Translations under genes and position numbers: made by a program
NCBI GenBank assembly: GCA_017849615.1
Contig: JAFIGS010000020.1
Location: 1-44,161, forward strand
Source of the DNA: Pseudolabrys sp.
Lineage (GTDB): Bacteria > Pseudomonadota > Alphaproteobacteria > Rhizobiales > Xanthobacteraceae
DNA length: 44,161 nucleotides
Direction: 5' to 3'
Shown here: positions 1-44,161 of the stretch, one piece after another
How the letters are laid out: the number at the start of each line of letters is the position of its first letter
Numbering within the stretch: the stretch's first letter is position 1
The notes under the pieces: generated by a model
Seen by the model: only the letters and a program-made list of their open reading frames with translations
Told to the model about the DNA's origin: nothing
Database searches by the model: none

Positions 1-180
1 ACCATCAGCAAGCTCCTTGCAGCCGGTCTTATTGCCGGCGGGCGGAGCCCCGTCGCCGCCCGAGCGCCCGGGATGCGTAATCCCCGGGCCCGCGGGCACC
101 GCATCCTGCCCCCACTGAAACGACGCCTCATGACAGCGCCCTCGGCTGGAGCCGGACGGGTGAAGGCTATCCTATCGTAG
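1..180 (+). other. Open frame entering from window edge, possible partial CDS
   Basis: Frame 1 is open from the first base to a TAG at 178-180. Its first residues (TISKLLAAGLIAGG) look like a signal-peptide core, but the continuation is Arg/Pro-rich and resembles no family I know. It could be the 3' part of a small exported protein or chance in GC-rich DNA. The stretch from 181 to 224 is AT-richer and holds nothing I can identify. Confidence 0.2.
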
Positions 181-224
181 GAATAACAGTCAAGGACTAT
201 TTTCTATAACTTCGCCTGGTCTGG

Positions 225-303
225 AGCCCGGGTGGAGCGAAGCGAAACCCGGGGAACGATCGCGAGGCTGGCCCCGGATTTCGCTACGCTCCATCCGGGC
301 TAC
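225..303. repeat. Palindromic intergenic repeat, AGCCCGG(A/G)TGGAGCGAAGCG family, copy 1
   Basis: The left arm AGCCCGGGTGGAGCGAAGCG is answered by the inverted right arm CGCTCCATCCGGGCT after a spacer with a second short palindrome (CCCGGGG/CCCCGG). A close relative lies at 21492-21572. The structure suits a REP/BIME-like element that is transcribed into a hairpin or mobilised in trans. It has no coding content. Confidence 0.75.
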
Positions 304-363
304 AAGATTGGCTAAACCCGCTTCATGGTGAGGAGGCGCGTAACGCCGTGCCCGGCGTTACGA

Positions 364-849
364 TCACAGCACCTTCCGCATGAACAAGGTGCCCGCAATG
401 GGCGTATCATAATACGCGGGCATCGCCTCGAAGCCGAAGCGGCGGTAGAGCGCGATGGCCTCCGTCATCGACGGCAAGGTATCGAGCCGCATTTCGCGAT
501 AGCCGATGCGGCGGGCGTCATCGAACAAGGTCTCGACCAGACGCTTGCCGAGCCCCAGGCCACGGCCTGCGGCGGTCACGTAGAGCCGCTTCATTTCGCA
601 GACGCCGTCCTGATCGAGCGGCCGCAGCGCGGCGCAGGCAACCGCCCTGCCCGCATCGTTGCGCGCCAGCAGCAGCACGCCCTTGGGCGGCGCATACTTG
701 CCCGGCATCGCCGCCATCTCGGCCTCGAAGCCCTGATAGGCCAGATCGATCGGCAGGGACTGCGCATAGGCGCGGAACAGCGCGATGGCGTCGGCGAGAT
801 CGGCCGCGCTCGCAACGTGATGAATGGTGAAGGCAGGCGTCCCGGTCAC
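364..849 (-). CDS. GNAT family N-acetyltransferase
   Basis: A 161-residue protein with the Gcn5-related acetyltransferase fold, which moves an acetyl group from acetyl-CoA to an amine. The central segment ends in 'MKRLYV' and continues 'AAGRGLGLGKRLVE', the acetyl-CoA pyrophosphate-binding loop (R/Q-x-x-G-x-G/A). The C-terminus 'ALYRRFGFEAMPAYYD' is the usual last beta/alpha unit. The GTG at 849 gives a normal N-terminus (VTGTPAF); the longer frame to 930 would run into the MFS gene and add an Arg-rich stretch unlike the family. It sits 16 bases downstream of the MFS transporter on the same strand and may be cotranscribed with it. Substrate cannot be predicted. Confidence 0.85.
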   Translation of the reverse strand: MTGTPAFTIHHVASAADLADAIALFRAYAQSLPIDLAYQGFEAEMAAMPGKYAPPKGVLLLARNDAGRAVACAALRPLDQDGVCEMKRLYVTAAGRGLGLGKRLVETLFDDARRIGYREMRLDTLPSMTEAIALYRRFGFEAMPAYYDTPIAGTLFMRKVL

Positions 850-865
850 GGCACCAGTATAGCAG

Positions 866-2089
866 CTAAACCGCCGCCGCCGCCTCGGCGCGCTTGCGCA
901 TGACCAACCAGAGCAGCATGGCGCCGGCAACGCCGACGATCGGGAACACCAGTTCGTTGAGGGTCGCCCAGCCGAAGATCGCGAGGAACTGGCCCGACGA
1001 GAACGACGTCACCGCCATCGAGCCGAAGATGATGAAGTCGTTGAAGGACTGCACCTTGGTGCGCTCCTCCGGGCCGTGGCACTGCGTCACCATCGTCGTG
1101 GCGCCAATGAAAGCGAAGTTCCAGCCGATACCCTGGACAATCAGCGCACCCCAGAAATGCGCGACCGAGAGGCCCGCAACGGCGATGACGGCCGAGGCCG
1201 CGAGCAGCAGAAGCCCGATGCCGGTGATGCGTTCGACGCCGAAGCGCGCGATCAGCGCGCCGGTGAAGAAGCTCGGCGCGTACATTGCCAGCACGTGCCA
1301 CTGAATGCCGAGCGCGGCGTCCGTCACCGAGTGGCCGCAGCCGACCATGGCGAGCGGCGCCGAGGTCATCACCAGGTTCATCACGCCGTAGCTGACCACG
1401 CCGCAGGCCACGGCGACGATGAAGCGCGGCGCGCGCAGGATCTCGCCGAGCGGCCGCGAGGCGCTGGCGTGCGCGCGAGCCATCTTCGGAATACGCACGA
1501 AGGACAGGACAATCGCCGCCAGCACGGCGCAGGCCGACTGGCCGAGATAGCTCGCGGCGAAGGTGTAGGGCGTCAGAATGTCCTTGGTGAAAATGACGAG
1601 CTGCGGCCCGATCACCGCGGCGAATACCCCGCCCGCCAGCACCCAGGAGACCACCTTGGCGCGGTAGCGCTCACTCGCGGTGTCGGCGGCCGCGAAGCGA
1701 TAGGACAGATGCGCGGCGGCGTAGAGCCCGCCGAAGAAGGTGCCGAGGATGAGCAGCCAGAACGAGCCCTGCATCACCGCGCTGTAGGAGACGAGCCCCG
1801 ACAGCACGCCGAACAGCGAGCCGGCCTGCAGCGCGTTGCGGCGGCCGTAGCGGCGCGCCAGCCAGCCAAGCGGCAGCGTGCCGACCCACATGCCGAGCAC
1901 CATGCCGGTGACCGGCAGCGTGGCGAGGCCCTTGTCGGGCGCCAGCATGGAACCGACGATGGACGCCGTCGAGACGATGACAGTGTTGTTGCCGCCCGCG
2001 AGCGCCTGCGCCACCGCGAGAACGCGCGCATTCCGCTTGGCCAGATTGTCGTCGAAGAGATGCGGCTGGGGTTCGGCGGCAGCCGACAT
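866..2089 (-). CDS. MFS transporter
   Basis: A 407-residue major facilitator permease with about 12 hydrophobic segments, close to the usual family size. The loop between TM2 and TM3 carries the MFS signature as 'GWLARRYGRRNALQAG' (G-x-x-x-D/A-R-x-G-R-R). The N-terminal cytoplasmic region is short and charged (residues 1-20). The start at 2089 is preceded by AGGAAA at a suitable distance; a longer frame to 2161 lacks such a site. The GNAT gene follows on the same strand. No neighbouring gene indicates the substrate, so drug or metabolite efflux is only a guess. Confidence 0.85.
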   Translation of the reverse strand: MSAAAEPQPHLFDDNLAKRNARVLAVAQALAGGNNTVIVSTASIVGSMLAPDKGLATLPVTGMVLGMWVGTLPLGWLARRYGRRNALQAGSLFGVLSGLVSYSAVMQGSFWLLILGTFFGGLYAAAHLSYRFAAADTASERYRAKVVSWVLAGGVFAAVIGPQLVIFTKDILTPYTFAASYLGQSACAVLAAIVLSFVRIPKMARAHASASRPLGEILRAPRFIVAVACGVVSYGVMNLVMTSAPLAMVGCGHSVTDAALGIQWHVLAMYAPSFFTGALIARFGVERITGIGLLLLAASAVIAVAGLSVAHFWGALIVQGIGWNFAFIGATTMVTQCHGPEERTKVQSFNDFIIFGSMAVTSFSSGQFLAIFGWATLNELVFPIVGVAGAMLLWLVMRKRAEAAAAV

Positions 2090-2219
2090 CAAGGCGTTTC
2101 CTGGAGGCGTTTCCCGGGCAATATTCTTCCCCTCATAGCGGGTGGGACAGAACGTGGCCACTCCGAAACGCGCAAGGCAGGGTTGTTTCCACCTCGACCA
2201 GGCGGTGCGGGGACGCCCG

Positions 2220-3446
2220 TCAGAACGCGATCCGGGTCGGGTGGACCACTTTGGCGGCCCTTGCCCCGGCCGGCGACGCCGCGCCGATCTGGCCGAGCGA
2301 AGCGCGCAGGTCGTTCATGTAAAGGTCGATGAGTTGCGCAGGCCCCTCCTCGCCGAGCGCGGCCAGCGACCACAGGAAGGACTTGCCGGCGAAGGCCGCA
2401 TGCGCGCCAAGCGCCAGTGCGCGCATCACGTCCTGACCGGAGCGGATGCCGCTGTCGAACAGGATGGTGGCCTTGCTGCCGACGACCTCGGCGATAGCCG
2501 GCAATACGTCGATGGTCGGCGCCAAAGCCTCGATCTGGCGGCCGCCATGGTTGGACACCCAGATGCCGTCGATGCCGAGCGACAACGCCTTTTCGGCATC
2601 GGCCGGATGCATGATGCCCTTGAGCGTCATCGGGCCCTTCCAGGCGTCGCGGAAGCGCGCGATCTCGTCCCAGAGGAAGGCGCCGCCCATCTGGCTGCGG
2701 GCAAAGCGGATGATGTCGTTGGTCGCGGTCAGGCCGCCGGCATATTGCTGGATGCTGGCGAAGCGCGGATAGCCGTTGCGCAGCAGCGCCATCAGCCAGC
2801 GCGGCCGCATCAGCATCTCGGCGATCATGCGCGCGTCGGGTTTGAACTCCCAGCCGAGCCCGGCATAGGCCTCGCGCGAGCGGATCGTGCGCACCGGCGT
2901 ATCGACGGTGAGGGTCAGCACCTTGACGCCGGCGGCGGTGGCGCGCCGCACCAGATCGAAGCCGATCCGGTGATCCTCGCCGGCGAAGCGATAGAGCTGC
3001 AGCCAGAACACATCGGGCGCGACCTTCGCCACCTCCTCGATGGTGGCGCCGCCGACGACGCCGAGCGTATAGGGCACGCGCGCGGCCTGCGCGGCTTTGG
3101 CGAGGATCAGATCGGCGCCCGGCCAGACCATGGACGGCCCGCCCATCGGCGCAACGCCAAGGGGCGCCGCGTATGGCGTGCCGAACAATTCGACCTCGAC
3201 GGGCGGCGACACCGCCGTGACGCCATAGCGCGGCACGACCTTGACGCCGTCGAGCGAGGACCAGTTGTGCGCGATGCCGACATCGTCGCCCGCGCCGGTG
3301 TCGCAATATTCGAAGGCGAAGCGCGGCACGCGGCGCGGCGCCATGCGGCGGAAATAGGCCGAGGTCGGGAACTGGCGCAGGTGCTTGAGGAAGTTCGGTG
3401 TCTGCCCCGCCGGCATGAAGGATTGCCGGATCTTGTCGTCGCTCAT
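2220..3446 (-). CDS. FMN-dependent alpha-hydroxy acid oxidase/dehydrogenase (LldD-like)
   Basis: A 408-residue TIM-barrel flavoprotein of the lactate dehydrogenase/glycolate oxidase/mandelate dehydrogenase family, oxidising an L-2-hydroxy acid to the 2-oxo acid. The active-site motif 'SNHGGRQ' at residues 298-304 supplies the catalytic His300 and substrate-binding Arg303. The FMN phosphate loop is 'DSGIRSG' at 331-337. Further family blocks are 'APMGG' near 99-103 and 'LTVDTPV' near 179-185. The start at 3446 follows GAGGAAG. There is no N-terminal cytochrome domain or signal peptide. No permease or glc/lld partner is adjacent, so lactate versus another hydroxy acid cannot be decided. Confidence 0.88.
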   Translation of the reverse strand: MSDDKIRQSFMPAGQTPNFLKHLRQFPTSAYFRRMAPRRVPRFAFEYCDTGAGDDVGIAHNWSSLDGVKVVPRYGVTAVSPPVEVELFGTPYAAPLGVAPMGGPSMVWPGADLILAKAAQAARVPYTLGVVGGATIEEVAKVAPDVFWLQLYRFAGEDHRIGFDLVRRATAAGVKVLTLTVDTPVRTIRSREAYAGLGWEFKPDARMIAEMLMRPRWLMALLRNGYPRFASIQQYAGGLTATNDIIRFARSQMGGAFLWDEIARFRDAWKGPMTLKGIMHPADAEKALSLGIDGIWVSNHGGRQIEALAPTIDVLPAIAEVVGSKATILFDSGIRSGQDVMRALALGAHAAFAGKSFLWSLAALGEEGPAQLIDLYMNDLRASLGQIGAASPAGARAAKVVHPTRIAF

Positions 3447-3513
3447 TGCTTCCTCGCCTGAATTTGTTGGGCGGGACTATAGAGAGCCTTTGGCCTCATG
3501 TCCGCATGGCAGC

Positions 3514-3532
3514 CATTCCGCGCCCCGGAATG
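3514..3532. repeat. Remnant of the CATTCCGG palindromic repeat
   Basis: CATTCCG-cgcc-CCGGAATG is a minimal palindrome that joins the two outer ends of the longer repeat seen at 4542, 7418, 8027, 12190 and 17554, without the middle. It lies between the hydroxy acid oxidase and thiL, just past the thiL stop. It could be an internally deleted copy or a hairpin at the end of the thiL operon. Confidence 0.5.
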
Positions 3533-3540
3533 ACGGTCCA

Positions 3541-4527
3541 TCAGAAATGGCTGAACGAAGCGTGCGCGAAGGTCATCGCCGCGCCGTCGCGGTTGCGGAA
3601 GACCGCACCCTCGCCTTCTCCGATGACGCCGATATCCGCGATCGCGGTGCGCGCCATCATGGTGGCGACACGGAAGCGGTCGATGTTGGCAGGCGGCACG
3701 GTGCAGAGGATTTCGAAATCGTCGCCGCCGGTGAGCGCCGTTTCGAGCAGCGCCGCATCGTGCGCGATGGCGGCCTGCGCCGCGTCCGACAAAGGCACGC
3801 GCGCGACCTCGATCTCGGCGGCGACCTTCGAGACGCGGGCGAGCTTGGCGAGATCGCCGGCAAGACCATCGGACACGTCCATCGACGCCGAGGCGTAATC
3901 GAGCACGGCCTGCGCCAGCGCATTGCGCGGCCGCGGCAACAGATAGCGCGACAGCAGATGTTCGCGCTGCTTGTCGTCGAGTGGCCAGCTTGCGCCCTGG
4001 CGCAGCCTGAGCCCGAGCGCGGCATCGCCGATGCTGCCGGTGACGAAGACATGATCGCCGGCTCTGGCGCCGGCGCGTTTCACCATGCGGCCTTCCGGCA
4101 CGCTGCCGAAGGTCGCGACCGAGACCATGACCGGCCCGGGCGAGCGCACGGTGTCGCCGCCGAACAGCGGGCATTTGTAGGTCGCGGCGTCCTCGCGCAG
4201 GCCCGATGCGAAGGCGGCGAGCCAGGCCTCGTCGATCTCCTTCGGCAGCGCCAGGGAGACGAGGAAGCCGAGCGGCTTCGCCCCCTTGGCCGCGAGATCG
4301 GACAGGTTCACGCGCAGCGCCTTCTGCGCCACGGCGTCGGCGGGGTCTTCCGGGAAAAAGTGGATGCCGCCGACAATGGCGTCGGTCTTGAGCACCATCT
4401 CGGTGCCCGGCGGCGGCTTGATGAAGGCGGCGTCATCGGTGAGCCCCAGCGCGCCGGGATCGGTGGCGATGGGCCCGAAGAAACGGGCGATCAGGCGGTC
4501 TTCGCCGGAGGGGGATGAGGAGGACAT
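3541..4527 (-). CDS. thiL: Thiamine-monophosphate kinase
   Basis: A 328-residue AIR-synthase/PurM-like ATPase that phosphorylates thiamine monophosphate to thiamine diphosphate, the last step of cofactor synthesis. Family motifs in order are 'LTDDAA' near residue 29, 'KTDAIVGGIHF' near 47, 'NLSDLAAKGA' near 74, 'FGGDT' near 123 and 'DVSDGLAGDL' near 216; the Asp residues bind the Mg-ATP complex. It is the last gene of the glyA-nrdR-rib-nusB-thiL set, a standard alphaproteobacterial order. The gap to nusB is filled by a palindromic repeat (4542-4662), so expression probably depends on readthrough past that hairpin or on a local promoter. Confidence 0.95.
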   Translation of the reverse strand: MSSSSPSGEDRLIARFFGPIATDPGALGLTDDAAFIKPPPGTEMVLKTDAIVGGIHFFPEDPADAVAQKALRVNLSDLAAKGAKPLGFLVSLALPKEIDEAWLAAFASGLREDAATYKCPLFGGDTVRSPGPVMVSVATFGSVPEGRMVKRAGARAGDHVFVTGSIGDAALGLRLRQGASWPLDDKQREHLLSRYLLPRPRNALAQAVLDYASASMDVSDGLAGDLAKLARVSKVAAEIEVARVPLSDAAQAAIAHDAALLETALTGGDDFEILCTVPPANIDRFRVATMMARTAIADIGVIGEGEGAVFRNRDGAAMTFAHASFSHF

Positions 4528-4541
4528 GGCACCAAAGTAAT

Positions 4542-4662
4542 GTCATTCCGGGGCGCGAGCCAATAGCGCGGCAGCGCTATAGCGAGCGAGCCCGGAATCC
4601 ATACCCCCGGCGCTGCGGTGTATGGATTCCGGGCCCGGTCCTTCGGACCGTCCCGGAATGAC
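4542..4662. repeat. GTCATTCCGGG nested palindromic repeat (copy between nusB and thiL)
   Basis: Outer arms GTCATTCCGGGGCG and CCCGGAATGAC enclose an inner inverted pair CCCGGAATCCATA/TATGGATTCCGGG. A further small palindrome (GGTCCTTCGGACC) lies on the right side. The element ends exactly on the last base of the nusB stop codon and occupies almost all of the nusB-thiL gap. Same family as 7418-7533, 8027-8129, 12190-12284 and 17554-17661. Confidence 0.9.
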
Positions 4663-5150
4663 TATGAGGTAAACTCCTCGCTGCGCAGCTTGCGGGCGAG
4701 CTGGTCGAGCACGGCATTGACCATGCCGGTTTCGTCGCGCTCGACGAAGGCGGCGGCGACGTCGGCATATTCGGTGATGACGACGCGGGCCGGGATATCC
4801 TTGCGGTGCGACAGCTCGTAAGCGCCGGCGCGCAAGGCGGCGCGGATCACCGCCTCGATGCGCTGGAGCGGCCAGCCGCGTTGCAGCGCCTCGTCGATCA
4901 TCGGATCGAGCGCGCGCTGCTCGCGCACGACGCCGGTGACGATGTCGCGGAAGAACGCGGCCTCGGCCGGCAGATATTGCGCGCCCTCGACCTCGCGGCC
5001 GAGCCAGTGGCTCTCGAACTCGGCGAGGATGTCGTTGAGGCCGGAACCGGCCATGTCCATCTGGTACAGCGCCTGCACCGCGGCAAGCCGCGCTGCGCCA
5101 CGCTTGTTGGCCTTGCGCGCTTCCTTGTCGCTGGTCGGCGCCTTGCCCAT
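4662..5150 (-). CDS. nusB: Transcription antitermination factor NusB
   Basis: A 162-residue all-helical NusB protein that binds boxA RNA with NusE (S10) during rRNA antitermination. The N-terminus is Lys/Arg-rich, followed by the RNA-binding helix 'ARLAAVQALYQMDM' near residues 20-33. The C-terminal half has 'AVIRAALRAGAYEL' and 'VVITEYADVAAAFV', the classical NusB blocks. Its ATG shares a base with the ribH stop codon (TAATG), which indicates translational coupling. The stop codon abuts a palindromic repeat. Length is normal for alphaproteobacteria. Confidence 0.95.
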   Translation of the reverse strand: MGKAPTSDKEARKANKRGAARLAAVQALYQMDMAGSGLNDILAEFESHWLGREVEGAQYLPAEAAFFRDIVTGVVREQRALDPMIDEALQRGWPLQRIEAVIRAALRAGAYELSHRKDIPARVVITEYADVAAAFVERDETGMVNAVLDQLARKLRSEEFTS

Positions 5151-5659
5151 TATCTGCCCGAGAGCGACCGTTTCAGCGCGATCATGGCGAGCGCGGCCTT
5201 GGCGGCGCCCTCGCCCTTGTGACCGTGCAGGCCGCCGAGACGCGCCCGCGCCTGGCCTTCGTTATCGACGGTGAGAATGCCGTTGCCGAGCGCGACGCCG
5301 CGCAAGGTCAGATCCATCAGGCCGCGCGCCGATTCATTCGACACCAGATCGAAGTGATAGGTCTCGCCCTGGATGACGCAGCCGAGCGCCACGACGCCGT
5401 CGAACGCACCCTTGTTCTTCGGCGCCTCGAGCGCCATGGCGATCGCACCCGGCACTTCGAGCGCGCCGGGGACCGTGAGGACGTCATAGGTCGCGCCAGC
5501 CTCGTCGAGCACGGTCTTGGCGCCGCGCAGCAGTTCGTCGGCGATCGCGTCGTAGAAGCGCGCCTCGACGATCAGCACATGCGGCGGCTTTGCCTTCGCA
5601 ACCGTCTTGGTTGCAGCCGTTTTGCCGCCCGTTTTGGCGGAGGTGGTCTTCTTGGCCAT
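5150..5659 (-). CDS. ribH: 6,7-dimethyl-8-ribityllumazine synthase
   Basis: The penultimate riboflavin enzyme, joining 5-amino-6-ribitylaminouracil with 3,4-dihydroxy-2-butanone 4-phosphate. The 169-residue product has an extra Lys/Ala/Thr-rich N-terminal tail of about 25 residues. The core follows: 'VEARFYDAI', the '[11 protein letters not shown]' loop, '[17 protein letters not shown]' with the catalytic His, and '[13 protein letters not shown]'. I chose the ATG at 5659 (MAKKTTSAK); a longer frame to 5695 adds residues without homology. It ends in a TAATG overlap with nusB and begins about 58 bases after ribE. The tail is a species-level extension of unknown role. Confidence 0.95.
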
Positions 5660-5717
5660 ATTATTGGTGTTCCTGTTGGGGCCGGGTCGTAGCAAGGCGG
5701 CGGGCGCTAAACAAGCC

Positions 5718-6323
5718 TCACCGCGCTTCGATCAGCCGCGCGGCGTAGCGCGCCATCGTGTCAACTTCGAGATTGATATCGTCGCCGGTTTTCAGGGCGC
5801 CGAAAGTGGTCACCGACAAAGTGTGCGGAATGATCAGAACGGTGAAATCGTCGCCGTTTACCTCGTTGACCGTCAGCGACACGCCGTCGAGCGCCACCGA
5901 GCCCTTGGGCGCAATGAAACGCGACAGCGCCCGCGGCGCACGCAAGGTGAAGCGCGCCATATCGGTCATGTCGTCGCGGCCGACGACTTTGGCGAGGCCA
6001 TCGACATGGCCGGCGACCAGGTGGCCGCCGAGCTCGTCGCCGATCTTGAGCGGCCGTTCGAGATTGATGCGCGTACCGTGACGCCAGCGCCCGACCGTTG
6101 TGATGGCGAGCGTTTCGGCCGCGGCATCGGCGGCGAACCACGCCCGGCCATCCTCCTCGCCGGTATCCACCACCGTGAGACAGACGCCGTTGCAGGCGAC
6201 CGACGCGCCTTCGATGAGCTCGGCACGCGGATAGCGCGTCCAGATCGTCAGCCGCGACAGATTGTTGGCGCGGGCATCGACGGTGCGGATTTCGCCGAGA
6301 TCGGTGACAATGCCGGTGAACAT
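5718..6323 (-). CDS. ribE: Riboflavin synthase alpha chain
   Basis: A 201-residue enzyme catalysing dismutation of two 6,7-dimethyl-8-ribityllumazine molecules to riboflavin. It contains the two tandem lumazine-binding barrels: the first begins '[11 protein letters not shown]' and includes '[13 protein letters not shown]'; the second is marked by '[15 protein letters not shown]' and 'FTVLIIPHT'. The two halves repeat the same GxSVAxxGVxLTV block, as expected. The start codon overlaps the ribD stop (TAATG). Some authors call this gene ribC in alphaproteobacteria. Confidence 0.95.
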
Positions 6324-7432
6324 TATGTTCTCACATAATGTTCGAGCGTGTCCGCGCCAAGCGGCTCGGTGGCGTCGAGCTTCAGCTTGCCGGTCAATTT
6401 GTCGAGCGGCATGCCTTCAAGCGGGCCGATGCCGTCGCCAATGTCCTTCGGCCCCTTCAGCAGCATGAACTCATCGACCAGGTCGGCGGCGACGAAAGAG
6501 GCCGCCACGGTCGGGCCGCCCTCCACCATCAGCCGCGAAATGCCTTCGGCCGCGAGCAGCTTGAGAACCTCCTCGAGGTCGAGGCGGCCCTGCGTATCGT
6601 CGACGCGAAAGACGCGCGCGCCCTTGGCGACCAGAATTTCCTCGGCCACCGGCGAAGCCTTGTGCGAGGCGAACACGAAAGTCGGCACGTCGCGGCAGGT
6701 CGAGATGACCGACAGCGACAGCGGCACGCGCAATTGCGCGTCGAGCACGACACGCACGGGCGAGCGCTCGTAGAGGCCCGGCAGTCGCGCGGTGAGCTGC
6801 GGATTGTCGGCCAGCACTGTGCCAAGACCGACGAGAATGGCGTCATGCTGCGCGCGGATATTGAATACGCGGTCGCGCGCTTCGTCGCCGGTGATGGCAA
6901 CCTGCTTGCGGCCGGCGAGCCCGGCCTTGCCGTCGGCGGAAATCGCCAGCTTGAGCGTCACATGCGGACGTCCGGCGGTGATGCGTTCGATGTGGCCGGC
7001 ATGGGCGCGGCGCGCCTCGTCGGCGAGCAGGCCGACATCGACGGCGATGCCGTTCTCGCGCAGACGCGCATGGCCCTGCCCGGCCACGTCCGGGTTCGGA
7101 TCCTCGATCGCGGAGACGACGCGCGCGACACCCGCCTTGACGATGGCGTCGGCGCAGGGCGGCGACTTGCCCTCGTGCGAGCACGGCTCGAGCGTGCAAT
7201 AGAGCGTCGCGCCCTTGGCGGCGCGCCTGGCGCGGCGCAGCGCCTCGACCTCGGCATGCGGGCGACCGCCGGGTTGCGTCCAGCCGCGGCCGACGATCAC
7301 GCCGTCCTTGACGATGACGCAGCCGACGGCGGGATTGGGCCAGGTGTTGCCGAGGCCGCGCCGGCCGAGCGCCAGCGCGAGACGCATGAAACGTTCGTCC
7401 TGGCTGTCATGTTGACTGTCATTCCGGGACAC
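6323..7432 (-). CDS. ribD: Bifunctional riboflavin deaminase/reductase RibD
   Basis: Deaminates 2,5-diamino-6-ribosylamino-4-pyrimidinone 5'-phosphate and then reduces the ribosyl side chain. The N-terminal cytidine-deaminase-like domain has the zinc site 'HAEVEAL' and 'PCSHEGKSPPCADAI'. The C-terminal reductase domain starts near 'LKLAISADGKAG' and includes 'RLMVEGGPTVAASF'. The start is uncertain. Family N-termini need 'QDERFMRLALALGRRG', so translation must begin upstream of the Met at 7387. The GTG at 7432 is the nearest candidate; an ATG at 7474 is another. Both lie inside a palindromic repeat (7418-7533), so the first residues appear to be repeat-encoded. Confidence 0.9.
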   Translation of the reverse strand: MSRNDSQHDSQDERFMRLALALGRRGLGNTWPNPAVGCVIVKDGVIVGRGWTQPGGRPHAEVEALRRARRAAKGATLYCTLEPCSHEGKSPPCADAIVKAGVARVVSAIEDPNPDVAGQGHARLRENGIAVDVGLLADEARRAHAGHIERITAGRPHVTLKLAISADGKAGLAGRKQVAITGDEARDRVFNIRAQHDAILVGLGTVLADNPQLTARLPGLYERSPVRVVLDAQLRVPLSLSVISTCRDVPTFVFASHKASPVAEEILVAKGARVFRVDDTQGRLDLEEVLKLLAAEGISRLMVEGGPTVAASFVAADLVDEFMLLKGPKDIGDGIGPLEGMPLDKLTGKLKLDATEPLGADTLEHYVRT

Positions 7433-7533
7433 GCCGTCAGGCGTGGACCCGGAATCCATATCCCCAGTGTTCATGATTTGATTCCAGCGGTTATGGATTC
7501 CGGGCTCGGCCCTTCGGGCCGCCCCGGAATGAC
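7418..7533. repeat. GTCATTCCGGG nested palindromic repeat (nrdR-ribD junction)
   Basis: Outer arms GTCATTCCGGG and CCCCGGAATGAC, inner arms ACCCGGAATCCATA and TATGGATTCCGGG, plus a small right-hand palindrome GGCCCTTCGGGCC. It lies just downstream of the nrdR stop and overlaps every plausible start codon upstream of the conserved part of RibD. Confidence 0.9.
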
Positions 7534-7541
7534 GAAGAAAA

Positions 7542-8015
7542 TCATTTACGGACCGGTCCATCGTCGTCGCCGCGCAGTTCGTCGAGCGCGGCGCGGAAAT
7601 CCTTGGCTTCGCGGAAATTGCGATAGACCGAGGCGAAACGCACATAGGCGACGTCGTCGATCTCGCGCAAATGCGCCATCACCGCCTCGCCGATCGTCTC
7701 CGAGGTGACCTCGTTCTCGCCCATGCTTTCCAGTTCGCGCACGATCTTGGAGACCGTCTGCTCGATGCGCTCGGGCTCGACCGACCGCTTGCGCAAAGCG
7801 ACCTGCACCGAGCGCATCAGCTTGTCGCGGTCGAACGGCACGCGGCGGCCGTTGCGCTTGATCACCGTGAGCTCGCGCAGCTGCACGCGCTCGAAGGTGG
7901 TGAAGCGGAAATTGCAGGACAGGCACACGCGGCGGCGGCGGATCACGGCCGAGTCTTCGGTCGGGCGTGAATCCTTCACCTGCGTATCGAGGCTACCGCA
8001 GCTTGGGCAACGCAT
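7542..8015 (-). CDS. nrdR: Transcriptional repressor NrdR
   Basis: A 157-residue nucleotide-sensing repressor of ribonucleotide reductase operons. The N-terminal zinc ribbon is '[13 protein letters not shown]' with the second pair '[12 protein letters not shown]' near residues 32-43. The ATP-cone follows from about residue 48 ('[16 protein letters not shown]') to about 138. Length and domain order match the family. It sits between glyA and ribD as in many alphaproteobacteria. Both flanking junctions carry palindromic repeats. NrdR boxes, which would be near nrd genes, are not expected here and none was seen. Confidence 0.96.
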
Positions 8016-8026
8016 GTTTCTCTCCC

Positions 8027-8129
8027 GTCATTCCGGGGCGACGCGAAGCGTCGAACCCGGAATTCAGCCGCACAGTAAGAGTTCGCCTCTGGATTCCGGG
8101 TTCGCGCCTACGGCGCGCCCCGGAATGAC
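8027..8129. repeat. GTCATTCCGGG nested palindromic repeat (glyA-nrdR junction)
   Basis: Starts GTCATTCCGGGGCGACGCGAAGCG and ends CGCCCCGGAATGAC, with an inner CCCGGAATTC/GGATTCCGGG pair. It begins 12 bases upstream of the nrdR start, so in the operon mRNA the hairpin lies directly 5' of the nrdR ribosome-binding region. Confidence 0.88.
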
Positions 8130-8158
8130 AAAGGAACGAACAGCCACCCACGTTCTCA

Positions 8159-9442
8159 TCACTGATAAATCGGAAACTTATCCAGCAGCACTTTCACCTT
8201 GCCGCGGACCTTTTCCTCGACCAGCGAGTCTTCGGTCACGCCCTTCTGCGCCAGCACGTCCAGCACCTCGACGATCATTTCGCCAACCTGCTTGAACTCG
8301 GCGGTGCCGAAGCCGCGCGTGGTGCCGGCCGGCGTGCCGAGACGGATGCCCGAGGTCACCATCGGCTTCTCGGGATCGAAAGGGATGCCGTTCTTGTTGC
8401 AGGTGATGTGGCCGCGGCCGAGCGCGGTCTCCGCGACCTTGCCGGTCTGGCGCTTGGGGCGCAGATCGACCAGCATCAGATGGTTATCGGTGCCGCCCGA
8501 CACAATATCGAGGCCGCCGGCCTTGAGCGTGTCGGCGAGCGCCCGCGAATTGGCGACGATGTTCTTGGCGTAGGTCTTGAACTCGGGCTGCAGCGCTTCG
8601 CCGAAGGCGACCGCCTTCGCGGCGATGACATGCATCAGCGGGCCGCCCTGCAGGCCGGGGAACACCGCCGAATTCATCTTCTTGGCGATGGCCTCGTCGT
8701 TGCACAGGATCATGCCGCCGCGCGGGCCGCGCAGCGACTTGTGCGTGGTCGTGGTGACGACATGGGCGTGCGGGATCGGCGACGGATGCTCGCCGCCGGC
8801 CACGAGACCGGCGAAGTGCGCCATATCCACCATGAGATAGGCGCCGACTTCATCGGCGATCTCGCGGAAACGCTTGAAGTCCCAGACGCGGCTATAGGCG
8901 GTGGCGCCGGCGAGAATGAGCTTCGGCTTGGTCTCGCGCGCGATCTTCGCCACCTCATCCATGTCGATGAGCTGGTCCTCGCGGCGCACGCCATAGGGCA
9001 CCGGCTTGAACCACTTGCCCGACATGTTGACGGGCGAGCCGTGGGTGAGATGGCCGCCGGCATTGAGGTCGAGGCCCATGAAGGTGTCGCCCGGCTGCAG
9101 CAGCGCGAGAAACACGGCCTGGTTCATCTGCGAGCCGGAGTTCGGCTGGACGTTGGCGAAATTGCAGCCGAACAGGTTCTTGGCGCGGTCGATCGCGAGT
9201 TGCTCGGCGATATCGACGAACTGACAACCGCCGTAGTAGCGGCGACCCGGGTAACCCTCGGCATATTTGTTGGTTAGCACCGAACCCTGCGCTTCCAGCA
9301 CGGCGCGGGAGACGATGTTCTCGGAAGCGATCAGTTCGATCTCGTCGCGCTGACGACCGAGCTCCTTGCCGATCACGTCGAAAATTTCGGGATCAACATC
9401 CTTGAGGGGGGCAGAAAAGAACGTCTGCGTCGTTGCCGACAT
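8159..9442 (-). CDS. glyA: Serine hydroxymethyltransferase
   Basis: A 427-residue PLP enzyme interconverting serine and glycine with tetrahydrofolate, the main source of one-carbon units. The PLP lysine is in '[14 protein letters not shown]' (about Lys235). Other blocks are '[10 protein letters not shown]' near 36-45, '[15 protein letters not shown]' near 58-72, and '[12 protein letters not shown]' near 206-217. The start at 9442 gives the typical alphaproteobacterial N-terminus MSATTQTFF; the frame is open for 46 more codons but that extension is unlike the family. It is the first gene of the glyA-nrdR-rib operon. No glycine riboswitch was seen in 9443-9594. Confidence 0.96.
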
Positions 9443-9594
9443 ACCTGTGGTCTCCGGGCGCCTGAAAGGAGAATCAGCGCCGTTTTCGTGGGGATTTCCG
9501 GGGGTCCGGTTCGCACCTGCGAATAGCATATCGGCCTCGACCCGCCAAGCGATGGCGCGGACCCGTGCCGGGAGCCGCAAGATGTAGGGAAATC

Positions 9595-9795
9595 TCAGGG
9601 AATCCGCCCCTCGCGGCGCTCGCGGGCAATGCGCGCCGTCAGCTTGGCGAGCGCCAGCTTTTTCAGATCGGACGTGGACGCGCCGGCCGGGCCAACCACC
9701 GTCACCTCGATCGCGGTCGCGGCATCGACGGCCGCCACGCGGGCACTGCCGCCAACGACCGTGATCTCGAAATAGACTTCGGATTTGTCCGCCAT
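9595..9795 (-). CDS. Small conserved protein upstream of glyA (possibly DUF6898)
   Basis: A 66-residue protein beginning [16 protein letters not shown]. It has two short beta-like segments (residues 6-22 and 27-36) and a basic C-terminal helix rich in Arg/Lys ('[13 protein letters not shown]'). It resembles small alphaproteobacterial proteins of unknown function encoded next to glyA, provisionally DUF6898 from memory. A much longer frame to 10140 is probably not real, because its N-terminal part overlaps the opposite-strand gene at 9872. Function unknown. Confidence 0.6.
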
Positions 9796-9871
9796 CGCAT
9801 GCGCATTATAACCGCCCATCGCCGGTGCAACACGGCCGCCGGCCGGTCGCCCGAACGCGCAGGAGCCTGCG

Positions 9872-10114
9872 ATGGCGCATGTGAACAAGGTCCTGCGATC
9901 GATCAACAACCAGGACGCCGACCGCTGCGTCGACATTTTTCGCAGGCCGGACGGAAGCGTCGGCTTCGAGGAATTCCGCCGCGATGCCGAGGACATGCGC
10001 GGCTGGTTTGCGATCGGCGGCCATGCCGGCCGTGTCTTCGCAAGCGAAGCCGATGCGCTGGCGGCGGCGCTGGCCGGCGTCGCCTGGCTCGGGCCGGTGA
10101 TCGGCAGGACCTGA
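9872..10114 (+). CDS. Hypothetical small protein
   Basis: An 80-residue protein, MAHVNKVLRSINNQDAD..., without signal peptide or membrane segment. It has mixed charge with 'DGSVGFEEFRRDAEDMRGWF' in the middle. The start is supported by AGGAG a few bases upstream. I recall similar short proteins in Bradyrhizobiaceae but no function. It lies divergent to the glyA-linked small gene and 71 bases upstream of another small unknown gene on the same strand. Confidence 0.6.
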   Translation: MAHVNKVLRSINNQDADRCVDIFRRPDGSVGFEEFRRDAEDMRGWFAIGGHAGRVFASEADALAAALAGVAWLGPVIGRT

Positions 10115-10185
10115 CGCGCGCTTGCGCGGCGCCGAAACAACGATTACGCCGCGTCGGCCGCCGCGTGGCGGCGCCGAGGACGACC

Positions 10186-10485
10186 ATGACCAACGCCCAG
10201 CTTCTCGCCATGGCGCGGGACAACCTCACCCGCTTCACCGCCGCGCCGGCCCCGGCCGAGGCCTTGCGCCACGCCATCGAGGGGCACGAGATGGTGTTCG
10301 CGCTTTACCCGGACGAGAGCCCGCGCGGCTTCGACACCTATCTAATCAAGGGCAAGCCGCTGGTGCCGGGCGCCTCCGACGAAGATCTCGCGCGCTTCAC
10401 GACCACGGCCGTGCCCTGCGCCGACCTGTCGGAAGCGCTGGCGCTGGAGCGCACCTTCGGCGACACCCGGCCTGGGAAGCATTGA
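10186..10485 (+). CDS. Hypothetical protein, 99 aa
   Basis: Begins MTNAQLLAMARDNLTRF and contains no Cys cluster, membrane segment or motif I recognise. The central part 'EMVFALYPDESPRGFDTYLIKG' looks like a compact alpha/beta fold. The ATG at 10186 follows GAGGACGACC, a usable ribosome-binding site. A longer frame to 9565 exists but overlaps the opposite-strand gene and lacks protein-like composition. Possibly cotranscribed with the 80-aa gene upstream. Confidence 0.6.
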   Translation: MTNAQLLAMARDNLTRFTAAPAPAEALRHAIEGHEMVFALYPDESPRGFDTYLIKGKPLVPGASDEDLARFTTTAVPCADLSEALALERTFGDTRPGKH

Positions 10486-10501
10486 GCGAGGGATAGCGCG
10501 C

Positions 10502-10792
10502 TCACGCGCCTTCGATGATGCGGATGTCGCGATCGACGGCGCCGGGTTTCAGATGCTTGAGGGCCGCCTGGTAGGCCGGGCTGTTATAGGCGGCAAGCGC
10601 GGCATCGACGCTGTCGAATTCCAGCACCACCGTGCGCTGTTTGGCGCCCTCGAGCGCGACCACGGGCTCGCCGCGCGCGAGGATCTTGCCGCCGGCGGCT
10701 TTCAACGCCGGCCCGGCGGCCTCGCCATAGGCGGCCAGCGCGGCCGGATCGGACACCGAGCGATACATCGCGACCCAGTAGGCTTTGGGCAT
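10502..10792 (-). CDS. DUF1330 domain-containing protein
   Basis: A 96-residue dimeric alpha/beta-barrel type protein. Family features are the N-terminal 'KAYWVAMYRSVSDPAALAAYG' beta-alpha unit, 'GGKILARGEP' and 'TVVLEFDSVDAALAAYNSPAYQ', all diagnostic of DUF1330. The biochemical role of DUF1330 is not established; the fold is shared with small monooxygenases and stress-response dimers. It stands alone, convergent with the 99-aa gene (16 bases between stops). Confidence 0.88.
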   Translation of the reverse strand: MPKAYWVAMYRSVSDPAALAAYGEAAGPALKAAGGKILARGEPVVALEGAKQRTVVLEFDSVDAALAAYNSPAYQAALKHLKPGAVDRDIRIIEGA

Positions 10793-10938
10793 GAGAACTC
10801 TCCGCTGTAATGAAGCATTGCCAGTATTCAGCGCGTGAACGAAGCGGGGCCATGGAATTTACGCGAAGTTATCAAGCGCGGCAAAAACGCTTCCGATAGG
10901 CTGCAACCGGTGGATTAACTTTCGGGGGATGCAACCCA

Positions 10939-11253
10939 ATGAAAATGGTGCCGTCAATCGCTGCCTTTCTCACCCTTGCGACTCTCTCCAGCCCCGCTGG
11001 CGCCGTTTGCAGCGCCGAAAGCGTCCGTCGCATCGTCGACGATTCAAAGTGGTGTTTCTCCAACGCCGATCAGGACGCACGTAACAATCTTCTTGCTGCC
11101 TGCATTCGCGACGCCGATATCGTGCGGAAAGGCTTTCGGGGCTGTCAGGGCGACAGCGGCCCGCGCGATAATTTTGATAGCTGTACCGCCGGCCAACAAA
11201 TTGACGCGGTACGAGCCGCACTCGCTGAAATCGGCAGCCCGTGTAACAACTAG
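10939..11253 (+). CDS. Secreted Cys-containing small protein
   Basis: A 104-residue precursor with an N-terminal signal peptide (MKMVPSIAAFLTLATL..., likely cleavage after SPAGA, residue 22). The mature part has six Cys, a number that suits three disulfide bonds in the periplasm. Its helix-rich sequence ('VRRIVDDSKWCFSNADQDARNN') resembles no family I can name. GGGGGA lies upstream of the ATG at 10939. Isolated transcription unit, with about 190 bases of non-coding DNA after it. Confidence 0.65.
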   Translation: MKMVPSIAAFLTLATLSSPAGAVCSAESVRRIVDDSKWCFSNADQDARNNLLAACIRDADIVRKGFRGCQGDSGPRDNFDSCTAGQQIDAVRAALAEIGSPCNN

Positions 11254-11358
11254 CACGGCCCGAGTATCGACGCCGAGTTGTTCAAGACGCTGAAAAACAG
11301 GCGCGAAAGCCTTCGGTTTCGTCGGTATCCGTCCGCCAGGATCACGCAACCGACAGAA

Positions 11359-11389
11359 CCCCGGCCAGGGGAGGTTTTCCCGGCCGGGG
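11359..11389. terminator. GC-rich inverted repeat between two convergent genes
   Basis: CCCCGGCC (11359-11366) and GGCCGGGG (11382-11389) form a strong stem with a 15-base loop. There is no clear T-tract on either side. It lies between the secreted small protein (plus) and ldtR (minus), so a bidirectional terminator role is plausible but unproven. The rest of 11254-11445 shows nothing else. Confidence 0.4.
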
Positions 11390-11445
11390 CAAGTCGTCAC
11401 GCCAGAAGAGGGCAAAGACTTGAAGGCTTCAGTAAAGTCCGAAGC

Positions 11446-11958
11446 TTACAGGCGATAGAGGATCTGGTCGGTCCAGAAGCGCTCGAGACGGTGCAGCGAC
11501 TTGTTCAGCGTCGCGAACTCGTCGGCATTGATGCCGCCGACCTGCTCCACCGTGCGCACGTGCTTCTGGTAAAGCGTCTCGACGATGTCGCGCACTTCCT
11601 GGCCCTTCGCGGTCAGCTTGATACGGACCGAGCGGCGATCGACGCGCGAGCGCTGATGATCGAGAAATTCCATCTCCACGAGCTTCTTGAGATTGTAGGA
11701 GACGTTGGAGCCGAGATAGTAGCCGCGCGTACGCAGCTCGCCGGCGGTCAATTCCTTGTCGCCGATATTGTACAGCAGCAGCGCCTGCACCGAGTTGATG
11801 TCGGAGCGACCGCGGCGGTCGAATTCGTCCTTGATGACGTCGAGCAGGCGGCGATGCAGCCGCTCAACCAAGGTCAGAGCCTCCTGATAGAGAGGACGGA
11901 TGGTGTCGAACCGCACTTCGCGTTCAGCGGGTTCGAGCGTCTTGGCAACGGCTTTCAT
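11446..11958 (-). CDS. ldtR: MarR-family regulator LdtR
   Basis: A 170-residue winged-helix regulator. The DNA-binding part spans about residues 50-105: 'INSVQALLLYNIGDKELTAGELRTRG', then the recognition helix 'NVSYNLKKLVEMEFL' and the wing 'RSRVDRRSVRIKLT'. This pattern matches the alphaproteobacterial LdtR group, known in Sinorhizobium and Liberibacter to act on an L,D-transpeptidase gene and osmotic stress tolerance. No L,D-transpeptidase is next to it here. The ATG at 11958 gives the normal MKAVAKTL start; the longer frame to 12045 is unlike the family. Confidence 0.85.
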   Translation of the reverse strand: MKAVAKTLEPAEREVRFDTIRPLYQEALTLVERLHRRLLDVIKDEFDRRGRSDINSVQALLLYNIGDKELTAGELRTRGYYLGSNVSYNLKKLVEMEFLDHQRSRVDRRSVRIKLTAKGQEVRDIVETLYQKHVRTVEQVGGINADEFATLNKSLHRLERFWTDQILYRL

Positions 11959-12189
11959 GTCTAACGCCCCTTTGTTTTTGTACGCTGGCCATTTTTTCGG
12001 CCAAGGTGACGAGGCCCTGTTTTCCTCGTCCCTACTGTGCGTCAACTTATGGGGGGCCTTCTAAAATCGACTTAAATAACAGCATAAACATTAGGTTTAT
12101 TTGCGACGGTGAATCCTTGGTTCACGAATTCAATTGCAATCGCCGCGGCAAGAAGTCGTTCACCCTCTCCGCTCGGCCGTCGTTCCGGC

Positions 12190-12284
12190 ACGTCACGCCG
12201 TGCCCGGAGCCGGAATCCAGACACAAATGCAGCGGTTCGGTCTGGATTCCGGGTTCGCAAGCTGCGCTTGCGCCCCGGAATGAC
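12190..12284. repeat. GTCATTCCGGG-type palindromic repeat (degenerate left end)
   Basis: The left end has diverged to CGTCACGCCGTGCCCGGAGC. The inner pair CCGGAATCCAGAC/GTCTGGATTCCGGG and the right end GCGCCCCGGAATGAC are intact. It ends three bases before the stop codon of the 3-hydroxyisobutyrate dehydrogenase gene, a terminator-like position. The flanking 12046-12189 is AT-richer upstream DNA of ldtR with no further feature seen. Confidence 0.82.
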
Positions 12285-12286
12285 AA

Positions 12287-13171
12287 TCAACCGCGGATGA
12301 AGCGCACGATGCCAGAAAAATCGCGCCCGCCCTCGCCGCTGTCGGCATAGGCTGAATAGAGCCTTTCCGCCTCGGCGCCCATCTGCGCATTGGCGCCGGC
12401 CGCGCGTGCGGCCTCCTGCGCGAGCCGCAGATCCTTGAGCATCATCGCTACGGTAAATCCCGGTTCATAATTGCGGTTGGCCGGCGACGTTGGAACCGGT
12501 CCCGGAACGGGACAGTATGTGGTCAGCGACCAGCACTGCCCCGACGATTTCGACGAAATGTCGAACAGCTTCTGGTGATCGAGGCCGAGCTTTTCGGCCA
12601 TGACGAAAGCTTCCGACACCGCGATCATGGAAATGCCGAGGATCATGTTGTTGCAGATCTTGGCGGCCTGGCCGGTCCCTGCCCCGCCGGCATGCACGAT
12701 GGTCTTGCCCATTTTCTGCAGGATGGACTCGGCGCGCTGAAACGCCTGCGCGGTGCCGCCGACCATGAAGGTGAGCGTGCCGCCGGCAGCGCCGCCGACG
12801 CCGCCGGACACCGGCGCATCGACCATGAACAGGCCCTTCTTCTCCGCTTCGGCCGCAACCGCGCGCGCGCTCTCGACATCGATGGTCGAGCAGTCGATGA
12901 GCAGCGTGCCGGGGTTGGCGGCACTGACGATGCCGTTCGGCCCGAGATAGACCTCGCGCACATGCTGCCCGGCCGGCAGCATGGTGATGACGGCGTCGGC
13001 GCGCGCGGCGGCGACATGCGCGAACTCGACGGGAGCGCCGCCCGCGTCTTTCAGTTTCGCCACCGAGGCCGGGTTGACATCGACGCCCTCGACCTGATGG
13101 CCCGCCTTGATGAGATTGATCGCCATCGGCAGGCCCATATTGCCCAGACCGATGAATGCAATGCGCGCCAT
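12287..13171 (-). CDS. mmsB: 3-hydroxyisobutyrate dehydrogenase
   Basis: A 294-residue NAD-dependent beta-hydroxyacid dehydrogenase converting 3-hydroxyisobutyrate to methylmalonate semialdehyde in valine breakdown. The Rossmann motif is 'FIGLGNMGLPMAINL' at residues 6-20. The substrate loop 'DAPVSGGVGGAAGGTL' lies at 118-133, and the catalytic Lys171 is in 'GTGQAAKICNNMI'. The C-terminus 'DFSGIVRFIRG' matches the family. It is on the same strand as, and downstream of, the isobutyryl-CoA dehydrogenase and hydrolase genes, which supports this substrate over tartronate semialdehyde. Confidence 0.93.
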   Translation of the reverse strand: MARIAFIGLGNMGLPMAINLIKAGHQVEGVDVNPASVAKLKDAGGAPVEFAHVAAARADAVITMLPAGQHVREVYLGPNGIVSAANPGTLLIDCSTIDVESARAVAAEAEKKGLFMVDAPVSGGVGGAAGGTLTFMVGGTAQAFQRAESILQKMGKTIVHAGGAGTGQAAKICNNMILGISMIAVSEAFVMAEKLGLDHQKLFDISSKSSGQCWSLTTYCPVPGPVPTSPANRNYEPGFTVAMMLKDLRLAQEAARAAGANAQMGAEAERLYSAYADSGEGGRDFSGIVRFIRG

Positions 13172-13221
13172 GCCGCTTCTCCCTCGTTTTTATTGTCGCC
13201 CGGTGCGGACTCTAACGCGGC

Positions 13222-13626
13222 TCACACCGGCTGCTCACGCGCCGCCTTCAGCGCCAGATAAAGATAGACGGCCAGCATGGCGCCTTCAAACAGGATGGTA
13301 ATGAAGCCGCGGCCGAACACCTGTGGAAAGAATAGCTGCACCGCGACCATCGAGGCCACGGCGGTGAGCCAGATCACGGCGCCCCAGGCGGCCGCGAGCC
13401 ACAGGCCGACCGCGGCGACGAGATCGATCACGGCGAAGAAGACCGTGGCGGTCTGCCATGCGATCGAATGGCTGGCGTAAAGGTCTTCCTCGCCGGCGCC
13501 GACGCCGCAGATATTGGCCCAGTGGTAGAGCCCCTTGAGCATCGACAGGCCGGCCATGATGCGCAGGAACAGCACCAGGCGATGCGTCCAGCGGCCGACG
13601 CCCGGCTCGCCCTCGGGCTCGTGCAC
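13222..13626 (-). CDS. Small membrane protein (DUF6163-like)
   Basis: About 134 residues with four predicted membrane segments (roughly 'LVLFLRIMAGLSML', 'TATVFFAVIDLVAAVGLWLAAAW', 'AVIWLTAVASMVAVQLFF', 'ILFEGAMLAVYLYLAL'). The loop 'GLYHWANICGVG' resembles a rhizobial membrane family I know as DUF6163; its function is not established. Only two usable starts exist: GTG at 13626, and ATG at 13767, which would overlap the hydrolase gene by 91 bases. Homologues tend to have about 30 residues before the first helix, which fits neither perfectly. It lies between two valine-degradation genes but need not share their role. Confidence 0.65.
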   Translation of the reverse strand: MHEPEGEPGVGRWTHRLVLFLRIMAGLSMLKGLYHWANICGVGAGEEDLYASHSIAWQTATVFFAVIDLVAAVGLWLAAAWGAVIWLTAVASMVAVQLFFPQVFGRGFITILFEGAMLAVYLYLALKAAREQPV

Positions 13627-13676
13627 CGGCTCGAGATCGCGCAGATCGGCATAAGGATCGGCCGCGCCTGCTCCGC

Positions 13677-14738
13677 CTAGGGCAGGATCAGTTCGCCGCC
13701 ATCCAAGGAAGCGAAGTAGGCCTCGATTGCCGCGGTCGTCACTTCGCTCAAAGTCCGGGGATTCCATGTCGGCCTGTTGTCCTTGTCGACGATGACGGCG
13801 CGGACGCCTTCGTAGAAATCATGAGCCTCGACGATCCGCGACACGATGCGCATCTCGGCCCACATGCAGGTTTCGAAATCGTGGATAGCGCCGAAGCGTA
13901 CCTGCGCCAGCGCCAGCTTGAGGGACGTCGGCGACTTTGTACGGATGGTCGCCGCCGTCTTGCCCGCCCATTCGGAATCGACGCTGTTTGTGGCCGCTTC
14001 ATGATCGAGCCGCTCGAGGATCACCGTGACGTCGTTGCCGGCGAAAATGTGATCGATCAGGTGTCGGCGCTTGCAGATCGGCCCCTCCCCGCCCGGCTCG
14101 GCGAAGGCGGCGAGCACGGCATCGACCGACACCGTGCCGGCAAGGCCGTCGAGGAGATCGGGAAATCGCGCCGAGGGAATGCGGTGCGTGGCGAGCCCGG
14201 CATAGAGCGCGTCGGCGATGCCGAAGCGCTCGCCGGTGAGCGCGCAATAGGCGCCGAGTTCGCCGGGCATGCGCGGCAGGAACCAGGTCGCGCCGACATC
14301 GGGAAAGAAGCCGATCGAGACTTCCGGCATCGCGAAGGAGTATTTGTCGCCGGCGACGCGGTGCGAGCCGTGCACGGAGACGCCGACGCCGCCGCCCATG
14401 ACGATGCCGTCGATGAGCGCCACATAGGGCTTGCGATAATTCTTGATGGCAATGTTGAGCGGATATTCGTCGCGCCAGAACTGGAGCTGCTCGTCGAAAC
14501 GCTTGGCGATGCCGAGATCGTAGAGATGGCGAATGTCGCCGCCGGCCGAGAACGCCTTCTCCCCAGCGCCCATGATGACGACACGGGTGACCGCCGCATC
14601 GTCGGCCCAGTCGTCGAGCTGCGCGCGCATGGCATTGACCATGCCGTGCGACACGGCGTTCAGCGCCTTCGGCCGGTTCAGCGTGATGAGACCGGCCGCG
14701 CCGCGACGCTCGAACAGGATTTCCGGGGCGTCGTTCAT
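13677..14738 (-). CDS. 3-hydroxyisobutyryl-CoA hydrolase
   Basis: A 353-residue crotonase-fold enzyme that hydrolyses 3-hydroxyisobutyryl-CoA to free 3-hydroxyisobutyrate, pulling toxic methacrylyl-CoA out of the valine pathway. It is longer than ordinary enoyl-CoA hydratases (about 260 aa), and the extra C-terminal region is typical of HIBYL-CoA hydrolases. The oxyanion-hole segments are 'FSAGGDIRHLYDLG' near 63-76 and 'GIVMGGGVGVSVHG' near 111-124. The catalytic Glu lies in 'AMPEVSIGFFPDVGATWFL'. It starts 7 bases after the acyl-CoA dehydrogenase stop, so the two are cotranscribed. Confidence 0.9.
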   Translation of the reverse strand: MNDAPEILFERRGAAGLITLNRPKALNAVSHGMVNAMRAQLDDWADDAAVTRVVIMGAGEKAFSAGGDIRHLYDLGIAKRFDEQLQFWRDEYPLNIAIKNYRKPYVALIDGIVMGGGVGVSVHGSHRVAGDKYSFAMPEVSIGFFPDVGATWFLPRMPGELGAYCALTGERFGIADALYAGLATHRIPSARFPDLLDGLAGTVSVDAVLAAFAEPGGEGPICKRRHLIDHIFAGNDVTVILERLDHEAATNSVDSEWAGKTAATIRTKSPTSLKLALAQVRFGAIHDFETCMWAEMRIVSRIVEAHDFYEGVRAVIVDKDNRPTWNPRTLSEVTTAAIEAYFASLDGGELILP

Positions 14739-14745
14739 AGACCAA

Positions 14746-15885
14746 TCAATTCCCCAACATGCTGCGCGACACGATCACGCGCATGACTTCGTTGGTGCCT
14801 TCGAGAATCTGGTGCACGCGCACATCGCGCAGCACGCGTTCGATCGGATGATCGTTGAGATAGCCGTAGCCGCCGAACATCTGCAGGCAGCCATTGACCA
14901 CCTCGAAGCCGGTGTCGGTGGCAAGGCGCTTGGCCTTGGCGGCAAGCTGCGTCGCCGCCGGCTCCTTGTCGCCCACCGCGACGGCGGCGCGGTGCAAGAG
15001 AAGGCGCGCGGCCTCGATCCCGGTGGCGTAATCGGCAATGCGGAATTGCAGCGCCTGAAAGTCGGCGAGCCGGGTGCCGAACTGCTTGCGCTCCTTCATG
15101 TATTCGATGGTGCGGTCGAGGCAGAACTGCGCGCCGCCGATCGAGCAGGCGCCGATATTGAGCCGGCCGCCGTCGAGCCCGGCCATGGCGATGCGGAAGC
15201 CCTCGCCTTCCTTGCCGATCAGGTTCGATACCGGCACGCGGCAGTTCTCGAACATGACCATCGCGGTCGGCTGCGACTTCCAGCCGAGCTTTTTCTCCTG
15301 CGCGCCGAACGACAGGCCGGGCGTGTCCTTCGCCACGGCGATGCAGGAAATGCCGCGCGGCCCCCCTTCGCCGGTGCGCGCCATCACCAGATAGACGTCC
15401 GACTTGCCGCCGCCCGAAATGAAGGCCTTGGCGCCGTCCAGCACATAATGGTCGCCGTCGCGCCGCGCCCTGGTGGTGAGGCTCGCCGCGTCCGAGCCCG
15501 CGCCCGGCTCGGTCAGGCAGTAGCTGGCAAAATGCTCCATCGAACACAGCTTCGGCAGGAAGCGCTGCCGCGCGTCCTCGCTGCCATAGGTGTCGATCAT
15601 CCAGGCGACCATGTTGTGGATGGAGATATAGGCGGCGGTCGAGGTGCAGCCCTGCGCCAGTTCCTCGAAGATCAGCGCCGCGTCGAGCCGCGTCAGGCCG
15701 GAGCCGCCGACGTCGTCGCGCACATAGATGCCGCCAAACCCGAGCGTCGCCGCCTCGCGCAAGGTCTCGACCGGGAAGACCGAACCGGCGTCCCAGTCGC
15801 GCGCATGAGGCATCATGGCGTCGCGGGCAAACTGCCGCGCGGTGGCCTGAAAGGCCTGCTGTTCTTCGGTGAGCGAAAAATCCAT
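14746..15885 (-). CDS. Isobutyryl-CoA dehydrogenase (acyl-CoA dehydrogenase family)
   Basis: A 379-residue FAD enzyme oxidising a short branched acyl-CoA to its enoyl-CoA. Family blocks are 'YCLTEPGAGSDAASL' near 121-135, 'KAFISGGGKSDVYLVMART' near 153-171, 'ERKQFGTRLADFQALQF' and 'QMFGGYGYLNDHPIERVLRDVRVHQI'. The C-terminal 'LEGTNEVMR' is the segment that carries the catalytic Glu in many members. Substrate is assigned from overall resemblance to ACAD8-type enzymes and from the adjacent HIBYL-CoA hydrolase and dehydrogenase. It appears to open this operon. Confidence 0.88.
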   Translation of the reverse strand: MDFSLTEEQQAFQATARQFARDAMMPHARDWDAGSVFPVETLREAATLGFGGIYVRDDVGGSGLTRLDAALIFEELAQGCTSTAAYISIHNMVAWMIDTYGSEDARQRFLPKLCSMEHFASYCLTEPGAGSDAASLTTRARRDGDHYVLDGAKAFISGGGKSDVYLVMARTGEGGPRGISCIAVAKDTPGLSFGAQEKKLGWKSQPTAMVMFENCRVPVSNLIGKEGEGFRIAMAGLDGGRLNIGACSIGGAQFCLDRTIEYMKERKQFGTRLADFQALQFRIADYATGIEAARLLLHRAAVAVGDKEPAATQLAAKAKRLATDTGFEVVNGCLQMFGGYGYLNDHPIERVLRDVRVHQILEGTNEVMRVIVSRSMLGN

Positions 15886-15958
15886 CGGCCCGGTCGCCTC
15901 CCTGCCGCTTTGCTAGCAGGACGCAAGGCGGCGACCAAGGCCCCCGTTTTGCACAGGA

Positions 15959-16279
15959 TCAGGCGGGCGACGCCACCTTCATCAGGACGAGCCCGAAGAC
16001 GATCAGCCCCGCGGCGACCACGCGCATGGTGCCGAGATCCTCGCCGAAGTAGACGACGCCGGCAATGAAGGCGCCGACCGCGCCGATACCGGTCCACATC
16101 ACATAGGCGGTGCCGACCGGGAGGCTGCGCATCGCCAGCGCGAGCAGCACAACGCTGGCAATCATGCCGACCACGGCGATGACCGACGGTACCGGACGGG
16201 TGAAGCCATCCGACGCCTTCAGCGCCAATGCCCAGACGATTTCGAGAAGACCTGCAGCGACGAGAATAATCCAGACCAT
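15959..16279 (-). CDS. sugE: SMR-family guanidinium exporter SugE/Gdx
   Basis: A 106-residue four-helix small multidrug resistance protein. The conserved membrane Glu is in 'AAGLLEIVWALALK' (helix 1). The helix-3 block 'LPVGTAYVMWTGIGAVGAFIAG' is diagnostic of the SugE/Gdx branch, which exports guanidinium with proton antiport, rather than EmrE. The ATG at 16279 follows GAGGG and gives the usual M-x-WII start; a GTG at 16291 is in frame upstream. The 5' region contains hairpins discussed under the leader entry. Confidence 0.88.
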   Translation of the reverse strand: MVWIILVAAGLLEIVWALALKASDGFTRPVPSVIAVVGMIASVVLLALAMRSLPVGTAYVMWTGIGAVGAFIAGVVYFGEDLGTMRVVAAGLIVFGLVLMKVASPA

Positions 16280-16291
16280 GACGGCCCTCAC

Positions 16292-17549
<1,258 letters not shown>

Positions 17550-17553
17550 CTCT

Positions 17554-17661
17554 GTCATTCCGGGGCGCGGGCGCTTTAGCCCGCGAGCCCGGAATCCATA
17601 ACCCCAGCGCTGCGGCGTATGGATTCCGGGCCCGGCTCCTGCGTAGCCGTCCCGGAATGAC
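17554..17661. repeat. GTCATTCCGGG nested palindromic repeat (hemB/doxX convergent gap)
   Basis: A complete copy: GTCATTCCGGGGCG and CCCGGAATGAC outside, CCCGGAATCCATA and TATGGATTCCGGG inside, with a GCGGGC...GCCCGC palindrome on the left arm. It begins 4 bases after the hemB stop and ends 19 bases before the stop of the convergent doxX gene. It could act as a bidirectional transcript end. Confidence 0.92.
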
Positions 17662-17680
17662 AGTATCGGTACATCGTGCC

Positions 17681-18127
17681 CTAGCGTCCCCGCCCGTCCA
17701 TCGAATAGCGCCCTGCCCCGGTGCCGGCCAGCATCAGGAAGGCGCCGCAGATCGACAGGTTCTTCATCGCATGAATCATGTTGTTGGCCTGCTCGGGGCC
17801 GGCCGGCTCGTTCCAGAAGTCGTGGAAGAAATAGGTCGTGATCGCGGTGAAGACGATGAGCCCGATGGCCGCCAGCCGCGTCTGCAGCCCGACCGCGATC
17901 AACAGCGCGCCGGCGACTTCAGTGACGGCGGCGAGCGTGGCAAGGATCATCGGCTGCGGCAGGCCCTTCGCCGCCAGCATCTCGGCGACGCCGCCCAAGT
18001 CAGTGAACTTCTGGAAACCGGACATCAGATAGATCACGACCAGCGCGATGCGCCCGATCAGCAGGGCGGTGTCCGCGAGCGGCGACGTGGCATAGGCCGG
18101 GCCGACCGGCGTCATGGCGTGCGACAT
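17681..18127 (-). CDS. DoxX family membrane protein
   Basis: A 148-residue integral membrane protein with four hydrophobic segments. The DoxX pattern is 'LIGRIALVVIYLMSGFQKFTD' near residues 22-42 followed by 'VAEMLAAKGLPQPM', then 'VTEVAGALLIAVGLQTRLAAIGL' and 'TTYFFHDFW'. DoxX proteins are linked to quinone chemistry and oxidative stress in some organisms, but their activity is mostly undefined. It lies 65 bases downstream of the threonine ammonia-lyase gene on the same strand. Confidence 0.88.
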   Translation of the reverse strand: MSHAMTPVGPAYATSPLADTALLIGRIALVVIYLMSGFQKFTDLGGVAEMLAAKGLPQPMILATLAAVTEVAGALLIAVGLQTRLAAIGLIVFTAITTYFFHDFWNEPAGPEQANNMIHAMKNLSICGAFLMLAGTGAGRYSMDGRGR

Positions 18128-18192
18128 GTCTCATCTCCGTGGCGAGAGCGCACTCAACCCAGAACGCCGACCGGACGCCCCGGGTTCCCCGC

Positions 18193-19416
18193 TCAATCCG
18201 GCATCGGCCCCGAGCCCAGCCGCTTCGGCTTGTAGCCATCGGCGGCGAGCGCCTCCATAACCTCGCGGGCGTGGGCGGCGTCGCGTGTCTCGATGGTGAC
18301 GTCGAGGCTGGCGCCCTTGGCCGGCACGTCCAGCAGCAGCCGGCGGTGCTCGACCTCCAGGATGTTGGCGCCGAGCTGGCCGAGGCGCGTCGCGATGATG
18401 CCGAGCACGCCCGGCTGGTCCGGGATGATGAGCCGGAAGGCGACGATGCGCGTCTCGCGCTCGAGCTCGCGCACCATGATGGAGGCGAGAATGCGCGGGT
18501 CGATATTGCCGCCGCACAGGATGAGGCCAACGCGTTTACCCTTGAAACGCACCGGCTCGGCCAGCAGCGCGGCCAGCCCGGCGGCGCCGGCGCCCTCGGC
18601 CATGGTCTTCTGCAGCGTGAGATAGGCGTTCACCGCGCGCTCGAGATGCGCCTCATCAACGAGCACGACGTCGGAGACGAGGTCGCGGATGATCGGCAGC
18701 GTCAGCTTGCCGACATTCTTGACCGCAATGCCTTCGGCGAGCGTCGGCCCGCCGACGGGGCGATTGCCGTGCTCCAGCGCGTTCCATACCGCGGGATACA
18801 GCAGCGCCTCGGCGCCGATCACCTCGATCTTCGGATTGCGCGCGCGGGCGGCGATGGCGTTGCCGGAGATCAGCCCGCCGCCGCCGATCGGGATCACCAT
18901 CATGTCCAGATCAGGCACGTCCTCGAACATTTCGAGCGCAATGGTGCCCTGCCCGGCGATCACCTTCTCGTCGTCATAGGGATGCACGAGCGTCATGCCG
19001 CGCTCGGCCTGGATCGCCTCGCAGCGCGCCTGCGCGTCGGCCACGGTTTCGCCGTGCAGCACCACCTCGGCGCCATGCGAGCGCGTCGCCGCCACCTTCA
19101 CATGCGGCGTCGTCACCGGCATGACGATGGTGGCCGGGATGCCGAGCCGCGCGGCGTGATAGGCGACCGACTGGGCGTGGTTGCCGGCCGACATGGCGAC
19201 CACGCCGCGTTTGCGTTCCTCATCGGTCAGCGACGACAGCTTGTTGAGCGCGCCGCGGTCCTTGAACGAATTGGTGACCTGAAGATTCTCGTATTTGACG
19301 AACACCTCGGCCCCGGTCAGCGCCGACAGCCGCGGCGCCGGCAGCATCGGCGTGCGCAGCACCGCCCCGGCGATCACTTTCCGCGCGGCCTCGATATCGG
19401 CGATGGTGACGGTCAC
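18193..19416 (-). CDS. ilvA: Threonine ammonia-lyase with C-terminal ACT domain
   Basis: A 407-residue PLP enzyme deaminating threonine to 2-oxobutanoate. The PLP lysine is in 'NSFKDRGALNKL' near residues 52-63. The phosphate loop is 'PIGGGGLISGNAIAAR'. A single ACT-like domain follows from about residue 325 ('RETRIVAFRLIIPDQPGVLGIIATRL'), as in the shorter catabolic/TdcB-like class rather than E. coli IlvA with two regulatory modules. The GTG at 19416 follows GGAGCC. The frame stays open 62 codons upstream, but that part overlaps the opposite RDD gene's 5' region and lacks homology. Allosteric ligand is not predictable. Confidence 0.9.
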   Translation of the reverse strand: MTVTIADIEAARKVIAGAVLRTPMLPAPRLSALTGAEVFVKYENLQVTNSFKDRGALNKLSSLTDEERKRGVVAMSAGNHAQSVAYHAARLGIPATIVMPVTTPHVKVAATRSHGAEVVLHGETVADAQARCEAIQAERGMTLVHPYDDEKVIAGQGTIALEMFEDVPDLDMMVIPIGGGGLISGNAIAARARNPKIEVIGAEALLYPAVWNALEHGNRPVGGPTLAEGIAVKNVGKLTLPIIRDLVSDVVLVDEAHLERAVNAYLTLQKTMAEGAGAAGLAALLAEPVRFKGKRVGLILCGGNIDPRILASIMVRELERETRIVAFRLIIPDQPGVLGIIATRLGQLGANILEVEHRRLLLDVPAKGASLDVTIETRDAAHAREVMEALAADGYKPKRLGSGPMPD

Positions 19417-19572
19417 GAAAGGCTCCGATTCTGGCAGTTCTGCCGCACCATGCCGCAGGTCGGCCCGGCATGCCAATTGCCTTGCCAACCGGCCGCCGCC
19501 CCTTGCGGAGGCTTCGGCGGCGGGCCATTTCCGGGTATGATGGCGCAAACTACAGAGTCTCGGGGCCCTTGA

Positions 19573-20100
19573 ATGTCGATTTCGATGGATGTCCGGCCGC
19601 ATGCCTATGATCCGGACCTAAATCCTGAATTCTTCGAGGGCGTGCTGGCGCGACGAATCCTGGCCTTCCTCATCGATTTCGTGTGCATCGGCGCGCCGGT
19701 CATTCTGGCGGCCATGATCATCTTCGTGTTCGGCATCGTCACGCTCGGCCTCGGCTGGGCGCTGTACTGGCTGCTGCCGCCGGCCTCCGTCATCTGGGCC
19801 GTTGTCTATTTCGGCCTCGGCGTCGCCGGCGAGCGCTCGGCCACCGTCGGCATGCGGGTGATGGATCTGGAGATGCGCACCTGGTACGGCGCGCCGGCCT
19901 ATTTCGTGCTCGGCGCCGTCCACGTCATCCTGTTCTGGATTTCGGTGTCGGCGCTGACGCCGTTCATTCTGCTGGTCGCGTTCCTGAACCGCCGCAAGCG
20001 GCTGCTGCACGACATCCTGCTCGGCACCGTGATCGTCAACAATGCCGAACGGGCCGCTGCCCTGCGCGGCTTTGCCGCCACCCCGGCGCGGCCGCTTTGA
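19573..20100 (+). CDS. RDD family membrane protein
   Basis: A 175-residue membrane protein. The defining motif is 'RRILAFLIDFVCIG', i.e. R-x-x-A-x-x-x-D in helix 1. Helix 2 lies near 'LGWALYWLLPPASVIWAVVYFGLG', and the C-terminal part reads 'FLNRRKRLLHDILLGTVIV' with the H-D characteristic of RDD. A function in ion transport has been proposed for some members only. Two Met codons (1 and 5) are possible starts. Divergent from the threonine ammonia-lyase gene. Confidence 0.9.
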   Translation: MSISMDVRPHAYDPDLNPEFFEGVLARRILAFLIDFVCIGAPVILAAMIIFVFGIVTLGLGWALYWLLPPASVIWAVVYFGLGVAGERSATVGMRVMDLEMRTWYGAPAYFVLGAVHVILFWISVSALTPFILLVAFLNRRKRLLHDILLGTVIVNNAERAAALRGFAATPARPL

Positions 20101-20138
20101 CGCCGGGGCCGGGTCGCGCGATGCTGGAGGGAAACATC

Positions 20139-20159
20139 ATGTCCTGGCGCGTTGAATGA
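20139..20159 (+). other. Possible six-codon leader ORF ahead of bpt
   Basis: A strong GGAGGG lies 8 bases before an ATG that opens the six-codon frame MSWRVE and stops at TGA. The bpt start lies about 26 bases later. This could couple translation into bpt, or the site may be fortuitous. Frame and spacing are seen directly; the role is inference. Confidence 0.3.
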
Positions 20160-20184
20160 CAGACCAACCGACAGACCGGAAACC

Positions 20185-20934
20185 GTGACCCAGCACTCCC
20201 GCGACACGCCGCAATTCTACCTGACCGCGCCATCGCCCTGCCCGTACCTCAAGGGCCAGGAAGAGCGGAAGGTGTTCACGCATCTGGTCGGCTCGCGCGC
20301 CGGCGAGCTCAACGACCTTCTGACCCATGGCGGTTTCCGCCGCAGCCAGTCGATCGCCTACCGGCCGGCTTGCGAGACCTGCCGCGCCTGCGTCTCGGTG
20401 CGCGTCGTGGTCAAGGACTTCCAGCCGTCGCGCAACATGCGGCGCAACCTCGATCTCAACAGCGACGTCATCGGCGACATGCGCGCGCCGGCGCCGACCT
20501 CGGAGCAGTATTCGGTCTTCCGCGCCTATCTCGATGCCCGCCACCGCGACGGTGGCATGGTCGATATGACCGTGCTCGACTACGCCATGATGGTCGAGGA
20601 CAGCCATGTCGAGACCCGCGTCGTCAACTACCGCAGGCGCGACGCCGATTCCGGCTTCACGCACCGCGGCGGCGGCGATCTGATGGCGGTGGCGCTCACC
20701 GACGTTCTGTCGGACGGGTTGTCGATGGTCTATTCGTTCTTCGACCCGGAAGAAGCGCACCGCTCGCTCGGTACCTTCATGATCCTCGACCACATCGAGC
20801 GCGCCAGGGCGATGGGCCTGCCTTACGTCTACCTCGGCTACTGGGTGCGCGGCTCCAAGAAGATGGACTACAAGGGCCGCTTCCTGCCCCAGGAGCGCCT
20901 GCTGCCGGCGGGGTGGACACGGGTGGACCGGTAG
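20185..20934 (+). CDS. bpt: Aspartate/glutamate leucyltransferase
   Basis: A 249-residue N-end-rule enzyme that transfers leucine from Leu-tRNA to proteins with N-terminal Asp or Glu, marking them for ClpS/ClpAP. The conserved N-terminal block '[11 protein letters not shown]' and the '[16 protein letters not shown]' segment with its Cys pair are typical of ATE1-like Bpt proteins. The C-terminal half has '[21 protein letters not shown]' and '[17 protein letters not shown]'. The GTG at 20185 gives [13 protein letters not shown], matching homologous N-termini; a TTG at 20152 is in frame upstream. The RDD gene precedes it on the same strand. Confidence 0.93.
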
Positions 20935-21024
20935 CGCCCCACGGGTTGCCGCGTGCCGGTGTGGCTATCGAACGACATGGCGCCGTGGTAAGCGCGCCGG
21001 AGTGATCCCTCCGCGAGCAACTTC

Positions 21025-21483
21025 ATGAGATCCGCCAAGACGCCCGCCGGCCCGGCCAACGCGCCGGCTCCCTTCGATCCCGCCGCGGCCGGCTGGACGC
21101 CCTACAGCGACGAAGGCTTCATCGGCCTCGTCGGGCCGTTCTGGCAGCGCTCGCATGGCGACGGCTTCCACTACGCCTTCCTCGCCGAGCCCAAGCACCA
21201 CAACCTGCGCGGCGTCGTGCAGGGCGGCATGATCATGACCTTCGCCGACCGCGCCATGGGCATGGCGGCGCGTCACGCCAACCACAACCAGCCGCAGGCC
21301 ACCATTCAGCTCGATGTGCATTTCATCGACGCGGTGGAGATCGGCGAATTCGTCGAGGCGCATTGCCGGGTCGTGCGCAAGACGCGCACGCTGATCTTCA
21401 TGGAGGCCGACCTTGTCGTTGGCCCGCGGGTCGTGGCGACCGCGCACGGCGTGTGGAAGATCTTGCGGGCGAAGGCGGGTTAA
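21025..21483 (+). CDS. PaaI-type hotdog thioesterase
   Basis: A 152-residue single hotdog domain. The central helix and active-site region is 'VVQGGMIMTFADRAMGMAAR' near residues 64-83, with the acidic residue expected to act in thioester hydrolysis. The following strands are 'TIQLDVHFIDAVEIGEFVEAHCRV' and 'TLIFMEADLVV', the usual PaaI arrangement. The first 30 residues are Pro/Ala-rich and probably disordered. Acyl-CoA substrate unknown. It follows bpt by 90 bases and ends just before a palindromic repeat. Confidence 0.87.
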   Translation: MRSAKTPAGPANAPAPFDPAAAGWTPYSDEGFIGLVGPFWQRSHGDGFHYAFLAEPKHHNLRGVVQGGMIMTFADRAMGMAARHANHNQPQATIQLDVHFIDAVEIGEFVEAHCRVVRKTRTLIFMEADLVVGPRVVATAHGVWKILRAKAG

Positions 21484-21491
21484 CAGCCGTC

Positions 21492-21572
21492 GTAGCCCGG
21501 ATGGAGCGAAGCGTAATCCGGGATTGAACGCGCGATGCAAGCCCCGGATTTCGCTGCGCTCATCCGGGCTAC
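21492..21572. repeat. GTAGCCCGGATGGAGCGAAGC palindromic repeat, copy 2
   Basis: The arms GTAGCCCGGATGGAGCGAAGC and GCGCTCATCCGGGCTAC are near-perfect inverted partners, with an inner AATCCGGG/CCCCGGATT pair. Same family as 225-303. It fills the space between the thioesterase stop and the convergent parC stop. Confidence 0.9.
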
Positions 21573-21591
21573 ACGCGCCGCTCCGCTACGA

Positions 21592-23877
21592 TCACTCTTC
21601 CGTCTTCTTCGCCGCCGGCGCGCCGCGGAACTTGTTGTTCTTCGGCAGGCCCTGCGCGATGCGGCCGGCATCGGCGCGGTTGCCGCGCCAGTCCTTGAGG
21701 TCCTTCATCGTCAGGGTCTGGGTGCGCCCGGCCCCGTCGACCCATGACAGGCCGTCGGCGGCCTTGAAGGTCGTGATGTCGGACAGGCCCTTCTGCAGAT
21801 AGCGCTGCAGGCGCACGCCGCGGCCCTTGGTCATTTCCGGCACCTGATCCAGGCCGAACACCACCATCTTGCGGTTCTCGCCGATGACCGCGACGGTGTC
21901 GCCGTCGACGACATTGAGCGCGGCGGCCTTGTCGGGCGCCTTCAGGTTCAACACCTGCTTGCCCTTGCGCGTCGTGCCGAGGCACTCGTCCTCGGGCACG
22001 ACGAAGCCGTTGCCGTCATAGCTGACGACAAGGAACTTGCGCCCGCCCTGGTACGCGAGACCCGAGACGATATCGGCATCGGCGTCGATGTCGAAGAACA
22101 TGCGGATCGGTTCGCCATGGCCGCGGCCGCCCGGCAGCTTGGAGGCGTCGAGCGTGTAGAACTTGCCGTTGCCGGCGAAGATCAGGATCTTGGCCGTGGT
22201 CTCGGTCTGGAACGCGAATTTCAGCGCGTCGTCGGTCTTGAACGAAACGCCGGACAGATCGAACTGGTGGCCGCGCAGCGCGCGGATCCAGCCCTTCTCC
22301 GACACCACCACCGTGATCGGCTCGCGCACGGCGAGCGCTTCCTCGATCGCGGCCTCGTCATGCTCGAGCGCGGTGGAGAATTCGGTGCGCCGCTTGCCGA
22401 GTTCGGTCTTGGGGCCGAACTGCGTTTTCAGCTCCCTGACCTGCGCGGCGATCGCCTTCCACTGCAGATCGGTCGAGCCGATCAGCTTCCGAAGACCGGC
22501 GGCCTCCTCGGTGAGCTTCTTCTCCTCGCCGCGGATTTCCATTTCCTCGAGCTTGCGCAAGTTGCGCAGGCGCATGTTGAGGATGGCGTCGGCCTGCACC
22601 TCGGTGATCTTGAAGGTCTTGATCAGGACCGGCTTGGGCTCGTCCTCGGTGCGGATGATCTTGATGACCTTGTCGAGGTTCAGATAGGCGACGAGGTAGC
22701 CGCCGAGCACTTCGAGGCGATGCTCGATCTCGGCCAGACGATGCCTGGAGCGGCGCAAGAGAACGTCGCGGCGATGCTCCAGCCATTCGGTCAGCGCCTC
22801 GGCGAGGCCAAGCACCTTGGGGATGCGGCCTTTCACCAGCACGTTCATGTTCAGCGGAATGCGCGTCTCGAGCTCGGTGAGCTTGAAAAGCGACTCCATG
22901 AGGATCGTCGCATCCACCGTGCGCGCCCGCGGCTCGATGACCAGGCGCACGTCTTCGGCGGACTCGTCGCGGATGTCGGCGACCAGCGGCAGCTTGCGCT
23001 CGTTGAGCAACTCGGCGAGCTTCTCGACGAGGCGCGACTTCTGCACCAGCCACGGCATCTCCGTGATGACAATGTTGTAGGTGCCGCGCGCACCCTCCTC
23101 CACGTTCCATTTGGCGCGCACGCGGAACGAGCCGCGGCCCGTGTTGTACGCCTCGGCGATGGCTTCCGGCGGATCGACGATGATGCCGCCGGTCGGGAAA
23201 TCGGGACCCTTGACGTATTTCAGCAAAGTCTTGGAGCGCGCGTTCGGCGTCTCGATCAGATGCAGCGCGGCGTCGGCGAGCTCGGCGATGTTGTGCGGCG
23301 GGATCGACGTCGCCATGCCGACCGCGATGCCCTGCGAGCCGTTGGCCAGCAGGTTCGGGATGGCCGCCGGCAGCACCACCGGCTCGTCGTTGGAGCCGTC
23401 ATAGCTGGGGCGGAAGTCGACCGCGTCCTCGTCGATGCCGTCGAGCAGCAGCTTGGCCACTTCGGTGAGGCGCGATTCCGTGTAACGCATCGCCGCCGCG
23501 TTATCGCCGTCGATATTGCCGAAGTTGCCCTGGCCGTCGACCAGCGGGTAACGCTGCGCGAAATCCTGCGCCAGACGCACCATGGCGTCGTAGATCGCCT
23601 GGTCGCCATGCGGATGGAAGTTGCCCATCACATCGCCGACCACCTTAGCCGACTTCTTGAAGGCGGCGCCCGGATCGAGGCGCAGTGAGCGCATCACGTG
23701 CAGGATGCGGCGGTGCACCGGCTTGAGCCCGTCGCGCGCGTCCGGCAGCGCCCGGTTCATGATGGTGGACAGCGCGTAGGCCAGGTAGCGCTCTTCCAGC
23801 GCCGACTGCAGCGCCACCGGCTCGACGATGCCGCCCGGCGGGCCGCCGTTATTGGAGGGAATCACTTTTTTTGCCAT
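21592..23877 (-). CDS. parC: DNA topoisomerase IV subunit A
   Basis: A 761-residue type IIA topoisomerase subunit that breaks and rejoins DNA to decatenate daughter chromosomes with ParE. The catalytic Tyr is in '[14 protein letters not shown]' (about Tyr132). The winged-helix block '[11 protein letters not shown]' lies near 52-62 and the quinolone-pocket loop is '[15 protein letters not shown]' near 85-99. The long coiled-coil and gate region follows, and a C-terminal beta-pinwheel begins around residue 510. ATG at 23877 was chosen (MAKKVIPSN). It is the last gene of the era-recO-parC string, separated from recO by two inserted plus-strand genes. Confidence 0.95.
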
Positions 23878-24187
23878 GCGGCACGGGATACTGCGGCACG
23901 GCGGGTCGAACAAGGCCCCCGAATCGTCCCGGTCCGGGGCCCATGAACCGCCGATGAATGCGTCAGCCAGCCAAGATTCGAAAATTCGTCGCTATCGTGC
24001 GAACCGGAAGCGACTTCGGGCGTTCCTTGCGGCGGAAATCCGCGCTGGAACCAAAACGACGGATTCTGCGCAATGGCCAATTGTCGGCTGAAGTTGTGAT
24101 CCCTGTCACAGCCGGAACCTTGCGGCCCGGCATGATGCACCAACAACCGGCGCCACCTTCACGGCGTCGTTACCCGGAGGAAATAAA
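23878..24187. other. 310-base gap between parC and the small secreted genes
   Basis: No coding region is convincing here, though short frames are open. It must contain the divergent promoters for parC and for the gene at 24188. GTGATCCCTGTCACAG at about 24095-24110 carries a small inverted pair that could be an operator. The 3' end has GGAGGAAAT directly before the next ATG. No tRNA or known riboswitch was recognised. Confidence 0.4.
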
Positions 24188-24433
24188 ATGCGCGCCTTGA
24201 TCCTTTCGTCCCTGTTCGCCGTGGGCCTCGGGCTCGCCGGTGCCACGTCAGCCAGCGCCGCGCCGATCGCCGACATCAACGCCGCCGTGGCCGGCCAGAC
24301 CGCGGTCGATCATGTCCAGTATTACTACCGCCACCGCCCGCGCCATCGCGTACGCTGCAACAACGTCCGCGTCTGCCGCATGACGCCGTGGGGCCGCCGC
24401 TGCCACTGGGAACGCATCTGCCGCCGCTGGTAA
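24188..24433 (+). CDS. Small secreted Cys/Arg-rich protein, paralogue 1
   Basis: An 81-residue precursor with a clear signal peptide (MRALILSSLFAVGLGLAGATSASA, cleavage near residue 24). The mature part is short and basic, with 'VQYYYRHRPRHRVRCNNVRVC' followed by 'RMTPWGRRCHWERICRRW'. Four Cys in C-x5-C-x8-C-x5-C spacing suggest two disulfides. GGAGGAAAT lies 5-8 bases before the ATG. The C-terminal half is shared with the gene at 24623, so the two arose by duplication. A strong terminator follows at once. Function unknown. Confidence 0.75.
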   Translation: MRALILSSLFAVGLGLAGATSASAAPIADINAAVAGQTAVDHVQYYYRHRPRHRVRCNNVRVCRMTPWGRRCHWERICRRW

Positions 24434-24454
24434 TCGCGAATTCTGACGATCTTC

Positions 24455-24486
24455 AAACGGCCCGGCGGCATCGCCGGGCCGTTTTG
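24455..24486 (+). terminator. Rho-independent terminator after paralogue 1
   Basis: AAACGGCCCGGCG, a three-base loop region, then CGCCGGGCCGTTTT: a long GC stem followed by a short T-run. It lies 22 bases after the stop at 24433. Confidence 0.88.
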
Positions 24487-24622
24487 CATTAATTTTATCT
24501 CGCGGAGAGCATCCGCCGCCGGCCGGGCCTATAATTTGAAACTACGATTCCAAATTCGATCGGCGCAGGCTTCAAGCTGTGCCGGTCGAATGCTTCACCA
24601 AGCCCCAACCGGAGAAAACCCA

Positions 24623-24853
24623 ATGCGTAAGCTTGCGCTGTCGGCTCTCGTCACCCTCGGTCTCGGTCTTGTCGTGTCATCGGCCGCCGTGGCCGCGCCG
24701 CTATCGGCCGGCGCTGCCGGTCTGAGCACCGCGACGATCTCGGCCTCGCTGATCGAACAGACCGCCGTGCGCTGCCGCAACGTCCGCGTCTGCCGCATGA
24801 CGCCGTGGGGCCGCCGCTGCCGCGTCGACCGCGTCTGCCGCCGCGTCTGGTAA
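24623..24853 (+). CDS. Small secreted Cys/Arg-rich protein, paralogue 2
   Basis: A 76-residue precursor with a signal peptide (MRKLALSALVTLGLGLVVSSAAVAA). The C-terminal part 'VRCRNVRVCRMTPWGRRCRVDR' is nearly the same as in the gene at 24188, with all four Cys and the PWGRRC core kept, whereas the 30-residue linker between signal and core differs. The ATG at 24623 follows GGAGAAAA; an upstream in-frame ATG at 24536 is not needed. Each paralogue has its own leader DNA and terminator, so they are separate transcription units. Confidence 0.75.
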   Translation: MRKLALSALVTLGLGLVVSSAAVAAPLSAGAAGLSTATISASLIEQTAVRCRNVRVCRMTPWGRRCRVDRVCRRVW

Positions 24854-24875
24854 GCGCGACCGTCCGCGCGATGAG

Positions 24876-24905
24876 AAAAGGCCCGGCAAATCGTCGGGCC
24901 TTTTC
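24876..24905. terminator. Bidirectional terminator between paralogue 2 and recO
   Basis: GAAAAGGCCCGGCAAATCG/TCGGGCCTTTTC forms a stem of about 11 base pairs flanked by A and T runs on both sides. It therefore suits both the plus-strand small gene and the convergent recO (stop at 24918). Confidence 0.88.
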
Positions 24906-24917
24906 ATTTGATTATCG

Positions 24918-25652
24918 TCAGGCGACCTTGGGCACCGCCCGCGCCAGCGCCGCGAGAAAATGCATGCGCTCATCGGCGAGCTGCATGCCGCGCGGCTCCA
25001 GCACGTGGCGAGCCAGGAAAAAACCGGTGAGCGCGAAGCCGTCATCCAGATCGCTGCCGCGAGGATTGACGCCCGCGTCGAGGAGAAACGGCGGCAGCTT
25101 GAACATGCGGTCGGCATAAGGCGCCCCCGCCTCGCGCGACACCGCCCGGCCCGATTTCGGCGAAACGTAGATCAGGTCTTCGGTGGCGCCGGTGGCGGCG
25201 CATTCTTCGAGATCCAGGCCGAAGCCGAGTTCGGACAGAAGCTGCATCTCGAAGCGCGCGACTTCCGGCGCCGCCCAGGCCGCATTCTCGAGACCGTCCA
25301 GGATGGTTTCGAATTCGACGAACAGACCCTCATGCGGGTCGCGCTCGGGCAACAGCCGCATCAGCGCGGCAAGGTGCGACACGCCATAGATGGCATGCGG
25401 CGAACCGAAGTAGTTGGACGCGCGCTGGCGCAGCGGCTCGACGGTGTAGTTGCCCATGTGATCTTCGAGCCGGGCGCGCCACGTCGCGGACACGCTGTTG
25501 CCGGGCTGCAGCACCGGTTTCATGCGCGTGCCGAAACCGCCACGCACCATGCCGACATGGCGGCCGTGCTCGCGCGTCATCAGCTCGAGGATGGCGGACG
25601 CTTCCCCATGCCGCCGCACGCCGATCACGATGCCTTCATCGGTCCATTGCAT
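24918..25652 (-). CDS. recO: DNA repair protein RecO
   Basis: A 244-residue recombination mediator that, with RecR, loads RecA on SSB-coated gaps. The N-terminal OB-fold is seen as '[39 protein letters not shown]' in separate family blocks (quote shortened: [12 protein letters not shown]). The helical second half has '[22 protein letters not shown]', typical of RecO. The usual zinc Cys set of some RecO proteins is not complete here, as in other alphaproteobacteria. It would normally adjoin era, but a three-gene plus-strand cassette lies between. Confidence 0.93.
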
Positions 25653-25663
25653 GTCTGTCGTTC

Positions 25664-25720
25664 GTCATTCCGGGCACGAGAGATCGGCGAGCAAGCCCGC
25701 AAGACATACTCCTGGAATCG
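25664..25720. repeat. Degenerate GTCATTCCGGG repeat half
   Basis: It begins GTCATTCCGGGCACGAGAG and ends near CTCCTGGAATCGGGG; the right-hand outer arm is missing or decayed. It lies just upstream of recO, at the boundary to the inserted three-gene cassette. Confidence 0.5.
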
Positions 25721-25871
25721 GGGGAAATCACGGTGCCGCGTGACCCTTTGACGACCTGCCGCGAGAAAATCCACCGCTTGACGAGCAACGTGTATAATTG
25801 CATTATTCCCGCTTTGGTTGCAAATCGCGACCGGCGAGTTCGACTTCGGTTGCGTCAGTGGGGAGACGGCA

Positions 25872-26681
25872 ATGTCGAAAGTGCTCGGAAAGGCGACTTA
25901 CAGCGCCTATCGCCAGGACAACATCGTTCACGTGATCGCCGAGGGCGAAAAGCCCTACCTGCAGACGAAGGTGACGATCGAGCAACTGCCCTTCATGATC
26001 TACCCGCCAATCTACGCGCTGTATTTCGAAACATCAGGCATCACCATTCCCGTCATCGTTCCCTTCGTGATCGAACGGGCCATCACCAACTTTCCATCGA
26101 GCGCCAAATCGATTTCGATCGAGGACGCAACCGGCCACCATTCGATCCCGATCGACACGCGCGCAAGCGCCTCGACCGGCGCGCACGCCCTGGCCCTGAG
26201 CGAAGCGGCGGCCGCCGGCAATGTCTGCGTATTCCGGCAACTGGGCACGGAGCGACTGCTGATCGCCGCTTGCGATGCCATCCTGCCCGCCATCTATACC
26301 CGGGTTTTTGGCCCCGCCAGCTACGCCGAATGTCAGCAATATGTGGCGACCCACGCCCTGCGGCCGGTTTTCGATGTCCGGAAGGAAAGTTTCAAGGCGT
26401 GGATCGACTTCATGCCGGGCGGCCCGCCAAAGCTGATCGTCATCGGCGAAGTGACCACCGGACCCGCAATCGGCGTTCAACTGATCAAGGCCGTGCCGCA
26501 GGGCATCAACCCCAACATCCTCATCCTCGATATCGTCCTGACGCCGGGTACGGGCCGGGTCAGCACGCCGGTGCCGCAGCCCGTGCGCTACGAGGAATCC
26601 CCGCCCGCCAACACATACACCGATGTCACCATTCGCTCGGGCGCCGACAGCTTCACGATACCCGTCGGACAAACGCATTAG
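25872..26681 (+). CDS. Unknown protein A of three-gene cassette, internally duplicated
   Basis: A 269-residue protein with no family I recognise, no signal peptide and no clear membrane helix. Residues 21-57 (VIAEGEKP...IYPPIYALYF) and 190-228 (VIGEVTTGP...INPNILILDI) look like two copies of one beta-rich unit. Both are followed by a second shared strand pair, 'KSISIEDATGHHSIPI' near 79-94 and 'DVTIRSGADSFTIPV' near 251-265. The middle (about 105-185) is unrelated, with helical 'ERLLIAACDAILPAIY'. GGGGAGA precedes the ATG; the frame is open 18 codons further. It leads the cassette 25872-27454. Confidence 0.75.
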   Translation: MSKVLGKATYSAYRQDNIVHVIAEGEKPYLQTKVTIEQLPFMIYPPIYALYFETSGITIPVIVPFVIERAITNFPSSAKSISIEDATGHHSIPIDTRASASTGAHALALSEAAAAGNVCVFRQLGTERLLIAACDAILPAIYTRVFGPASYAECQQYVATHALRPVFDVRKESFKAWIDFMPGGPPKLIVIGEVTTGPAIGVQLIKAVPQGINPNILILDIVLTPGTGRVSTPVPQPVRYEESPPANTYTDVTIRSGADSFTIPVGQTH

Positions 26682-26713
26682 GTCGTCGAGGTTACAGCAA
26701 ACGGAGGTGAGCC

Positions 26714-27028
26714 ATGCCCGCAGCGAAGCCGCTTTCCCTTTCCGCAAGCCGGATGACGAGCGACGTCAGAAAGGCCGTGGACGCGGCCTTGAGCAAACAC
26801 AAGCTCCAGAACCTGCAGGTTGGCGACGGACTGGCCATTTCGTCCGGCATCGTCGGCTTTATCGTCACCGACAACGAGCTCGGCAAGAAATCGATCGCCG
26901 ACATCTCCGGTCTCGCAGCATCCGTGGCCACGTCACTCAATGGCGGCGAACCGGCCACCATCATCAAAGGCGGTCAGATCATTGTCGGCTTCATGCCGCC
27001 CACCGGCGTCGCTTCGATCAAGGATTGA
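26714..27028 (+). CDS. Unknown protein B of three-gene cassette
   Basis: A 104-residue protein starting MPAAKPLSLSASRMTS. Residues 14-30 form a charged amphipathic helix. The rest alternates Gly-rich hydrophobic strands: 'GDGLAISSGIVGFIV', then 'ISGLAASVATSLNGG' and 'ATIIKGGQIIVGFMPP'. There is no Cys and no signal peptide. A near-perfect GGAGGTGA ribosome-binding site suggests high translation, possibly more than for its neighbours. It lies 32 bases after gene A and 3 bases before gene C. A structural subunit or modified peptide precursor are both possible, without evidence for either. Confidence 0.75.
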   Translation: MPAAKPLSLSASRMTSDVRKAVDAALSKHKLQNLQVGDGLAISSGIVGFIVTDNELGKKSIADISGLAASVATSLNGGEPATIIKGGQIIVGFMPPTGVASIKD

Positions 27029-27031
27029 TCC

Positions 27032-27454
27032 GTGAACGCCGAGGAGCGGCAGGTTCGCTGCCCGAGCGCACAGCCGGGCATGGAAAAGTTGCGGGTGCTC
27101 GGCGTTGTCGCGCCGACGCCGGAGGGGCCGCGCGTCGCCTACCTCCGCCACGATGTCGAAGCCAGCGACGACGTGCTGGCCTTGGCCGCGCCCGTTCAGC
27201 CGACCGAGGTGTTTCGCCTCAGCGGAAGCTGCGCCGGCGGCACATGCGCGCATTTTCAGGGCCAGCGCTGCCGGTTGGCGGAGAGGGTCGTCAGCATGTT
27301 GTTGCCGGTGGTGTCGGCGTTGCCGCCGTGCCGGATCCGGCCGTCCTGCCGGTGGTATGTTCAGGAAGGGCGCGAGGCCTGTCTTCGCTGCCCGCAGATC
27401 GCGACGCTGGACGTCGCCGATCCGCATCGCAGCGCGCTCGCCAGGCCCGGCTGA
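27032..27454 (+). CDS. Unknown Cys-rich protein C of three-gene cassette
   Basis: A 140-residue protein from a GTG start, 3 bases after gene B and so translationally coupled. Eight Cys: one at residue 10 and seven in the C-terminal half, in the pattern C67-x4-C72-x-H74-x5-C80-x19-C100-x5-C106-x10-C117-x2-C120. Conserved-looking words are 'GTCAHFQGQRC', 'LPPCRIRPSCRWY' and 'EACLRCPQI'. There is no signal peptide, so the Cys more likely bind an iron-sulfur cluster or zinc than form disulfides. I have a faint memory of similar unnamed proteins in other phyla. Function unknown. Confidence 0.75.
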   Translation: MNAEERQVRCPSAQPGMEKLRVLGVVAPTPEGPRVAYLRHDVEASDDVLALAAPVQPTEVFRLSGSCAGGTCAHFQGQRCRLAERVVSMLLPVVSALPPCRIRPSCRWYVQEGREACLRCPQIATLDVADPHRSALARPG

Positions 27455-27475
27455 GCACCCCGCCCGGGTACGATC

Positions 27476-28405
27476 CTACTCCCGCGGGAACTCCAGCCCC
27501 ATGGCGCGGTAACGCTCCGGATCGTCACCCCAGCCCTCGCGCACCTTCACGAACAGGAACAGGTGCACCTTGGCGTCGGCAATCTCGGCGATGTCCTTGC
27601 GCGCCGCCTCGCCGATGGCGCGCAGCGTCTGGCCGCCCTTGCCGATCACAATCTTGCGCTGGCTCTCGCGCTCGACAAAAATCGTCTGCTCGATGCGCAC
27701 ATCGCCGCCGCGCAATTCCTTCCACTGCTCGGTTTCGACGGTGGAGTGATACGGCAGTTCCTGATGCAGGCGCTCGAACAGCTTCTCGCGGGTGATCTCG
27801 GCCGCGAGCTGACGCATCGGCGCGTCGGCGATCTGGTCTTCCGGATAGAGCCAGGGGCCGGCGGGCATGCGCCCGGCCAGCCATTTCTTCAGATCGACCA
27901 CGCCGTCGCTCTTGAGCGCCGAGACCATGAACGTCGTTTCGAACTTCGCCTTCTCGTTGGCCGCCTTGGCCAGCCCGAGCAGACTGTCACGCGGCACGAC
28001 GTCGATCTTGTTGAGGATCAGGATCTTCGGCCCCTTCACGTCCTGAAGCCGGTCGAGGATCGGCTCGATGTCCTCATCGAGCCCCTTGCGCGCGTCGATC
28101 AGCACGGCGGTCAGATCGGCCTCGTGGGCGCCGCTCCACGCCGTCGTCACCATGGCGCGGTCGAGGCGCCGCTTGGGCGCGAAGATGCCGGGCGTATCGA
28201 CGAAAATGATCTGCGACGGGCCCTCGACGCTGATGCCGCGGATCAGCGCGCGCGTCGTCTGCACCTTGTGCGAAACGATGGTGACCTTGGAGCCGACCAG
28301 CGCATTGAGCAGGGTCGACTTGCCGGCGTTCGGCGCGCCGATCAGCGCCACGAATCCGCAGCGCGTGCCCTCGCCCGCGGCGCCACCGGTTTCAGTTTCG
28401 TTCAT
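27476..28405 (-). CDS. era: GTPase Era
   Basis: A 309-residue GTPase that binds the 3' end of 16S rRNA in small-subunit assembly. The G domain has P-loop 'GAPNAGKS' near residues 23-30, G3 'DTPGIF' near 71 and G4 'NKID' near 132. The C-terminal KH domain contains 'IVIGKGGQTLRAIGEAARKD'. The ATG at 28405 shares a base with the rnc stop codon (TGATG), which fixes the start. It is last in the rsh-pdxJ-acpS-lepB-rnc-era string before the inserted cassette. Confidence 0.95.
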   Translation of the reverse strand: MNETETGGAAGEGTRCGFVALIGAPNAGKSTLLNALVGSKVTIVSHKVQTTRALIRGISVEGPSQIIFVDTPGIFAPKRRLDRAMVTTAWSGAHEADLTAVLIDARKGLDEDIEPILDRLQDVKGPKILILNKIDVVPRDSLLGLAKAANEKAKFETTFMVSALKSDGVVDLKKWLAGRMPAGPWLYPEDQIADAPMRQLAAEITREKLFERLHQELPYHSTVETEQWKELRGGDVRIEQTIFVERESQRKIVIGKGGQTLRAIGEAARKDIAEIADAKVHLFLFVKVREGWGDDPERYRAMGLEFPRE

Positions 28406-29115
28406 CACATCTTGTCCAGTTTGACGCCGACGCTGGTCAGCATGGCCGCCGCCGCCGCCTGTTCGGCGGCGCGCTTCGATGTACCGACGCCTTCGGCGGG
28501 CGGCTTGTCAGGCAGCACGACCGCGATCCTGAACTGCGGATCGTGATGCGGCCCGGTCCGCGCGACTTCCTTATAGGCCGGCGTCGGCAGACCGCGCGCC
28601 TGCGCCCATTCCTGCAGCATGGTCTTGGCGTCGCGGGTCGGCTTGAGCGACTGGACCATGCGGTCCTGCCAGAACTTGGCGATCAGCGCCTCGGATGCCG
28701 GATAACCGCCATCGACGAACACGGCGCCGACCAGGCCCTCGCAGGCGTCCGCGAGAATGGTGGTGCGCAGCCGTCCGCCGGCATGGGATTCCGAATTGCC
28801 GAGCCGCAGTTCGGGGCCGAGGTCCATGTCTTTCGCGACCGCGGCGCAGGTTTCCTTGCGCACCAGATCGGCCAGCCGCTTCGACAGTTCGCCTTCGTTG
28901 GCCTTGGGGAAGTTGCGATACAACATGTCGGAAATGACGAGACCGAGCACGTGGTCGCCGAGAAACTCGAGCCGCTGATAGCTCGAGACCCGGTTCTGCG
29001 GCCCGCCCGACAGCGCCGAGATATGGGTGAGCGCCCGCTCGAGCAGCGACTTGTCGGAAAAGCTGTAGCCAATCCTCGCTTCGAGCCCCGAGCGGTCTTT
29101 GACCTTGCGGCTCAT
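28405..29115 (-). CDS. rnc: Ribonuclease III
   Basis: A 236-residue double-strand-specific endoribonuclease processing rRNA precursors and structured mRNAs. The catalytic signature is 'QRLEFLGDHVLGLVISDML' near residues 46-64, with the second acidic set in 'ADACEGLVGAVFVDGGY' near 120-136. The C-terminal double-stranded RNA binding domain begins around 'MLQEWAQARGLPTPAYK' and ends 'SKRAAEQAAAAAML'. Four-base overlap ATGA with lepB upstream and a TGATG overlap with era downstream indicate tight coupling. Confidence 0.95.
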   Translation of the reverse strand: MSRKVKDRSGLEARIGYSFSDKSLLERALTHISALSGGPQNRVSSYQRLEFLGDHVLGLVISDMLYRNFPKANEGELSKRLADLVRKETCAAVAKDMDLGPELRLGNSESHAGGRLRTTILADACEGLVGAVFVDGGYPASEALIAKFWQDRMVQSLKPTRDAKTMLQEWAQARGLPTPAYKEVARTGPHHDPQFRIAVVLPDKPPAEGVGTSKRAAEQAAAAAMLTSVGVKLDKM

Positions 29116-29876
29116 CGGACGATCGAGAACAGCCTGTTCCAGCGCACCGAGACGGGCCAGCGCCAGAACTGCCAGGCCTGTTCGCCTTCATTGACCGAGA
29201 AGAAGATGATCTGCGCCTTGCCGACGAAGTTCTCGAACGGCACGAAGCCGACCGACGAGAAGCGGCTGTCGGTGGAGTTATCGCGGTTGTCGCCCATCAT
29301 GAAATAGAAACCGGGCGGCACGACGTATTCTTCGGTGGTCTGCGGAAAGCGCGAGTGATCGGTCGAGCAGTCGAGGATGTTGTGCGCCACGCCGTTCGGC
29401 AGCGTCTCGCGCCACTGCTTGACGCGGTCGATGAACGGATTGGGACAGGCCGCCTCACCGACGAAGTCGGCGATGCGCTCCATCTTCACCGGCGCGCCGT
29501 TGATCGACACCACGCCGTCGGTGATGCGGATCTTGTCGCCCGGCAGGCCGATGATGCGCTTGATGTAGTCGGTCGAGGTGTCCGACGGCAGGCGGAAAAC
29601 GACGACATCGCCGCGCTCCGGCGTCAGGCCGCCGGGGACGCGCCCGGAAAACAGCGGCAGCGACAGCGGCAACGAGTACTGGCTGTAGCCATAGGAGTAT
29701 TTGGAGACGAACAGATAGTCGCCGACCAGCAAGGTCGCCTTCATCGAGCCGGACGGAATGTTGAACGGCTGGAACAGGAAGGTGCGGATCACGAGGGCGA
29801 TGATCAACGCATGAAAGATGACGCGGATCGTTTCGCCGACGCCGCCTTCTTGCCGCTTACTGGATGCCACGCTCAT
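29112..29876 (-). CDS. lepB: Signal peptidase I
   Basis: A 254-residue inner-membrane serine protease that removes Sec/Tat signal peptides. One N-terminal membrane helix ('VIFHALIIALVIRTFLF') precedes the catalytic Ser in 'IPSGSMKATLLVGDYLFV'. The catalytic Lys is in 'DYIKRIIGLPGDKI', and box E is 'MMGDNRDNSTDSRF'. ATG at 29876 (MSVASSKRQ) was preferred to a longer frame at 29924. The stop overlaps the rnc start. Confidence 0.94.
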   Translation of the reverse strand: MSVASSKRQEGGVGETIRVIFHALIIALVIRTFLFQPFNIPSGSMKATLLVGDYLFVSKYSYGYSQYSLPLSLPLFSGRVPGGLTPERGDVVVFRLPSDTSTDYIKRIIGLPGDKIRITDGVVSINGAPVKMERIADFVGEAACPNPFIDRVKQWRETLPNGVAHNILDCSTDHSRFPQTTEEYVVPPGFYFMMGDNRDNSTDSRFSSVGFVPFENFVGKAQIIFFSVNEGEQAWQFWRWPVSVRWNRLFSIVR

Positions 29877-30022
29877 TGCGCCTTTCGGTCCTGGCTGATG
29901 CGAACGCGACGTGAAGGTCCGCAATGCGCCCCGGCGATCTTGTAGCCGCTGCCCTTATGCAGCGCAATGAAGTTCCCTCAAAACCGGGCGTAACTCGCTG
30001 GAAAACATCGAATTATCCGGCC

Positions 30023-30442
30023 TCAGCGGGAGTCGGCGGGGTTGACCGCGGGAATCGCCTGGATGATGACGATGGCCTGCGACAGCGGCCCCTCGTCCGT
30101 CATCGACAGGTCGATCCGGGGCTCATGGCCGGCCGGCATCAGCGACTGGAGCCGCCGCAGCGCCCCGCCGGTCAGGCGCAAGGTCGGCCGCCCGCCCGGC
30201 AGGTTGACCACCCCCATGTCGCGCCAGAACACGCCATGGCTCATGCCGGTGCCGAGCGCCTTGGCGCAGGCCTCCTTGGCGGCAAAGCGCTTGGCATAGG
30301 TCTCGACGCGGTTCTTGCGGCGGTCGGCCTTCTCGCGCTCGATCGGCGTGAAGATGCGCGACAGGAAGCGCTCGCCGTGGCGCTCGATCGTCTTGGCGAT
30401 GCGGCGGGCATCGCACAGGTCGGAACCGAGACCGACGATCAT
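30023..30442 (-). CDS. acpS: Holo-[acyl-carrier-protein] synthase
   Basis: A 139-residue phosphopantetheinyl transferase that activates acyl carrier protein from CoA. The N-terminal motif '[15 protein letters not shown]' carries the Mg-binding Asp, and '[15 protein letters not shown]' carries the Glu and Lys of the active site. Length is normal. The ATG at 30442 gives the standard start; the frame runs into pdxJ for 40 more codons, which is not homologous. The leader between pdxJ and acpS contains a dispersed palindrome (30457-30505). Confidence 0.94.
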
Positions 30443-30456
30443 TGGTACTTCTTCTT

Positions 30457-30505
30457 GCGCATGACCTGATCCGAAAACCGGTTCCCACTTTTCGGGGTCA
30501 TGCGC
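30457..30505. repeat. GCGCATGACC palindromic element at the pdxJ stop
   Basis: GCGCATGACC (30457-30466) and GGTCATGCGC (30496-30505) are perfect inverted ends; inside them CCGAAAA and TTTTCGG form a second pair around CCGGTTCCCAC. This CCGAAAAGTGGGAACCGGTTTTCGG element is familiar from Rhizobiales genomes. It overlaps the pdxJ stop codon (TGA at 30500-30498), so the element supplies the end of that gene. Confidence 0.85.
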
Positions 30506-31253
30506 GAACGCGGGCCCGGCCGCGGTCCATGGCGGCGCGCATGAACTTGATGGTCTCTGCAAGGCCTTCGAACACCGCCTCGCCGATCAGGAAATGGCCG
30601 ATATTGAGTTCGACGATCTGCGGCAGCGCCGCGATCTCCTCGGCGGTGGCGTAGTCGAGACCGTGTCCGGCGTGAACCTCGAGGCCGAGACCGGCGGCGA
30701 GTTCGGCGCCTTTCACGATCGCCTGCCACTCGGCCTGGGCCTTGTCCTTGTGGCCATCGGCCAGAGCCTCGCACCAGGCGCCGGTGTGGATCTCGATCAC
30801 CGGCGCGCCGAGCGCGGCCGCGGTCTCGATCTGCTCCGGCTGCGCGCCGATAAACAACGAGACGCGAATGCCGGCGTGCTTGAGCTTGTGAATGACCGGC
30901 TTGAGGTGCGCCTGCTGGCCCGCGACGTCGAGGCCGCCTTCGGTGGTGCGCTCCTCGCGCTTCTCCGGGACAAGGCAGCAGGCATGCGGCTGCGTCTTCA
31001 GCGCGAGCGCCACCATCTCGTTTGTCGCCGCCATTTCGAAATTGAGCGGCTTGTCGATCTCCGTCTTGAGGCGGGCCATGTCGTCGTCGCGGATATGGCG
31101 CCGGTCCTCGCGCAGATGCGCTGTGATGCCGTCGCAGCCCGCGGCGATGGCGAGCTTGGCCGCGCGCACCGGGTCGGGATGCCGCCCGCCGCGTGCATTG
31201 CGGATGGTGGCGACGTGATCGATGTTGACGCCGAGGCGCAGCTTGGAGGCCAT
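30498..31253 (-). CDS. pdxJ: Pyridoxine 5'-phosphate synthase
   Basis: A 251-residue TIM-barrel enzyme closing the ring of vitamin B6 from 1-deoxyxylulose 5-phosphate and 3-amino-1-hydroxyacetone phosphate. Motifs are '[18 protein letters not shown]' at residues 5-22, '[13 protein letters not shown]' near 42-54, '[11 protein letters not shown]' and '[14 protein letters not shown]'. The last residues are Arg-rich (GRARVRA) and the stop codon comes from a palindromic repeat, so the natural C-terminus may have been slightly changed. It lies between rsh and acpS as usual. Confidence 0.96.
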
Positions 31254-31263
31254 GACTTATCTT

Positions 31264-31351
31264 CCGTTCGTCCCCGCGAAAGCGGGGACCCAATCGTATC
31301 ATTCGACGGAGGGATCAGCTCCCGGGTTCCCGCTTGCGCGGAAACGAACGG
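31264..31351. repeat. CCGTTCG(T)CCCCGCGAAAGCGGGG palindromic repeat
   Basis: The outer arms CCGTTCG and CGAACGG enclose the small hairpins CCCCGCGAAAGCGGGG and CCCGCTTGCGCGG. It lies between rsh and pdxJ. A structurally similar but diverged element is at 37561-37640. Such elements are known as common extragenic repeats in rhizobial genomes. Confidence 0.75.
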
Positions 31352-31374
31352 AGCGTGGCGCACCGCCCTTGCCC

Positions 31375-33699
31375 TCACCCATTCACGCGCTCCGCCTTCG
31401 CGACCATCGGCTTCGCCCTCAGTTGCGACAGGATGTCGTTGAGGTGCTTGAGATCGTACACTTCGAGATCGATCAGCACATCGGTGAAATCCGGCGCGCG
31501 GCGCGTCATCGCGATGTTGTCGATATTGCCGTCGTGCTCGGCGATGACCTGCGCGATCTGCGCCAGCGAGCCGGGCTCGTTGGCCGACTGCACGGTGATG
31601 CGCGCCGGAAAGCGCCGCACCGATTCCTCGGCATCCCAGCGCACGTCGAGCCAGCGCTCCGGCTTGTCCTCGAATTCCGCCAGAGCCTGCGACTGGATCG
31701 GGTAGATCGTAATGCCCTCGCCCGGCGACACGATGCCGACGATACGGTCGCCCGGCACGGCGCCGCCATCGGGCGCAAAGCGGATCGGCAGATCGCCGCT
31801 GATGCCGCGGATCGGAATCGCCGGACCGGTCGAATCCGGCACCTTGAACTTCACCGACTTGAACTTGCGCAGGCCGAACCAGCCGCCGCCGGTCTCGGCC
31901 TTGGGCCGCGCCGCCGCATTGGCGGCCGCGCGTTCTTCCTTGTAGTCGGGGTACATGGCGCGGGCGACGTCGGACGCCTTGAGTTCGTTGCGGCCGACCG
32001 CGGCCATCACGTCCTCGAGCGAGGCGCGGGCCAGGCGGGGCAGCGCGCCGATCAGCTTGTCGTCCGAATAGGTCATCTTGGCGCGCTGGAACAGACGCTC
32101 GACCATGCGGCGGCCGAGCCCGGCATATTGCTCGCGCACCGCGGTGCGCGTCGCGCGCCGGATCGCCGCGCGCGCCTTGCCGGTGACGACCAGCGCTTCC
32201 CATGCCGACGGCGGCGACAACTGCGCCTTCGAGGTGAGGATTTCGACCTCGTCGCCGTTCATCAGTTCCGACGTCAGCGGCGCGATCTTGCCGTTGATCT
32301 TCGAGCCGACCGCGGTGTTGCCGACGTCGGTATGCACGGCATAGGCAAAGTCGATCGGCGTCGCCTTGCGCGGCAGCGCGATCAGCTTGCCCTTCGGCGT
32401 GAAGCAGAACACCTGATCGTGAAACAGCTCGAGCTTGGTGTGCTCGAGGAATTCTTCCGGGTTCGAAGCCTCCGCCAGCGCTTCGATGGTGCGCCGGAGC
32501 CAGGCATAGGCGCTCGATTCCCGCGACAGCATTTCGGTCGGCGTGCCGACGCCGTCCTTGTAGAGCGCGTGCGCGGCGATGCCGTATTCGGCGATCTGGT
32601 GCATTTCCCTGGAGCGGATCTGCAGTTCGACGCGCTGCTTGCCGGGGCCGATCACGGTGGTGTGGATCGAGCGATAGTCGTTGGCCTTGGGCGTCGAAAT
32701 GTAATCCTTGAAACGCGTCGGCACCATCGGCCAGGTCGTGTGCACGATGCCGAGCGCCTGATAGCACTCGGTCACGCTGCCGACCACGACGCGGAAGCCG
32801 TAGATATCAGACAACTGCTCGAAGCCGACGCCCTTGCGCTCCATCTTGCGCCACACCGAATAGGCGCGCTTGCGCCGCCCGGTGACGCTTGCGGTAATGC
32901 CGCGTTCGGCGAGCTTGCGCGTGAGCTGCTGTTCGATCTCGGAGATGAGCTGCGCATTGAACGCGGCGATGGAATCGAGACGCGCGCTGACCACCTGATA
33001 GGCATCCGGATAAAGCTCCCGGAACGCCAGGTCGTCGAGCTCCTCGCGCATCTCGTGCATGCCCATGCGGCCGGCGAGCGGCGCATAGATTTCCAGCGTT
33101 TCCTCCGCCGTGCGCCGGCGCGAGGCCGCCGGCATGTATTCCAGCGTGCGCATGTTGTGCAGGCGGTCGGCGAGCTTGACCAGCAGGACGCGCACGTCGT
33201 CGACGATGGCGAGCAGCAGCTTGCGGAGATTTTCCGCCTGCTTGGCTTCCTTGGTGACGAGGTCGAGCTTCTTGAGCTTGGTCAGGCCCTCGACCAGCGC
33301 GCCGATGTCCTTGCCGAACAACTGGTCGATGTCGGCGCGCGTCGCGTCGGTATCCTCGATCGTGTCATGCAGCAAGGCCGCCGCGATGGTGGCGTCGTCG
33401 AGCTTGAGGTCGGTGAGGATCGCCGCGACCTCGATCGGATGCGAGAAATACGGATCGCCCGAAGCGCGGCGCTGATCGCCATGCGCCTTCATGGCGTAGA
33501 CATAGGCGCGGTTGAGCAGCGCCTCGTCGCTGTTGGGGTTGTAGGCGCGGACCCGCTCGATGAGATCGACCTGCCGCATGATCTGCGGCTTGCGCGGGGC
33601 GACCTTCTCCGGCGGCGTCGATACCGCCGGCGGCGCCTGCAATGGCGCCCGGGTCATGGCCTGACTCTGCATGCGCGGGAGATCGGGGCGCGTGCGCAT
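31375..33699 (-). CDS. rsh: Bifunctional (p)ppGpp synthetase/hydrolase
   Basis: A 774-residue RelA/SpoT homologue that makes and degrades ppGpp. The HD hydrolase domain is intact ('ALLHDTIEDTDA', His-Asp at 111-112; 'KLADRLHNMRTL' near 177). The synthetase domain has 'RRKRAYSVWRKM', 'LSDIYGFRVVV' and 'DYRSIHTTVIGP'. A TGS domain follows ('VFCFTPKGKLIALPRKAT' onward) and a C-terminal ACT domain. Both activities are thus expected, as for the single Rsh of alphaproteobacteria. The N-terminus may be about 40 residues shorter, at the Met of MRQVDLIERV (33579), where homologues usually begin. Confidence 0.94.
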   Translation of the reverse strand: MRTRPDLPRMQSQAMTRAPLQAPPAVSTPPEKVAPRKPQIMRQVDLIERVRAYNPNSDEALLNRAYVYAMKAHGDQRRASGDPYFSHPIEVAAILTDLKLDDATIAAALLHDTIEDTDATRADIDQLFGKDIGALVEGLTKLKKLDLVTKEAKQAENLRKLLLAIVDDVRVLLVKLADRLHNMRTLEYMPAASRRRTAEETLEIYAPLAGRMGMHEMREELDDLAFRELYPDAYQVVSARLDSIAAFNAQLISEIEQQLTRKLAERGITASVTGRRKRAYSVWRKMERKGVGFEQLSDIYGFRVVVGSVTECYQALGIVHTTWPMVPTRFKDYISTPKANDYRSIHTTVIGPGKQRVELQIRSREMHQIAEYGIAAHALYKDGVGTPTEMLSRESSAYAWLRRTIEALAEASNPEEFLEHTKLELFHDQVFCFTPKGKLIALPRKATPIDFAYAVHTDVGNTAVGSKINGKIAPLTSELMNGDEVEILTSKAQLSPPSAWEALVVTGKARAAIRRATRTAVREQYAGLGRRMVERLFQRAKMTYSDDKLIGALPRLARASLEDVMAAVGRNELKASDVARAMYPDYKEERAAANAAARPKAETGGGWFGLRKFKSVKFKVPDSTGPAIPIRGISGDLPIRFAPDGGAVPGDRIVGIVSPGEGITIYPIQSQALAEFEDKPERWLDVRWDAEESVRRFPARITVQSANEPGSLAQIAQVIAEHDGNIDNIAMTRRAPDFTDVLIDLEVYDLKHLNDILSQLRAKPMVAKAERVNG

Positions 33700-33878
33700 T
33701 CCTCGGTTCCAGCCTCCAAATACCGCCGAAGATGCGTTCGCAGGGCCCCCGGCGGCCCATCATACGATAGATATCACGTCAATTTCGCGGAGCCGCAAGC
33801 TGCGTTGCGCCCTGCTTAATCATTTCTCGCCGCGCCCGGAGCCCTCCCCGACCGCCGGCCCGGCAGGAACGCCAAACG

Positions 33879-33910
33879 AGAAAGGCCCGGCACAGCGGCC
33901 GGGCCTTTAC
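33879..33910 (-). terminator. Terminator of rpoZ
   Basis: On the minus strand TAAAGGCCCGGCCGC / GTGCCGGGCCTTTC forms a stem of about 10 GC-rich pairs. It lies 27 bases after the rpoZ stop and upstream of rsh, so rsh probably has its own promoter in 33700-33878. Confidence 0.8.
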
Positions 33911-33936
33911 ACGAAATTTACGCTGCCGGACAACGC

Positions 33937-34323
33937 CTATTCGGCGTCGTCTTCCGGAACCTCTTCCGGCGGCGCCAGGCCCTCGAGGCCCTTGAGCAGC
34001 TCTTCCTCGGTCATGCGGTCCGGGGTGGCCATATCGGTGTCGTCCGAATCCACACCGGCGCCGATCAGCGGCGCTTCGGGCTCCGGCTCGTCGACCTCGA
34101 CGTATTTCTGCAGGGAATGGATCAGGTCTTCCTTCAGATCCCCCGGCGAAACGGTGGTTTCCGCGATTTCGCGCAGCGACACGACCGGGTTCTTGTCGTT
34201 GTCGCGATCGATGGTGATCTGCGAACCCGACGAGATCATGCGGGCGCGGTGGCTCGCCAGCAGCACGAGATCGAAGCGATTTTCAACCTTGTCGATGCAG
34301 TCTTCTACGGTGACCCGGGCCAT
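33937..34323 (-). CDS. rpoZ: RNA polymerase omega subunit
   Basis: A 128-residue omega subunit, which helps fold and hold beta' and in proteobacteria contributes to a ppGpp-binding site. The core is '[30 protein letters not shown]' in family blocks (key words VEDCID and RFDLVLLA). The C-terminal 60 residues are an acidic, disordered-looking tail (many Asp/Glu), common in alphaproteobacteria and absent from the 91-aa E. coli protein. The ATG at 34323 follows GAGGAG. Position next to rsh is standard. Confidence 0.94.
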
Positions 34324-34662
34324 CGGCTCGTCACTCCTCAAAGTGGTAACATTTCGAGAGTTATTCGCTACCTATCCTCTGCGACCGTGATTTTCAACCC
34401 CTTTTTGTCTTGGTTTGGCCTCATCTTCCTGTTAGCCAAAATCGTGCGACCGCAAGGAAGGCCTGCCGAATGCATTATCGGCTGCGGCTTCGATTGCGCG
34501 GGTGCCAACCGAATTGTTCATCACGTGCCGCTCAGACCCAGATCAGCGCCTTCGACAGGCATTGTGGCCCGCGCCCGGCGCGCGAGCCCGGCTGACGCCG
34601 CATTCGGCATGAAACTGGCCGCAAGGCCCCGCGGGCGACTTTAAGGACCACAGGACGTGACC
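34324..34662. other. Divergent intergenic region between rpoZ and the NYN gene
   Basis: About 340 bases, AT-richer than the neighbouring genes in its first half. It holds the rpoZ promoter candidate (34369-34397) and, at its right end, AAGGACCACAGGACGTGACC before the NYN start. A long plus-strand frame crosses it (34117-34644) but is mostly antisense to rpoZ and not protein-like. No RNA gene was recognised. Confidence 0.4.
34369..34397 (-). promoter_or_regulatory. Candidate sigma-70 promoter of rpoZ
   Basis: On the minus strand TTGAAA and TAGGTA are separated by 17 bases, about 45 bases before the rpoZ ATG. The -35 matches the alphaproteobacterial TTGACA pattern at five of six bases; the -10 is weaker. 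It is inferred from sequence alone. Confidence 0.4.
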
Positions 34663-35364
34663 ATGACCGGCGAAAAGTTCGCTTTGTTTATTGATGGCGC
34701 CAACCTCTATGCCACCGCCAAATCCCTCGGCTTCGATATCGATTACAAAAAGCTGCTCAAGGAATTCCAGTCGCGCGGCAACTTGCTGCGGGCGTTCTAT
34801 TACACCGCGATCATCGAGGATCAGGAATACTCCTCGATCCGCCCGCTGATCGACTGGCTCGACTACAACGGCTACGCCGTCGTCACCAAGGCGACCAAGG
34901 AATTCGTCGATCAGGCCGGCCGGCGCAAGGTCAAGGGCAACATGGATATCGAGCTTGCCGTCGATGCCATGGAAACCGCGCCCAATGTCGATCACATCGT
35001 GCTGTTCTCCGGCGACGGCGACTTCACCCGCCTCGTCGAGGCTGTGCAGCGCAAGGGCGTGCGCGTCACCGTCGTCTCGACGGTCACGACGCAGCCGCCA
35101 ATGGTCGCCGACGAGCTTCGCCGCCAGGCCGACATCTTCGTCGATCTCATGAGCCTGCAGAGCAAGATCGGCCGCGACCCGTCCGAACGGCCGATGCGCA
35201 TGCGCGAGCCGGCCGATACCGGGCATGGTCCGGGACATGGCGCGGGACATGGCGCCGGACATGGCGCCGGACATGGCGGCCACACACCGCAGTTCCTGCA
35301 GCGCAGCCCGACGCCGCCGCAGCGCGCCGGCGCGGCCGCGGCCGACGACGACTTCGAGGATTAG
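34663..35364 (+). CDS. NYN domain nuclease-like protein (LabA/DUF88)
   Basis: A 233-residue protein with a PIN-like NYN domain in residues 5-165. The acidic metal-site residues are in 'ALFIDGANLYATAKSL', 'KGNMDIELAVDAM' and 'LFSGDGDFTRLVEAV', so a ribonuclease fold with an intact site is expected. Target RNA is unknown. The C-terminal tail has tandem Gly-His repeats (GHGPGHGAGHG, from 12-base DNA repeats at about 35219-35280) and ends in an acidic DDDFED. ATG at 34663 was chosen over a GTG two codons upstream. The uracil-DNA glycosylase gene starts 13 bases later. Confidence 0.88.
   Translation: MTGEKFALFIDGANLYATAKSLGFDIDYKKLLKEFQSRGNLLRAFYYTAIIEDQEYSSIRPLIDWLDYNGYAVVTKATKEFVDQAGRRKVKGNMDIELAVDAMETAPNVDHIVLFSGDGDFTRLVEAVQRKGVRVTVVSTVTTQPPMVADELRRQADIFVDLMSLQSKIGRDPSERPMRMREPADTGHGPGHGAGHGAGHGAGHGGHTPQFLQRSPTPPQRAGAAAADDDFED
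35219..35280. repeat. 12-base tandem repeat encoding Gly-His tract
   Basis: About five degenerate copies of GG(G/C/A)CATGGCGC(C/G)G lie within the NYN gene and encode GHGxGHG. The copies differ at one or two positions, so length variation between strains by slippage is possible. The tract could bind metal ions, an inference from composition. Confidence 0.8.
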
Positions 35365-35377
35365 CGGACCGCGTGCC

Positions 35378-36064
35378 GTGGCGCGCTCCACCGCCACCAA
35401 ACCCGACGGCTATGACTGGCCGGACAGCGGCAAGCCCGGGCGCGACTGCCCGCGCTGCCCGCGGCTTGTCGCCTATCGCGAGGATTGCCGCCTCAAACAG
35501 CCGGACTGGTTCAACGCGCCGGTGCCCTCCTTCGGGCCGGTCGATGCGCGGCTGCTGATCGTCGGCCTGGCGCCCGGCGTGCAAGGCGCCAACCGCACCG
35601 GCCGCCCGTTCACCGGCGACTTTGCCGGCGACCTGCTCTACGACACGCTGTCGCGCTTCGGCTTTGCCAACGGCAAGTTCGACGCCCGCATCGACGACGG
35701 TCTTGCCCTGACCGACTGCCGCATCACCAATGCGGTGCGCTGCGTGCCCCCCGAGAACAAGCCGACGCCCGCCGAGATCAATACCTGCCGCGACTTCTTC
35801 AGGGAAACGATCGCCGAGATGCCGACGCTGCGCGCCATCGTCGCGCTCGGCGCAGTCGCTCACGGTACCGTGCTGTCGGCCTTCGCGGCCAAGAAGTCGG
35901 CGCACCCGTTCAAGCACGGCGGCCATTACCGGATGGGCGGCATCGAGCTGTTCTCGAGCTATCATTGCTCCCGCTACAACACGAACACCGGCGTGCTGAC
36001 CTCGGAGATGTTCCGGGCCGTCTTCAAGGCGGTCCGCAGGTATCTGGATAGCGGCAAGCTCTGA
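35378..36064 (+). CDS. Family 5 (UdgB-type) uracil-DNA glycosylase
   Basis: A 228-residue base-excision enzyme. Motif A is 'VGLAPGVQGANRTGRPFTGD' near residues 66-85, typical of family 5, in which the catalytic acid of family 1 is replaced. Four Cys (two in 'DCPRCPRL', one in 'AVRCVPPEN' and one in 'INTCRDFF') match the iron-sulfur cluster set of families 4 and 5. Motif B appears as 'SSYHCSRYNTNTGVLT'. The GTG at 35378 follows the NYN stop by 13 bases; a longer frame would overlap the NYN tail and is Arg/Met repeat. Family 5 enzymes act on uracil and often also hypoxanthine. Confidence 0.9.
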   Translation: MARSTATKPDGYDWPDSGKPGRDCPRCPRLVAYREDCRLKQPDWFNAPVPSFGPVDARLLIVGLAPGVQGANRTGRPFTGDFAGDLLYDTLSRFGFANGKFDARIDDGLALTDCRITNAVRCVPPENKPTPAEINTCRDFFRETIAEMPTLRAIVALGAVAHGTVLSAFAAKKSAHPFKHGGHYRMGGIELFSSYHCSRYNTNTGVLTSEMFRAVFKAVRRYLDSGKL

Positions 36065-36154
36065 ACTCGACTGCAACGTTCCTGCGCAAGTATCGTTGAT
36101 CTACCCACGAGACCGGCTGCCAGCCGGTCCGCGGTCACCCCGAGGGAGCGACAC

Positions 36155-36676
36155 ATGAACATTCGCAAGCGAGTTGTGACGGCCGGTCTGGCCGCAGCGC
36201 TGGCTCTTGCGGCCGCCTTGCCCGCGGCTGCCCAAACCGCCAGCGCTCCGCTCAAGGACGCCCAGGGCAAGGAAATCGGCTCCGCCAATCTGACGCAGAC
36301 GCCGCGTGGCGTGCTCATCATCGTTTCGGTCAAGGGCCTGCCGCCGGGCGAACACGCCTTCCACGTCCATGCTGTCGGGAAATGCGAGCCGCCCTTCACC
36401 TCGGCCGGCGGCCACTTCAATCCCGATCACAAGAAGCACGGCTTCATGTCGCCCGAAGGCGCCCATGCCGGCGACATGCCGAACCTGCACATCCCCCAGA
36501 ACGGCGACCTCACCATCGAAGTGCTGAACGCCGCCGTGACGCTGGAAAAGGGCAAGCCGAATTCATTGTTCGACGAGGACGGCTCGGCGCTGGTCATCCA
36601 CGCCGGCACGGATGACTACAAGACCGACCCGACCGGCGATGCCGGCGGGCGGATCGCCTGCGGGGTGGTGAAGTAA
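36155..36676 (+). CDS. sodC: Periplasmic Cu/Zn superoxide dismutase
   Basis: A 173-residue precursor with a Sec signal peptide (MNIRKRVVTAGLAAALALAAALPAAAQ). The copper site is 'HAFHVHAVGKC', the zinc loop 'GGHFNPDHKKHG', and further ligands occur in 'MPNLHIPQNG' and 'LVIHAGTDDYKTDPTGDAG'. The disulfide Cys pair is in 'GKCEPP' and 'RIACGV'. All metal ligands are present. It is followed by its own terminator and then by a second exported superoxide dismutase. Confidence 0.95.
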   Translation: MNIRKRVVTAGLAAALALAAALPAAAQTASAPLKDAQGKEIGSANLTQTPRGVLIIVSVKGLPPGEHAFHVHAVGKCEPPFTSAGGHFNPDHKKHGFMSPEGAHAGDMPNLHIPQNGDLTIEVLNAAVTLEKGKPNSLFDEDGSALVIHAGTDDYKTDPTGDAGGRIACGVVK

Positions 36677-36695
36677 CCGCACCGCGAGACCATTG

Positions 36696-36728
36696 AACGG
36701 CCGGCCCCAGCAAGGGACCGGCCGTTTC
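36696..36728 (+). terminator. Terminator of sodC
   Basis: AACGGCCGG ... CCGGCCGTTT forms an 8-9 base-pair stem with a 13-base loop, ending in TTT. It lies 20 bases after the sodC stop. Confidence 0.75.
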
Positions 36729-36814
36729 CAGTCCAAATTGTCGCAGCCGTGAACCACGCGGCGCCCCGCACCGTATTCCTCCGACTGCTTATCAACATCG
36801 GAGGAGCCGCTCGC

Positions 36815-37531
36815 ATGCATTTCAATCGCCGCCAGACACTCAAGGGCGTCGCTGCCGCCATCGCGGCAGCCGCGGTCGCTTCGCCGCACCGCGTCTTTGC
36901 CCAGGCCGCCGACGGTCCGTTCAAGCTGCCGCCGCTCGGCTACGCCTACGAAGCGCTCGAGCCCAACATCGATGCTTTGACCATGACCATCCATCACCAG
37001 CGGCATCACGGCGCCTTCATCGGCAACCTGAACAATTTCGCCAAGACCATTCCCGACCTCGGCAAGAAGCAGGTCGAAGCGGTGTTGGCCGACCTTGCCA
37101 GCATTCCGGAATCGTCGCGCACCGGCGTGCGCAACAATCTCGGCGGCCACTGGAATCACACTTTCTTCTGGGAGCTGATGACGCCGGGCGGCGCCAAGGA
37201 GCCGGGCGGCGACCTCAAGGCCGCCATCGACGCCGAACTCGGCGGTTTCCAGAAGGTCAAGGAACAGGTCAATGCCGCCGGCGGCAGCCGCTTCGGTTCG
37301 GGCTGGGCCTGGCTCACGGTCGACAAGGACAAGAAGCTCAAGATCGTCTCGACGCCCAATCAGGACAACCCGCTGATGGACGGCGCGCGCGGCGCCGTGA
37401 TCGGCGTCGATGTCTGGGAACACGCCTATTACCTGAAGTATCAGAACAAGCGCGCCGAATACCTCAGCAACTGGTGGAATACGGTGAACTGGGACAAGGC
37501 CGCCGCCCATTACAAGAAGGCGATGGCGTAA
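36815..37531 (+). CDS. Exported Fe/Mn superoxide dismutase, Mn-type residues
   Basis: A 238-residue protein whose first 30 residues form a Tat-like signal: 'NRRQTLKG' twin arginine, an Ala-rich core and an AQA cleavage site. The mature enzyme has all four metal ligands: His in '[11 protein letters not shown]', His in '[10 protein letters not shown]', Asp and His in '[13 protein letters not shown]'. '[10 protein letters not shown]' has the second-sphere Gln found in Mn enzymes, so manganese is the better guess. GGAGGAG precedes the ATG at 36815. Most Fe/Mn dismutases are cytosolic; a Tat-exported one is less usual. Confidence 0.92.
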
Positions 37532-37560
37532 CAGCTCTCTGACGGCCAACACCGCCGCTC

Positions 37561-37640
37561 ATTTCCGCGCAAGCAGGAATCCAGTTCTTCTCTGAAGACG
37601 AAAGAACTGGACCCCCGCGTTCGCTGGGGTGAGCGGAAAT
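37561..37640. repeat. ATTTCCGC palindromic repeat between sod and smpB
   Basis: The outer arms ATTTCCGC and GCGGAAAT enclose an inner pair GTCCAGTTCTT-like: 'CCAGTTCTTC' and 'GAAAGAACTGG'. It lies between convergent genes (sod stop 37531, smpB stop 37655). It resembles the element at 31264-31351 in layout but the sequence has diverged. Confidence 0.75.
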
Positions 37641-37654
37641 TGGAATGGGCCGAT

Positions 37655-38128
37655 CTAACCCCGATCCCGCAACAGACGACTCTTCTCGCGGTTCCAGGTC
37701 TTCTTCTTGTCGGCCTCGCGCTTGTCGTGCAGCTTCTTGCCCTTGGCGAGCGCGATCTCGATCTTGGCGCGGCCCTTCTCGTTGAAATAGAGCTTGAGCG
37801 GCACGATGGTCATGCCCTCGCGCTCGACGGCGCTGGCGAGCTTGTGGATTTGCCGGTCGTGCAGCAGCAGCTTGCGCAGGCGCTTGGGCGCGTGGTTCTC
37901 GCGGTGCGCCTGGACGTATTCCGGGATGTTGGCGTTGACGAGCCAGATCTCGCCGCCCTTGGCGTCGGCGTAGGACTCCGCGATCGTCGCCTTGCCGGTG
38001 CGCAAGGATTTGACCTCGCTGCCGGTGAGCACGATGCCGGCCTCGAAAGTATCCTCGATCAGATAGTTGAACCGCGCCTTGCGGTTTTCCGCGACCGTCT
38101 TGAAACGGCGCTCGTCCTTGGCAGCCAT
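37655..38128 (-). CDS. smpB: SsrA-binding protein SmpB
   Basis: A 157-residue OB-fold protein that carries tmRNA into stalled ribosomes. Family blocks are '[21 protein letters not shown]', split here as NRKARFNY and EDTFEAGI, then '[19 protein letters not shown]', 'NANIPEY' and '[22 protein letters not shown]'. The basic C-terminal tail '[15 protein letters not shown]' is the part that enters the mRNA channel. ATG at 38128 (MAAKDERRF) is preferred; ATG at 38137 is possible. No tmRNA gene is in this window. Confidence 0.95.
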
Positions 38129-38254
38129 GGAACTCATATAGGAACGGCCGGCGCGCAATGCCCGCCCGGCGGACAAGAACGCGCCAACCTCATGTTAAAT
38201 CTTAGTTCAGAAAAACCATGCAAATAATTGATTTTGCACGATATTATCTGCCGT

Positions 38255-39148
38255 TTAGTTGATCAGCCCGGCGTGAACCATGGCGTCGCGGATGACCCTC
38301 CCGGTCGGCGCCGTCACCGGCACCAGCGGCAGACGGACCTCCTCCTCGAGACGGCCGAGCAGCTTGAGCCCGTGCTTGGCGCCGGCCAGACCCGGCTCCT
38401 TGAAGATGGCATCGTGCAGCGGCACCAGCCGGTCCTGAATCTTGAGGGCTCCGGCATAGTCGCCCTTGAACACGGCCGTCATCAGGTCGGCGCACGGCTT
38501 CGGCGCCACATTCGCGACCACCGAGATGCAGCCATGGCCACCGGCCGCCATATAGGCGAGCGCCGTCATGTCCTCGCCCGAGAGCTGGATGAAGTCCGGA
38601 CCCAGAGCGTGACGCTGTTGCGAGACCCGCGCCAGGTTCGCGGTGGCGTCCTTGACGCCGACGATGTTCTTCAACTCGTACAGCCGCTTCATCGTCTCGA
38701 CCGACATGTCGACCACCGAGCGCGGCGGAATGTTGTAGATGACGATCGGAATGCCGATGGCGTCGTTCACCGCCTTGAAGTGCTGGTACATGCCCTCCTG
38801 GGTCGGCTTGTTATAGTACGGCGTCACCACCAGTACCGCATCGGCCCCGGCCTTCTCGGCATGGCGCGCCAGATCGACGGCCTCGTCGGTCGAGTTCGAA
38901 CCGGCGCCGGCGATCACCGGAACGCGGCCCTTGGCCTGGTCGATGCAGATATCGACCACCTTGTGATGCTCGTCATGGCTGAGGGTCGGGCTTTCGCCGG
39001 TGGTGCCGACCGGCACCAGCCCGCTCGTCCCCTGCCCGATCTGCCATTCGATCAGGTCGCGAAACGCCCGCTCATCGACGGCGCCATTTTTGAACGGCGT
39101 CACGAGCGCGGTCATGGAACCTCGGAAGCTCGTTGTCGCGGCGGTCAT
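38255..39148 (-). CDS. dapA: 4-hydroxy-tetrahydrodipicolinate synthase
   Basis: A 297-residue class I aldolase-fold enzyme condensing pyruvate with aspartate semialdehyde for lysine and peptidoglycan. The '[14 protein letters not shown]' block near 48-61, the catalytic Tyr in '[15 protein letters not shown]' near 110-124, and the Schiff-base Lys in '[14 protein letters not shown]' near 162 are all present. The first 11 residues before 'MTALVTPF' may be untranslated in some homologues. smpB lies downstream on the same strand after a 126-base AT-rich gap. Confidence 0.95.
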
Positions 39149-39419
39149 GGCGTTCTCCTACCCGGCTACGCGGTTTTGCAAGGGATCCATCAATATCGGC
39201 TTGAGCCATTTGATGAAAGCCCCCTCGCGGCGCAATTTACCATGATTTGCCAAGCTTTTGCCGCCGTTTGGCGATAACTGTGATTCGAGGTCAGGGGGAC
39301 CGGCGGTATCCCCTCGCTTACCTTTTTGCCCTAAGGGAGACAGGCGCGCCTGGTGTATTGAGTCGGGCGCTTTCACGAAGAAACGCAACGATCGCGCCCG
39401 AACGAACAGAGGCAACGGT

Positions 39420-41810
39420 TTGCAGGACGTATCGAAACGCTCGCTGTCGCGAATTTCCCTCGCCTTGATCGGCGCCGGCGCAGTGCTGGCCATGCCGGCC
39501 GTTGCCGCCGCCCAGCAGACCAAAGCCGCGGCGAAGACCGAGCAGATCAAAAAGCCGCAGACCAAGGTTGACGCCGCCAAAAGCAAAACGGCCAAGCAGG
39601 CCAAGGTTAAACAAGCCCTTCGCACCAAGACGGTCGCGCACCCGCCGGCGCGCCCCAATCTGGTCGCGGTGCCGATGCCGCAAGCGCGGCCCGATGGCGG
39701 CACGGCCGTCGCCCTGCCCGCGAGCCGCCCGCTGCAACTCGTCAACGTCGCTACGGCGTCGGTTCCACGCGGTGCCGATGCTTTCGCCCAGGTTGCCACC
39801 GGCGCCCGCGGCGCGGTGTTTGCGAGCCGGCTCGTCCTCAAGCCGCTGGCGCGACCCACCGCAGGCCCCTTCGCGACCGCGCCGACCACGTCCACGTCCA
39901 GCGCCGATATCGCCATGCTCAAGCGCGTGCGCGACGCCGCGACCAAGGGCAGCGACGCCGACGCGGAAGCGGCGGCGCGTACCATCGCCGATCCGGTAGC
40001 GCGCAAGCTCGCCGAATACATCATTCTGCGCAGCTACAACACCAAGCCGAATTTCGAGCGCTACGCCAGTTTCATCGAGCGCAATCCGGACTGGCCGCAT
40101 GTGCCGATGTTCCGCCGCCGCGCCGAGAACACGCTGTGGAACGACAATGTCAGCGACGCCGGCGTGCTGTCGTTTTTCGCGAACCAAAAGCCGACCACCG
40201 CGAAGGGCCGCTATGTCCTCGCGCGCGCGTTGCTGGCCCGCGGCGATCGCGCCGCCGCTCAGGATCTCGTGCGCACCGCCTGGCGCACCCAGGACGCCAG
40301 CGTCGATGTCGAGCGCCGGGTGATCGAGATGTTCGGCGCCATGCTGAGCGCCGACGACCACAAGGCGCGCATGGACGATCGTTTCTATAACGATGACACA
40401 GAGGGCGGGATGCGCGCCGCCGAACGCGTCGGCGGCCACCATCTGCACATTGCCAAAGCCTGGGCCGCCGTCATCAAGCGCGCCAAGAACGCCAAGGCGC
40501 TGCTCGACGGCGTGCCGTCATCGGCGCATCGCGACCTCGGCTATATCTTCGCCCGGGCCCAATGGCTGCGGCGCAACGGCAAGCCCGAGGAAGCCGGCAA
40601 GCTCGTGCTGTCGGCGCCGAGAGATCCGGCCGGCATCGTCGATGCCAATGAGTGGTGGCAGGAACGCCGCATCCTCGTGCGCGAACTGCTCGACAACAAG
40701 GATGCCCAGACCGCCTACCGGGTCGCCCGCGATGCCACGACGCCGACGCAGACCAACTACCGCGTCGACAAGCACTTCACAGCCGGCTGGATCGCGCTGC
40801 GCTTCCTGAACGATGCCAAGACGGCGGCCGCGCATTTTGCCGAAATCAACCGCGGCGCCGGCAACAACCCGCACGCGCTGTCGCGCGGCGGCTACTGGGA
40901 AGGCCGCGCCGCCGAAGCCATGGGCCAGCGCGCCCAGGCGCGCAATTTCTACAGTGAAGCCGCGCAATACAGCGCGACCTATTACGGCCAGCTCGCCCGC
41001 GCCCGGCTCGGCCTGCCCGATCTCGGCCTCGTCGGCCCGCCGGAATTCACGGCCCAGCAGCGCAACCAGCTCGCCAACACCGAGGTGGTGCGCGCGGTCG
41101 AACTGCTCTACGCGCTCGACGACCGCGACATGATCGCCTCGATCTTCGCCGAGCTTGGCGACAGCGCCACGGATGTCGCCGGCATGGCGATGCTCGGCGA
41201 GGTCGCGGCCAAGTATAAAGATCCGCGCGCCATGGTGTTGCTGGGCAAGAACGCGCTCGGCCGCGGCCTGCCGCTCGACTATTACGCTTTCCCCACCGCC
41301 GGCTTGCCGAGCTATCAGCCGATCGCGCCGCCGGTCGAAGACGCGCTGGTCTATTCGATCGCGCGGCAGGAGAGCCATTTCAACCAGAAGGTCGTGTCGC
41401 CGGCCAAGGCCATGGGCTTCATGCAGGTGACGCCGGTCGCCGCGCAGGACACGTCCAAGCGCTTCAAGTATGTTTACAACGCGCCCCGCCTGCTCAGCGA
41501 TCCGGTTTACAACATGCAGATGGGCGCGGCCGAACTGGCGATGCTGCTCTCGACCTATGACGGCTCCTACATCATGACCTTCGTCGGCTACAACGCCGGG
41601 CGCGGCCGCGTGCGGCAGTGGGTCGCCGCCTATGGCGATCCGCGCGATCCCAGCGTCGATCCGGTCGACTGGTGCGAGCGCATCCCGATCGCCGAGACGC
41701 GCAATTACGTGCAGCGCATCATGGAGAACCTTCAAGTCTATCGCGCCCGCTTCGGCGGCGGCAACCGGCTGGTGATCGAGGCCGACATCCGCCGCGGCGC
41801 GCCGCGCTAA
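39420..41810 (+). CDS. slt: Soluble lytic murein transglycosylase
   Basis: About 796 residues from a TTG start preceded by GAGG. A signal peptide 'SLSRISLALIGAGAVLAMPAVAAA' directs it to the periplasm, followed by a Lys/Ala/Pro-rich linker to about residue 150. A long helical superhelix with TPR-like repeats follows. The C-terminal SLT domain has the catalytic Glu in 'IARQESHFN' (about Glu651), then 'SPAKAMGFMQVTP' and 'FVGYNAGRGRVRQW'. It cleaves glycan strands of peptidoglycan to 1,6-anhydromuropeptides. Divergent from dapA; the gap 39149-39419 holds both promoters. Confidence 0.92.
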   Translation: MQDVSKRSLSRISLALIGAGAVLAMPAVAAAQQTKAAAKTEQIKKPQTKVDAAKSKTAKQAKVKQALRTKTVAHPPARPNLVAVPMPQARPDGGTAVALPASRPLQLVNVATASVPRGADAFAQVATGARGAVFASRLVLKPLARPTAGPFATAPTTSTSSADIAMLKRVRDAATKGSDADAEAAARTIADPVARKLAEYIILRSYNTKPNFERYASFIERNPDWPHVPMFRRRAENTLWNDNVSDAGVLSFFANQKPTTAKGRYVLARALLARGDRAAAQDLVRTAWRTQDASVDVERRVIEMFGAMLSADDHKARMDDRFYNDDTEGGMRAAERVGGHHLHIAKAWAAVIKRAKNAKALLDGVPSSAHRDLGYIFARAQWLRRNGKPEEAGKLVLSAPRDPAGIVDANEWWQERRILVRELLDNKDAQTAYRVARDATTPTQTNYRVDKHFTAGWIALRFLNDAKTAAAHFAEINRGAGNNPHALSRGGYWEGRAAEAMGQRAQARNFYSEAAQYSATYYGQLARARLGLPDLGLVGPPEFTAQQRNQLANTEVVRAVELLYALDDRDMIASIFAELGDSATDVAGMAMLGEVAAKYKDPRAMVLLGKNALGRGLPLDYYAFPTAGLPSYQPIAPPVEDALVYSIARQESHFNQKVVSPAKAMGFMQVTPVAAQDTSKRFKYVYNAPRLLSDPVYNMQMGAAELAMLLSTYDGSYIMTFVGYNAGRGRVRQWVAAYGDPRDPSVDPVDWCERIPIAETRNYVQRIMENLQVYRARFGGGNRLVIEADIRRGAPR

Positions 41811-41857
41811 CCAACGCCGATGCAGCCGCAAGCCGCCGGTCCAGGGGCGGCCTCACC

Positions 41858-42739
41858 ATGACAGATGCGCCCATCTCCCGCTTCGTCACGGCCGCCGACG
41901 GGATCAAGCTGCATGTGCGCGAGTATGCAGGGCGCGGCAACGGCGCCCTGCCGGTCGTCTGCCTGCCGGGGCTCGCGCGCACGACCTTGGATTTCGAGCC
42001 GCTTGCCGAGGCCCTGGCCGCCGAAGGACGCCGGGTCATTGCGCTGGATTATCGCGGCCGCGGCCGCTCCGATTACGATCCCGACCCGGCGAAGTATTCG
42101 CTGCCTGTCGAACTTGGCGACGTGATCGCCGTGCTGGCGGCCCTGGCCTGCGAGCCCGCCGTGTTCGTCGGCACCTCGCGCGGCGGCATACTGACGATGC
42201 TGCTGGCGGCGCTACGCCCTTCTGCCATCGCCGGCGCCGTGCTCAACGACATCGGCCCGGTTCTGGAGATCGAGGGCCTCGTGCGGATCAAGGGCTATGT
42301 CGGCAAGCTGCCGAAGGCCGCCACCTTCGAGGAGGCCGCGATAAACCTCGAGCGCCTGTTCGGCGCCCAGTTCACCCGGCTCACGCCGGAAGACTGGTTG
42401 CGCTATGCACGGCGGACCTTCGCCGAGCAGAACGGCCTATTGGTGCCGAACTACGATCTCGCGCTGGCCCGGGCGCTCGAGGACTTCGACCCGGCCAAGC
42501 CCCTGCCCGACCTGTGGCCGCAATTCGAGGCACTCGGGCCCGTGCCGGTGATGACGATCCGCGGCGCGAACTCGGACTTGCTATCGGCCGCGACGGTTGC
42601 GGAGATGGGCAAGCAGCATCCCGACCTCCAGGCGCTGGTCATCCCCGACCAGGGCCATGCGCCGTTGCTGGCCGAGGCCGACGTCACCGCGCGCATAGCG
42701 GCATTCATTGAGCGCTGCGACGCACGACACCAGGGTTAG
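41858..42739 (+). CDS. Alpha/beta hydrolase
   Basis: A 293-residue single-domain hydrolase without signal peptide. The nucleophile elbow is 'VGTSRGGILT' (Ser107), the oxyanion segment is 'VVCLPGLARTTLDF' near 32-45, and the catalytic His lies in 'IPDQGHAPLLAE' near residue 270. 'LDYRGRGRSDYDPDP' near 62-76 is the strand 4 block of this subfamily. The physiological ester or haloacid substrate cannot be predicted. It follows slt by 47 bases and may be cotranscribed. Confidence 0.9.
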   Translation: MTDAPISRFVTAADGIKLHVREYAGRGNGALPVVCLPGLARTTLDFEPLAEALAAEGRRVIALDYRGRGRSDYDPDPAKYSLPVELGDVIAVLAALACEPAVFVGTSRGGILTMLLAALRPSAIAGAVLNDIGPVLEIEGLVRIKGYVGKLPKAATFEEAAINLERLFGAQFTRLTPEDWLRYARRTFAEQNGLLVPNYDLALARALEDFDPAKPLPDLWPQFEALGPVPVMTIRGANSDLLSAATVAEMGKQHPDLQALVIPDQGHAPLLAEADVTARIAAFIERCDARHQG

Positions 42740-42794
42740 GTGCCGCGCCGGGTCGGGCCGACCATCGAGGACGGTTGCAGCTCCGACAAAAAGA

Positions 42795-42823
42795 AACCCC
42801 CGGCTTTCGCCGGGGGCTCTTTA
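42795..42823. terminator. Bidirectional terminator between hydrolase and porin
   Basis: AAACCCCCGGC-TTTC-GCCGGGGGCTCTTT forms an 8 base-pair GC stem with A-rich and T-rich flanks on both sides. It lies 55 bases after the hydrolase stop and 23 bases after the convergent porin stop. Confidence 0.88.
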
Positions 42824-42845
42824 ACGTCGATCCTAGATCGTGAGA

Positions 42846-44161
42846 TCAGGGATAGAAGTTGCGCTGGGCGCGGAACATGCCGGACCACCAGCTGTTGTTG
42901 CCGATGTTCGGGCCGGTGAACGCGGTCTGCTGCGCGTTGTACATCAGTTCGACGCTCAGATCGAGGTTGGTGACCGGGGTCCAGACGGTGCGCGAACCGA
43001 TCTGCCAGAACGACCAGTTGGCAGACGTACCCGCAACCGCACCACCGGTGGCCGTGACGCCGCCGATCAGGATGGCGCTGGCCGCCGCCGAGTACTGCAG
43101 CTTGCCGTAAGCGCCGTACAGCGAGGTCTTCCAACCGGGGACCCAGTTGTGCTCGAGACCGCCGGTGATCGACCAGCCGGTCGTCAGGTCGGCCGTGGTG
43201 CCGGTGCCCGTGAGCACGGCATCGAAAGCCGGGCCGTACGAGGTCACGCCGGCCTGCTTGACGGTCTGCGCGTTGGCAAGGCCCGAACCGACATAAGTCG
43301 TCGCACCGACGCCATAGGTGAACTGGCCGATGATGTAGTCACCCTTGCCGAGCATCGGCAGGTTGACCTTGGCGCCAGCACCGAAAGCCCAACCGCCCTT
43401 GTCGCTCGGCGCGGTCTGCTCGCCGAAGTTGACCTGGTGGTAGGCGCCCATGATCTGGGCCGAACCCCAGGCCTGATCGACGCGGAGGTTGCCGACGAGA
43501 TCCGGGATCGACTCGCCGCCGAACGTTGTGCTCGCCGCGCCGGCGATCGTCGAGATACCCAGACGATGGCCGAGGTTGCTTTCGGCCGAGATCGAGGCCG
43601 ACAGACCGTTGCCGAACTGAGCGGTATAAGCCCACAGGTTGATACCGTTGCCGCCCTGCGCCGAACCCCAGACGTTCGACTGGTTCGAATAGCCCATGCT
43701 GTCGAAGTCGAAGAACGAAGCGGTCTTACCAGCGGTGAACCCAGCGAACTGGATGAACATCGCCGGCGCGTAGATGCGGTTGTAGGCCAAGCCGGACGGG
43801 GCGCCGCCCTTGCCGATGTTGGAGCCCGAGTTCAGACCCGAGTCATCCGTGGCGGCGATGTAGGCGTAGGCGCGCAGGGTGCCGTAGGCGGTCTGCGAGC
43901 GGGCATCGGCCGTGATCGCAGCGCGGCTACGCCAGTGCTGGACGTTATAGGTGCGGATGTCGCGGTCGTTGAACGCAACGCCGAACGAGCCGCCGGCATT
44001 GAAGTTCACTTCCGTACGGACGAAGCCGCCGATCTTGATGCAGGTATCGGTGCCCGGCATGTAATAGAAGCCGGCTCCGTAGAGCGAGCAAATCTTCACG
44101 TACTGGACCGATTTGACGATCGACACGATGAATCCCGCAATTGCTTCAATCGCGGGCGTTC
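42846..44161 (-). CDS. Porin, alphaproteobacterial type (5' end at window edge)
   Basis: An outer-membrane beta-barrel porin of the rhizobial Omp2/PopA group. The first typical block is 'YVKICSLYGAGFYYMPGTDTC' broken here as VKICSLYGAGFYY and PGTDTC, then 'IKIGGFVRTEVNF'. The C-terminus 'GMFRAQRNFYP' lacks the terminal Phe of many porins but is usual for this group. Upstream of the conserved part the frame stays open to the window end and reads TPAIEAIAGFIVSIVKSVQY. No A-x-A cleavage site or ADLPV-like mature start is seen. The gene may begin outside the window or be rearranged at its 5' end. Confidence 0.85.
   Translation of the reverse strand, partial: TPAIEAIAGFIVSIVKSVQYVKICSLYGAGFYYMPGTDTCIKIGGFVRTEVNFNAGGSFGVAFNDRDIRTYNVQHWRSRAAITADARSQTAYGTLRAYAYIAATDDSGLNSGSNIGKGGAPSGLAYNRIYAPAMFIQFAGFTAGKTASFFDFDSMGYSNQSNVWGSAQGGNGINLWAYTAQFGNGLSASISAESNLGHRLGISTIAGAASTTFGGESIPDLVGNLRVDQAWGSAQIMGAYHQVNFGEQTAPSDKGGWAFGAGAKVNLPMLGKGDYIIGQFTYGVGATTYVGSGLANAQTVKQAGVTSYGPAFDAVLTGTGTTADLTTGWSITGGLEHNWVPGWKTSLYGAYGKLQYSAAASAILIGGVTATGGAVAGTSANWSFWQIGSRTVWTPVTNLDLSVELMYNAQQTAFTGPNIGNNSWWSGMFRAQRNFYP

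Follow-up and report, generated by a model that had tools for sequence, protein, structure and literature searches.

The question raised by this locus is what three genes of the plus strand are, which of them belong together and what they may do, standing as they do between two core genes of the minus strand, recO (24918–25652) and era (27476–28408), in the window, i.e. in the whole stretch of 44,161 nucleotides from Pseudolabrys sp. that was analysed. An earlier note, made from the sequence alone, had described them as an acquired unit of three cooperating proteins, and its account of the genes and of their placement is confirmed: gene A (25872–26681, plus strand, 269 codons) is followed by a spacer of 32 bp (26682–26713), gene B (26714–27028, plus strand, 104 codons) is followed by a spacer of 3 bp (27029–27031), and gene C (27032–27454, plus strand, 140 codons) is the last of the row. 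All three are real genes, because each has a homologue or a profile match. The ribosome-binding site of B, which the same note had called near-perfect, is a strong GGAGGTG (26703–26709, plus strand), and a Shine-Dalgarno-type AAGGA (27020–27024, plus strand) is found ahead of C, both as read from the sequence; the promoter-like site that is located 5′ of A (25778–25806, plus strand) is a consensus match only, at 9 of 12 bases, with 1 site found against 0.3 expected in shuffles, and B and C may be transcribed together.

The 1.74-kb segment between recO and era is an insertion. The comparison with the relative G002 (blastn, locus L084; genomes and loci are cited by our G and L numbers) places window position 27475 at locus base 1382 and window position 25736 at base 1423, with the result that the inserted segment, to which no strand is assigned, extends over 25737–27474: about 1738 bp of the window replace 40 bp of the relative. 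The era–recO interval measures 1.82 kb in the window, against about 39–604 bp in all 29 other loci of the genus (recO was detected in all 43 genomes of the genus, and 30 of these gave loci, one being the window's own), and the claim that the unit was acquired is upheld by this difference. B is present in one of the 43 genus genomes, the GC3 of A and B (0.79 and 0.78) is slightly below that of the neighbouring genes, and no clear repeats were seen at the ends of the insertion.

Three further observations concern the surroundings of recO. Two neighbouring small ORFs that adjoin this gene in the window (24188–24433 and 24536–24853) form a tandem paralogue pair, with exported-looking, basic, Cys-containing products that have almost the same tail (NVRVCRMTPWGRRC). 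The era–recO gap of G042 (L110, about 594 bp) holds a second, partial recO start of 29 residues, 79% identical to that of the window. Lastly, the genus member G020 (contig 27; L014 6597–7022, L067) has a C gene whose partner is short and B-like, located behind a topoisomerase-type gene, which we take to be parC, and near recO (contig 7712–8443), a neighbourhood as in the window.

Among the three genes, B and C form a conserved pair. B is located directly upstream of C at nine loci in two phyla: in the window, in G116, G608, G728, G206 and G870, in an Acidobacteria MAG, in an Aestuariivita MAG and on an Agrobacterium vitis plasmid (the three plasmid records of A. vitis were counted once). Measured from the first start codon of C, the two genes overlap by 4 bp at four of these loci (L025, L026, L041 and L072) and are separated by 3–20 bp at five. 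The nine B proteins were each scored with a profile HMM of the other eight, in a set that included 947 ORFs from these loci; the E-values range from 2.7e-24 to 9.5e-4, with 2.7e-12 for the B of the window. When the best 10–16 first-look candidates per genome were scored, the B profile, which has been trained on these B proteins and could miss distant ones, was matched in 4 of 391 genomes of the family (G000, G116, G608 and G728), and C adjoins B in all four.

In G728 (L117 4947–8683), the gene behind B–C encodes a protein of 966 aa, the second part of which contains LodA domains (LodA_N, 1.5e-77; LodA_C, 8.9e-38), and divergent nSTAND-like and TPR genes are located on the far side of the pair; the first 350 residues of the 966-aa protein, presumably catalase-like, have no Pfam match at 0.01. 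In A. vitis (L033 5648–6226), a 193-aa piece with 43% identity to the beginning of this protein over 134 residues (E=6.5e-29) is found in its place, and no LodA-type gene was seen directly behind C at the other B–C loci. Fusions of LodA with a catalase domain are known, as described in passages of PMC4417212.

B contains an internal repeat (P=7.5e-5; score 23.9, where the highest of 30 column shuffles scored 12.6), and its AlphaFold model, built on three sequences (pLDDT 67), shows an alpha-beta-beta unit twice, in a compact alpha-beta domain. A conserved G-[FY] strand is followed by a short variable tail, which is not rich in Cys, Ser or Thr; the motif GFxP or GYFP occurs in five of the nine proteins. 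The best Pfam match of B is PT-VENN (0.0098; 16.5 bits, cut-off 20.3), with no match to DUF1843 up to E=10; NCBIfam gives no family at E up to 10, hence no NHLP or Nif11 leader model; none of the precursor families of the two libraries is matched, and the only PADLOC match is a SIR2 model (PDLC04074, E=0.034). The profile built from four short B-like proteins extends to the C-terminal halves of GDL peptides (E=6.5e-4 to 0.23), and its best full-length B is that of G608 (0.053), the link of which to the short proteins is weak (E=0.0048–0.35, depending on the model). As judged from these profiles, a relationship between the short B-like type and the GDL tail is probable; that of the full-length B with either is proposed only tentatively.

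The C protein of the window is 52% identical to that of G116 (E=2.1e-38) and has no meaningful match in Pfam, NCBIfam or PADLOC; the same holds, as regards NCBIfam and Pfam, for the 15 aligned members of the family scanned singly (best chance matches, 0.21 and 0.011), in agreement with the earlier note, where no named family could be assigned to any of the three proteins. All 15 members share, without exception, eight cysteines (C10, C67, C72, C80, C100, C106, C117 and C120) and the residues R62, R103 and W108. The cysteines, in two sets of four, suggest two metal sites, a prediction that supports, at the level of sequence, the metal-binding candidate of the earlier note; the predicted structure of C is unusable (pLDDT 40).

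Relatives of C occur in the Acidobacteria and Aestuariivita MAGs, in eight plasmid records (three of A. vitis, two of Streptomyces, and one each of Nostoc, Spirosoma and Polymorphobacter) and in one unannotated ‘phage’ record; the C profile is matched in 15 of 391 genomes of the family, 4 of 385 of the class and 9 of 248 of another family, a few fragments among them, with the best 10–16 first-look candidates per genome scored. The analysis of neighbours is based on 35 C loci, including L078, where C is partial and a small ORF is located about 260 bp away, and leaving out L069 (E=4.7e-4, one stop) and L079 (37 residues, one stop). Weak single-sequence matches in G018, G135, G151, G082 and G167 are not among the 35; most have stops or occur in long ORFs of doubtful frame.

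A gene for a small protein is found within about 260 bp of C, mostly upstream, at 33 of the 35 loci (the exceptions being L043 and L065), according to labels that we have set from ORF lists, partly by eye. The 33 partners comprise nine B proteins, one N-terminal half of B, seven short B-like proteins, three GDL-type peptides, nine proteins with a double-glycine-like leader end (six GG, two AG and one GAG), one annotated NHLP precursor, two exported-looking Streptomyces peptides that end in Cys, and one other. C genes that adjoin precursor-like genes span Pseudomonadota, Acidobacteriota, Cyanobacteriota, Actinomycetota and Bacteroidota. Of 56 small ORFs near C, 8 have a strict double-Gly motif, compared with 11 among 599 others (P=6e-5), the eight coming from six loci with two near-copies, which inflate the count.

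The partner type follows the phylogeny of C: on the tree of the 35 C proteins, the 33 labelled rows require seven changes of partner type, where the least possible number is six and the shuffled mean is 19.3, and none of 200 shuffles is as low, near-copies inflating this clustering as well. Nine C proteins of B type, which come from an acidobacterium, from A. vitis, from genomes of Paracoccaceae type and from the family of the window, form a group with weak support (81/95), with the Nostoc protein nested inside; the C of the half-B locus falls outside this group. The C of the window has no well-supported place, and its nearest rows by path are those with double-glycine partners.

Several C genes are located in recognisable company. 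In G042 (L015 5041–7791), three genes for GDL-type peptides stand in tandem, with C and a C14 caspase gene next in the row; a C14 caspase gene directly follows C in G042 (5.9e-23), G177 (2.9e-12) and G179 (4e-19), and G179 also has, near C, a maturase that resembles TIGR03913 (533 bits, below the cut-off of 591.75). Four GDL-type proteins were scanned for DUF1843: two from G042 match (1.2e-6, over the cut-off, and 9e-4, under it), that of G095 gives 0.074, and that of G179 has no match. In Nostoc sp. C057, C follows an annotated NHLP precursor at a distance of 167 bp, among nif11 and TOMM genes; in Spirosoma, NHLP export ABC genes and a LDAVSGG peptide are found near C, and in Polymorphobacter, a radical SAM gene of cyclophane type (best match 284.5 bits, cut-off 445). 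The C genes of the Streptomyces plasmids (L035 5702–6447 and L036 5724–6453) are preceded by the peptides that end in Cys and are located near genes annotated as condensation-domain, MbtH or AMP-binding proteins.

The reading that we prefer, with a probability of roughly 0.5, is a system of RiPP (ribosomal peptide) type in which B, resembling a precursor, is the substrate and C is dedicated to it as a metal-binding partner or maturation factor. B–C would be a horizontally moving two-gene unit of this type: B, with two alpha-beta-beta units and a short variable tail, would be the small precursor-like protein, while C, with two predicted metal sites (two four-cysteine sets, for zinc or iron-sulphur), would form a complex with its own B, which it would modify, load or guard. 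Other leader types would be served in this way by relatives of C, and this would account for the GDL/DUF1843, double-glycine and NHLP peptides that are found next to C elsewhere. This reading is consistent with a short precursor-like gene being adjacent to a dedicated partner gene, and with the invariance of the candidate metal ligands of C. Several points speak against it: among A, B and C, neither a known modifying enzyme nor a leader peptidase or an exporter was recognised in Pfam, NCBIfam or PADLOC; the model of B looks like a folded domain, not a leader with a free core; the genome of the window has no GDL maturase over the cut-off; and both the place of its C on the tree and the link of B to the short B-like proteins are weakly supported.

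By gene company, not by chemistry, B–C is placed as a variant among RiPP-type neighbourhoods. The likeness to the system of GDL peptides, TIGR03913 maturase and DUF1843 consists in G042 and G179, where a relative of C is flanked by genes for GDL-type peptides on one side and a C14 caspase gene on the other, with the maturase-like protein close by in G179; the window differs, since its genome reaches at best 26.3 bits with TIGR03913 (cut-off 591.75; weak matches, none over the cut-off, were obtained in 14 of 14 control genomes too), and since B has no DUF1843 and is linked to GDL peptides only weakly and indirectly. The NHLP (proteusin) and Nif11 clusters are approached through the Nostoc locus, but B matches none of their NCBIfam leader models and A, B and C include no known maturase. 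In DUF1842/DUF1843 operons, as parts of two published accounts indicate (PMC10994174, PMC12114271), the gene of a beta-barrel domain protein, DUF1842 (PMC10994174), accompanies small GDL-type peptides, and in Chromobacterium subtsugae the DUF1842, DUF1843 and GDL maturase genes form a quorum-affected cluster (PMC12114271). A would resemble DUF1842 if it is beta-rich, as the earlier note took it to be, but DUF1842 is matched neither by A nor by any of six further proteins or half-proteins of A type (the protein of L006 and five half-proteins of L052–L055), and a G042 GDL peptide has no relative in seven of seven regions around A. As far as its sequence tells, the unit of the window fails the tested marks of the DUF1842/DUF1843–GDL maturase system.

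An explanation that we regard as rather unlikely is that C is a chaperone that handles metal or redox chemistry for folded small proteins, B being an ordinary small protein and not a precursor. The compact domain predicted for B, with its internal repeat, and the eight invariant cysteines of C, which matches no catalytic family, would suit such a role, as would the gene with LodA domains that B–C precedes in G728, which belongs to an oxidase type whose quinone cofactor is made from the protein itself (PMC4417212, in the passages concerned); it leaves unexplained, however, why other C genes have double-glycine and NHLP partners.

It is unlikely, in our judgement, that B–C is a toxin-antitoxin or other conflict pair, i.e. 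a small mobile operon in which a conserved C swaps small partners. Like two-gene toxin-antitoxin modules, B–C is small, patchy and closely spaced, down to the 4-bp overlaps, and its partners are exchangeable; it is inserted between core genes, and has a copy on the A. vitis plasmid, and caspase, CHAT-TPR and nSTAND-like genes are found near some copies. Unlike those modules, B–C matches no known family; PADLOC, with only the SIR2 match of B, gives no convincing antiphage defence system, and some partners of C are annotated RiPP precursors or have double-glycine leaders, with peptide exporters or radical SAM genes near some C genes.

The proposal of the earlier note, that A, B and C work together as a single three-protein machine, is very unlikely as regards A and is retained as regards B and C. 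It could appeal to the common strand, the close spacing, the single insertion and the one promoter-like site, located 5′ of A; the distribution of A speaks against it. A is 48% identical to its homologue in G007 (E=1.1e-62) and occurs in 4 of 43 genus genomes (G000, G007, G011 and G029, the G011 homologue with an in-frame stop); its profile is matched in 5 of 248 genomes of a family draw (G000, G001, G097, G575 and G653). A is missing from all eight other B–C loci (3.4–16.4 kb each), neither B, C nor a GDL peptide was found in seven of seven regions of 9–16 kb around A or its halves (tblastn, E≤0.1), and four genomes that hold A or a half of it (G001, G007, G011 and G029) have no C match genome-wide. 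Co-occurrence and gene order, suggested by the earlier note as a check, bear out the adjacency of B and C at nine loci, and A and B–C are found together in the window only. The halves of A are separate neighbouring ORFs in G029 (L008 11305–12101) and separate ORFs in reversed order in G575 (L052 6828–7756, the C-half match with an in-frame stop), and the C-terminal half occurs without the other in G097, G653 and G001. The duplication that had been read in A was not found when the halves were compared (hhalign, four and three sequences, P=0.47), the internal repeat being in B instead. A, which matches no family in NCBIfam or PADLOC and none in Pfam up to E=10, is best seen as a two-part fusion rather than a duplication, because its halves occur separately and are unlike each other; owing to its absence from the other B–C loci, its homologues without nearby B or C and its separate halves, it is a probable passenger gene, apparently unrelated to B–C. 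That all three genes are decaying remnants without function is most improbable, given their open frames, ribosome-binding sites, conserved motifs and retained eight cysteines, even with B in a single genus genome, the slightly low GC3 of A and B, and the stop in the A homologue of G011.

Beyond the preferred reading, in which C matures or otherwise serves B, a wider one appears doubtful to us: C would found an undescribed class of cysteine-cluster maturation proteins for unrelated leader types (B, short B-like, GDL/DUF1843, double-glycine and NHLP) in the five phyla listed above, and B–C would represent the simplest case, in which two genes suffice for a ribosomal-peptide pathway that has no radical SAM enzyme. 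Since the family has no Pfam or NCBIfam name, yet adjoins several kinds of precursor-like genes in these phyla, C would serve as a searchable marker of ribosomal-peptide loci that current libraries miss. If C is a chaperone or one half of a conflict pair, it would still represent an unnamed and widely scattered family; if it is a maturation factor, B and C would make up a two-gene pathway of about 750 bp, a very small system.
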